From: Desulfobacterales bacterium
Lineage (GTDB): Bacteria; Desulfobacterota; Desulfobacteria; Desulfobacterales; JAHDSC01
DNA length: 38,022 bases
Reading direction: 5' to 3'
Assembly (NCBI GenBank): GCA_016931455.1
Contig: JAFGES010000008.1
Span: forward strand, 1-38,022
Both the position numbers and the translations under genes were made by a program. A model generated the notes under the pieces. It was not told the DNA's origin. It searched no databases and saw only the letters and a program-made list of their open reading frames with translations. Shown here piece by piece: positions 1 to 38,022 of the stretch. Every line of letters begins with the position of its first letter. The stretch's first letter is position 1.

Positions 1-52
1 TAATCAAGTAGGTCCAACAGAAAATGAGAAATATTATGACTACCAAAAACTG

Positions 53-220
53 TTATAAGGCATGTCGCAAAAGAGCCGCACCCAAATGAAATTGTGTTTT
101 CCCATCAGTTATCTCAAAATACGTGATATCACCATCCTCTAAGGAAAATCCCATCGATGATATTCCAAATACCAGAACAACAAAAAGAATTATAATCTTT
201 ATAAGTTTAATAGCCCGCAT
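53..220 (-). CDS. short secreted-peptide ORF, probably the truncated 5' end of a gene
   Basis: This 55-codon reading frame starts with ATG at 220, preceded by a GGGGGAG-like ribosome binding site about 11 nt upstream. The first 25 or so residues form a typical signal peptide: Arg and Lys near the start, then a long Ile/Leu/Val/Phe core ending around Ser-Met-Gly-Phe-Ser. Only about 30 residues follow before TAA, and they include an acidic stretch (LEDGDITYFE). The good start signals with so little mature protein suggest a secreted protein cut short by a rearrangement, but a genuine small secreted peptide is also possible. No family is recognised. Confidence 0.4.
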   Translation of the reverse strand: MRAIKLIKIIILFVVLVFGISSMGFSLEDGDITYFEITDGKTQFHLGAALLRHAL

Positions 221-331
221 AAAATCTCATCTCCCCCAACAACATCTATTACTGTTTGCTTAGTTAAGATATATACTTGAGTTTTCGAAAAATAGTTCTT
301 TGAAAATTTGATTATTGGCATTAAAATTGTC

Positions 332-547
332 CTAAGCCGCATTCGCTAATTGAATAGAGGGGCTTTCTTCAATATTTACCAATTGCTTATGCTTCTTTCG
401 GGTTCTCTTAACACCTGCAACCTCAAACTTCAACCGCTTTAACACAAATTCCTTGCTATACAGCAGCACTCTCTCCAAAATTGCTTTCAAATTCTCATAT
501 TGAACTTGACGAATTATTGAAGGAACTGTCAGGGGTTCCTTAGTCAA
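332..547 (-). CDS. unidentified 71-codon ORF abutting a transposase remnant
   Basis: The frame opens with TTG at 547, overlapping the stop codon of the upstream IS630-like fragment. It encodes a basic peptide rich in Lys, Arg and Leu that ends in NAA. I do not recognise it. It does not continue the IS630 transposase sequence, so it may be the tail of another element or gene joined at an insertion breakpoint, or chance coding. There is no clear ribosome binding site. It is listed because it lies directly downstream of a real transposase fragment in the same direction. Confidence 0.2.
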   Translation of the reverse strand: MTKEPLTVPSIIRQVQYENLKAILERVLLYSKEFVLKRLKFEVAGVKRTRKKHKQLVNIEESPSIQLANAA

Positions 548-831
548 TTTTTTAGCAGTGCATTGCTTGTAATTTTCTTGGTGGAGGAGGGGTGCAAATC
601 ATGACTGTTGTAGAAAATGATTTTTCTGATTTCATCCAGACCGCCGTTTCGGTATAGTCGAAGATATTTGGTCACAGCATTGTCGCAAACTCCGGCCAGG
701 CTGGCGATATGCTTGTGTGCCAGTCCTTGGCTTTTCATCCAAAGAACCTCCATTCGGCGCTGAATTTGGGGTATAGGGTGATTGAAACGCTCAAAATCAA
801 TGGTCTTCAGATCCTGCTCGGCAAACTCGAC
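544..831 (-). pseudogene. IS630-family transposase, N-terminal helix-turn-helix remnant
   Basis: The frame is open from 831 (an in-frame TGA lies at 832-834) to a TGA at 544. The translation has the usual N-terminal pattern of IS630-type transposases: FERFNHP, then RRMEVLWMKSQGLAHKHIASLAGV, a helix-turn-helix, and TKYLRLYRNGGLDEI. Similarity fades after the NFYNSHDLHPSST stretch near 580. The DDE catalytic domain is absent, and an ordinary start codon is lacking upstream of the internal ATG at 753. This is a dead insertion-sequence fragment. I could not define terminal inverted repeats with confidence. Confidence 0.6.
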
Positions 832-1397
832 TCAGTAATTCTAATTATGGCAATTTTCAATCAATATGTTGTAGTTTGAAATTGTTAAAACACAACACAT
901 TGTGTTTAGAGATGCCAAAATGAGAATTGCTGAACTCGACTTTAATCATTTTTTCACTCTCCGATTATGGAAATTAATTAAATCCAGAGTGATTATAAAA
1001 GTGATTATAAAATTGATAAAGTCATTTGTTCATAGCAATTTTAGAAAAAAATTTTCTAATAGTATTTTATGGCCGTTCGCAGTATATATCGGATAATGCT
1101 ATTTAAACAAAAAGTGTGCCTAAAAAAAACCAAAGTTGGATTAGTATACTTACATATTTTGGTTTCCGAAGGCTGTTTTCACGAAAACGATATATTTTTA
1201 CACTGGTGGCGAACCAAATCACAAATGAAGCACTGAAACCAATTTCAGCGTTTTCAGTTTGACAAAGATCTCTTGATGATTTATCCCCATTTAAGGTAAA
1301 GATTGGATCGCATGACTTTGCCGCCTCAATTTTGACTTTTATGGAAGTTAATCTATTAATTTTTTCCTTGTCCTTTAGATAGCCTTGGAGGTGCAGA
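832..1397. other. AT-rich intergenic stretch with no convincing gene
   Basis: This region separates the IS remnant from the hydratase gene. It contains a small perfect inverted repeat at 888-907 (8-bp arms around a CACA loop) without a following T-run. Two short open frames on opposite strands have no ribosome binding site and a composition like random AT-rich DNA, so I do not call them genes. Promoter elements for the downstream hydratase presumably lie here, but none stands out. Confidence 0.5.
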
Positions 1398-2189
1398 ATG
1401 AAATACAATGATATCATGTTTCAAGTTGAAGAAGGGATCGCAACAATCACTTTCAATAGACCCAAAGTATTGAACGCTTTGAACAGCGCACTACTTCAGG
1501 AGCTATCTCAAGCGCTTGATAAGATAGCGGAAAACGAAGATATACGAGTTCTAGTTTTAACCGGTGCAGGTGAAAAATCTTTTATTGCCGGCGCTGATAT
1601 TAAAGAACTCTCATCATTTAATGCGCTGCAAGCAAAAGAATTTGCAACAAGAGGTCATTTGATAATCGGAAAATTACAGGAATTAACGATACCGGTTATC
1701 GCAGCGGTTAACGGTTTTGCGCTTGGCGGAGGCAGCGAGATGGCTTTGGCCTCTGATTTTATCTATGCTTCGGAAAATGCAATGTTTGGATTGCCGGAGA
1801 TAACCCTTGGAATTATTCCCGGTTTCGGTGGTACTCAGCGTCTGCCGAGAATAATCGGTAAAAATATGGCCAAAGAAATGATTTTTACCGGCATGATGAT
1901 ACCGGCAGCAAAAGCCCAAGAGATCGGTATGGTCAACAAGGTATGCTCGCAGGAAACATTAATGGAAGAAGTTAAAAAGACGGCTGCAAAGATTGCTTCA
2001 AAGGGAAAAGTCTCTCTTCGCGCCGCCAAACAAGTTATAAACGCTGGAATGAATGTTGATCTTTATTCAGCCTGCGGAATTGAAATCGATGCTTTTGCAA
2101 TTTGCATGTCCGGCGAAGATGCTAAAGAGGGTACAAGTGCCTTTCTGGAAAAACGAAAGGCTGATTTTAAAGGAAAATTAAATGAATAA
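1398..2189 (+). CDS. enoyl-CoA hydratase/isomerase (crotonase family)
   Basis: This 263-residue cytoplasmic enzyme probably hydrates 2-enoyl-CoA (crotonyl-CoA type) to 3-hydroxyacyl-CoA in fatty-acid or amino-acid breakdown. The full crotonase pattern is visible. FIAGADIKEL (about 62-71) is the first oxyanion-hole region. ALGGGSEMA (108-116) carries the second oxyanion glycine and Glu114. GLPEITLGIIPGFGGTQRL (131-149) carries Glu134. The two glutamates correspond to the pair used by rat mitochondrial hydratase, so hydratase rather than only isomerase activity is likely. The C-terminus (GTSAFLEKRKADFKGK) and total length are standard. Start choice: GGAGG lies 7 nt before ATG 1398. It appears monocistronic, because the next gene lies behind a 300-nt leader. 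The exact acyl-CoA substrate cannot be read from the sequence. Confidence 0.9.
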   Translation: MKYNDIMFQVEEGIATITFNRPKVLNALNSALLQELSQALDKIAENEDIRVLVLTGAGEKSFIAGADIKELSSFNALQAKEFATRGHLIIGKLQELTIPVIAAVNGFALGGGSEMALASDFIYASENAMFGLPEITLGIIPGFGGTQRLPRIIGKNMAKEMIFTGMMIPAAKAQEIGMVNKVCSQETLMEEVKKTAAKIASKGKVSLRAAKQVINAGMNVDLYSACGIEIDAFAICMSGEDAKEGTSAFLEKRKADFKGKLNE

Positions 2190-2200
2190 GATTTTATTTC

Positions 2201-2229
2201 TTGACAAGGTTAAATTATTTTAATAAGAG
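2201..2229 (+). promoter_or_regulatory. possible promoter of the Phe-leader operon
   Basis: A perfect TTGACA -35 hexamer lies at 2201-2206, just after the hydratase stop codon. With a 17-nt spacer the -10 would be TAAGAG (2224-2229), which is weak. The location, about 50 nt before the leader ORF, fits a promoter for the attenuator transcript, but the -10 assignment is uncertain. Confidence 0.3.
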
Positions 2230-2281
2230 TTATTTCAATTTGATAAAAGAATAAATTGTAATAAGAAACATATTCTAAATC

Positions 2282-2368
2282 ATGAAAATTCGATTTTTCT
2301 ATTTTTGCTTTTTTCGCTTTTTTAGTGGCTTCTATTTTAAGAAGTCTACTCATGGGCGGGCAATTTAG
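2282..2368 (+). CDS. phenylalanine/tyrosine-rich leader peptide (28 codons)
   Basis: This short frame reads ATG to TAG and encodes 28 residues, 9 of them Phe and 2 Tyr, concentrated in the run FFYFCFFRFFSGFYF at residues 5-19. That composition matches the leader peptides of classic Phe-controlled attenuators (the enteric pheA and pheST leaders are known examples). It lies upstream of a pause hairpin, an antiterminator and a T-tailed terminator at the spacing expected for ribosome-mediated attenuation. Its function would be to measure charged tRNA-Phe (and perhaps tRNA-Tyr) through ribosome stalling. There is no strong Shine-Dalgarno sequence before the ATG, which is the main weakness. Chance poly-T coding cannot be fully excluded, but the matching RNA folds make it unlikely. 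Confidence 0.75.
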   Translation: MKIRFFYFCFFRFFSGFYFKKSTHGRAI

Positions 2369-2434
2369 AAAAACCCGAATATAGCACTTAAAAAACCATG
2401 GGTAGACAAAAATAACCCATGGTTTTATTTTTTT
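2324..2434 (+). promoter_or_regulatory. transcription attenuator: mutually exclusive pause, antiterminator and terminator helices
   Basis: Three competing helices can be drawn directly from the bases. Pause hairpin 1:2 pairs 2324-2333 with 2340-2350 (10 pairs, one G-U, one bulged base) and overlaps leader codons Phe17-Tyr18-Phe19. Antiterminator 2:3 pairs 2344-2355 (GTCTACTCATGG) with 2396-2407 (CCATGGGTAGAC), giving 12 uninterrupted pairs with a single G-U. Terminator 3:4 pairs 2392-2403 with 2415-2426 (12 pairs), followed by seven Ts. Helix 2:3 shares bases with both others, so it excludes them. The expected behaviour is that stalling at the Phe codons frees strand 2, the 2:3 helix forms, and paaK and the liv genes are read. 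Plentiful Phe-tRNA allows the terminator. Confidence 0.75.
2392..2434 (+). terminator. intrinsic terminator of the attenuator
   Basis: The arms AAAACCATGGGT (2392-2403) and ACCCATGGTTTT (2415-2426) are perfectly complementary across an 11-nt loop. A run of seven Ts at 2428-2434 follows. It lies 57 nt upstream of the paaK start codon, so it would act as a conditional terminator in the leader. It could also end read-through from the hydratase gene. Confidence 0.8.
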
Positions 2435-2467
2435 AGGCTGTGGGTTCTAAAACCTACAGCCTTTTTT
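2435..2467 (+). terminator. second tandem terminator-like hairpin in the paaK leader
   Basis: The arms AGGCTGTGGGTT (2435-2446) and AACCTACAGCCT (2451-2462) form 12 pairs with one G-U around a 4-nt loop, ending in a T-run to 2467. It begins directly after the T-run of the first terminator and ends 24 nt before the paaK start. TGGGTT (2441-2446) could alternatively pair with AACCCA (2414-2419) of the first hairpin, so the two may be coupled. Confidence 0.7.
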
Positions 2468-2491
2468 ATTGGAAGAGAGGAGATTAGAGGT

Positions 2492-3793
2492 ATGATTTAC
2501 GATATGGAATTTGAAACATTACCCCGAGAAGCCTTGGAGGCGATTCAATTGCGCCGTTTGCAAGCAACCCTTGATCGCGTTTATGCCACGGTTCCCTTTT
2601 ATCGAAATCGATTTAAAGAGGCCGGTATTATGCCGGGGGATATAAAATCGCTAAAAGATTTAAAATTAATACCGTTTACGACTAAGCAGGATTTAAGAGA
2701 CAATTATCCTTTTGGAATGTTTGCGGTTCCCATGGATAATGTGGTTCGGATCCATGCTTCATCCGGCACAACGGGTCAAGCCACCGTCGTAGGATATACA
2801 GCTAGAGATATCAACACCTGGGCGGAGCTCATGGCTCGTGCGCTTGTAGCCGGTGGTGCTTCCCGCGGCGACATCATACACAATGCCTATGGCTATGGAC
2901 TCTTTACCGGTGGTTTGGGCGTTCATTATGGAGCTGAAAAACTGGGTGCTTCGGTGATCCCGGTTTCCGGGGGAAATACAAAAAGACAAATTGTCTTAAT
3001 GAAAGATTTTAAACCGACAATACTGACCTCAACCCCTTCCTATGCTCTTCACCTTGCGGAAGCAGCCGAAGAAATGGGAATCTCCTTTCATGATCTAAAT
3101 TTTAAATTCGGTATATTCGGTGCTGAACCTTGGTCGGAAAATATGCGGCTGGAAATTGAACGTAAACTGCACCTAACTGCAGTCGATATTTATGGTTTAA
3201 GTGAGGTTATCGGTCCCGGGGTTTCGATTGAATGCCATGAAGCGAAAAACGGACTCCATATTTTTGAAGATCATTTTATTCCGGAAATTATCGACCCGGC
3301 CACAGAAGAAGTATTGCCCTACGGCCAAACCGGAGAGTTGGTTTTTACCTCAATAACCAAAGAAGCATTTCCGGTGATAAGATATAGAACCCGAGATGTT
3401 ACTTCTCTGCATCCCGAACCGTGCAAATGCGGTCGGACAATGATTCGTATGAAAAAAGTCAGCGGTCGCACGGATGATATGCTGATTATTCGCGGGGTTA
3501 ATGTATTTCCTTCACAAATCGAAAGTGTTCTCATGGAGATCAATGAGATCGAACCTTATTATCAATTGGTACTCGACAGAGAAGGTAACCTGGATACGCT
3601 TACTGTTCTTGTAGAAGTCGGTGAACGACTTTTTTCCGACGAAGTGAAACGTTTACAGGAGCTTGAAAGAAAAATAGCAAAAAACATTAAGGAGTATCTT
3701 GGTGTTTCTGCTGATGTAAAACTGGTAGAGCCCAAAGCAATCGCCCGTAGTGAAGGAAAAGCGGTACGAGTTGTTGACAAACGTAAAATTTGA
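2492..3793 (+). CDS. paaK: phenylacetate-CoA ligase
   Basis: This 433-residue cytoplasmic AMP-forming ligase activates phenylacetate (or indole-/hydroxyphenylacetate) to the CoA thioester with ATP. The adenylate-forming motifs are complete: [16 protein letters not shown] (88-103) is the phosphate-binding loop, YGYGLFTGG lines the acyl pocket, YGLSE and RYRTRD are nucleotide-contact motifs, and [19 protein letters not shown] is the hinge and CoA-side motif. SEGKAVRV near the end holds the catalytic Lys423. The length is normal for PaaK. The start at 2492 follows GGAGATTAGAGG. It is the first structural gene after the Phe-leader attenuator and is followed by ACT and liv genes, a neighbourhood common in anaerobes that exchange aryl-acetates and aromatic amino acids through indolepyruvate:ferredoxin oxidoreductase. 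Those oxidoreductase genes are not in this window. Confidence 0.92.
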
Positions 3794-3863
3794 CGGTTTC
3801 GTAAAAAAGGATAATTTAAATTTTATGTAAAATTAAATTTTAGAATCAAAAAGGAGATTATCC

Positions 3864-4295
3864 ATGAAAGTAGAACAGATTTCGGTTTTTTTGGAAAACA
3901 AGGCCGGCCGTTTGGCTGAGGTTTCCTCCATTCTGGCTGAAGCCGGCGTTAATATTCGGGCGCTTTCGTTGGCGGATACTTCCGATTTCGGCGTGCTGCG
4001 ATTGATTGTCAATGATAATAAAAAAGCGGAAGAATCGCTTAAAAGTCATGGTTTTACAGTGGGTAAAACCGATGTGGTCGCAGTGGAAGTTGAAGACAAA
4101 CCCGGTGGTCTTCACAAGATATTGGACTTGCTTTATAAAAAAGGTATCAATGTAGAATACATGTATGCTTTTGTTCAGCCGAGCGGAAATAATGCGGTTA
4201 TGATTTTTCGATTTGATCACCTTGACGAGGCGGTAAAGATTCTTGAGGAAAACGGGGTAACGGTCATTAATGGGAGCAAAGTTTATACATTGTAA
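3864..4295 (+). CDS. tandem ACT-domain amino-acid-binding protein
   Basis: This 143-residue soluble protein is made of two ACT domains. The first covers about residues 1-68 ([44 protein letters not shown] has the usual ACT start). The second covers about 72-143 ([30 protein letters not shown]). ACT domains bind amino acids, often Phe, Tyr, Trp or branched-chain residues, and regulate partner enzymes. No catalytic domain is fused. GGAG lies 8-11 nt before ATG 3864. Its position between paaK and the Liv transporter genes suggests that it senses an aromatic or branched-chain amino acid for this pathway. The ligand is inferred from context only. Confidence 0.85.
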
Positions 4296-4360
4296 TTCAA
4301 GATAATCTTAATAAATGATTAACCATTTGATCGGATAAAATATTATAAGGAGGTAGGACG

Positions 4361-5521
4361 ATGGTTTATGAAAATTCATCTAAGCAAAGTCATTTAATAG
4401 TTATGATCCTCGTGGTTTTATATTTTTTTTGTGCTTCATCTGTAAGCGCCGCGCAGACCTATAAAATAGGCGGTATCTTTTCCGTTACCGGTCCGGCCTC
4501 CTTTCTAGGCGACCCTGAAAAAAAGAGCATGGAGATGGCGGTTGAAACTATCAATAAAAACGGCGGGATTGATGGTCGGCTCCTGGAAGCCGTAATTTAT
4601 GATACCGAGGGTGATCCCACAAAAGCGGTCATGGCTGTGAGCAAACTGATTAACAAAGACAAGGTCATCGCAATCATCGGACCCAGTTTGACACCGACAT
4701 CTCTTGCAATCATCCCTTTTGCCGAAAAAGAGGGGATACCCTTGATCAGTTGTGCGGCCGGAATAAAAATTACTCAACCCGTAAAACCTTGGGTATTTAA
4801 AACCGCTCAAAGCGACGTTCTAGCAGTGGCCGCTGTTTATCAGTCTATGAAAAATCAAAATATACGCAAAATCGGTATTCTTTCCGTTTCCAATGCTTTT
4901 GGAGAAAGCGGAAAACAACAACTTCAAGATCAGGCGGACCAGTTCGGTATCAAGATTGTTCGCGCGGAAACCTTTGGCGCAAAAGATACGGATATGACAC
5001 CGCAACTGGCCAAGATACGAAAAGAGGAACCCGATGCGATTATATGCTGGGGCACAAACCCCGGCCCGGCAGTGGTTACTAAAAATATTCAGCAACTCAA
5101 TATTAAAGTTCCCCTTTACCAAAGTCACGGCGTTGCTTCCCCTAAATTTATCGAACTTGCCGGCAGTGCGGCGGAAGGTATTTATCTTCCGACGGGGAAA
5201 ATACTCGTAGCGGATCTTTTGCCTTCGATGGATCCTCAAAAAGAAGTACTGATGCATTATACGAAAGCATTTGAAACAAAATATCAAATGACGGTATCCG
5301 GATTCGGCGGCTATGCTTATGATGCCATCCATATTCTTGCAAAAGCTCTCGAGGGTTCCAACGGAGAACGAGAGAAAATCCGCACTGCTCTGGAACAAAT
5401 GCAAAACCATGTGGGTGTTAGTGGTATCTTTAATTTCTCTAAGGAAGACCATAACGGTTTAGGCCCGGATGCTTTTGTTATGGTCAGAATTAAAAACGGA
5501 ACCTGGGAACTTCTTAAATAA
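4361..5521 (+). CDS. livK: Liv-type amino-acid ABC transporter, periplasmic binding protein
   Basis: This 386-residue protein has a clear signal peptide: hydrophobic core 11-24, predicted cleavage after Ala30 in SSVSAA. The mature part is a type I periplasmic binding protein of the leucine/branched-chain group, starting TYKIGGIFSVTGPASFLGDPEKKSMEMAVETINKNGGI. IGPSLTPTSLAIIPFAEKEGIPLIS is the usual ligand-side loop. It captures the substrate in the periplasm and delivers it to LivHM. GGAGG lies 8 nt before ATG 4361. The family includes carriers for branched-chain and aromatic amino acids, amides and aromatic acids. The Phe-rich leader and adjacent PaaK argue for an aromatic compound here, but the ligand is not proven. 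Confidence 0.88.
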   Translation: MVYENSSKQSHLIVMILVVLYFFCASSVSAAQTYKIGGIFSVTGPASFLGDPEKKSMEMAVETINKNGGIDGRLLEAVIYDTEGDPTKAVMAVSKLINKDKVIAIIGPSLTPTSLAIIPFAEKEGIPLISCAAGIKITQPVKPWVFKTAQSDVLAVAAVYQSMKNQNIRKIGILSVSNAFGESGKQQLQDQADQFGIKIVRAETFGAKDTDMTPQLAKIRKEEPDAIICWGTNPGPAVVTKNIQQLNIKVPLYQSHGVASPKFIELAGSAAEGIYLPTGKILVADLLPSMDPQKEVLMHYTKAFETKYQMTVSGFGGYAYDAIHILAKALEGSNGEREKIRTALEQMQNHVGVSGIFNFSKEDHNGLGPDAFVMVRIKNGTWELLK

Positions 5522-5541
5522 CCAAAAGCTTGGGAGCAGTG

Positions 5542-6417
5542 ATGCAAGAAGCCCTACAATATGTTTTTTCCGGTATTACTAATGGTGCAATTTACGCTGC
5601 AATCGCTGTCGGTTTTTCTCTTCTTTATAATTCAACGGAGCTGATTAATTTTGCTCACGGTGAATTTGTGATGCTCGGCGCCTTGATTTTGGTAACGCTC
5701 TGGAACATATTTAAACTTCCACTGCCTTTGGCATTTTTTATAACGGTTTTCACCGTCTCCGGTATGGGGTTGCTTTTTGAGCGCCTTGCCATTCGAACCG
5801 TTTCCAAACCGCATCCCATTGTGCTTGTGATTATCACGGTCGGTGCTTCGATATTTTTTCGGGGTATCGGTATGTTGCTCTGGGGGAAAGATTCTTACAG
5901 TGTGCCTTCATTTTCAGATCATGCACCCATAACTATTTTCGGTGCCAGCCTCTTGCCCCAAAGCCTGTGGATTTTAGTTATTGTAGGGATTTCAGTCTGC
6001 GCATTGCATTTTTTCTTTAAAAAAACGCTGACAGGCAAAGCGATGCAGGCCTGTGCCATCAATAAACGGGCGGCTCGGCTATCGGGCATCCATTCGGAAA
6101 AAATGGTGTTGCTTGCTTTTTTCTTAAGTACGGGAATGGGGGCTGTAGCCGGGATTATTATCGCCCCCATTACCATGTGCAGTTACAATATGGGAACGAT
6201 GCTGGGATTGAAAGGATTCTGTGCCGCTATGCTCGGGGGGCTCGGAAGCTTGTGGGGATCACTGATCGGCGGATTTCTTCTGGGGATTGTAGAGGCGTTG
6301 GGCGTCGGTTTTTTTTCTTCCAGCCTAAAGGATGCGATTGCTTTTCTACTGCTGCTTTTGATTCTCTATATGCGACCCGGCGGAATAATGAGAGTCAAAG
6401 AAGTTAAACGCTTTTAA
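5542..6417 (+). CDS. livH: Liv-type ABC transporter permease LivH
   Basis: This inner-membrane permease has 291 residues from ATG 5542, which I prefer over the upstream in-frame TTG at 5530 because GGGAG sits 5 nt before it. The beginning (MQEALQYVFSGITNGAIYAAIAVGFSLLY) aligns with typical LivH starts. The signature NSTELINFAHGEFVMLGA and the late cytoplasmic-loop and Gly-rich region LGGLGSLWGSLIGGFLLGIVEALG are present. Several hydrophobic segments span the length. It forms the translocation pore with LivM and is 20 nt downstream of livK in the same operon. Confidence 0.9.
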   Translation: MQEALQYVFSGITNGAIYAAIAVGFSLLYNSTELINFAHGEFVMLGALILVTLWNIFKLPLPLAFFITVFTVSGMGLLFERLAIRTVSKPHPIVLVIITVGASIFFRGIGMLLWGKDSYSVPSFSDHAPITIFGASLLPQSLWILVIVGISVCALHFFFKKTLTGKAMQACAINKRAARLSGIHSEKMVLLAFFLSTGMGAVAGIIIAPITMCSYNMGTMLGLKGFCAAMLGGLGSLWGSLIGGFLLGIVEALGVGFFSSSLKDAIAFLLLLLILYMRPGGIMRVKEVKRF

Positions 6418-6435
6418 AATGGGTTATATTTTAAA

Positions 6436-7395
6436 ATGAGTTCAAAGCTTCTTCGAAAAACGGCGTCTTATGGAATTTTTTGGATCGCGGTCGCCGCAGC
6501 AGGGATGAGTATCGATAATTCATACTATCTGCAGGTCCTAACCTTTATCGGGATTCATAGCATTTTGGCACTGGGATTGAACATGCTGATGGGATATGCC
6601 GGTCAGATATCTCTGGGACACGCTGCTTTTTATGGTCTCGGTGCTTATACGACGGCTATTATGACCGTGCATTACGATTTATCTCCCTGGTTGGCGTTGC
6701 CTTGTGCGATTTGTCTCGTGATTTTAGTTGCGTTTATTGTCGGGCTACCCACCTTGAAACTATCCGGTTACTATTTGGGAATGGGGACCTTGGGATTCGG
6801 GATGATTGTGCATATTATTTTTCGAGAATGGACCTCTGTTACCGGTGGCGCTTCGGGATATGTCGGAATTCCGCCTCTTGAATTGGGGGCTTTCTCATTT
6901 TCCTCCAGTCGTAATTATTTTTATCTCGTCTGGTGCACGGTATTAATCAGCATTGTTTTGTGCCAACGCTTGATTGATTCTCGAATCGGCAGAGCTTTGA
7001 GGTCAATTCATGACAGCGAACATGCCTCTAAAGCCGTAGGAGTGAATACACGAAATTTAAAATTACAAGTATTTATGTTAAGCGCTGCTTTGGCTGGTGT
7101 CGCTGGATTTTTATATGCACATTTCGTCAGTTTCATCAGTCCGGGGACATTCGATTTTATTGTTTCAATTCGTATCGTTACGATGGTGGTAATCGGCGGT
7201 ATGGCAAGTATATGGGGGGCTTTGTTGGGTGCCTCCCTGCTGACTCTTCTTCCGGAGTGGCTCCATGCATTTTCCGATTTTGAGATGATTGTCTATGGTC
7301 TTATTCTGATGCTGGTAATGATTATTCTACCACAGGGATTAACCCGGGGTATTCTGGATATTTATGAACGTTCTCATAAAAAATATTTCAAATAG
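6436..7395 (+). CDS. livM: Liv-type ABC transporter permease LivM
   Basis: This is a 319-residue polytopic inner-membrane protein. LivM hallmarks include GLNMLMGYAGQISLGHAAFYGLGAYTTAI (about 47-75), LPTLKLSGYYLGMGTLGFG, and the C-terminal coupling region VVIGGMASIWGALLGASLLTLLPEWL. It pairs with LivH. The gene begins 18 nt after livH with only a weak ribosome binding site, so translation may be coupled. Its last 32 nt overlap the start of livG in another frame. Confidence 0.9.
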   Translation: MSSKLLRKTASYGIFWIAVAAAGMSIDNSYYLQVLTFIGIHSILALGLNMLMGYAGQISLGHAAFYGLGAYTTAIMTVHYDLSPWLALPCAICLVILVAFIVGLPTLKLSGYYLGMGTLGFGMIVHIIFREWTSVTGGASGYVGIPPLELGAFSFSSSRNYFYLVWCTVLISIVLCQRLIDSRIGRALRSIHDSEHASKAVGVNTRNLKLQVFMLSAALAGVAGFLYAHFVSFISPGTFDFIVSIRIVTMVVIGGMASIWGALLGASLLTLLPEWLHAFSDFEMIVYGLILMLVMIILPQGLTRGILDIYERSHKKYFK

Positions 7396-8206
7396 TATTC
7401 AACCGGAAAATGATAGTGAAAGTCATAGTGTTGCCGGAGAAAACAGCAGCATTGTAAGAATTGAGGCGATTTGCAAGTCTTTTGGGGGCCTGCAGGCTTT
7501 ATGGAATATTTCGTTTGATGTCCGACCCTATACCGTCCAAGGATTGATAGGACCCAACGGCGCGGGTAAAACGACCCTTTTCAATCTCATTGCGGGTGCT
7601 TATTATCCCGACAAAGGACGTATTTTTTTCGACCAAATCCAAGTTCAGGGAAAAAGAGTTCATGACCGGGTAAAGCTCGGTATTGCACGAACATTTCAAA
7701 ACGTAGAGCTCTTTGAAAGCATGACGGTCATTGAAAATGTTCTTGTCGGCCAGTACGTGAGAACCCGATCCGGATTCTGGAGTACTATTTTCCGAATGCC
7801 GTGGACCATCAAGGAAGAGCAGGGTGCCCGTGAAGAGGCGAAAAAGCTACTTAATTTTGTCGGCCTGGAACAATACGCGGAAGTCCGCAGTAGCGATCTA
7901 CCGTTTGGATGGCAACGTCTTCTGGAAATTGCTCGTGCGCTGGCATCAAAACCCAAAATTCTTTTATTGGATGAACCTGCCGCAGGGCTAAATGCAGTTG
8001 AAACCAAACAGTTGGGTGAGTTGATAAAAAAAATTCGCGATCAAGGGGTAACGATTTTGATCGTTGAGCACGATATGAGCCTTGCAATGGATGTTTCGGA
8101 TCGGATTGCGGTTCTGAACCAGGGGCGCTTGATCGCAGAAGGAACTCCAAGAGAAATTCAATCTCATGATGCAGTCATGGCCGCTTATTTGGGTGGGGGT
8201 AAATAA
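7364..8206 (+). CDS. livG: Liv-type ABC transporter ATPase LivG
   Basis: This 280-residue ATP-binding subunit has Walker A GPNGAGKTT (about 62-70), a Q-loop in RTFQNVELF, signature LPFGWQRLLEIARAL, Walker B ILLLDEPAAGLN and H-loop VEHDM. The signature differs from LSGGQ, but LPxGxQ forms are common in LivG. The only usable start in frame is ATG 7364, inside livM, which gives an N-terminal extension of about 30 residues before the usual family start (VRIEAICKSFGG). The 32-nt overlap suggests translational coupling. It powers uptake with LivF. Confidence 0.9.
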   Translation: MNVLIKNISNSIQPENDSESHSVAGENSSIVRIEAICKSFGGLQALWNISFDVRPYTVQGLIGPNGAGKTTLFNLIAGAYYPDKGRIFFDQIQVQGKRVHDRVKLGIARTFQNVELFESMTVIENVLVGQYVRTRSGFWSTIFRMPWTIKEEQGAREEAKKLLNFVGLEQYAEVRSSDLPFGWQRLLEIARALASKPKILLLDEPAAGLNAVETKQLGELIKKIRDQGVTILIVEHDMSLAMDVSDRIAVLNQGRLIAEGTPREIQSHDAVMAAYLGGGK

Positions 8207-8220
8207 ATTAGGAGTTTGAT

Positions 8221-8964
8221 ATGCTGCGCATCAGAAACTTGAAGTGCTATTACGGCCGTATTATCGCTGTAAAGGGTGTGAGCATCTCTGTCAGGAAAGG
8301 GGAGTTGATCAGTCTGATCGGCGCAAACGGTTCGGGTAAGAGTACGCTTTTAAATGCCATTTGTGGACTCCTGCCGACCTGGGAAGGGGAAATCATATTT
8401 GAAGAAATATCGCTAAGAGGATTATCCCCACCGGCAATTGTAAAAAGAGGCATCAGTTTGGTGCCGGAAGGTCGTTTGATTTTTCCACCCTTGAGCGTTA
8501 TGGACAACTTGAAAATCGGCGCTTATACTATGTATCGCCGTAAACTTCACAAGAATGTTCTGGAAGATCTGGAAATGGTCATGACACTTTTTCCGGTCCT
8601 AAAGGATCGAGCCGATCAACCGGCCGGTACTTTATCCGGTGGTGAGCAGCAGATGGTCGCCATCGGTCGGGCTTTGATGGCAAGGCCCCGACTTCTTATT
8701 CTTGATGAACCTTCAATGGGGCTGGCACCGCTTCTTGTTGAAAAAATACTCAAAACGCTTGCCGTATTACGCGATGAGGGACTGACGATTCTGCTTGTAG
8801 AACAAAATGCACAAGCGGCACTCAAGATTGCCGATCGCGGATATGTTCTTGAAACCGGTAAGATCGTGTTACAGGGGACAGCATCGGAGTTATTAACCGA
8901 TGATGAGGTCAAAAGAGCTTATCTCGGCAAAGACTATGGTGATTTTTATGAAGGAAGGATTTGA
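8221..8964 (+). CDS. livF: Liv-type ABC transporter ATPase LivF
   Basis: This 247-residue ATPase has Walker A GANGSGKST (about 35-43), the LivF-typical VPEGRLIFPPLSVMDNL, signature LSGGEQQMVAIGRAL, Walker B LILDEPSMGLAPLLVE and VEQNA at the H-loop. AGGAG lies 7 nt before ATG 8221. It is the second ATPase of the LivGF pair. The next gene starts one base after its stop codon, so the operon continues into the second paaK-like gene. Confidence 0.92.
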   Translation: MLRIRNLKCYYGRIIAVKGVSISVRKGELISLIGANGSGKSTLLNAICGLLPTWEGEIIFEEISLRGLSPPAIVKRGISLVPEGRLIFPPLSVMDNLKIGAYTMYRRKLHKNVLEDLEMVMTLFPVLKDRADQPAGTLSGGEQQMVAIGRALMARPRLLILDEPSMGLAPLLVEKILKTLAVLRDEGLTILLVEQNAQAALKIADRGYVLETGKIVLQGTASELLTDDEVKRAYLGKDYGDFYEGRI

Positions 8965-8965
8965 A

Positions 8966-10207
8966 ATGAACCATTTAAGTCCTGCAGAAAGAAGCCAGTT
9001 GCAATTGGAAAATTTACAAAGCACGCTGAATCGTGCTTATAGAAACGTACCTTTTCATCAAAATCGTTTCCAAAAGCTCGGTATGGATTCATCCCAGGTT
9101 GAAAGTTTGAGCGATCTGGCAAATTTACCCTTTATGGAACGAAAACATCTTGGGGAACATTATCCTTATGGCCTTTTTGCCGTACCATTGCGGGATATCG
9201 TCAGGATTCATACCTCGCCTGGAACTTTTCTCAATCCAACCGTCAGCGGATATACCCAGCATGATCTTTTACTCTGGCGAGAGATTGTCGCCAAAGCACT
9301 TATCTCTTCAGGGGTCACCGCTAACGATATCATCCATATTCGGCTCGATCCGGGTCTTGCCAATTGGGGCCGTGACTACAAAGATGGTGCTGAGACCATC
9401 GAAGCCAGTGTCATTCCAAATACGTTTCTATCTCTTGAAAAACAGTTGATGGTATTGAAAGATTATAAGACCTCGGTTTTGATCACAACCCCCTCCTCCG
9501 CATTCCGGCTTGCTGAGCATTTGTTTGAGAGAGAGTTGAATCCAACCCGTTTGAATTTAAAAACACTTATTCTCCTGGGAGAACCGGTGGATGTGAAAAT
9601 AAGAGATCATTTGGAAAAAAAATTACATGTCGTAGCGTGGCTCCACTACGGATTGAGCGAGATACCGGGACCAGCCATTGCGTATGAATGTAAAAACCAT
9701 GATGGCCTCCATGTCAATGCCGATCATTTTTTGCCCGAAATTATTCATCCTGACACGGGAAAAATTTTACCGCCGGGTGAAACCGGTGAACTTGTTTTGA
9801 CAACACTGACCACTCGAGCGTTTCCGCTGATCCGGTTTAGAACCGGAGATCGTGCTTGCTTTATCCAAACCCCCTGTTCCTGCGGTTGTGATTTAATTCG
9901 AATCAAATGGTTTCCGGAACGTACCGACGACATCATGAATATTCAGGGAGTAAAAGTTCACCAGAGGCAGATTCTATTTCATATCGAGCAAGCACTGGGG
10001 TTTGTTCCAAAATATCATCGTTTTTTTGAGAACCGTGAAGGACAAAGAAATTGCCTGGAAGTTTGGATTGCAATTGATGACGATCTTTTTTCCGATGAAA
10101 TCAAAATGCTCGAAAAACTGATACGAAAAACAGAAGATAATCTCAGAGAAAATATTGGTATTCCTCTAAGCATACGGCTTAAAGAAAGACGCTCTTTGGG
10201 TGAATAA
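8966..10207 (+). CDS. degenerate PaaK paralogue (probable pseudo-enzyme)
   Basis: This 413-residue protein is colinear with the first PaaK: the same N-terminus pattern, YGLSEIPGPAIAYEC, GETGELVLTTLTTRAFPLIRFRTGD and FPERTDDIMNIQGV. Its active-site motifs are changed. The phosphate loop SSGTTGQ is SPGTFLN (84-90), YGYGLFTGG is replaced, [11 protein letters not shown] is QGVKVHQRQIL, and the protein stops before the catalytic lysine segment. Reading past TAA 10205-10207 in frame gives QAEKAVKG, which resembles the lost SEGKAVRV. The frame is otherwise intact with no shifts, and GGAAGG precedes ATG 8966, so it is probably still translated. ATG 8900 lies inside livF and is a less likely start. 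A regulatory or binding role is possible. It is unlikely to be an active ligase. Confidence 0.8.
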   Translation: MNHLSPAERSQLQLENLQSTLNRAYRNVPFHQNRFQKLGMDSSQVESLSDLANLPFMERKHLGEHYPYGLFAVPLRDIVRIHTSPGTFLNPTVSGYTQHDLLLWREIVAKALISSGVTANDIIHIRLDPGLANWGRDYKDGAETIEASVIPNTFLSLEKQLMVLKDYKTSVLITTPSSAFRLAEHLFERELNPTRLNLKTLILLGEPVDVKIRDHLEKKLHVVAWLHYGLSEIPGPAIAYECKNHDGLHVNADHFLPEIIHPDTGKILPPGETGELVLTTLTTRAFPLIRFRTGDRACFIQTPCSCGCDLIRIKWFPERTDDIMNIQGVKVHQRQILFHIEQALGFVPKYHRFFENREGQRNCLEVWIAIDDDLFSDEIKMLEKLIRKTEDNLRENIGIPLSIRLKERRSLGE

Positions 10208-10268
10208 CAAGCTGAAAAGGCCGTAAAGGGTACGTTTTTCGAAACTTAAACAAGAATTGCGATTATAC

Positions 10269-10297
10269 TTGACATAAGGCTTTGAATTTTTTAAAAA
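10269..10297 (+). promoter_or_regulatory. probable promoter of the TPP-riboswitch transcript
   Basis: TTGACA at 10269-10274 is followed after 17 nt by TAAAAA at 10292-10297, which matches the -10 consensus in 4 of 6 positions. Transcription would begin about 10 nt before the riboswitch, as expected for a dedicated thiamine-regulated promoter. Confidence 0.55.
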
Positions 10298-10315
10298 GAA
10301 TTTTAAATAAAATTC

Positions 10316-10392
10316 ATAACGGGGTGGCCTTTTGGGCCTGAGAAAGACCCTTAGAACCTGATCTGGGTAATTCCAGCGTAGGGAAATGACGA
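10316..10392 (+). promoter_or_regulatory. TPP (THI-box) riboswitch
   Basis: The sequence carries the conserved thiamine pyrophosphate aptamer elements in order: CGGGGTGGCC, GGGCCTGAGA, ACCCTTAGAACCTGATCTGGGTAATTCCAGCGTAGGGAA. It binds TPP in the nascent mRNA and is followed by a terminator-like hairpin at 10425-10460. It should repress the downstream ThiW transporter genes when TPP is plentiful. Confidence 0.95.
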
Positions 10393-10424
10393 TAAAAAAA
10401 CATTTGAGTTTTTTATTGCATGTT

Positions 10425-10463
10425 AATAAAAGCCGTTTCCGTCAGGAAAGGGCTTTTATTGTT
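10425..10463 (+). terminator. expression-platform terminator of the TPP riboswitch
   Basis: AATAAAAGCC (10425-10434) pairs with GGCTTTTATT (10451-10460). An inner TTTCC/GGAAA helix is separated by one G-G mismatch and closed by a GTCA loop. The right arm supplies the T-rich end; the T-run after it is short. It lies about 30 nt before the thiW start codon and is probably the switchable terminator. Confidence 0.7.
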
Positions 10464-10493
10464 TGGAAGCATATAATATAAAAAGGAAAAAAC

Positions 10494-10979
10494 ATGATGA
10501 AATCGAAAAATGTCGCCCGTGCAGTGATACTCGTAGCCGTTGCAGTCGCTTTATCACCTTTTTTCATACCGGTCGGTTTTTCAAAATGTTTTCCGGCTCA
10601 GCATATGGTCAATGTTTTGGCGGCGGTGATGCTGGGGCCGTCTTATGCGGTGGGTATTGCCTTTATCGCAGCCATTCTCAGAAATATGCTGGGGTTGGGA
10701 ACACTTTTAGCATTTCCAGGCGGGATGATTGGTGCCTTGCTGGCTGGTTTGAGTTATCGAATGTTTAAAAATATATACTTGGCCGGTTTAGGAGAAGTCA
10801 TCGGTACCGGATTTTTGGGTGCAATGGTGAGCGTATGGATTGTCGGACCGTTGCTGATGGATAAACCGTTAGCCATGACAACCTTAATCGTGGCCTTCAG
10901 CATGAGTACGATCGGCGGTTCGGTGATCGGTATCATTGCGCTAAAACTTTTACAAAAGACAAGGATCTGGCAACCGTGA
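10494..10979 (+). CDS. thiW: ECF transporter substrate-binding component ThiW
   Basis: This 161-residue integral membrane protein has about five or six hydrophobic segments. Features of the ThiW family are visible: the N-terminal ARAVILVAVAVALSPFFIPVG, the loop KCFPAQHMVNVLAAVMLGP and RNMLGLGTLLAFPGGMIGALLAGL. ThiW proteins are the S-components of energy-coupling-factor importers predicted to bring in the thiazole precursor of thiamine. AAGG precedes two adjacent ATGs (10494 and 10497), and either could be the start. The upstream TPP riboswitch and the following ATPase and EcfT genes complete a self-contained ECF system. Confidence 0.9.
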   Translation: MMKSKNVARAVILVAVAVALSPFFIPVGFSKCFPAQHMVNVLAAVMLGPSYAVGIAFIAAILRNMLGLGTLLAFPGGMIGALLAGLSYRMFKNIYLAGLGEVIGTGFLGAMVSVWIVGPLLMDKPLAMTTLIVAFSMSTIGGSVIGIIALKLLQKTRIWQP

Positions 10980-12433
10980 TTCAATTCAATGCCATCTGCT
11001 ATCGTTACCCGACGACACAATGGGTGTTAAAAGGGATCGATCTTTCGATCGATAAGGGCGAATATATAGTTGTTTGTGGGACCAATGGGTCCGGCAAATC
11101 AACATTCGGTTATCTTTTCAACGGGCTGATTCCCCATTTTTTCGGCGGTACGCTGAAAGGTTCCGTCCGGGTAAATAATGCCGATATAAAAGATAAACGT
11201 GCATCCGATTTTTTATCAACAGTCGGACTTGTCCTACAAAATCCGGACGCCCAACTTTTCAACAATACGGTTGAAAATGAAATCGCTTATGGTTTAGAGA
11301 GCCTGGGAAAACCCTCCGAGGAGATCGATAAACGAATTTACGAGATTGCCCGGACCCTGCAGATTGAAAATCTTCTTAACCGAACGCCGATGGAACTTTC
11401 CGGTGGTGAGAAGCGGATGGTGGCGATTGCCTCGGTTCTATGTTTAGATCCTTCGGTGCTGGTTCTGGATGAGCCGTACGCGAACCTGGATTGGGAAGGC
11501 ATCAGGCGGTTGCGTGAAGTCCTGAGACAAATTCATCAAAGCGGCAAGAATATAGTGGTCATTGAACAACTGATGGACTGTTTTCTGGAAGATACAACCC
11601 GCTGTATAATAGCCAAACAGGGAAAGATTGTTTTTGACGGCCCCTCCCAGGCGGCGCTTAATGTTTTGCTGAAAGAGCACCTTCTGCCGCAATATCCACC
11701 GCGCAGAAATCATAGATCACCGGGTAAAGATACAATCCTTGAAGTCCGCAATCTTTCCTGCCGAATAGGGAATCAGCCGATTTTTAAAAACGTTTCGTTT
11801 GAAGTTAAAACAGGTGAAATCGTTGCGATCATCGGTAAAAACGGTTCAGGTAAAACAACTCTGATTAAACACCTCAATGGGTTAATGCTACCTACCGGTG
11901 GAGAAATATTTTTCAAGGGTAAAACCATTCTAGGAAGATCTCCTGCTGAAATGGCTGCCGACATCGGGCTTTCATTTCAAAATGCCAATGATCAGTTTTT
12001 CAAAAGCAGTGTTAAAGATGAACTTTTGGTCGGGCCAAAACAGCTTGGAAAAAAACAGGACAAATGGTTTAAAGAGGTTTGTGATCTTTTTGAACTCCAT
12101 AGTTTACTGGATAAATCACCCTATTTGCTCAGCGAAGGTGAAAAAAAACGTGTCGCAATATCCTCTGTTATGGTTATGCAACCCAAATTAATCGTTCTGG
12201 ACGAACCAACGGTTGGGCAGGATGGACATTTCCGGGAAGCGCTGGCACGAGTCTTGACAATTCTTCAAGATCGGGGTTGCACGATTTTGATCGTCACTCA
12301 CGATCTGGATTTTGCCCATGCAACAGCAGACCGATGGCTTCTTTTAAGAGATGGAAACGTTGTCACCGATGGTTCGCCGCTGAGTTTCTATAATGATATA
12401 ATATATTCGAAATCAGATCCGTATTTAAATTAA
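10976..12433 (+). CDS. ECF transporter double ATPase (fused EcfA-EcfA')
   Basis: This single 485-residue chain carries two ABC ATPase domains. The first (about 1-235) has GTNGSGKST, LSGGEKRMVAIASVL and VLVLDEPYANLD. The second (about 255-480) has GKNGSGKTT, LSEGEKKRVAISSVM and LIVLDEPTVGQD. Q-loops (LVLQNPDAQLF and SFQNANDQFF) have the ECF/CbiO style. It hydrolyses ATP to drive uptake through ThiW and EcfT. It starts with GTG overlapping the thiW stop by 4 nt (GTGA), a sign of coupled translation. Fusion of the two ATPases is common in dedicated (group I) ECF systems. Confidence 0.92.
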   Translation: MIQFNAICYRYPTTQWVLKGIDLSIDKGEYIVVCGTNGSGKSTFGYLFNGLIPHFFGGTLKGSVRVNNADIKDKRASDFLSTVGLVLQNPDAQLFNNTVENEIAYGLESLGKPSEEIDKRIYEIARTLQIENLLNRTPMELSGGEKRMVAIASVLCLDPSVLVLDEPYANLDWEGIRRLREVLRQIHQSGKNIVVIEQLMDCFLEDTTRCIIAKQGKIVFDGPSQAALNVLLKEHLLPQYPPRRNHRSPGKDTILEVRNLSCRIGNQPIFKNVSFEVKTGEIVAIIGKNGSGKTTLIKHLNGLMLPTGGEIFFKGKTILGRSPAEMAADIGLSFQNANDQFFKSSVKDELLVGPKQLGKKQDKWFKEVCDLFELHSLLDKSPYLLSEGEKKRVAISSVMVMQPKLIVLDEPTVGQDGHFREALARVLTILQDRGCTILIVTHDLDFAHATADRWLLLRDGNVVTDGSPLSFYNDIIYSKSDPYLN

Positions 12434-12436
12434 AAG

Positions 12437-13117
12437 ATGGGAACTATGAAAAAACTTGATCCCAGAACAAAACTTTTACTGGGGTTGATTACGATTGCCG
12501 CGGTTTTTATTGCACAGACGCCCGTTACCCTCATTTTAGAGGGCGCGATCATTATAATACTGTTATTTCTGCTGGAGACAAGATCCAAATTGCTTCAGAT
12601 AATGCATCTGGTCTTTCCGCTGGTGGTTTTGATAGCTATTGTGTCTTTTTTATCGTTTGATCGGCCGGCAGCATTTTTAATTTCAATGCGGTTGTTCAAC
12701 CTTCTGAGTGTATCCTTTATTTTTTTTCATCTGATCAGCCCGGATGAGATCGGAATTGCTTTGCGAAAAATAGGGGTACCTTATGCCTTTGTATTTATTT
12801 TGACAACTTCCTTACGATACGTTCCGATGATGCGGCAAAAGATTCGTCATATCATGGATGCCCAACGATCCCGAGGAATTGATCTAAGACCCAAACTTAA
12901 AAACGCAGCAAACTTTTTTTCCCTGCTGATGCCGCTGCTCGTTCAATCGTTTCTGCTCTCGGATGAACTGGCGATGGCGATGGAATTGCGTGGTTTCAAC
13001 CGGCAGAATCGGTCATCCAGAAGACAGTATCGACTTCAGTGGATGGATTACCTATTGATGATCACCCTGTTAAGTTTATTCGGAGTCTTTATTTGTTGGG
13101 AGCGAGGCGTCTTTTAA
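12437..13117 (+). CDS. ECF transporter transmembrane component EcfT
   Basis: This 226-residue membrane protein begins MGTMKKLDPRTKLLLGL, the usual EcfT opening. It has a hydrophobic half and then two conserved cytoplasmic coupling motifs, seen here as AQRSRGIDLRP and AMELRGFNR (the Ala-Arg-Gly type that docks on the ATPases). It links the ATPases to ThiW. Either ATG 12437 or ATG 12446 could be the start. It lies 3 nt after the ATPase gene and converges on a minus-strand operon with only 38 nt between, with no obvious terminator. Confidence 0.9.
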   Translation: MGTMKKLDPRTKLLLGLITIAAVFIAQTPVTLILEGAIIIILLFLLETRSKLLQIMHLVFPLVVLIAIVSFLSFDRPAAFLISMRLFNLLSVSFIFFHLISPDEIGIALRKIGVPYAFVFILTTSLRYVPMMRQKIRHIMDAQRSRGIDLRPKLKNAANFFSLLMPLLVQSFLLSDELAMAMELRGFNRQNRSSRRQYRLQWMDYLLMITLLSLFGVFICWERGVF

Positions 13118-13155
13118 AAGTTCATTTGAAAAACGTTATCATTGATATGAATGTG

Positions 13156-13884
13156 TTAGTGAGTGAGGATTTTACTTAAAAATATACGCGTCCGTTCATT
13201 TTGTGTATTCCTGAAGAACTGTTCGGCAGTGCCGGTTTCAACGATTCGTCCTTCATCCATAAATACAATCTGATTAGCCACTTCTCGTGCAAAGCCCATT
13301 TCGTGCGTAACAATTACCATCGTCATGCCTTCTCGGGCAAGATTTCGTATCACATCAAGAACTTCGTTGATCATTTCAGGATCAAGTGCGGATGTCGGTT
13401 CATCAAAAAGCATAATTTTAGGGTGCATGGAAAGCCCTCGGGCAATGGCAACACGTTGTTGCTGCCCACCAGAAAGTTTAGACGGATACACATCGGCTTT
13501 ATCAGGAATACCGACTTTTTCCAATAATTCCATCCCCAGTTTGTTTGCTTCTTTACGGGACATTTTTCTAACCTTAATCGGCGCAATGGTAATATTTTCA
13601 AGAGCGGTCATATGCGGATAAAGATTGAATTGCTGAAAAACAAAACCGATTTCAGCACGCAGACGGGTAATATTGGTACGCAAATCATGAACAGGGATAT
13701 TATCAATTATGATTTCACCCGATTGAATCGGTTCCAATCTGTTTATACAGCGAATCAAAGTGCTTTTTCCTGATCCGCTGGGTCCGCAAATGACCGATAT
13801 TTCACCCGGTGCAACATAGTAATTGATATCCTTTAACACGTGGAGATTACCAAACCATTTATTAACGGATTTAAAACGGATCAT
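13156..13884 (-). CDS. GlnQ-type polar amino-acid ABC transporter ATPase (orphan)
   Basis: This 242-residue ATPase has Walker A GPSGSGKST (about 34-42), Q-loop FVFQQFNLYPHMTALENI, signature LSGGQQQRVAIARGL, Walker B IMLFDEPTSALDPEMI and H-loop VTHEMGFAREVA. That last run and the length are typical of glutamine/polar amino-acid importers (GlnQ/HisP/ArtP). No permease or binding protein is adjacent. It is the last gene of a minus-strand cluster, and its start overlaps the NfeD stop codon by one base (TAATG). It must work with permeases encoded elsewhere or serve another role. Confidence 0.88.
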   Translation of the reverse strand: MIRFKSVNKWFGNLHVLKDINYYVAPGEISVICGPSGSGKSTLIRCINRLEPIQSGEIIIDNIPVHDLRTNITRLRAEIGFVFQQFNLYPHMTALENITIAPIKVRKMSRKEANKLGMELLEKVGIPDKADVYPSKLSGGQQQRVAIARGLSMHPKIMLFDEPTSALDPEMINEVLDVIRNLAREGMTMVIVTHEMGFAREVANQIVFMDEGRIVETGTAEQFFRNTQNERTRIFLSKILTH

Positions 13885-14351
13885 TAAACCGGGTTTTCCG
13901 TATCTTTAATTTTAGGCTCGGATTGAACCAACAACTTAAGACCATCAATAGCAAGAACCCGCACAGGTTGACCTTTCTCAATCATCGAGTCATTGCCGGA
14001 AACTTCAGCCTGCCAAAGTTCGCCGCGAATTCGAATGTATCCCGAGGGAGCCAGGCGATCCGCTGCAAATCCCTGCAGGCCGATCATTGAGTGTTTTGCT
14101 TGCTGATCATCGCAATCATAAGCCCGCCATACAAAGGGAAAGAAAATAATATCTTTAAAGATCCAGAAAGCGATAAGGCCATAGAAAGACCAGTCAGGGA
14201 TATTTATCCAGCGTCGAATCAATATCAGAACCAGGATGAAAACCGCCGATTCAGGCAACTGCAGCAGCGTATATCGAATAAGTATCCGGGGGGAGAGGCA
14301 GTTTTTGGTGGTTTTGAATTCGCCCATCTTAAATTTAAGAAAGTGTTTCAT
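13884..14351 (-). CDS. NfeD-like membrane protein
   Basis: This 155-residue protein has two hydrophobic segments (about 26-46 and 55-75), then a soluble domain containing GLQGFAADRLAPSGYIRIRGELWQAEV and GQPVRVLAIDGLKLLVQ. That is the pattern of the NfeD C-terminal OB-fold, which usually partners with SPFH/stomatin proteins in membrane quality control. No stomatin gene is nearby. The protein is short, lacking the protease domain of long NfeD. The start is uncertain because there is no strong ribosome binding site. It sits 35 nt after the phosphate transporter gene in the same direction. Confidence 0.75.
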   Translation of the reverse strand: MKHFLKFKMGEFKTTKNCLSPRILIRYTLLQLPESAVFILVLILIRRWINIPDWSFYGLIAFWIFKDIIFFPFVWRAYDCDDQQAKHSMIGLQGFAADRLAPSGYIRIRGELWQAEVSGNDSMIEKGQPVRVLAIDGLKLLVQSEPKIKDTENPV

Positions 14352-14386
14352 TTGAGGAAATTAGTGAAGTTTGGGGTCGACTTTTT

Positions 14387-15331
14387 TCAGTAATATGGAA
14401 CATATTCTAAGTGGACTGCAAATTCAAGCGCGATTGCAATAAACGTCGCAACAATCGGGGTTAAAAACCAGGCGATAAGAATATTCTTGAGCGTTTTCCT
14501 GCTCACGGTTTTGATCCCTTTGACGAGCCCGATTCCAAAAATAGCTCCTACCAATGCCTGAGAACTGGAAACAGGCACACCAATGAAAGTATACACATGA
14601 ATGGTTATTGCCTCGGCTATAACAACGATCAATGCTGAAAACGGATCCAATTGAACTAACTTACTTCCGACCGTTGTAATCACCGGTTTGCTGTAAGTCA
14701 GTATGCCCAAGCCGATACTTGCTCCACCGAGAAGAGCAGCGGCAAATACACTGAGTTGACCTGCCGCCACAAATACGGCGGTAACATTGGCCACATTGTT
14801 TGCACCCAGCGTGTAAGCCGCATATGATCCCGCGATAATTAAAGCCGTTCGAATCAAAACATCGGCTTGAAACAAGTCGATTTTAAGATGGTTATAAACG
14901 GCCCGAAACAGCATATAAATAAAGATTGCCAGTACTGCGCCGCCTATGGGAGTCCCGAGCCAGCAAACTACTACCTTTCCCAGCCCTCCCAGGTTGAGTT
15001 GGCGGTTCATCAGTCCTATACCTAAAATCGCACCTACAACTGCTTGGGAAGTTGCAACCGGAAAACCAAGTACTGTCATGATAGTGACCGTGGCCGCGGC
15101 AGCGATAGAAGAAATCACCGCCTGTTGCAGCGTCAACGACGTCAGCCCTTTCAGCGTTTCAATACCGGCTCTTCCCTCCAAAAGGGCGCCGATCAGGACA
15201 CAAACGGCAGCCAAACCGGCAGCTGTGCGAAATTTCAACATGCGGGACGAAACGGCCGATCCGATCACATTGGAAGCATCATTGGCACCTAATGACCAGC
15301 CTAAAAAAATACCGCTTAAAAGTGAAAACAT
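14387..15331 (-). CDS. pit: PiT-family inorganic phosphate transporter
   Basis: This 314-residue polytopic membrane protein carries the duplicated PiT signature. GANDASNVIGSAVSSRML lies at about 16-33, and its internal repeat GANNVANVTAVFVAAG lies in the second half. Each is followed by a Gly/Ala-rich segment (FPVATSQAVVGAILGIG and VPVSSSQALVGAIFGIG). It takes up phosphate by cation symport. Its ATG overlaps the upstream DUF47 stop codon (ATGA), so the pair is translationally coupled as in many bacteria. Confidence 0.92.
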   Translation of the reverse strand: MFSLLSGIFLGWSLGANDASNVIGSAVSSRMLKFRTAAGLAAVCVLIGALLEGRAGIETLKGLTSLTLQQAVISSIAAAATVTIMTVLGFPVATSQAVVGAILGIGLMNRQLNLGGLGKVVVCWLGTPIGGAVLAIFIYMLFRAVYNHLKIDLFQADVLIRTALIIAGSYAAYTLGANNVANVTAVFVAAGQLSVFAAALLGGASIGLGILTYSKPVITTVGSKLVQLDPFSALIVVIAEAITIHVYTFIGVPVSSSQALVGAIFGIGLVKGIKTVSRKTLKNILIAWFLTPIVATFIAIALEFAVHLEYVPYY

Positions 15332-15981
15332 CAGACTTGTCTCTTCATTCGAATGATATTGACCTGCTTGGACACCCGATCCGCCTGGTCGGAAATATCA
15401 CCCATATAAATTATGATTTCTTTAAGTTGCAGTTTGTGAAAAGGATCAAGATCCGAAGTAAAAATATGGGTGATAAGATGGCGCTCGATATGGTCGCAAA
15501 GACTTTCATTGCCGTCAATAGCGGCAATGAGACCGCTGAGACCGTTATCTTTCTTAAACAGCACCTTTATTTCTTTAATCATGAGGTCGCAGCTTTCCAA
15601 CGAGATCTTGATCAGTTCTTTGATATCGGGGACAATGAAATCCGGAATCACCAATTTTTGCAGCTGAATCATGTGTAGGATCAACTCGAAGCGGCGAGGT
15701 ATTTCATCTATCGCTTCTAAAAGTTCCATAATATCGCCGCGTGATTCCGGTAAAAGTGCCTTACTATACATCAAAGATTTGATTTCCTCGCGAATATCAT
15801 CTGCTTTGGATTCGAATTTGTGGGTTTGATCGATTAAAAAATCAAAATCACTCTCGGAGGCCTTTGCTATTAATTTATCCAAAGCTTCAGCAAAATTTTT
15901 CTGAGTCAGGCTGAGGTTATCTAAATACTCGTAAATTAAAGCTTCGATTTGCCGCTGTTTTCTGAAAAGAAATTTTAGCAT
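15331..15981 (-). CDS. DUF47/PhoU-like PiT accessory protein
   Basis: This 216-residue, almost wholly helical, acidic protein matches the DUF47 (PhoU-related) family in length and pattern: FEALDKLIAKA-like early helix, HKFESKADDIREEI (metal-binding type Glu/Asp/His row), IMELLEAIDEIPRRFE and ISDQADRVSKQ near the end. Family members associate with and modulate PiT transporters. GGAGG lies 5 nt before ATG 15981, and the gene overlaps the transporter gene by one base. Confidence 0.88.
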   Translation of the reverse strand: MLKFLFRKQRQIEALIYEYLDNLSLTQKNFAEALDKLIAKASESDFDFLIDQTHKFESKADDIREEIKSLMYSKALLPESRGDIMELLEAIDEIPRRFELILHMIQLQKLVIPDFIVPDIKELIKISLESCDLMIKEIKVLFKKDNGLSGLIAAIDGNESLCDHIERHLITHIFTSDLDPFHKLQLKEIIIYMGDISDQADRVSKQVNIIRMKRQV

Positions 15982-16078
15982 TTAGCCCTCCAATAGCTTT
16001 AGGGGTACTGGACGTTTCGTCCTTCTCGGGCAGCTTTTGTTTGAAAATCACAGGCATCCGGAATTTTAAAGTCGAGGC

Positions 16079-16852
16079 TCAGGGTTGCCTATGAAGATCT
16101 TGTTCAATAATCTTTCCGGGTTCAGGGGGAGGCGTTGCAATGAATTCATTGAGTTTTTGAATCGCAGCGATCCTTTCCTGAATGGATTGAATTTTATCCT
16201 CAAACTCATTTGATAAAACGGTTAACTTCTGCTGATAATTTTTTTGCTGGTTTTCAAGAGCGAGGTTTAGTTTTTTCAGATCAATCTTGAGAGAAGAAAA
16301 TGCCGACAGATCGGTTTGCAGCTTTTTTATTTTTTTTTGGGTCTGATCTGCAAATGAAATGATTTCTGTGAATTGAGCAGTAAATTTTTCGTTTATGCGC
16401 TTGATTTCAGATTTGATGTTTTCGATCTCTTTTTTTTCAGCTTCTTTTTTATCTTTTTGGTTGGCTTGAACGGTTTGGATGAACTTTTCGGATTGATTCA
16501 AATCCTTTTTAAGGACCGCTGTTTTTTCTTCAATAGACAAAAATTTTTTATTCATCGAATCCTCCAGTTTTGCATATTGCAAAGACAGCGAGGAAAACCT
16601 TGATTCCAGATTCTCAGAAAGACCCTGAACTTGGTTTGAACCCGTATTTTGAATATTGCCGATTTTTTTTTTAATATCAAGATACGCGATTGCAAGCATA
16701 ATAGCGGTCAGGCAGAGGATATAGATGGATATCCGTGTCACTTTTCGACTTAATTTATTAATTTGTAGTTCAGCCAATTCAGCCTGAAATTGTGAATCAG
16801 CGCCTTCATCATCTATGTGTAATTTGAATTTAGAAGACATATTTTCTTTCAT
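16079..16852 (-). CDS. membrane-anchored coiled-coil protein of unknown function
   Basis: This 257-residue protein has a short charged N-terminal tail, a single transmembrane segment at about 41-58 (ISIYILCLTAIMLAIAYL) and a long region to about residue 240 rich in Lys, Glu, Gln and Leu with heptad-like spacing, predicted to be coiled coil. It ends in a proline-rich tail (ATPPPEPGK). No enzymatic motif is visible. GGAAAAG precedes ATG 16852; a second ATG 12 nt later is also possible. It is first in the minus-strand cluster, about 100 nt upstream of DUF47, and divergent from the TrpF-like gene. Confidence 0.65.
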   Translation of the reverse strand: MKENMSSKFKLHIDDEGADSQFQAELAELQINKLSRKVTRISIYILCLTAIMLAIAYLDIKKKIGNIQNTGSNQVQGLSENLESRFSSLSLQYAKLEDSMNKKFLSIEEKTAVLKKDLNQSEKFIQTVQANQKDKKEAEKKEIENIKSEIKRINEKFTAQFTEIISFADQTQKKIKKLQTDLSAFSSLKIDLKKLNLALENQQKNYQQKLTVLSNEFEDKIQSIQERIAAIQKLNEFIATPPPEPGKIIEQDLHRQP

Positions 16853-17059
16853 CGATAGCTTTTCCAGTTTGATTTTACCGTCCGACTCGATCTGATATTG
16901 AGGTATTTAAACGATTTGCGAAAACAGATTGAATATGTTAAACACGGCTCAAAATGTCAACTTTATTTTCAATAAAATGACGGACTTTATTGGAAAGTTG
17001 TATTTCAAAGGGTAGCGAAGATATTTCAGCTTTTAAATTTTCAAGGTGGTGCTTGTATT

Positions 17060-17887
17060 ATGAATAGGATTGCTGTTCAGATTTATGAGATCCAAACCCC
17101 TTTCGAAGCTCAAGCACTAATCGAAATGGGGGTTGATCATATCGGCAGCGTGATTGTGTCTGAAGAATCATGGAAACAACCGTTGATAAAAGAGACCATT
17201 GAGCTATCGAAGAACTCAAACGCTCAAAGCAGTTTGATTCCTCTTCTTAATAAACTAAGTTCCATCCTCAAAACATTAGATTATTACCAGCCTGAAATTG
17301 TCCATTTCTGTGAGGCATTGACAAACAGCGATGATACGTTTCAATTTTCTAAAGAATTAATTCATATTCAGGAAAATGTAAGAAAAAGATTCCCGGATAT
17401 CAAAATCATGCGCTCGATTCCAATATTACCTCTCCATATCGAAAAGGGTATGATAAACCCCGTGCCTTCCTTGAAGCTGGCACATCTGTTCGAGCCGGTA
17501 AGTGATTATTTTTTAACCGATACCTTGTTGGTGGAAAAAAAATCCGGGTCTTGTGAAAAACAGCCGGTTAAAGGTTTTGTAGGCCTGACCGGCCGAACAT
17601 GTGATTGGGATATTGCCGCAAAACTTGTTCAATCCAGTCGGATTCCGGTCATATTGGCCGGTGGTATTTCAGTAGATAATGTCTACGAAGGTATTATGCG
17701 TGTTCGGCCGGCGGGTGTTGATAGTTGCACACTTACCAATTCATTGGATGCGCAGGGACGTCCCATAAGGTTTAAAAAAGATTTTGACCGTGTGAAACGT
17801 TTTGTTGACGAGGCACGTAAAGCGGAACGTATGATCGCGATAAAATCATGTTCATTAAAAGATAAGGAAGGATATACAGATGTATGA
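17060..17887 (+). CDS. TrpF-like (phosphoribosylanthranilate isomerase-fold) protein lacking the catalytic Cys
   Basis: This 275-residue protein aligns with TrpF at both ends. VQIYEIQTPFEAQALIEMG at 6-24 corresponds to the VKICGIT start. GLTGRTCDWDIAAKL and PVILAGGISVDNVYEGI...GVDSCTLTN match the phosphate-binding C-terminal half. The general-base Cys of TrpF is Tyr9 here. The Asp of the mid-barrel strand (FLTDT) appears kept. It also has an insertion of about 60 residues relative to a 200-residue TrpF and no trp genes beside it. Its last 8 nt overlap efp. Normal isomerase activity is doubtful, and a (beta/alpha)8 protein with a new role is more likely. AAGGTGG precedes the ATG. Confidence 0.7.
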   Translation: MNRIAVQIYEIQTPFEAQALIEMGVDHIGSVIVSEESWKQPLIKETIELSKNSNAQSSLIPLLNKLSSILKTLDYYQPEIVHFCEALTNSDDTFQFSKELIHIQENVRKRFPDIKIMRSIPILPLHIEKGMINPVPSLKLAHLFEPVSDYFLTDTLLVEKKSGSCEKQPVKGFVGLTGRTCDWDIAAKLVQSSRIPVILAGGISVDNVYEGIMRVRPAGVDSCTLTNSLDAQGRPIRFKKDFDRVKRFVDEARKAERMIAIKSCSLKDKEGYTDV

Positions 17888-18443
17888 AAGCGGCGACCTG
17901 AGAAAAGGTCTAAAAATCGAAATTGATGGAGATCCTTATGTTGTTGTACAGTTTGCTTTTGTTAAACCGGGTAAAGGACAGGCGTTATACAAGTGCAAAC
18001 TTAAAAATATGGTGACCGGCGCCCAATTTGATCGAACATTTAGGTCCGGTGAAAAATTCAATGAAGCCAATCTAGAAGAACATGAAATGGAATATCTGTA
18101 TAAGGATGGTGATCGATATTGTTTCATGAATACATCCAACTATGAGCAGGAAATGCTGACCGAAGATCAAGTGGATGAGGCTAAAAATTTTTTAAAGGAG
18201 AACACGGTCTGCAATGTCCTGTTTTTTGAAAGAAAGGCAATCGGCATCACCGTGCCTAATTTTGTCGATCTGAAAATTGTCGAAGCCGAACCTTGGGCCA
18301 AGGGGGATACGGCTGCCGGTAGTACCAAACCCGCTACCCTTGAAACCGGTTATGTTGTCCAGGTCCCACCTTTTGTCGAAGAAGGCGAAATGATTCGTAT
18401 CGATACTCGAACGGGCCAATATGTTGAGCGGGTAAAAGAGTAA
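17880..18443 (+). CDS. efp: translation elongation factor P
   Basis: This 187-residue protein has all three EF-P domains. DLRKGLKIEIDGDPYVVVQFAFVKPGKGQA has the conserved loop lysine at position 32, equivalent to Lys34 of E. coli. The domain II start is FDRTFRSGEKF, and the C-terminal signature is ETGYVVQVPPFVEEGEMIRIDTRTGQYVERV. It relieves ribosome stalling at proline runs. GGAAGG lies about 10 nt upstream, inside the preceding gene. The overlap with the TrpF-like gene implies coupled expression. No epmA-type modification gene is adjacent. A KamA-like protein is encoded 15 kb away. Confidence 0.95.
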   Translation: MYESGDLRKGLKIEIDGDPYVVVQFAFVKPGKGQALYKCKLKNMVTGAQFDRTFRSGEKFNEANLEEHEMEYLYKDGDRYCFMNTSNYEQEMLTEDQVDEAKNFLKENTVCNVLFFERKAIGITVPNFVDLKIVEAEPWAKGDTAAGSTKPATLETGYVVQVPPFVEEGEMIRIDTRTGQYVERVKE

Positions 18444-18489
18444 TCGGATCAAATTTATGCATGGGTGTTTATGAGAAGTCGATCAGGTC

Positions 18490-21402
18490 ATGAAAGCCGA
18501 TATTAACGAATATATTCGGTCCTTGATCGCTTCCGATGTGTTTCGGTCTCAGGTTGTATATCATCGTGTGCTGCCGGCCAAGCCTGCCGGTTGGTCTGCG
18601 CCCAAGAGCCTGCGGCTCGATGCGGTCAAAGCCGCCTTCCTTTTTTCAGGCATCAAAAAACTTTATACCCATCAAGCCCAGGCCGTTGATTGGATAAGGT
18701 CCGGCCGGCATGTGATGGTGGCCACACCGACAGCAAGCGGAAAGACCTTGATTTACAATCTTCCGGTGCTGGAGAAGGTGTGTACCGATTCCAATTCCAA
18801 AGCGCTTTATATTTTTCCTTTAAAAGCCCTTGCCCAGGATCAACTTCGCGCTTTAGAACGGCTGGCTAACGGCGGCAGCCCGCAGATCAACCTGAGCGCT
18901 GCAATATACGATGGCGATACTTCCGCATGGCATCGCAGACGAATAAGACAGTCCCCTCCCCATGTACTTTTGACCAATCCTGAAATGCTCCACCTTTCGT
19001 TGCTGCCGTATTACCGCAAATGGTCTGAATTTTATAAAAACTTGAATATGGTTGTGGTGGATGAGGTTCATACGTATCGGGGTCTCATGGGTGCGCACAT
19101 GGCCCAAGTATTTAGGCGGTTTTTAAGAATATGCGCTTTTTACGGCCGAGCACCTACATTTGTATTTAGTTCTGCAACCGTTGCCAATCCTTGCCAACTG
19201 GCAGAGCAATTGACCGGACTTAAAGTTCAAACGATTACCCATAGCGGTGCACCGCAGGGAAGACGGCATGTTGTTTTTATTGATCCTATCGATGGTCCGG
19301 TCCAAGCTGCAATTCGATTGTTGACAGCCGCCTTACACCGTGGCCTGCGTACGATTGTGTATACGCAATCCCGCAAGCTGGCGGAACTTATTTCAATTTG
19401 GGCAAGTACCCGTTCCGGGCGCTTTGCTGGCCGTATCAGCGCCTATCGGGCCGGTTTTCTACCTGAAGAACGCCGTGAAATCGAGGATAAGCTCTCAAAA
19501 GGTGAACTTATAGCCGTCATATCTACTAGTGCGCTTGAACTCGGCATTGATATCGGTGACTTGGATCTGTGCCTTCTCGTCGGCTATCCCGGTACGATCG
19601 TTTCCACTTGGCAGCGAGGAGGCAGGGTAGGGCGCAGCGGGCAGGATTCGGCATTTGTTCTGATTGCCGGTGATGATGCTTTGGATCAGTATTTTATGCG
19701 CAACCCGGAAGAATTTATCCATCGCGATCCTGAAGCGGCGATCATCAATCCGTATAATCCTGAAATTATGGCAAAACATCTGATTTGTGCGGCTGCTGAG
19801 ATGCCCCTGAAGGCAGATGAACCGCTTTTATCTTCACCTGCTGTTCAAAAGATTGTACAGAGGCTTGAAAGCCAAGGAGAACTGTTGAGAAGCGCTGATG
19901 GAAAAGAAATTTATTCACGGCAACGCTCTCCCCATCGATTTGTCGACCTGAGAGGGAGCGGCAGCCGCTTTAACATTGTCTGCAGCCAGACCGGAAATAA
20001 CCGCGGGGAAATCGATGGATTCAGGGCCTTTAAAGAAACCCATCCCGGAGCCATTTATCTCCATAGAGGGGATTCGTATCTGGTTGACCATTTAGATACC
20101 GCGACGCGGACGGTTAAGGTCTCCCAAGCCAAGGTTGATTATTATACCAAGGTCAGATCATATAAGAACACCGAAATTCTGGAAATATTTGACGAAAAAC
20201 CGGTCTGGGGAACAACGGTCTTCTGCGGCCGCCTGAAAGTTACCGAGCACGTCACCGGATACGAGAAATGGCAGCTGCATGCCAAGCGAATGTTAAATAT
20301 CATTTCGCTTGATTTGCCGCCGCTGATTTTTGAAACCGAAGGCCTTTGGTTTCAGATTCCAATAGAAGTTCAAAGACAAGCCGAATCTAAGCATTATCAT
20401 TTCATGGGCGGCATTCATGCAATTGAACATGCGGCCATCGGCATATTCCCGCTTTTAATTATGACCGACCGAAATGATCTCGGCGGCATCTCTACCCCCT
20501 ATCATTTCCAAATCAGCAGTGCGGCGATTTTTGTTTACGATGGTGTTCCCGGCGGAGCCGGTCTGAGCTTGCAGGCATTTAAACAGGCGGAACAGTTGCT
20601 GGCCTATACCTTGAAGTTGATCATGGAATGTCCCTGTGAATCCGGCTGTCCGTCTTGCGTGCATTCTCCCAAATGCGGCTCGGGAAACCGGCCGATTGAC
20701 AAAGCCGCCGCATGTTTTGTGTTGGAAACAATCAAAGACGGCCAAAAAATTTTGGATCGACCTTCGGCAGGTGTCAAAAGAATCCGGCCGGCAGGCCAAG
20801 TGGAACAATTTATTGATTCCACTAAAGGGGATACTTTAAATTCGGAAATAAAAAATTTACCGCAAAACTTTCGTTTCGGCGTGCTGGACATTGAGACTCA
20901 GCGCTCGGCAGCGGAAGTCGGCGGATGGCATCGGGCGGATTTAATGGGGGTTAGCTGCGCTGTTGTTTATGATTCCGCTGAAGATACGTTTTATGAGTTC
21001 CTGGAACCTCAGATCAATCAGATGATTGAACACCTTAAACAATTTGATTTGGTGGTGGGCTTTAACATTCTACGTTTCGATTATTCCGTGCTGAGAGGTT
21101 ACGCACCCTTATTTGACTTTAATACCCTGCCGACACTGGATATTTTGGATCAGATTTATAAACGCCTCGGTTATCGACTGTCGCTAGATCACCTGGCTCA
21201 GGTCACATTGGGCGCTGAAAAAAGCGCCGACGGCCTCCAGGCGCTGCAGTGGTGGAAGGAGGGACGCATTCGTGAAATCATCGATTACTGCAAGATGGAT
21301 GTTGAGATTACCAGAGACCTTTTTCTTTATGGGAAGAAAAATAATTATCTGCTTTTTAATAACAAGTCCGGTAACAGCGTTCGCCTTCCCGTTAACTGGT
21401 AA
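18490..21402 (+). CDS. MrfA-like DExH helicase fused to a DEDDy 3'-5' exonuclease domain
   Basis: This 970-residue protein has an N-terminal superfamily 2 helicase: ATPTASGKT (78-86), DEVH (191-194), SSAT, and QRGGRVGRSGQ as motif VI. A C-terminal zinc-type cluster follows (Cys714, 716, 720, 723 and 729 in CPCESGCPSCVHSPKC), as in the DUF1998/MZB region of B. subtilis MrfA (YprA). Residues from about 795 add an RNase H-fold exonuclease with Asp800 and Glu802 (LDIET), Asp864 (GFNILRFDY) and Tyr933/Asp937 (YCKMD), all five DEDDy residues. In Bacillus this exonuclease is the separate protein MrfB. The role is probably DNA repair of crosslinks or adducts. It starts at ATG 18490, 46 nt after efp. 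Confidence 0.85.
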   Translation: MKADINEYIRSLIASDVFRSQVVYHRVLPAKPAGWSAPKSLRLDAVKAAFLFSGIKKLYTHQAQAVDWIRSGRHVMVATPTASGKTLIYNLPVLEKVCTDSNSKALYIFPLKALAQDQLRALERLANGGSPQINLSAAIYDGDTSAWHRRRIRQSPPHVLLTNPEMLHLSLLPYYRKWSEFYKNLNMVVVDEVHTYRGLMGAHMAQVFRRFLRICAFYGRAPTFVFSSATVANPCQLAEQLTGLKVQTITHSGAPQGRRHVVFIDPIDGPVQAAIRLLTAALHRGLRTIVYTQSRKLAELISIWASTRSGRFAGRISAYRAGFLPEERREIEDKLSKGELIAVISTSALELGIDIGDLDLCLLVGYPGTIVSTWQRGGRVGRSGQDSAFVLIAGDDALDQYFMRNPEEFIHRDPEAAIINPYNPEIMAKHLICAAAEMPLKADEPLLSSPAVQKIVQRLESQGELLRSADGKEIYSRQRSPHRFVDLRGSGSRFNIVCSQTGNNRGEIDGFRAFKETHPGAIYLHRGDSYLVDHLDTATRTVKVSQAKVDYYTKVRSYKNTEILEIFDEKPVWGTTVFCGRLKVTEHVTGYEKWQLHAKRMLNIISLDLPPLIFETEGLWFQIPIEVQRQAESKHYHFMGGIHAIEHAAIGIFPLLIMTDRNDLGGISTPYHFQISSAAIFVYDGVPGGAGLSLQAFKQAEQLLAYTLKLIMECPCESGCPSCVHSPKCGSGNRPIDKAAACFVLETIKDGQKILDRPSAGVKRIRPAGQVEQFIDSTKGDTLNSEIKNLPQNFRFGVLDIETQRSAAEVGGWHRADLMGVSCAVVYDSAEDTFYEFLEPQINQMIEHLKQFDLVVGFNILRFDYSVLRGYAPLFDFNTLPTLDILDQIYKRLGYRLSLDHLAQVTLGAEKSADGLQALQWWKEGRIREIIDYCKMDVEITRDLFLYGKKNNYLLFNNKSGNSVRLPVNW

Positions 21403-21451
21403 TGGCATGAATGATATTATTATGCCTAAAATTTATTGCATCAACCATATA

Positions 21452-21471
21452 TTGTACGCTAAAATGTACAA
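21452..21471. promoter_or_regulatory. probable Phd/YefM antitoxin operator
   Basis: TTGTAC (21452-21457) and GTACAA (21466-21471) form a perfect inverted repeat over an 8-nt spacer, and TGTACA (21465-21470) is itself a palindrome. TGTACA is the known core of YefM-type operators. It lies 26 nt before the antitoxin start, the expected place for autorepression. Confidence 0.5.
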
Positions 21472-21497
21472 AATTTAGAATTTATATGAGGTGTAAG

Positions 21498-21779
21498 ATG
21501 CAAAGAATAAAAATTGATAAAGATATCATACCACTGTCTGAGGTAAGGACGGGTTTGGCAAACTTCATAAAGCAAATCCACAATACAAAAAGGCCTGTGA
21601 TAATTACTCAGCATGGAAAAGGTGTTGCCGTCCTATTAGATGCTCATGAATATGAAAGGATGCAAGAGAAACTTGATCTTCTGACAGATGTTCAAATATC
21701 GCTAAATCAGCTCGAAAATGGGCAAGGAGTTGATCATGAGAATGCAAAAGAAGAAGTTATGAAACGAGTCCGAAAATGA
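21498..21779 (+). CDS. Phd/YefM-family antitoxin
   Basis: This 93-residue protein from ATG 21498 has AGGTG 5 nt upstream. An in-frame upstream start at 21411 would add a Cys-rich, unlikely leader and overlap the operator. The N-terminal half has the Phd/YefM DNA-binding fold pattern: IIPLSEVRTGLANFIKQIHNTKRPVIITQHGKGVAVLLDAHEYERMQ. The C-terminal part (about 60-93) is acidic and polar, suited to wrapping the toxin. It should repress its own operon and neutralise the RelE/ParE toxin, whose start overlaps its stop by 4 nt (ATGA). Confidence 0.88.
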   Translation: MQRIKIDKDIIPLSEVRTGLANFIKQIHNTKRPVIITQHGKGVAVLLDAHEYERMQEKLDLLTDVQISLNQLENGQGVDHENAKEEVMKRVRK

Positions 21780-22078
21780 AAATAATCTGGTCTCCGTTGG
21801 CTGTCGATAGAGCTTCGGAAATCGCAGCCTATATTGCCCAAGACAAGCCTTCTGTAGCAGAAAAATGGATTAACACAATATTTTCAAAAGTTGAGGAGTT
21901 AAAATCTTCTCCTGAAATCGGTAGAATTGTTCCTGAAATTGGAAACAACCGATTTAGAGAGCTGATTTATGGCAATTACCGCATTATTTATCGTATTGAA
22001 AAGAAACAAATATCTATTCTTACGATTCGCCACGGCAAGCAAATATTACCGATAAAAGAAATTATGACATCGGAATAG
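21776..22078 (+). CDS. RelE/ParE-family toxin
   Basis: This 100-residue protein begins MKIIWSPLAVDRASEIAAYIAQDKPSVAEKWI, the usual ParE-type helical hairpin. It continues with LKSSPEIGRIVPEIGNNRFRELIYGNYRIIYRIEKKQISILTIRHGKQ, the typical beta-sheet core. It should be a DNA-gyrase poison (ParE) or a ribosome-dependent nuclease (RelE). The sequence looks more ParE-like, but the target cannot be fixed. It overlaps the antitoxin stop codon. A 133-nt internal part of this gene is repeated at 23243-23375. Confidence 0.88.
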   Translation: MKIIWSPLAVDRASEIAAYIAQDKPSVAEKWINTIFSKVEELKSSPEIGRIVPEIGNNRFRELIYGNYRIIYRIEKKQISILTIRHGKQILPIKEIMTSE

Positions 22079-22601
22079 GGACGCTCATCTCCAAGCACCC
22101 ACCTACACCACGCGTACAGGTTATGATTTTCACTCAAAATATTAGACAAAATTAAAATACGGTTTTACAAAATCGAACCTTATATATATTCAACCGATTC
22201 TCATCATTGGATCAATACAATCCGGAAGTTTAAATTTAAAGAGGATTGGGGGAGGCGTAGATTCTCGCGAGCCGATGATGATGTGAACTGCAAGGTAGCT
22301 GATCAAAAGAATTTACGATTGTCCGGACAGCGAATTGATATTTAAGCACTTGCAGAGAGGGTTTAGGAAAAGTATAATATTTTCATGGTTGAACTTCGGT
22401 CAGTGGTTCGAAGAATGGTGGTAGTATAAGCTTGGCCAATTTTCCGGATAGGTTCCGGGAAACCTTGTTATTTGGAGCCTGATATCGAAGATATTAGTTT
22501 ATGTTTGTGAATTTCCTATATGAAAGGTCGCCTCTCTTGGTATTCATTGGCATTTTTTCGCATGAATTATGTATATTCGCGATTACTCGGGAAGAACGAT
22601 A
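22079..22601. other. gene-poor spacer with repeat blocks and the hicA leader
   Basis: No convincing coding region is seen. The stretch contains block B (22192-22225) and block C (22327-22389), both repeated at 23374-23407 and 23434-23495. Block C holds a strong promoter-like sequence. Just after the toxin stop (22076-22103) lies a sequence similar to the hairpin at 25726-25752. The remainder reads like decayed DNA. Confidence 0.5.
22327..22389 (+). repeat. repeat block C, copy 1, carrying a promoter-like sequence
   Basis: This block is nearly identical to 23434-23495. It contains TTGCAG (22350-22355), a 17-nt spacer and a perfect TATAAT (22373-22378). Transcription from here would run into hicAB after a leader of about 220 nt. 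Confidence 0.65.
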
Positions 22602-22856
22602 ATGGTAAAACATAAAAAACTTCTTGAGCATATCTTAATGCGAATGGGTGATTCTAATATTTCATTTATTGCTCTCTGCAAGTTGCTCATTAGTCTTGGA
22701 TTTAGAGAGCGAATTCGAGGTGATCATCATATTTTTACCAAGGATGGAGTTGAAGAAATCCTCAATCTTCAGCCAAAGGGTGGAAAAGCGAAACCTTATC
22801 AGGTAAAACAAGTGAGAGATATTATTATTCGCTACCGTATGAACATTGGAGAATAA
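22602..22856 (+). CDS. hicA: HicA mRNA interferase toxin
   Basis: This 84-residue protein from ATG 22602 has GGGAAG upstream. The longer in-frame start at 22569 is less likely, because family members begin MVKHKKLLE. It shows the HicA dsRNA-binding-like fold pattern: LCKLLISLGFRERIRGDHHIFTKDGVEEILNLQPKGGKAKPYQVKQVRDII, with the catalytic His in GDHHIF. It cleaves mRNA unless bound by HicB. It is one nucleotide upstream of hicB, the standard toxin-first order of this family. Confidence 0.92.
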   Translation: MVKHKKLLEHILMRMGDSNISFIALCKLLISLGFRERIRGDHHIFTKDGVEEILNLQPKGGKAKPYQVKQVRDIIIRYRMNIGE

Positions 22857-22857
22857 T

Positions 22858-23070
22858 ATGGAAGCTAGGTATGAGATGATTATTTATTGGAGCGATGAGG
22901 ATGAAGCCTTTGTGGTAGAAGTCCCTGAATTGCCGGGTTGTATGGCAGATGGGTCTACATACCGAGATGCTGTTGCAAATGCAGAAGTTGCTATCCGGGA
23001 ATGGATTGATACTGCTCAAGAGATGGGTCGCCCGATACCAGAACCTAAAGGAAAACTGGCTTATGCATAA
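22858..23070 (+). CDS. hicB: HicB-family antitoxin
   Basis: This 70-residue protein from ATG 22858 is preceded by GGAG. It has the HicB N-terminal RNase H-like pattern: YEMIIYWSDEDEAFVVEVPELPGCMADGSTYRDAVANAEVAIREWIDTAQEMGRPIPEP. It is the short form without a fused DNA-binding domain, so autoregulation may need another factor or be weak. It neutralises HicA. Confidence 0.9.
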   Translation: MEARYEMIIYWSDEDEAFVVEVPELPGCMADGSTYRDAVANAEVAIREWIDTAQEMGRPIPEPKGKLAYA

Positions 23071-23240
23071 TGTTTTAAAACCTTTTGATATTAAACAGGG
23101 ATGTAATGAAGGGCCTTTATAATTCTCAGCGATATAAATCGCAAGGGAGATAGTGCAAGCCCCAGCTATTCAATTTTTAAAATTGGTATCGGGAAATCGG
23201 GTTGTTTCGGGGTTGATGTCGTGGAATATCTCGGTGTGCT

Positions 23241-23444
23241 GACTATATTGCCCAAGAAAAGCCTTCCTCAGCAGAAGAATGGATTAACACAATATTTTCA
23301 AAAGTTGAGCAGCTAAAATCTTCTCCTGAAATCGGTAGAATTGTTCCTGAAATTGGAAACAACCTATTTAGAGAACCGATTCTCATCATCGGATCAATAC
23401 AATCCGGCAAAACCAAATTATGTGCCTGCAGAACAGCGGATTGA
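23241..23444 (+). pseudogene. ParE-like toxin fragment
   Basis: The frame YIAQEKPSSAEEWINTIF through SPEIGRIVPEIGNNLFRE is nearly identical to residues 18-62 of the toxin at 21776. It lacks the start and the C-terminal beta-strands. It then runs in frame into translated repeat block B before a TGA at 23442. No start codon or antitoxin is present, so it is not functional as a toxin. Confidence 0.8.
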
Positions 23445-23495
23445 TATTTAAGTACTTGCAGAGAGGATTTAGGAAAAGTATAATATTTTCATGAT
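23434..23495 (+). repeat. repeat block C, copy 2, probable promoter of the lipoprotein gene
   Basis: This is the second copy of the block at 22327-22389. TTGCAG (23456-23461) and TATAAT (23479-23484) keep the 17-nt spacing. The predicted transcription start near 23491 is about 40 nt before the lipoprotein start codon, a normal leader length, so this copy may have become that gene's promoter. Confidence 0.65.
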
Positions 23496-23533
23496 AGAAC
23501 CCACCGACATTTGAACTTCAAGGAGGAAAGCAA

Positions 23534-24586
23534 ATGAAAAGACATGTTTTTTTATGCAAAATCTATTTATTTTTGATTTTTGTGGTCATTTTAACGATGG
23601 CATGTGGCGGCGGAGGGGGTGGGGGCAGCAGCTCCGCAGATTTGGAACCGGCGACGATTGACCAAAATACCGCAGCCCAAGCGGTCGGAATGCTTGGTTT
23701 CAGCCAAAATCTAACTGAACTGACTGATATATCTTCCGGAATGCTTGAAGCGACTTCAGCAACAGAGAATCAGATTAAGGCGTTTCCGAAATTTATCACC
23801 CCAACCTTAAGACTTCTGGCTTCCCGTTTATTTGCCGGCAAAGATAATATTAGCATTCAAGGCAGTTACAGTGAAAAATACGATTGTGAAGATGGTGGGA
23901 TTATTTCCGAGTCTTATTCCTGGACAGGACCGGATGAACCTGAAGATTGTTCGGAAATCGTTGATCTGAAGGCTACAATTGTTGCTGACGGTTGCAAAGA
24001 ATGGGGCTATTATCTTGATGGACAATTTAAACTGTCTTTCCTTGGAGACTTATGTCAACCTTATGAAATGAATATTTCCTATTCCGATTTTCAAATGAAT
24101 TTTGATGAATTTGATATTCAAAGTGATTCTTTGAAAATCAATTTAACCGATCTTACCTACAATCCATACGATGAAATCATCACACATATGCAATTCACCA
24201 TAAACGGAGACATTTCAGGAAGCTACGTTGATGTTGATGAAAATTACAACATTGCACTGGATTATAAAAATTTTTCATTAGTCATGGATACTGTGGACGG
24301 CAAAAACATTACATTTTCCATTTCAGGGGCAATCAGCGGCGATTGCTTTGACGGATGGGTTACATATGAAACCCTAATACCTGTGCGTATTGATGAAGAA
24401 ATGGATTGCCCTACTACCGGAAAACTGAAAATTTCGGGCGATGGATCAATGATCGTTACTTTCAATGAAGATGGAAGTGTTGATGTCGGCGATGTCCACT
24501 ACAATTCTTGCAACGAACTTCCCACCGATTGTACGGTTGAGTCTGGAAAAGCAATGGCAAGGAGTACTGAATCTCCATCATCTTGA
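23534..24586 (+). CDS. putative lipoprotein of unknown function
   Basis: This 350-residue protein has a lipoprotein signal peptide: basic start MKRH, hydrophobic core 11-21, and lipobox LTMAC with acylated Cys24. Seven glycines and three serines follow as a flexible tether. The rest is acidic, rich in Asp, Ser and Tyr, with several cysteines (for example YDCEDGG, PEDCSEI, DGCKEWG, GDLCQP, EMDCPTTG, NSCNELPTDC) that may form disulfides. Strand-like repeats such as LKINLTDLTYNPYDEI suggest a beta-rich fold. It was not assigned to a family. GGAGG lies 8 nt before the ATG. It is probably anchored in the outer membrane. The patatin gene lies 88 nt downstream. Confidence 0.7.
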   Translation: MKRHVFLCKIYLFLIFVVILTMACGGGGGGGSSSADLEPATIDQNTAAQAVGMLGFSQNLTELTDISSGMLEATSATENQIKAFPKFITPTLRLLASRLFAGKDNISIQGSYSEKYDCEDGGIISESYSWTGPDEPEDCSEIVDLKATIVADGCKEWGYYLDGQFKLSFLGDLCQPYEMNISYSDFQMNFDEFDIQSDSLKINLTDLTYNPYDEIITHMQFTINGDISGSYVDVDENYNIALDYKNFSLVMDTVDGKNITFSISGAISGDCFDGWVTYETLIPVRIDEEMDCPTTGKLKISGDGSMIVTFNEDGSVDVGDVHYNSCNELPTDCTVESGKAMARSTESPSS

Positions 24587-24674
24587 TATTCTTATTGAAC
24601 CACCAGCATTGAACCCATAACCCGCGAATGATTTTCGTCGTTGGATTCGGAAGCAAACAAAGGAGGATAAAACA

Positions 24675-25697
24675 ATGTCATATAATTTCAGAAATCTCGT
24701 TTTTGAAGGCGGTGGCGTAAAAGGTATCGCATACATAGGTGCCCTTGATGTTTTATCAGAAAAAAATATCACTCCGAAAATAGAACGAATTGGAGGAACG
24801 TCGGCAGGTGCAATAAATGCGATACTATTGGGTCTATGTTTCTCCCCAAAAGAAACTAAAGAAATCTTATGGTCCTTGAATTTTAATGATTTTATGGATG
24901 ATTCATGGGGTATAGCAAGAGACACAAAAAGGCTGATTGAACAATTTGGGTGGTATAAAGGTGATTTCTTTAGAAAATGGATTGGGAAATTAATCAGACA
25001 AAAAACCGGTAATAGCGAGTCAACTTTCGCTGATATCGAAGCGATGAAGCAAAAAAACAAATTTAAATCGCTGTATTTCATGGCTACAAATTTATCTACT
25101 TCATATTCAGAGGTGTTTTCCGTAGAACACACACCACGAATGTGTGTTGCAGACGCAGTAAGGATGTCAATGTCGATTCCACTTTTTTTTGCTGCTATGC
25201 GTAGTATGCGTGGTGACGTTTATGTGGATGGTGGTGTTCTCAATAATTATCCGATAAAATTGTTTGATCGAAAAAAATACCTGATCACTGATAACTTTTC
25301 CGAAACCATCTATTACAAAAAAATAAATAAAGAAATATCTACTTCCGATAGGCCGATTTCGGAATATGTCTATAATAAAGAAACGTTAGGCTTTAGGCTC
25401 GATACAAGAGAAGAAATATCTGTTTTTCGCGATCACGCTGAGCCCCCACACAAAAAGATTGATGATTTTTTTAATTACACCTGGGGATTGATAAGTACTG
25501 TATTAGAAGCCCAGCAAAATGCACATTTGCATAGCGACGATTGGGCTAGAACCGTATATATAGATACCATCGGGGTTAATACCACGGATTTTGATTTAAC
25601 CGATGCTAAAAAAAAGGAGCTGGTAAAATCAGGAAGGGAAGGAGCCGTTAAGTACTTCGAATGGTTCGATAATGCTATTGATGCACCAAACAAATAA
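24675..25697 (+). CDS. patatin-like phospholipase
   Basis: This 340-residue protein has the patatin Ser-Asp dyad. Oxyanion loop EGGGVKGIAYIGAL is at 11-24, nucleophile Ser43 is in GGTSAGA, and Asp185 is in YVDGGVLNNYP. It should hydrolyse acyl ester bonds in phospholipids or related lipids. No signal peptide is seen, so it is probably cytoplasmic or secreted by an unusual route. The C-terminal 150 residues are polar and unassigned. GGAGG lies 8 nt before ATG 24675. No cyclic-nucleotide synthase or other defence gene is adjacent. It may be co-transcribed with the upstream lipoprotein gene. Confidence 0.88.
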   Translation: MSYNFRNLVFEGGGVKGIAYIGALDVLSEKNITPKIERIGGTSAGAINAILLGLCFSPKETKEILWSLNFNDFMDDSWGIARDTKRLIEQFGWYKGDFFRKWIGKLIRQKTGNSESTFADIEAMKQKNKFKSLYFMATNLSTSYSEVFSVEHTPRMCVADAVRMSMSIPLFFAAMRSMRGDVYVDGGVLNNYPIKLFDRKKYLITDNFSETIYYKKINKEISTSDRPISEYVYNKETLGFRLDTREEISVFRDHAEPPHKKIDDFFNYTWGLISTVLEAQQNAHLHSDDWARTVYIDTIGVNTTDFDLTDAKKKELVKSGREGAVKYFEWFDNAIDAPNK

Positions 25698-25730
25698 ACC
25701 CCAACATTGGGGTAAAATCTATCAGGATAG

Positions 25731-25752
25731 GGGTGCTCATCGCTGAGCACCC
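25731..25752. terminator. hairpin after the patatin gene
   Basis: GGGTGCTCA (25731-25739) and TGAGCACCC (25744-25752) form nine perfect pairs around a TCGC loop. It lies 33 nt after the stop codon, without a long T-run. A smaller CCCCA/TGGGG hairpin lies just before it (25699-25712). It may stop or stabilise transcript ends. A similar but decayed sequence is at 22076-22103. Confidence 0.45.
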
Positions 25753-25887
25753 TTCCCATTTGGGATATCTCACATTTCGCTTTGTCACAGCCATTTGCAG
25801 AAGGTTGATGTTTCATATAAAACAGTAGATAATTTTCCCAATCAGTGTTTGTTCAGATATAAATTTTATCATAGGTAAAATCCTCTC

Positions 25888-27105
25888 ATGGCAAATGATG
25901 ATCTTTCATTATTGAAGATTAAAAAATCAGATAAGTTGGGAAGGTTAAAAAGACGAAAAAAAACCGTTTACTGGGTGACGGTAATTATTTTCATTTTCAT
26001 GGCAGCGGTTCTGTACTCTACAGGCATTATTCGGCCGGCTGTTTCAGTTGAGGTTGTCAGTGTCTCCAGGATCTATCCCTATCAAAGTTTCACGCTGTTA
26101 AATGCCAGTGGTTATGTGGTTGCCCAGCGAAAGGCTGCGGTTGCCTCCAAGATAACCGGGCGTCTGATTGCTCTCATGGTAACCGAAGGCAGCCCCGTTA
26201 GGAAAGGACAAGTCATTGCCCGTTTAGAGAATGAAGATGCCGTTGCTGCGCAGAAACAGAGGCAGGCGAATCTGGAATTAAGTTTGGCGAAAGTCGAACA
26301 GGCCAAGGCGGAACTGAGGGAAACGACGCTCAATTATAATCGATACCGGCAATTGATTCAAGAGGGTGCCGTATCTCAGGTGGATTTTGATCGTGTGGAA
26401 AGCAGGTATAAAATTACAAAAGCAGCACTTGAGGCGGCTGAAGCGGCAGTGAAGGTCAGTCGCGCCGCACTTTTGAGTGCTGATGTGATGGTTCAATACG
26501 CTTACATTCATGCGCCTTTTGATGCCGTCGTACTGACCAAAAACGCCGACATCGGTGATATCGTAACGCCTCTCGGCGCTGCCGCAAACGCTAAAGCTGC
26601 TGTAGTAACCATAGCTGATATGACTTCACTTCAGGTCGAAGCCGATGTCTCCGAATCCAACGTCGAGCGGGTCAAAATCGGACAACCCTGTGAAATTCAA
26701 CTGGATGCTCTCCCTGAAACCCCTTTCCCCGGTGTGGTCGATACCATCGTGCCGACAGCCGACCGCACCAAGGCAACGATTATGGTGAAGGTGAGGTTTC
26801 TTCAAATGGATCCTCGCATTCTGCCTGAAATGAGTGCCAAGGTTTCTTTTCTCTCGAGAGAAATCCGATCGGATGAGCGTGCTCTGCGCACGGTCGTTGA
26901 TCGCTCCGGCATCGTCTTGCAAGGAAGTGAGTATTTTGTATTTCTGATTAGAAAAAACAGAGCGCTAAAAACGCCGGTGCGCATTGGCGCCGAGTTCGGG
27001 AATATGGTGGAAATCATAGATGGTTTAAGGGTTGAAGAAAAAATCGTTTCAAACCCGACCAAGGATTTGAAACCCGATTCAAGGATTAAGGTCATCGAAT
27101 ATTGA
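25888..27105 (+). CDS. HlyD/MacA-type periplasmic adaptor protein
   Basis: This 405-residue membrane-fusion protein has a short basic cytoplasmic tail and one transmembrane anchor at about 27-46. The lipoyl-like half VVAQRKAAVASKITGRLIALMVTEGSPVRKGQVIARLE is followed by an alpha-hairpin of about 90 residues (KQRQANLELSLAKVEQAKAELRE...), the second lipoyl half (YAYIHAPFDAVVLTKNADIGDIV) and beta-barrel/membrane-proximal domains (VEADVSESNVERVKIGQPCEIQLDA). It bridges an inner-membrane ABC transporter to an outer-membrane channel or accepts the substrate. It is first in a four-gene transporter operon. No TolC-type gene is present in the window. Confidence 0.88.
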   Translation: MANDDLSLLKIKKSDKLGRLKRRKKTVYWVTVIIFIFMAAVLYSTGIIRPAVSVEVVSVSRIYPYQSFTLLNASGYVVAQRKAAVASKITGRLIALMVTEGSPVRKGQVIARLENEDAVAAQKQRQANLELSLAKVEQAKAELRETTLNYNRYRQLIQEGAVSQVDFDRVESRYKITKAALEAAEAAVKVSRAALLSADVMVQYAYIHAPFDAVVLTKNADIGDIVTPLGAAANAKAAVVTIADMTSLQVEADVSESNVERVKIGQPCEIQLDALPETPFPGVVDTIVPTADRTKATIMVKVRFLQMDPRILPEMSAKVSFLSREIRSDERALRTVVDRSGIVLQGSEYFVFLIRKNRALKTPVRIGAEFGNMVEIIDGLRVEEKIVSNPTKDLKPDSRIKVIEY

Positions 27106-27809
27106 TAAAAAGTGCGACTCCGATTGTTGAAATCAGACATTTAAGCAAAACTTATATCCGCGGTGATTATAAGATTCCGGTGTTGGAAGATATTACCTTT
27201 GACGTTATGGCGGGTGAATTTTTGGCTCTCATGGGACCATCGGGATCCGGAAAAAGTACGCTGCTGAATCTCATTGCCGGGATTGATCATGCGGACAGCG
27301 GGCAGATTATAATTGGGGGCGATCATATTACATCTTTTTCCGAAACACAGCTATCCCTTTGGCGTGCCAATCATGTGGGTTTTATATTTCAGTTCTATAA
27401 CCTTATCCCCGTCTTAACCGCCCTGGAAAATGTAGAACTTCCGCTTCACCTGACAGACCTTTCGAGGAAGGAGCGGCGTGAGCATGCCGCAATCGCACTG
27501 AGCTTGGTCAATTTGAAAAATCGAATGGATCATTATCCCGGCCAGTTATCCGGCGGTGAGCAGCAGCGGGTCGCCATAGCCCGTGCAGTTGTTACCGATC
27601 CGACGATACTGGTGGCCGATGAACCCACAGGTGATCTGGATCTGGCTTCTGCAGAAGATATTCTTAGTCTGATGGAACAACTGAATTTACAATCCGGTAT
27701 GACAATTATCATGGTGACGCATGACCCTCGCGCAGCGGAGAAAGCCAAAGTTCTCAGACATCTGGAAAAGGGGGTTTTAAGCCATGCTCATTTTCAAAAT
27801 CCTTATTAA
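27102..27809 (+). CDS. MacB/LolD-type ABC transporter ATPase
   Basis: This 235-residue ATPase has Walker A GPSGSGKST (about 45-53), Q-loop FIFQFYNLIPVLTALENVELPL (typical of the LolD/MacB group), signature LSGGEQQRVAIARAV, Walker B ILVADEPTGDLD and H-loop VTHDPRAA. The only start in frame near the expected position is TTG 27102, which overlaps the adaptor stop codon (TTGA). This is a likely case of translational coupling. It energises the two permeases that follow, as a mechanotransmission-type exporter. Confidence 0.9.
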   Translation: MIKSATPIVEIRHLSKTYIRGDYKIPVLEDITFDVMAGEFLALMGPSGSGKSTLLNLIAGIDHADSGQIIIGGDHITSFSETQLSLWRANHVGFIFQFYNLIPVLTALENVELPLHLTDLSRKERREHAAIALSLVNLKNRMDHYPGQLSGGEQQRVAIARAVVTDPTILVADEPTGDLDLASAEDILSLMEQLNLQSGMTIIMVTHDPRAAEKAKVLRHLEKGVLSHAHFQNPY

Positions 27810-28941
27810 AAATGCATTTCGCCGCAAGCTTCGGACTGCACTAACCATTCTGGGCCTTGCGATTGCCATTTTATCCTTTGGTTTTCTGCGTACCGTTATC
27901 AGTGCCTGGTATGCCGGTGTAGAAGCTTCATCGGCAAATCGGTTGATTACGAGAAATGCCGTATCACTTATCTTTCCCCTTCCGATTTCATATAAAGAAA
28001 AGATCCGTCAAATCAACGGCGTAAAGGATGTATCTTACGGAAACTGGTTTGGCGGTGTTTATATCGATAAAAAGAATTTTTTTCCCAATTTTGCAATTGA
28101 GCCGGAAAGTTATTTAAAAATCTATAAAGAATTTATTTTACCTGAAGATCAGAGAATAGACTTTCTCAAAGATCGAAGAGGATTTGTCGCCGGACGTAAC
28201 CTTGCCGCCAAATACGGCTGGAAAATCGGTGACATAGTGACTTTGCAAGGCACTATTTTTCCGGGTGACTGGGAGCTTATCTTACGAGGTGTATATCGAG
28301 GAAAAGATAAAATCACCGATGAAAATCAGTTCTTTTTTCACTGGAATTACCTCAATGAGAATCTGAAAAAAACTTCACCTTTGCGAGCCGATCAGGTCGG
28401 TTACTATGTAATCGAGCTGACCGGAGCGGACAAGGCAGGACAGGTTAGCATGGATGTGGACGCAGTTTTTAAAAATTCGAGGGCCGAGACCTTGACTGAA
28501 ACGGAAAAAGCCTTTCAGCAGAGCTTTGTGTCCATGAGCGAAGCAATTGTCATAACGATACAAGTCGTGTCCTTTATGGTCATTGTTATTATCATGGCTG
28601 TGGTGGCAAATACCATGGCAATGACTACCCGAGAACGAATCGGTGAATACGCTGTTTTAAAAACTTTGGGATTTAGCGGTCGATGGATTGCTGCCTTGAT
28701 CTTCGGAGAGTCCCTTGTGATTGCCTTTATCGGCTGCGTATTTGGAATCGTTTTGACATTTCCGGCCGCCAAAGTCTTCAGTAAAAATCTCTCTACTTTT
28801 TTCCCCGTATTTAATATTGAAATAAAAACCGTGTGTCTGGATATTATTGCTGCCTTTTGGGTCGGAATTATTGCTGCCGTCATTCCCACGTGGCAGGCCG
28901 TAAAAATTCGTATTGCCGACGGCCTGAGAAGGATCGGATAA
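27784..28941 (+). CDS. MacB/FtsX-family ABC permease, first subunit
   Basis: This 385-residue protein has one N-terminal transmembrane helix (about 17-38), a large periplasmic domain of MacB_PCD type to about residue 250, and three C-terminal helices with the FtsX pattern (MTTRERIGEYAVLKTLGFSGRWIAALIFGESLVIAFIGCVFGIVL). GGGGG lies about 8 nt before ATG 27784, which is inside the ATPase gene (26-nt overlap). It likely pairs with the next permease as a heterodimer. Confidence 0.88.
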   Translation: MLIFKILIKNAFRRKLRTALTILGLAIAILSFGFLRTVISAWYAGVEASSANRLITRNAVSLIFPLPISYKEKIRQINGVKDVSYGNWFGGVYIDKKNFFPNFAIEPESYLKIYKEFILPEDQRIDFLKDRRGFVAGRNLAAKYGWKIGDIVTLQGTIFPGDWELILRGVYRGKDKITDENQFFFHWNYLNENLKKTSPLRADQVGYYVIELTGADKAGQVSMDVDAVFKNSRAETLTETEKAFQQSFVSMSEAIVITIQVVSFMVIVIIMAVVANTMAMTTRERIGEYAVLKTLGFSGRWIAALIFGESLVIAFIGCVFGIVLTFPAAKVFSKNLSTFFPVFNIEIKTVCLDIIAAFWVGIIAAVIPTWQAVKIRIADGLRRIG

Positions 28942-28942
28942 G

Positions 28943-30109
28943 ATGATGGTTCCCTTCTCATACAGTTTTCGAAACCTATGGACCAGGCGTTTGACCACGA
29001 TTCTCACGATTTTCGGCATGGCCCTTGTAGTATGCGTCTTTGCATCCATCCTTATGCTCGCCGAAGGGTTGCAAAAAACTTTAGTGCAGACCGGATCGGA
29101 TGATAACGTTATCGTTATTCGGAAAGGCAGCGGCACGGAAGTCCAGAGCGGGGTGGAAAGGCAACAAGCTTCCATTATCGAAACAATGCCCGAGATTGCA
29201 ATCGGCATGGACGGTAAAAAACGCGTTGCAAAGGAGATTGTCGTCCTGATATCGATTCCCAAGCGAAAAACCGGCAAACCTTCAAACGTCGTCATTCGAG
29301 GTATTCAAGGACCTTCGATAAGCCTTAGGCCCCAGGTGAAGCTGATCGCGGGTCGCCTGCCGCGGACAGGCTTGTCCGAAGTCATGGTTGGTTTGAGCCT
29401 GACAGACAAATTTAAGGGGATAGAGCTTAATCAAAAGATTTGCTGCGGATTACGCAACTGGATGATAGTCGGCATTTTCGATGCCGGAAACACAGGTTTC
29501 AACTCAGAGATCTGGGGTGATGTGGATCAACTGATGCAGGCATTCAGACGACCTGTATATTCCTCAGTGATTTTTCAATTGAGCAACCCATCGATGTTTC
29601 AGGAAGTGAAATTGCGTATCGCCAATGATCCCCGCCTGAGCCTGGAAGCCAAAAGGGAAACGCAGTACTATCTGGAACAGTCCGAGATGATGGCAAAATT
29701 TCTTCGAATCCTTGGTTTGTCTCTTACGATCATTTTTTCCATTGGTGCAACTATCGGAGCCATGATTACCATGTATGCCGCCGTTGCCAACCGAACGGCC
29801 GAAATAGGAACATTGCGAGCCCTTGGATTTCAGAGAAAGGCCGTACTGGTAAGTTTTCTAACGGAGTCTTTGCTTCTCGGCTTTTTAGGAGGCTGTACAG
29901 GATTGTTTTTTGCATCGTTTATGCAGTTTTTTACCGTTTCGACGGTCAACTTCCAGACATTTTCCGAACTGGCCTTTCGCTTCAACTTAACCGTCAAAAC
30001 TGTGTATTCGGCATTTATTTTTTCAATTCTGATGGGATTTATAGGCGGCATAATTCCAGCCATTCAAGCTTCTCGAATGACCATTGTAGATGCGTTGCGG
30101 GCTGTCTGA
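28943..30109 (+). CDS. MacB/FtsX-family ABC permease, second subunit
   Basis: This 388-residue protein has the same layout as its neighbour: an N-terminal helix at about 18-40 (LTTILTIFGMALVVCVFASIL), a periplasmic domain, and a C-terminal three-helix FtsX unit (NRTAEIGTLRALGFQRKAVLVSFLTESLLLGFLGGCTGLFF). AAGGAT precedes two consecutive ATGs (28943 and 28946). The pair of different permeases with one ATPase and one adaptor resembles lipoprotein-sorting or peptide/antibiotic export systems. The substrate is unknown. Confidence 0.88.
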   Translation: MMVPFSYSFRNLWTRRLTTILTIFGMALVVCVFASILMLAEGLQKTLVQTGSDDNVIVIRKGSGTEVQSGVERQQASIIETMPEIAIGMDGKKRVAKEIVVLISIPKRKTGKPSNVVIRGIQGPSISLRPQVKLIAGRLPRTGLSEVMVGLSLTDKFKGIELNQKICCGLRNWMIVGIFDAGNTGFNSEIWGDVDQLMQAFRRPVYSSVIFQLSNPSMFQEVKLRIANDPRLSLEAKRETQYYLEQSEMMAKFLRILGLSLTIIFSIGATIGAMITMYAAVANRTAEIGTLRALGFQRKAVLVSFLTESLLLGFLGGCTGLFFASFMQFFTVSTVNFQTFSELAFRFNLTVKTVYSAFIFSILMGFIGGIIPAIQASRMTIVDALRAV

Positions 30110-30254
30110 GCAAAAAAGAAAATGTTTTCTTCAAAATATTGCTTTAATGGATAGGATACCGTATAAACAGAGCGAACGTGAAATGAATCATTATTTCTGT
30201 GCATATTTATAGTTTGCAAATCCACGATATGAATGCCTGTTGGAGGTGGGCAAT

Positions 30255-30674
30255 ATGTTTAAAAATATTCTAGTACCGGTTGATTTTTCCAAGAAAAATA
30301 CTCAAACACTGGATATCGCAATGAATCTGGCATTTAAATCCAAAGGTAAGGTTACATTGCTACATATAATTGAAATTATTTCTGATACAACATTTAACGA
30401 GTTTCAGGAGTTTTATCTCACACTCGAAAAACGTTCCCAGCAAGACATGACGTCTCTGGTGGCACCGCATGAAAAGAGTTCGGTAGACATCGAAACTAAA
30501 ATTGTATATGGAAACCGGACACGCGAGATACTCAGACATGCTGAAAATAACAATATCGATTTGATCGTATTGCATTCTCATAAAATTGATTTCAACGAAC
30601 CCACTTTAGGCTGGGGAACCATCAGCCATAAGGTCGGCATCTTATCTCAATGCCCGGTCATGCTGGTTAAGTAA
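30255..30674 (+). CDS. universal stress protein (UspA family)
   Basis: This 139-residue cytoplasmic protein from ATG 30255 has GGAGGTGG as its ribosome binding site. It opens MFKNILVPVDFSKKNTQTLDIAMNLAF, the UspA nucleotide-binding start, and ends GWGTISHKVGILSQCPVMLVK, a variant of the usual GxxG-(9)-G(S/T) ATP loop, so nucleotide binding is uncertain. VYGNRTREILRHAENNNIDLIVLHSH is the mid-family motif. It probably acts in stress adaptation. It lies 17 nt before a small membrane protein gene, likely an operon. Confidence 0.9.
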   Translation: MFKNILVPVDFSKKNTQTLDIAMNLAFKSKGKVTLLHIIEIISDTTFNEFQEFYLTLEKRSQQDMTSLVAPHEKSSVDIETKIVYGNRTREILRHAENNNIDLIVLHSHKIDFNEPTLGWGTISHKVGILSQCPVMLVK

Positions 30675-30691
30675 TTGAAGATGAAGGGAAT

Positions 30692-31060
30692 ATGAAAGTT
30701 AATTTTAAAAGATATTTTTTATACTTGATCCGATGGCAATTATCTACCCCGATTCTTGCAGTTTGTGTCGTATTTTTTGCAACATTAGGCGCAACGTGGT
30801 CCACCGTTATAGCTAATCTTATCGGCGGTCTCATATTCTTCTGGGTGGATCGATTTATTTTTCAGTCTGAAAAACTAGATGCTTCTTGGCAGGTCAAAGA
30901 AAAAGTTAAATGTGTTGACTGTGGGTCTATTGCAAGAGGCTATCGTTTAGTTAAAACAAAAAATTATGATCGAACAAATGACAAATCACCTCAATTTAGA
31001 TGCGAAAAATGTTCTCAGGAGAAAACTCAACAATTAAGAAAAACGGGTATACAAATTTAA
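30692..31060 (+). CDS. small membrane protein with C-terminal zinc ribbon
   Basis: This 122-residue protein has two hydrophobic segments (about 19-35 and 38-56) and a soluble C-terminal tail with two CxxC knuckles, Cys74/Cys77 and Cys104/Cys107, spaced like a zinc ribbon. I do not recognise a named family. The tail is basic. GAAGGG precedes the ATG closely. Placement directly after UspA suggests a stress-linked membrane protein, but no function can be assigned. Confidence 0.65.
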   Translation: MKVNFKRYFLYLIRWQLSTPILAVCVVFFATLGATWSTVIANLIGGLIFFWVDRFIFQSEKLDASWQVKEKVKCVDCGSIARGYRLVKTKNYDRTNDKSPQFRCEKCSQEKTQQLRKTGIQI

Positions 31061-31119
31061 TACTGGGTAATTTTATCGTTTGCTTGAATTGTTTTGTTAG
31101 GACGGGGAAGAAAAAGAAC

Positions 31120-31148
31120 TTGACAAGGATTGCGAAGCAATTTAATAA
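31120..31148 (+). promoter_or_regulatory. possible promoter upstream of the cobalamin riboswitch
   Basis: A perfect TTGACA (31120-31125) is followed after 17 nt by TAATAA (31143-31148), a weak -10. It would start transcription about 25 nt before the riboswitch core. Confidence 0.4.
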
Positions 31149-31177
31149 AAACGACCAAAAATAATATAAAGTGTACT

Positions 31178-31346
31178 TGATGGTGCTTAGTTAGCAGCTT
31201 AATAGGGAAGCCGGTGAGAATCCGGCACGGACCCGCCGCTGTAATCGGGGACAAAACCCGCAGTATGCCACTTCCCTGAAAAAATAAACAGGGTGGGAAG
31301 GCGCAGGTAAGTAGGATGATCCGAAAGTCAGAAGACCTGCCATCGA
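31178..31346 (+). promoter_or_regulatory. cobalamin (B12) riboswitch
   Basis: The conserved elements appear in order. GGGAAGCCGGTGAGAATCC followed by GGCACGGACCCGCCGCTGT is the aptamer core. GCCACTTCCC pairs with GGGAAGGCGC. AGGATGATCCGAAAGTCAG AAGACCTGCC closes the 3' side. It binds adenosylcobalamin or a related corrinoid and is followed by a strong terminator, so the downstream outer-membrane protein should be repressed when corrinoid is plentiful. Confidence 0.95.
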
Positions 31347-31370
31347 AGTAATCGTTTTGTGGAGATGGAA

Positions 31371-31404
31371 AATCCTCAAGCTATTTGCTTGGGGATTTTT
31401 TTTA
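31371..31404 (+). terminator. terminator of the cobalamin riboswitch
   Basis: AATCCTCAAGC (31371-31381) pairs with GCTTGGGGATT (31387-31397) with one G-U across a 5-nt loop and leads into eight Ts. It lies 56 nt before the porin start codon, the usual place for a riboswitch-controlled terminator. Confidence 0.85.
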
Positions 31405-31459
31405 TTTTAAGGCATAGAAGTTGAACGATAATTTTTTTATGTAGAAGGACTCGAAGATT

Positions 31460-32386
31460 ATGTTAAAAAAATCTATTCTTATCTTGTTGTTGGTCGGCTT
31501 TGCTTTTTTCGCCAGTAACTTTTATAGGGCTGAAGCTTATAACCAGAATCCGAATCTGAATTTAGGATCAACAGGGTCTTTGGAAGGGGTTTTGCCTCCC
31601 CCCGGTTTCTATTTTACCTTATACAATGCATACTATACTGCAAGCAGCTTTCGAGATGGTGATGGAAAAAAACTTCCCGGTAGCAATGAAATTGATGTGG
31701 TTGTGTTAGTCCCCCAGTTTACCTATGTATCTTCTCAAAAAATATTCGGGCTGACTCCCGGTTTGCAGGCGATTTGTGCACTTCAGGGACTTGATGTCGA
31801 TTCCGATCTGGGATTTGAATCCGGAAGAAGCGGATTTGGTGATCTTTGTGTGGGGCCCTTTCTAGGAGGAAATTTTAAACCCACCGAAAGCAGCATTTTT
31901 TTCTACAACGCTGAAGTTAGTTTCTATTTGCCTATTGGCCGATATGATAATAAAAAGGCGATCAATCCGGGAGCAAATTTATATACGGTAGAGCCCTGGA
32001 TTAATTTTACCTGGTTGCTTCCGCATGGTTTTGAGATAAGTTCCAGATTGCATTACACCTATAACGCAAAAAACCATGATTTCGGTCCGGAGAGTTTTGA
32101 TATGCAACCTGGACAGGCGTTTCACATGAATTACGCAGCGACAAAATCGGTTTTTAATGAAAATTTCAGGCTTGGAGTTTGCGGGTACTATTTGAAGCAA
32201 TTAAACGAAGATAAAATTGAGGGAAAGCATGTACCTGATTCTAAAGAACAGGTTTTTGCAATTGGGCCGACAGCTGTTTTAAATTATAAAGGAACTTTTT
32301 TCAGTTTAAATACCATGTACGAAACTGAAGTTGAAAACCGAACAAAAGGAATAAAATCAGTTCTGCGAATTATTTATAAATTTTAA
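31460..32386 (+). CDS. outer-membrane beta-barrel protein (phenol-degradation meta-pathway/transporter-like family)
   Basis: This 308-residue exported protein has a signal peptide (core 6-19, cleavage near AEA-YN at about 26). The mature sequence has alternating hydrophobic/polar strands and the pattern of the Phenol_MetA_deg-like barrel family: LPPPGFYFTLYNAYYTASSFRDGDG near the start, GFGDLCVGPFLGGNF midway, YTVEPWINFTWLLPHGFEISSRLHYTYN, and a final aromatic residue (IIYKF) as in barrel proteins. The family is thought to transport hydrophobic or aromatic compounds. Here it directly follows a cobalamin riboswitch, so corrinoid uptake is an alternative. There is no TonB box, so it is not a BtuB homologue. 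GGACTCG precedes the ATG. Confidence 0.75.
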   Translation: MLKKSILILLLVGFAFFASNFYRAEAYNQNPNLNLGSTGSLEGVLPPPGFYFTLYNAYYTASSFRDGDGKKLPGSNEIDVVVLVPQFTYVSSQKIFGLTPGLQAICALQGLDVDSDLGFESGRSGFGDLCVGPFLGGNFKPTESSIFFYNAEVSFYLPIGRYDNKKAINPGANLYTVEPWINFTWLLPHGFEISSRLHYTYNAKNHDFGPESFDMQPGQAFHMNYAATKSVFNENFRLGVCGYYLKQLNEDKIEGKHVPDSKEQVFAIGPTAVLNYKGTFFSLNTMYETEVENRTKGIKSVLRIIYKF

Positions 32387-32601
32387 TATCGGATGGATGA
32401 TTGCTTAACGTAATTTTTTCCGACCTATTTTATCTGATCTGAAAAAATGAAATTCTTGTCAATTTAATTCATTATCAATTTAATCCTTGACAACTAAAAT
32501 CTTAATATTTAGTTTGCTGTATTTAAATATATTCAAAAATTTCAATTTAAAAAATTATAATAGAAAGCTGTAAAATTGAAGTATAAAAGGAGATAGGTCA
32601 C
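32387..32601. other. AT-rich intergenic region before the Mrp gene
   Basis: No gene is seen. TTGACA at 32487-32492 may be a -35 element with a poor TAGTTT -10 at 32510. Two imperfect direct repeats, TCAATTTAATTC and TCAATTTAATCC, 16 nt apart, lie just upstream and could be a regulator site. Confidence 0.35.
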
Positions 32602-33456
32602 ATGGAAATAATTCACGGCGGTTGCCCCAAATCAGCTGATCAAAAAAATGTAAATCCCGGACAAGATTCTTCAGTCGAGGGATCTTTAAAAAAAATAAAA
32701 AATAAATTTATTGTCATGAGCGGTAAGGGAGGAGTCGGTAAAACAAGTACCTCCGTCAACCTTTCTATAGCACTTTCAAAAAAGGGTTTTAAGGTCGGTA
32801 TCATGGATGTTGACTTGCACGGACCGGATGTACCTCGTATGCTGGGTTTGCAAGAAAACGTGGTACTAAATGAAAACGGAAAAATGGTCCCATTGAATTA
32901 TTCTGAAAACTTGAAGGTGGTTTCAGTCGAATCAATGACGATGTCTAAAGATGATGCGATTATATGGCGGGGTCCTCTCAAGCATTCAGCGATTAAACAA
33001 TTTATTAAGGATGTGGATTGGGGGGAGCTTGACTACCTTATCATTGACGCTCCTCCCGGTACCGGTGATGAGCCTCTAACGGTTGCCCAGACCATTACCG
33101 ATGCCATGGCCATTATCGTTACCACCCCTCAGGAAGTATCGCTAGGTGATGTCAGGAAATCGATTAATTTTTGCAAAAAAGTACAAATGGATATTTTTGG
33201 CCTGATTGAAAACATGAGTGGTTTTAACTGTCCTCATTGCGGTAAAAACATTGATCTGTTCGGATCCGGTGGTGGTAAAAAAACAGCAGATTTAACGGGT
33301 ATAGGCTTTTTAGGCAAAATACCGTTTGATTTAAATGTTGTGGCATGTGGAGACTCCGGAATATGCCTTCAAGACAAATATGCCGATTCAATGGTAAGCA
33401 AAGCTTTTGGGGAAGTTGCGAATAAAATTTTAAAAGAAACGCAACCTAAGCAGTAG
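32602..33456 (+). CDS. Mrp/NBP35-family Fe-S cluster carrier ATPase
   Basis: This 284-residue P-loop protein has the deviant Walker A MSGKGGVGKTSTSVN (39-53), a switch I/II region (DVDLHGPDVPRMLGL and LIIDAPPGTGDEPLT) and the cluster-binding CPHC pair Cys210/Cys213 in GFNCPHCGKNIDLFGSGGG. It also has an early Cys8 (GGCPK). Family members carry and transfer 4Fe-4S clusters in the cytoplasm. GGAG is 11 nt before ATG 32602. The downstream radical SAM gene starts 9 nt after its stop, so it may supply the cluster for that enzyme. Confidence 0.92.
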   Translation: MEIIHGGCPKSADQKNVNPGQDSSVEGSLKKIKNKFIVMSGKGGVGKTSTSVNLSIALSKKGFKVGIMDVDLHGPDVPRMLGLQENVVLNENGKMVPLNYSENLKVVSVESMTMSKDDAIIWRGPLKHSAIKQFIKDVDWGELDYLIIDAPPGTGDEPLTVAQTITDAMAIIVTTPQEVSLGDVRKSINFCKKVQMDIFGLIENMSGFNCPHCGKNIDLFGSGGGKKTADLTGIGFLGKIPFDLNVVACGDSGICLQDKYADSMVSKAFGEVANKILKETQPKQ

Positions 33457-33465
33457 CCCCTTTAT

Positions 33466-35913
33466 ATGATATTTTCTAATTCATTCGAGCAAGTCGACAT
33501 AGCGCTGGAGGTCCTTGAGGAGGGTATTATTGATTTCCTGGAACGTTATGCAGTTCCCCATCTGGTGGGAAAAGGCTTTTATGAAATCGTTCGGAAAGGA
33601 GACGGAACCACCCGATTTTACAGACTGCTTAAAGCAACCGGTTATAAAAATAATCCTGCGGGATTTTTCTTCGAACTGATCCAAAAGCTGTCTGAATCAA
33701 ATTTTCAAAATGCCGAGATGCTGAAAATCGGTAACATTGCCATGCCGCATTTGCTGCTGGTATCCGTGTTGGAAAAAATTATACCCGGGAACCGATTCCT
33801 ATCGGTTAAAGACGTGGATCAGGTAGAAAGACTGACTAATATCCATGTGCCTGAAAAAGATCGCAGCGCCCTGCAGGAAGTAATCGATAGGTATCCGGTG
33901 CGTTTGTCTATGCATATTATACGTCAGATGCGGATTTCCAGATGCGTGGCATATCAATACCTTCCCTTTATTAAGGAACTCGATGATGTCGGCCACATCG
34001 ATACATGGGTTGGGCAGTTTCAAGACGGTCTTCTGGAACAGATGTATCAGAACCGGGTCGTTTTTTTGTTGAACATGAGTTGCCCGGTTTACTGTCGTTT
34101 TTGCTTTCGAAAACATAAAGAATCCAGAAATCAGGCCCATCCCATCCCGGAAGATATTCAAAAAGCGGTGGATTATGTGCGTCGAACCCCTTCCATCAAA
34201 GAAATTCTTATTACCGGTGGAGATCCTTTTTTAAATAAAATCAATATGATGTCTGCTATTGAGGGATTAAAGGAAATTCCTCATGTGCAGACATTACGTT
34301 TGGCGACTCGTTCCATTTCCTACTACCCGTATCTGTTTTATGAAAATGATGGATTTTGGCTCAATTATCTAAAGATGAAAAAGTCGGAATTGGAGCAAAA
34401 CGGTAAACGAGTCGAATTGGCATCTCATTTCATTCATCCGGATGAAATATCTCCGCAGTCTCTTGATATTATCTCAGATCTGGTCAAGCATGGCATCTCG
34501 GTTTATATTCAAACCCCATTTTTGAAAAATTGCAATGACAAAGGACCGGAACTGACACGGCTTTTTAGTCTCCTCAGAGGTGCCGGTGCGGAGCTTCACA
34601 ATATTTATATTCCTTGTAGCCCGATTCACGGAAGCAGCATTTACTGGACTCCTCTCCAAAAAGGAATCCATACGGCCGCTTATCTTAGAGCCCATCTTTC
34701 GGATCGAGTTATCCCCAGAATCTGCACGGCAACGTCAATCGGAAAAATAGACTGGCATATCAGCGGATGGGCCGTTGAACGGGTTAAGGAAAACGAGCGT
34801 TTTCTTTGGATTCGAACACCGTATACGCATGAGTATTACAAGGCTTTTGCTAAAATGGAAAAAGCACTCAATACGATTCGAGTTAATAAAGAGGGGACTA
34901 TTGACGTCCAATTTATGGCCGAAATCGGAGAGGATTCACTACTGCTTGGATCACGACCGGCTCATAAAATCAAACATGTCACTGCCGAACCTGAATCACT
35001 GCAACAACTTCAAAAAAAATCTCTAAATGATCAAAGAATTTTTCACTCCATTGTTTCAACCGGTTCCACAACCTCGTTCAGACTTCATGAAACCCGCGTG
35101 GCCCTCGATACCCGTGCCGACGATCAGGATCTTGAATATGTGCGGTCTAATGATAAAATCACGGATGCAATCATTTTTTCCGATGAAGATGCAATCAATG
35201 AACTGTATCAAATCGAAAAGATCCTTACCCGATTAACAGATATTCATCATGTCAACGCCGTCCGTTTGCGAAGCCTGAAGTTTAATTATGCCCCGGAAAT
35301 ATATAGCCGGTCGATTCTAAATAAGTTAGAAAGCCTGAATCGGTTGACGATCGCAAATCCCTTACGACTGGAGATAGAAACTGAATTTCTCCATTCCAAC
35401 GAGTTTAAGCCTATTCATTTTGAGCTATTCAAAGCTCTGCATAATTGTGGCATTACGGTATACGTCAATACACCTCTTTTGGGTGATATCAATGACAGTC
35501 CGGAAGAAATCAGCAGTATTGCATACAAAACCCGAGAAATTGGTCTTGAATTTCATCATGTTTATATTGCAGGCCACCGGATACAAAGCCGATGGAACAA
35601 ATTCCATCCCATCGATATCGACAATGTGATTGATATTGGAACCCGTGTCCGCCGGGACGGAAGCGGTAGAGAAATCCCCCTTTATATTATCCTCACTCGC
35701 CTCGGAGAAGTAGATTTCGGTCTCACCTCAAAGCTCTATCGGGATGGAGAAAAACTATGGGTAAAGCTACTTCCATATGTATTCGATTACTACCGAAGCA
35801 TGGACCCGAATTTTTTTTGGCCCCAGGATGTTACAATCAATGACCGCGGTCATCCGATCATTGAAATTGAGGGAGTGCAAACGTCTTCCAATTTCATGGT
35901 TGAACTGTTGTAA
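33466..35913 (+). CDS. double-length KamA-like (lysine 2,3-aminomutase family) radical SAM protein
   Basis: This 815-residue protein consists of an N-terminal helical region (1-195), a KamA-type radical SAM half (about 196-480) and a second, related half (about 530-815). The first half has the CX3CX2C cluster motif Cys206/Cys210/Cys213 (CPVYCRFC) with FRKH after it, GGDP, and Lys427 (SIGK-ID) at the place of the PLP-binding lysine. The second half repeats the pattern: ITDAIIFSDEDA at 565 versus IKEILITGGDPF at 244, and GITVYVNTP at 662 versus GISVYIQTP at 343. It has no Cys motif and has Glu748 in place of the lysine. KamA enzymes interconvert alpha- and beta-amino acids. The substrate is unknown. 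The ribosome binding site is weak, and it follows the Mrp gene by 9 nt. Confidence 0.82.
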   Translation: MIFSNSFEQVDIALEVLEEGIIDFLERYAVPHLVGKGFYEIVRKGDGTTRFYRLLKATGYKNNPAGFFFELIQKLSESNFQNAEMLKIGNIAMPHLLLVSVLEKIIPGNRFLSVKDVDQVERLTNIHVPEKDRSALQEVIDRYPVRLSMHIIRQMRISRCVAYQYLPFIKELDDVGHIDTWVGQFQDGLLEQMYQNRVVFLLNMSCPVYCRFCFRKHKESRNQAHPIPEDIQKAVDYVRRTPSIKEILITGGDPFLNKINMMSAIEGLKEIPHVQTLRLATRSISYYPYLFYENDGFWLNYLKMKKSELEQNGKRVELASHFIHPDEISPQSLDIISDLVKHGISVYIQTPFLKNCNDKGPELTRLFSLLRGAGAELHNIYIPCSPIHGSSIYWTPLQKGIHTAAYLRAHLSDRVIPRICTATSIGKIDWHISGWAVERVKENERFLWIRTPYTHEYYKAFAKMEKALNTIRVNKEGTIDVQFMAEIGEDSLLLGSRPAHKIKHVTAEPESLQQLQKKSLNDQRIFHSIVSTGSTTSFRLHETRVALDTRADDQDLEYVRSNDKITDAIIFSDEDAINELYQIEKILTRLTDIHHVNAVRLRSLKFNYAPEIYSRSILNKLESLNRLTIANPLRLEIETEFLHSNEFKPIHFELFKALHNCGITVYVNTPLLGDINDSPEEISSIAYKTREIGLEFHHVYIAGHRIQSRWNKFHPIDIDNVIDIGTRVRRDGSGREIPLYIILTRLGEVDFGLTSKLYRDGEKLWVKLLPYVFDYYRSMDPNFFWPQDVTINDRGHPIIEIEGVQTSSNFMVELL

Positions 35914-36877
35914 TCCACTCGTACTCATTAGCTTGAAATTCTACAAAATTTAATCAATAAGCAAAATGTGTACGCGTTAATGCCGATCGTTAAGAAAGGG
36001 CACTCCCTGATCAATTCTCTGAAGCATGACGGAATCTAAACGCTTGGACAAAGAAAAAGATTTCCTTAAGCGATATGCAAATCCGGTTTTCCTTTGCGGC
36101 GGCGGATAACTCTGGCACCGCAGTATGTGTTTGGGGCAGAGGATTTTTCTTTTTTGATCTGTTCGTTCTGTGCAAGTAGTTGGTATAACTTAGCTTCAAT
36201 TTCTTTTCTTTTAGCTTCTTCCATTAATCTTTTAATCTTTCTTTTATTTTTTTATTGATTGTTTTTCTACAACTCTTTGTCCCGTTACATTTATACAGCC
36301 GGCTGAGGATAGTCGTCTAAGTGCCCGAAAGCCTTTCACCGAAGCTTTACATACCTCTAGCCTACCTGATAATACAGGGCTTTACGTAATAAAAACGCAA
36401 AAAAGGAAAGGTAAATTTAAGTAGTAAAGAACGCTTGCTTAATGCAGGGGATGATTGAATTCCTATGAATTTAATTAACGACAAATTTATTACGTCGCGC
36501 TGTTGTTTATACTATATAATCGAGATTGGCAAGTCCTAAATGCACATAGAGCGTATTTTTTATAAGAAAAAAAATATAAATACATAATACGTTTTAAATA
36601 CATTAAATTTGTTCTTAAAATACGCAGTTCAACCTATTTAAATCTTTTCATCTGAGTTTTATCATTTACTGTAGTGAAAATCCTTTCCATAACGCTTTCT
36701 CGCATGAAATTGCTAAAGTTCCCCGGAAAAAAACTTCGTTCTTTTGGATGAGTTCATTTTTATTATCACTATGTTTTTCAAGTATTGTGAACGGAGGTGC
36801 TGAGAAACAAATTTTAATAAAATAGTCATAACTAGCCTCTGCTGCTAAAAAAAAATTTAAACAAAGAAGGAGAAAAA
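35914..36877. other. long AT-rich intergenic region
   Basis: This stretch of nearly 1 kb contains one plausible small minus-strand ORF at 36066-36224 and otherwise no recognisable gene. A 10-bp palindrome CAGCCGGCTG is at 36296-36305. The last 200 nt before the cytochrome gene are very AT-rich and probably hold its promoter, but no clear -35/-10 pair was identified. Confidence 0.5.
36066..36224 (-). CDS. possible 52-residue basic small protein
   Basis: This frame encodes MEEAKRKEIEAKLYQLLAQN followed by a basic tail ending ARVIRRRKGKPDLHIA. The first half is predicted helical and the second half is Arg/Lys-rich with a CGARVIRRR motif, a layout seen in small uncharacterised proteins. It has no strong ribosome binding site. 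It could be a real small protein or the decayed end of a mobile-element gene. Confidence 0.4.
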   Translation of the reverse strand: MEEAKRKEIEAKLYQLLAQNEQIKKEKSSAPNTYCGARVIRRRKGKPDLHIA

Positions 36878-37900
36878 ATGAAAACAATAGCATTTTGGAG
36901 CTTAATGATGACTCTTTCATTATTAGCGGCAAGTTGGGCAAGCGTACCACCACCGCCGGTAAATCAAATCATCGGCCTTCCGGACGGAGTTTCTAACGAT
37001 TTAACAGAAGCCGGATGCCGTATTTGTCATGAAAATCCCGCTATTGTCAACCCCGGAACGATTTCGGACCGACATCACCAACTTTTGGGAGATATCATCA
37101 TCGATCCGACCGTCTCCCCCTATGGCACCCCTGGAGAAACCTATCAATGTCAGGTTTGTCACAAAATGCACTTTAGCCCTGGATACTATTTCAATTTCAG
37201 AGATTGTATACTCTGTCATCAGCAAATTCCAGGGCAAGCCTCTGTTCACCACATTACCATAGCAGCTGATGCGCAAGACTGCAAAGCCTGTCATGAACCT
37301 ATTGACAATCCTCTTGACGACCACTTTATTCCGGAATATGAGCCGTCTATGGTGACACCGTTTCCCGGCTTGGGTACAGGAGAAAACGGCCGGGGTGGAT
37401 GCAAATTCTGCCATGGCACCGGTACTGACGCTGAATTCGGCGATACTATATTTTCAAATTTTGATACCCACCACAGCACGGGAATCGGCCAGGAAATTAT
37501 ACCCGGCTCGGCGCTGGATTGCAGCTTGTGCCATGATTTCCAAGCGGATGAAGATTTTAAAATCCGAGTTTGTGAAAAATGCCATGCTCCAAGTTCTCTT
37601 CACAACATACAAATCGATTCAAACGGTGACGGCAGGGTCGAGCCCGGCTCAGAAAAGGCATATTTCGGACATATCGGCAATAATGAAGATTGCTTGGGAT
37701 GTCACTTCGGCTCTTACGATTTTATCATGGATACACGCAGCATCCGCAACAATCCGGATAGGCATCACCAAATGATAATAACAAGAGGCATGGAGTGCCT
37801 GGATTGTCACTCACTGGTAATCAACGAAAAAGGAATTTTTGAGTTTGAGAACTTTAGATTTTGTTCAAACTGCCACGGTGGAAATCATCGGCGTCGGTGA
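36878..37900 (+). CDS. secreted decaheme c-type cytochrome
   Basis: This 340-residue protein has a signal peptide (core 5-18, cleavage near SWA-SV at about 21) and ten CxxCH haem-attachment motifs: CRICH, CQVCH, CILCH, CKACH, CKFCH, CSLCH, CEKCH, CLGCH, CLDCH and CSNCH. Extra histidines (HHQ, HHIT, HHST) could be distal ligands. A calcium-loop-like DSNGDGRVEPG lies at about 247-257. It is probably periplasmic or surface-associated and carries electrons. GAAGGAG is 6 nt before ATG 36878. No partner outer-membrane porin-cytochrome gene is inside the window. Confidence 0.93.
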   Translation: MKTIAFWSLMMTLSLLAASWASVPPPPVNQIIGLPDGVSNDLTEAGCRICHENPAIVNPGTISDRHHQLLGDIIIDPTVSPYGTPGETYQCQVCHKMHFSPGYYFNFRDCILCHQQIPGQASVHHITIAADAQDCKACHEPIDNPLDDHFIPEYEPSMVTPFPGLGTGENGRGGCKFCHGTGTDAEFGDTIFSNFDTHHSTGIGQEIIPGSALDCSLCHDFQADEDFKIRVCEKCHAPSSLHNIQIDSNGDGRVEPGSEKAYFGHIGNNEDCLGCHFGSYDFIMDTRSIRNNPDRHHQMIITRGMECLDCHSLVINEKGIFEFENFRFCSNCHGGNHRRR

Positions 37901-38022
37901 AAAATAGAATGTGGAACAAACGATCAGCCTTTTTTTAATAACCCCCATGCCCCGCAGGGCACAACAAAAAATGAAACACGCTGGAGTGTAATATAAAAAA
38001 AGTCATAGCCTTCTGCCAAACA
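37901..38022. other. 3' edge of the window
   Basis: A TGCCC/GGGCA mini-hairpin lies near 37948-37961. At the very end a GGAG is followed by AAAAAAGTCATAGCCTTCTGC, which resembles the coding start of the preceding cytochrome (KKVIAF versus MKTIAF). It lacks a normal ATG at the right place. A second exported protein may begin here. Confidence 0.3.

Follow-up and report, generated by a model that had tools for sequence, protein, structure and literature searches.

A gene for a phenylacetate-CoA ligase, paaK, heads an operon with an ACT-domain gene and a Liv-type transporter in a sulfate-reducer-like Desulfobacterales bacterium, and the locus raises the question of why such genes should follow a short reading frame crowded with phenylalanine codons. 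The window, meaning the whole stretch of DNA that was analysed, covers positions 1-38,022 of contig JAFGES010000008.1 (assembly GCA_016931455.1, forward strand). An earlier note had read the leader as a phenylalanine attenuator with the complete three-helix layout of enteric pheA and pheST.

Leader, hairpins and operon in the window

The features of the locus are listed below.

1398-2189, + strand: ech, upstream gene of the crotonase/enoyl-CoA hydratase family (Pfam PF00378)
2201-2229, + strand: sigma-70-like promoter, TTGACA at 2201-2206; the -10 element (about 2222-2229) matches poorly
2282-2368, + strand: leader ORF MKIRFFYFCFFRFFSGFYFKKSTHGRAI, 28 codons with 9 Phe and 2 Tyr, ATG at 2282, TAG at 2366-2368
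2324-2350, + strand: segments 1:2, pause hairpin over the final Phe codons
2344-2355, + strand: segment 2, 5' arm of the antiterminator, within the leader ORF and 10 nt 5' of its stop
2396-2407, + strand: segment 3, 3' arm of the antiterminator, shared in part with the 5' arm of terminator 1
2392-2434, + strand: terminator 1 (3:4), 12 pairs between 2392-2403 and 2415-2426, then A and seven T
2414-2446, + strand: linking helix 4:5, 2414-2424 with 2436-2446, 11 contiguous pairs, four of them G-U
2435-2467, + strand: terminator 2 (5:6), 12-pair stem 2435-2462 and T-run, from an independent terminator scan and covariation
2492-3793, + strand: paaK, phenylacetate-CoA ligase (TIGR02155, 631 bits, slightly below the cut-off of 646)
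3864-4295, + strand: paired ACT-domain protein (ACT_8)
4361-8964, + strand: livK, livH, livM, livG and livF, a Liv-type ABC amino acid transporter
8900-10207, + strand: second PaaK-like ligase at the operon end, 41% identical to PaaK

The leader frame, the pause hairpin, the antiterminator (12 contiguous pairs, including one G-U) and terminator 1 with its seven T were all recovered as the earlier note had described them, the pause hairpin appearing in the fold of 2240-2440. Its claim that three competing helices complete the layout held in part: the three lie where they had been placed, but terminator 2 had been missed, together with the linking helix, which joins the 3' side of terminator 1 to the 5' side of terminator 2. 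Folding of 2240-2440 gives -51.9 kcal/mol (z = -5.0 against shuffles).

Such elements can also appear in random sequence. Dinucleotide shuffles of the 302-nt intergenic region produced a short ORF with at least nine Phe codons in 33 of 2000 cases (1.7%) and a comparable 12-pair long-range helix in 23 of 400 (6%), frequencies that lend something to the idea that the Phe-rich frame and hairpins arose by chance in a T-rich region, or that the hairpins merely terminate ech. Because single elements are within reach of chance at the per-cent level in this spacer, the case depends on the relatives.

The promoter motif comes 3' of the ech stop codon, and ech is probably transcribed separately from the leader and paaK. 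A general promoter scan returned no full consensus at 2201-2229, and no strong Shine-Dalgarno sequence was seen for the leader ORF, which counts against the proposed attenuation. Exact TTGACA stands at the matching upstream place in 39 of 40 leader loci, with 1.9 expected from shuffles. The second PaaK-like ligase scores far under the PaaK model cut-offs, and its synteny with the liv cluster is retained in several relatives.

Conservation, covariation and a proposed two-terminator switch

With the PaaK protein as query, orthologs and their upstream regions were gathered across further families of this order and in named genomes, chiefly relatives among the Desulfobacterales and Syntrophobacteraceae; many of these loci belong to metagenome-assembled genomes. 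A leader element with its Phe-rich micro-ORF is conserved in 41 of 103 distinct regions 5' of paaK; cultured carriers include Desulfacinum infernum DSM 9756 (L110) and Desulfoferrobacter suflitae DRH4 (L142). It is absent from the other 62, which counts against generality, and in several of them paaK directly follows ech. In the leaders of relatives Phe accounts for 37% of in-frame codons against 21-23% in the other frames, the Phe-rich stretch mostly ends in FFFRKS(I/A/T/S)HG, and the stop codon falls 7-34 nt past segment 2 (median 10, 39 loci). The relatives share a small leader frame with many codons for the amino acid to be sensed, and its stop codon is where a terminating ribosome would mask segment 2. 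At one locus directly 5' of paaK (L081), the promoter motif and both terminators are kept, while the leader ORF and segment 2 are lost; its hairpins would always terminate, barring other control.

Covariation is clear for the antiterminator and for the terminators and weak for the pause hairpin 1:2, which counts against that helix. Compensatory changes occur at 7 of the 12 antiterminator pairs (0 of 500 shuffles). In alignment A1, helices 2:3 and 4:5 jointly have 31 cells changed at both positions, where shuffles give 8.2, and the two terminators, 3:4 and 5:6, have 39 against 12.1 (0 of 500 in both cases). Among the changes, GTCTA/TAGAC is replaced by GTCTT/AAGAC, GCCTG/TAGGC or GTCC/GGAC. Antiterminator and terminator are mutually exclusive helices that both carry compensatory changes. 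Swapping partners between species reduces pairing for 2:3 (z = 8.5), 3:4 (z = 2.6) and 4:5 (z = 6.1). In the same partner-swap test the control pairing of segment 3 with 5 showed no covariation, and pairing of segment 2 with 5 was weak (z = 2.3). T-runs follow the stems: at least five T are found among the nine bases past the arm of terminator 1 in 35 of 41 relatives and are lost in the remainder, and terminator 2 has its run in 41 of 41, a count that includes the TTTTTT of one locus (L090) overlooked only by the counting pattern.

Since helix 4:5 covaries as well and terminator 2 is conserved, the arrangement is a six-segment, his-like switch, in which 1:2, 3:4 and 5:6 form one set, with 1:2 the weaker member, and 2:3 and 4:5 the other. 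Ribosome-mediated phenylalanine attenuation before paaK-ACT-liv, the core of the earlier reading, is strongly supported by conservation and covariation and by where the promoter and the leader stop codon lie. The model changes from the three helices of pheA and pheST to six segments with two tandem terminators.

We consider it very probable that the leader would act as a ribosome-mediated attenuator sensing charged tRNA-Phe, in which one stall controls both terminators. Transcription would begin just past ech. When phenylalanine is plentiful, the ribosome would reach the stop codon 10 nt past segment 2 and mask that segment, so that 3:4 would form terminator 1, and polymerase escaping it would be caught at terminator 2. 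When phenylalanine is short, the ribosome would stall at the Phe codons and segment 2 would pair with 3, breaking terminator 1 and freeing segment 4. The freed segment 4 would pair with 5 before segment 6 exists, terminator 2 would be broken too, and paaK-ACT-liv would be transcribed. The sequences themselves show the leader and its segments, their covariation, the constant places of promoter and stop codon, and the regulon to which the element belongs; ribosome stalling, termination at the hairpins, capture by 4:5 on kinetic grounds and the physiological role are all predictions drawn from sequence comparison.

When each RNA is folded in stages, only as far as segment 5 and with segment 2 left available, 34 of 41 sequences form both 2:3 and 4:5. 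At full length and at equilibrium, 5:6 beats 4:5 in 41 of 41, which counts against the switch as a matter of stability; 4:5 would therefore need co-transcriptional kinetics, forming before segment 6 is made. In the his leader, whose alternative pairings are BC and DE, the D:E pairing is likewise taught as forming before the next segment is made.

That equilibrium preference also feeds another account, in which attenuation by phenylalanine is real and the switch acts on terminator 1 alone, with terminator 2 an unregulated, leaky back-up and 4:5 a relic of hairpin duplication. The two terminators share a GCCGTGG-like core across the family and may be duplicates of one another, which alone would yield some 4:5 complementarity, and a few of the loci that lack the leader (L130, L138 and L139) have a terminator-2-like hairpin by itself. 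The central A-U pair of 4:5 is broken in 8 of 37 sequences, a further point against the helix. Yet partners in 4:5 change together, and within-species pairing exceeds that of swapped partners (0 of 20,000). Shared ancestry affects this test in part, as the change to AACTCA with TGAGTT belongs to a single clade; further changes lie outside it (GCCCC/GGGGC in L119, TCCC/GGGA in L016). The same excess, with compensatory pairs, holds both in this set and in the members that precede other genes, where tandem hairpins show 4:5 complementarity of 24.0 against 19.4 for swapped partners (0 of 5000). A strong constant terminator would moreover blunt the switch, yet the T-run of terminator 2 is never lost. 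We regard switching of terminator 1 alone as unlikely, and prefer the coupled control of both terminators.

A family of leaders before aromatic amino acid genes

The wider search showed that the element is no isolated case: it belongs to a regulon of aromatic amino acid genes whose leaders share its architecture. Covariance model R1, whose E-values are rough, gives the window 139.8 bits and finds this architecture in 326 of the 389 genomes searched in the order. The 83 matches sampled were strong ones (mostly E < 3e-10) and in some cases part of the R1 training set; every one stands 5' of aromatic amino acid genes, namely paaK (33), livK (5), 2-amino-3,7-dideoxy-D-threo-hept-6-ulosonate synthase (31), aroF-pheA (9), DAHP synthase (2), and also pheA, trpE or trpB2. 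Across the wider phylum 23 of 24 matches precede such genes, the remaining one lying near a contig end. Leader residues fit the product, with Phe before paaK, liv and aroF-pheA, Phe and Tyr before shikimate genes, and Trp before trpE and trpB2; no enrichment of Leu, Val or Ile was found in the leaders, those before liv included. The genome of the window (G000) carries three sister elements.

G000:C15:7761-7910, - strand: L182, sister attenuator with leader MYKFSGRFFSYYWYYFYAAYLPGVR, 5' of alternative shikimate genes
G000:C8:53137-53243, - strand: L183, Trp leader KWWWQ and similar hairpins, 5' of trpE
G000:C32:36049-36200, + strand: L185, Trp leader CWWWQ and similar hairpins, 5' of a TrpB-like gene

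In this genome the sister leader before 2-amino-3,7-dideoxy-D-threo-hept-6-ulosonate synthase contains Phe, Tyr and Trp. Covariation of both helix sets and membership in this regulon refute a chance origin, as well as the idea that the hairpins merely terminate ech; the conserved frame and the promoter are likewise opposed to this account, and its probability is close to nil.

Among known systems, the his attenuator of enteric bacteria consists of AB, CD and EF stem-loops, with EF as the attenuator (PMC10989985). The present element resembles it in its six segments, its two alternative sets and the predicted exposure of the second segment by a stall on repeated codons. It differs in that it would govern two terminators, as 3:4 also has a T-tail and the form of a terminator in most relatives, and in that it would sense aromatic amino acids, with other sequences in another phylum. 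With Rfam Phe_leader RF01859 (enteric pheA) and the pheST leader it shares a Phe-rich peptide, pause hairpin, antiterminator and terminator, whereas the second terminator, the linking helix and the control of paaK-ACT-liv set it apart. Membership in RF01859 was rejected, as the weak full-length alignment scores 22.0 bits (E 0.17) against a gathering threshold of 55; the sister loci gave no Rfam match at gathering score. The rimP-leader has two tandem terminators before its gene, one with a potential antiterminator (PMC2965389), and is like the present element in this respect and unlike it in not being an amino-acid leader-peptide system. No description of such control before paaK-ACT-liv was found in the open-access literature. 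Ribosome-mediated phenylalanine attenuation is a known type of control; the proposed coupling of two terminators and the control of paaK-ACT-liv would be new. As far as the loci tested go, Rfam has no entry for this family, which spans the phylum and whose leader-peptide attenuators would each couple two terminators.

The role of paaK-ACT-liv

PaaK is chiefly familiar as an enzyme of phenylacetate degradation, and ech and the second PaaK-like ligase flank the region, so the operon might be catabolic, serving the breakdown of phenylacetate or phenylalanine, with a leader that merely blocks expression during normal translation of phenylalanine codons. An attenuator that turns genes on at phenylalanine scarcity has the wrong sign for phenylalanine catabolism, and all assignable sister elements examined precede biosynthetic or uptake genes; a catabolic role is thus very unlikely. 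Instead, paaK-ACT-liv looks like a phenylalanine-supply operon, acting through Liv uptake or phenylacetate salvage. The supply reading fits the sign of control, as supply would rise when Phe-tRNA is uncharged, and the constant position of the family before aromatic amino acid genes, in the assignable sampled cases, suggests that PaaK, a "breakdown" enzyme, helps to make phenylalanine.

In the putative salvage route, phenylacetate would be converted to phenylacetyl-CoA, from which a ferredoxin oxidoreductase of the indolepyruvate type could form phenylpyruvate by carboxylation. The genome has two indolepyruvate ferredoxin oxidoreductase (IOR) alpha genes over the cut-off, one of which adjoins a PaaK paralog. 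Genes for iorAB were also sought 5' of ech; those present turned out to be mutS and an amidase. According to PMC4162585, which cites Porat et al., Methanococcus maripaludis can also obtain its aromatic amino acids from aryl acids, via indolepyruvate ferredoxin oxidoreductase; this pathway is archaeal, and the likeness drawn here is one of gene content only. Uptake alone would fit as well, given that the liv operon by itself carries the leader in two genomes (G001 and G013). A prephenate dehydratase gene lies 2-3 kb downstream of the L182 leader on the same contig, so the genome has de novo phenylalanine synthesis.

A broader proposition, on which we are evenly divided, is that a Desulfobacterota-wide aromatic amino acid regulon would be controlled by tandem-terminator, six-segment attenuators, one stall disarming two terminators in cascade, and that paaK-ACT-liv would serve anabolism through phenylacetate salvage by reductive carboxylation together with aromatic amino acid uptake. 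It would give the widespread paaK-ACT-liv set a testable function, as the sign of control suits phenylalanine supply and not phenylacetate breakdown. Annotation pipelines that take PaaK in sulfate reducers as a sign of degradation would then need correction, and membership in the family flags those Liv transporters that handle aromatic amino acids.

At the element itself, no T-box or other catalogued riboswitch matched at the Rfam gathering score, and the window gave matches only elsewhere: a TPP riboswitch at 10309-10401, 5' of thiW and ECF transporter genes, and a cobalamin riboswitch at 31164-31358, 5' of an ORF at 31460 that possibly encodes an outer-membrane protein.
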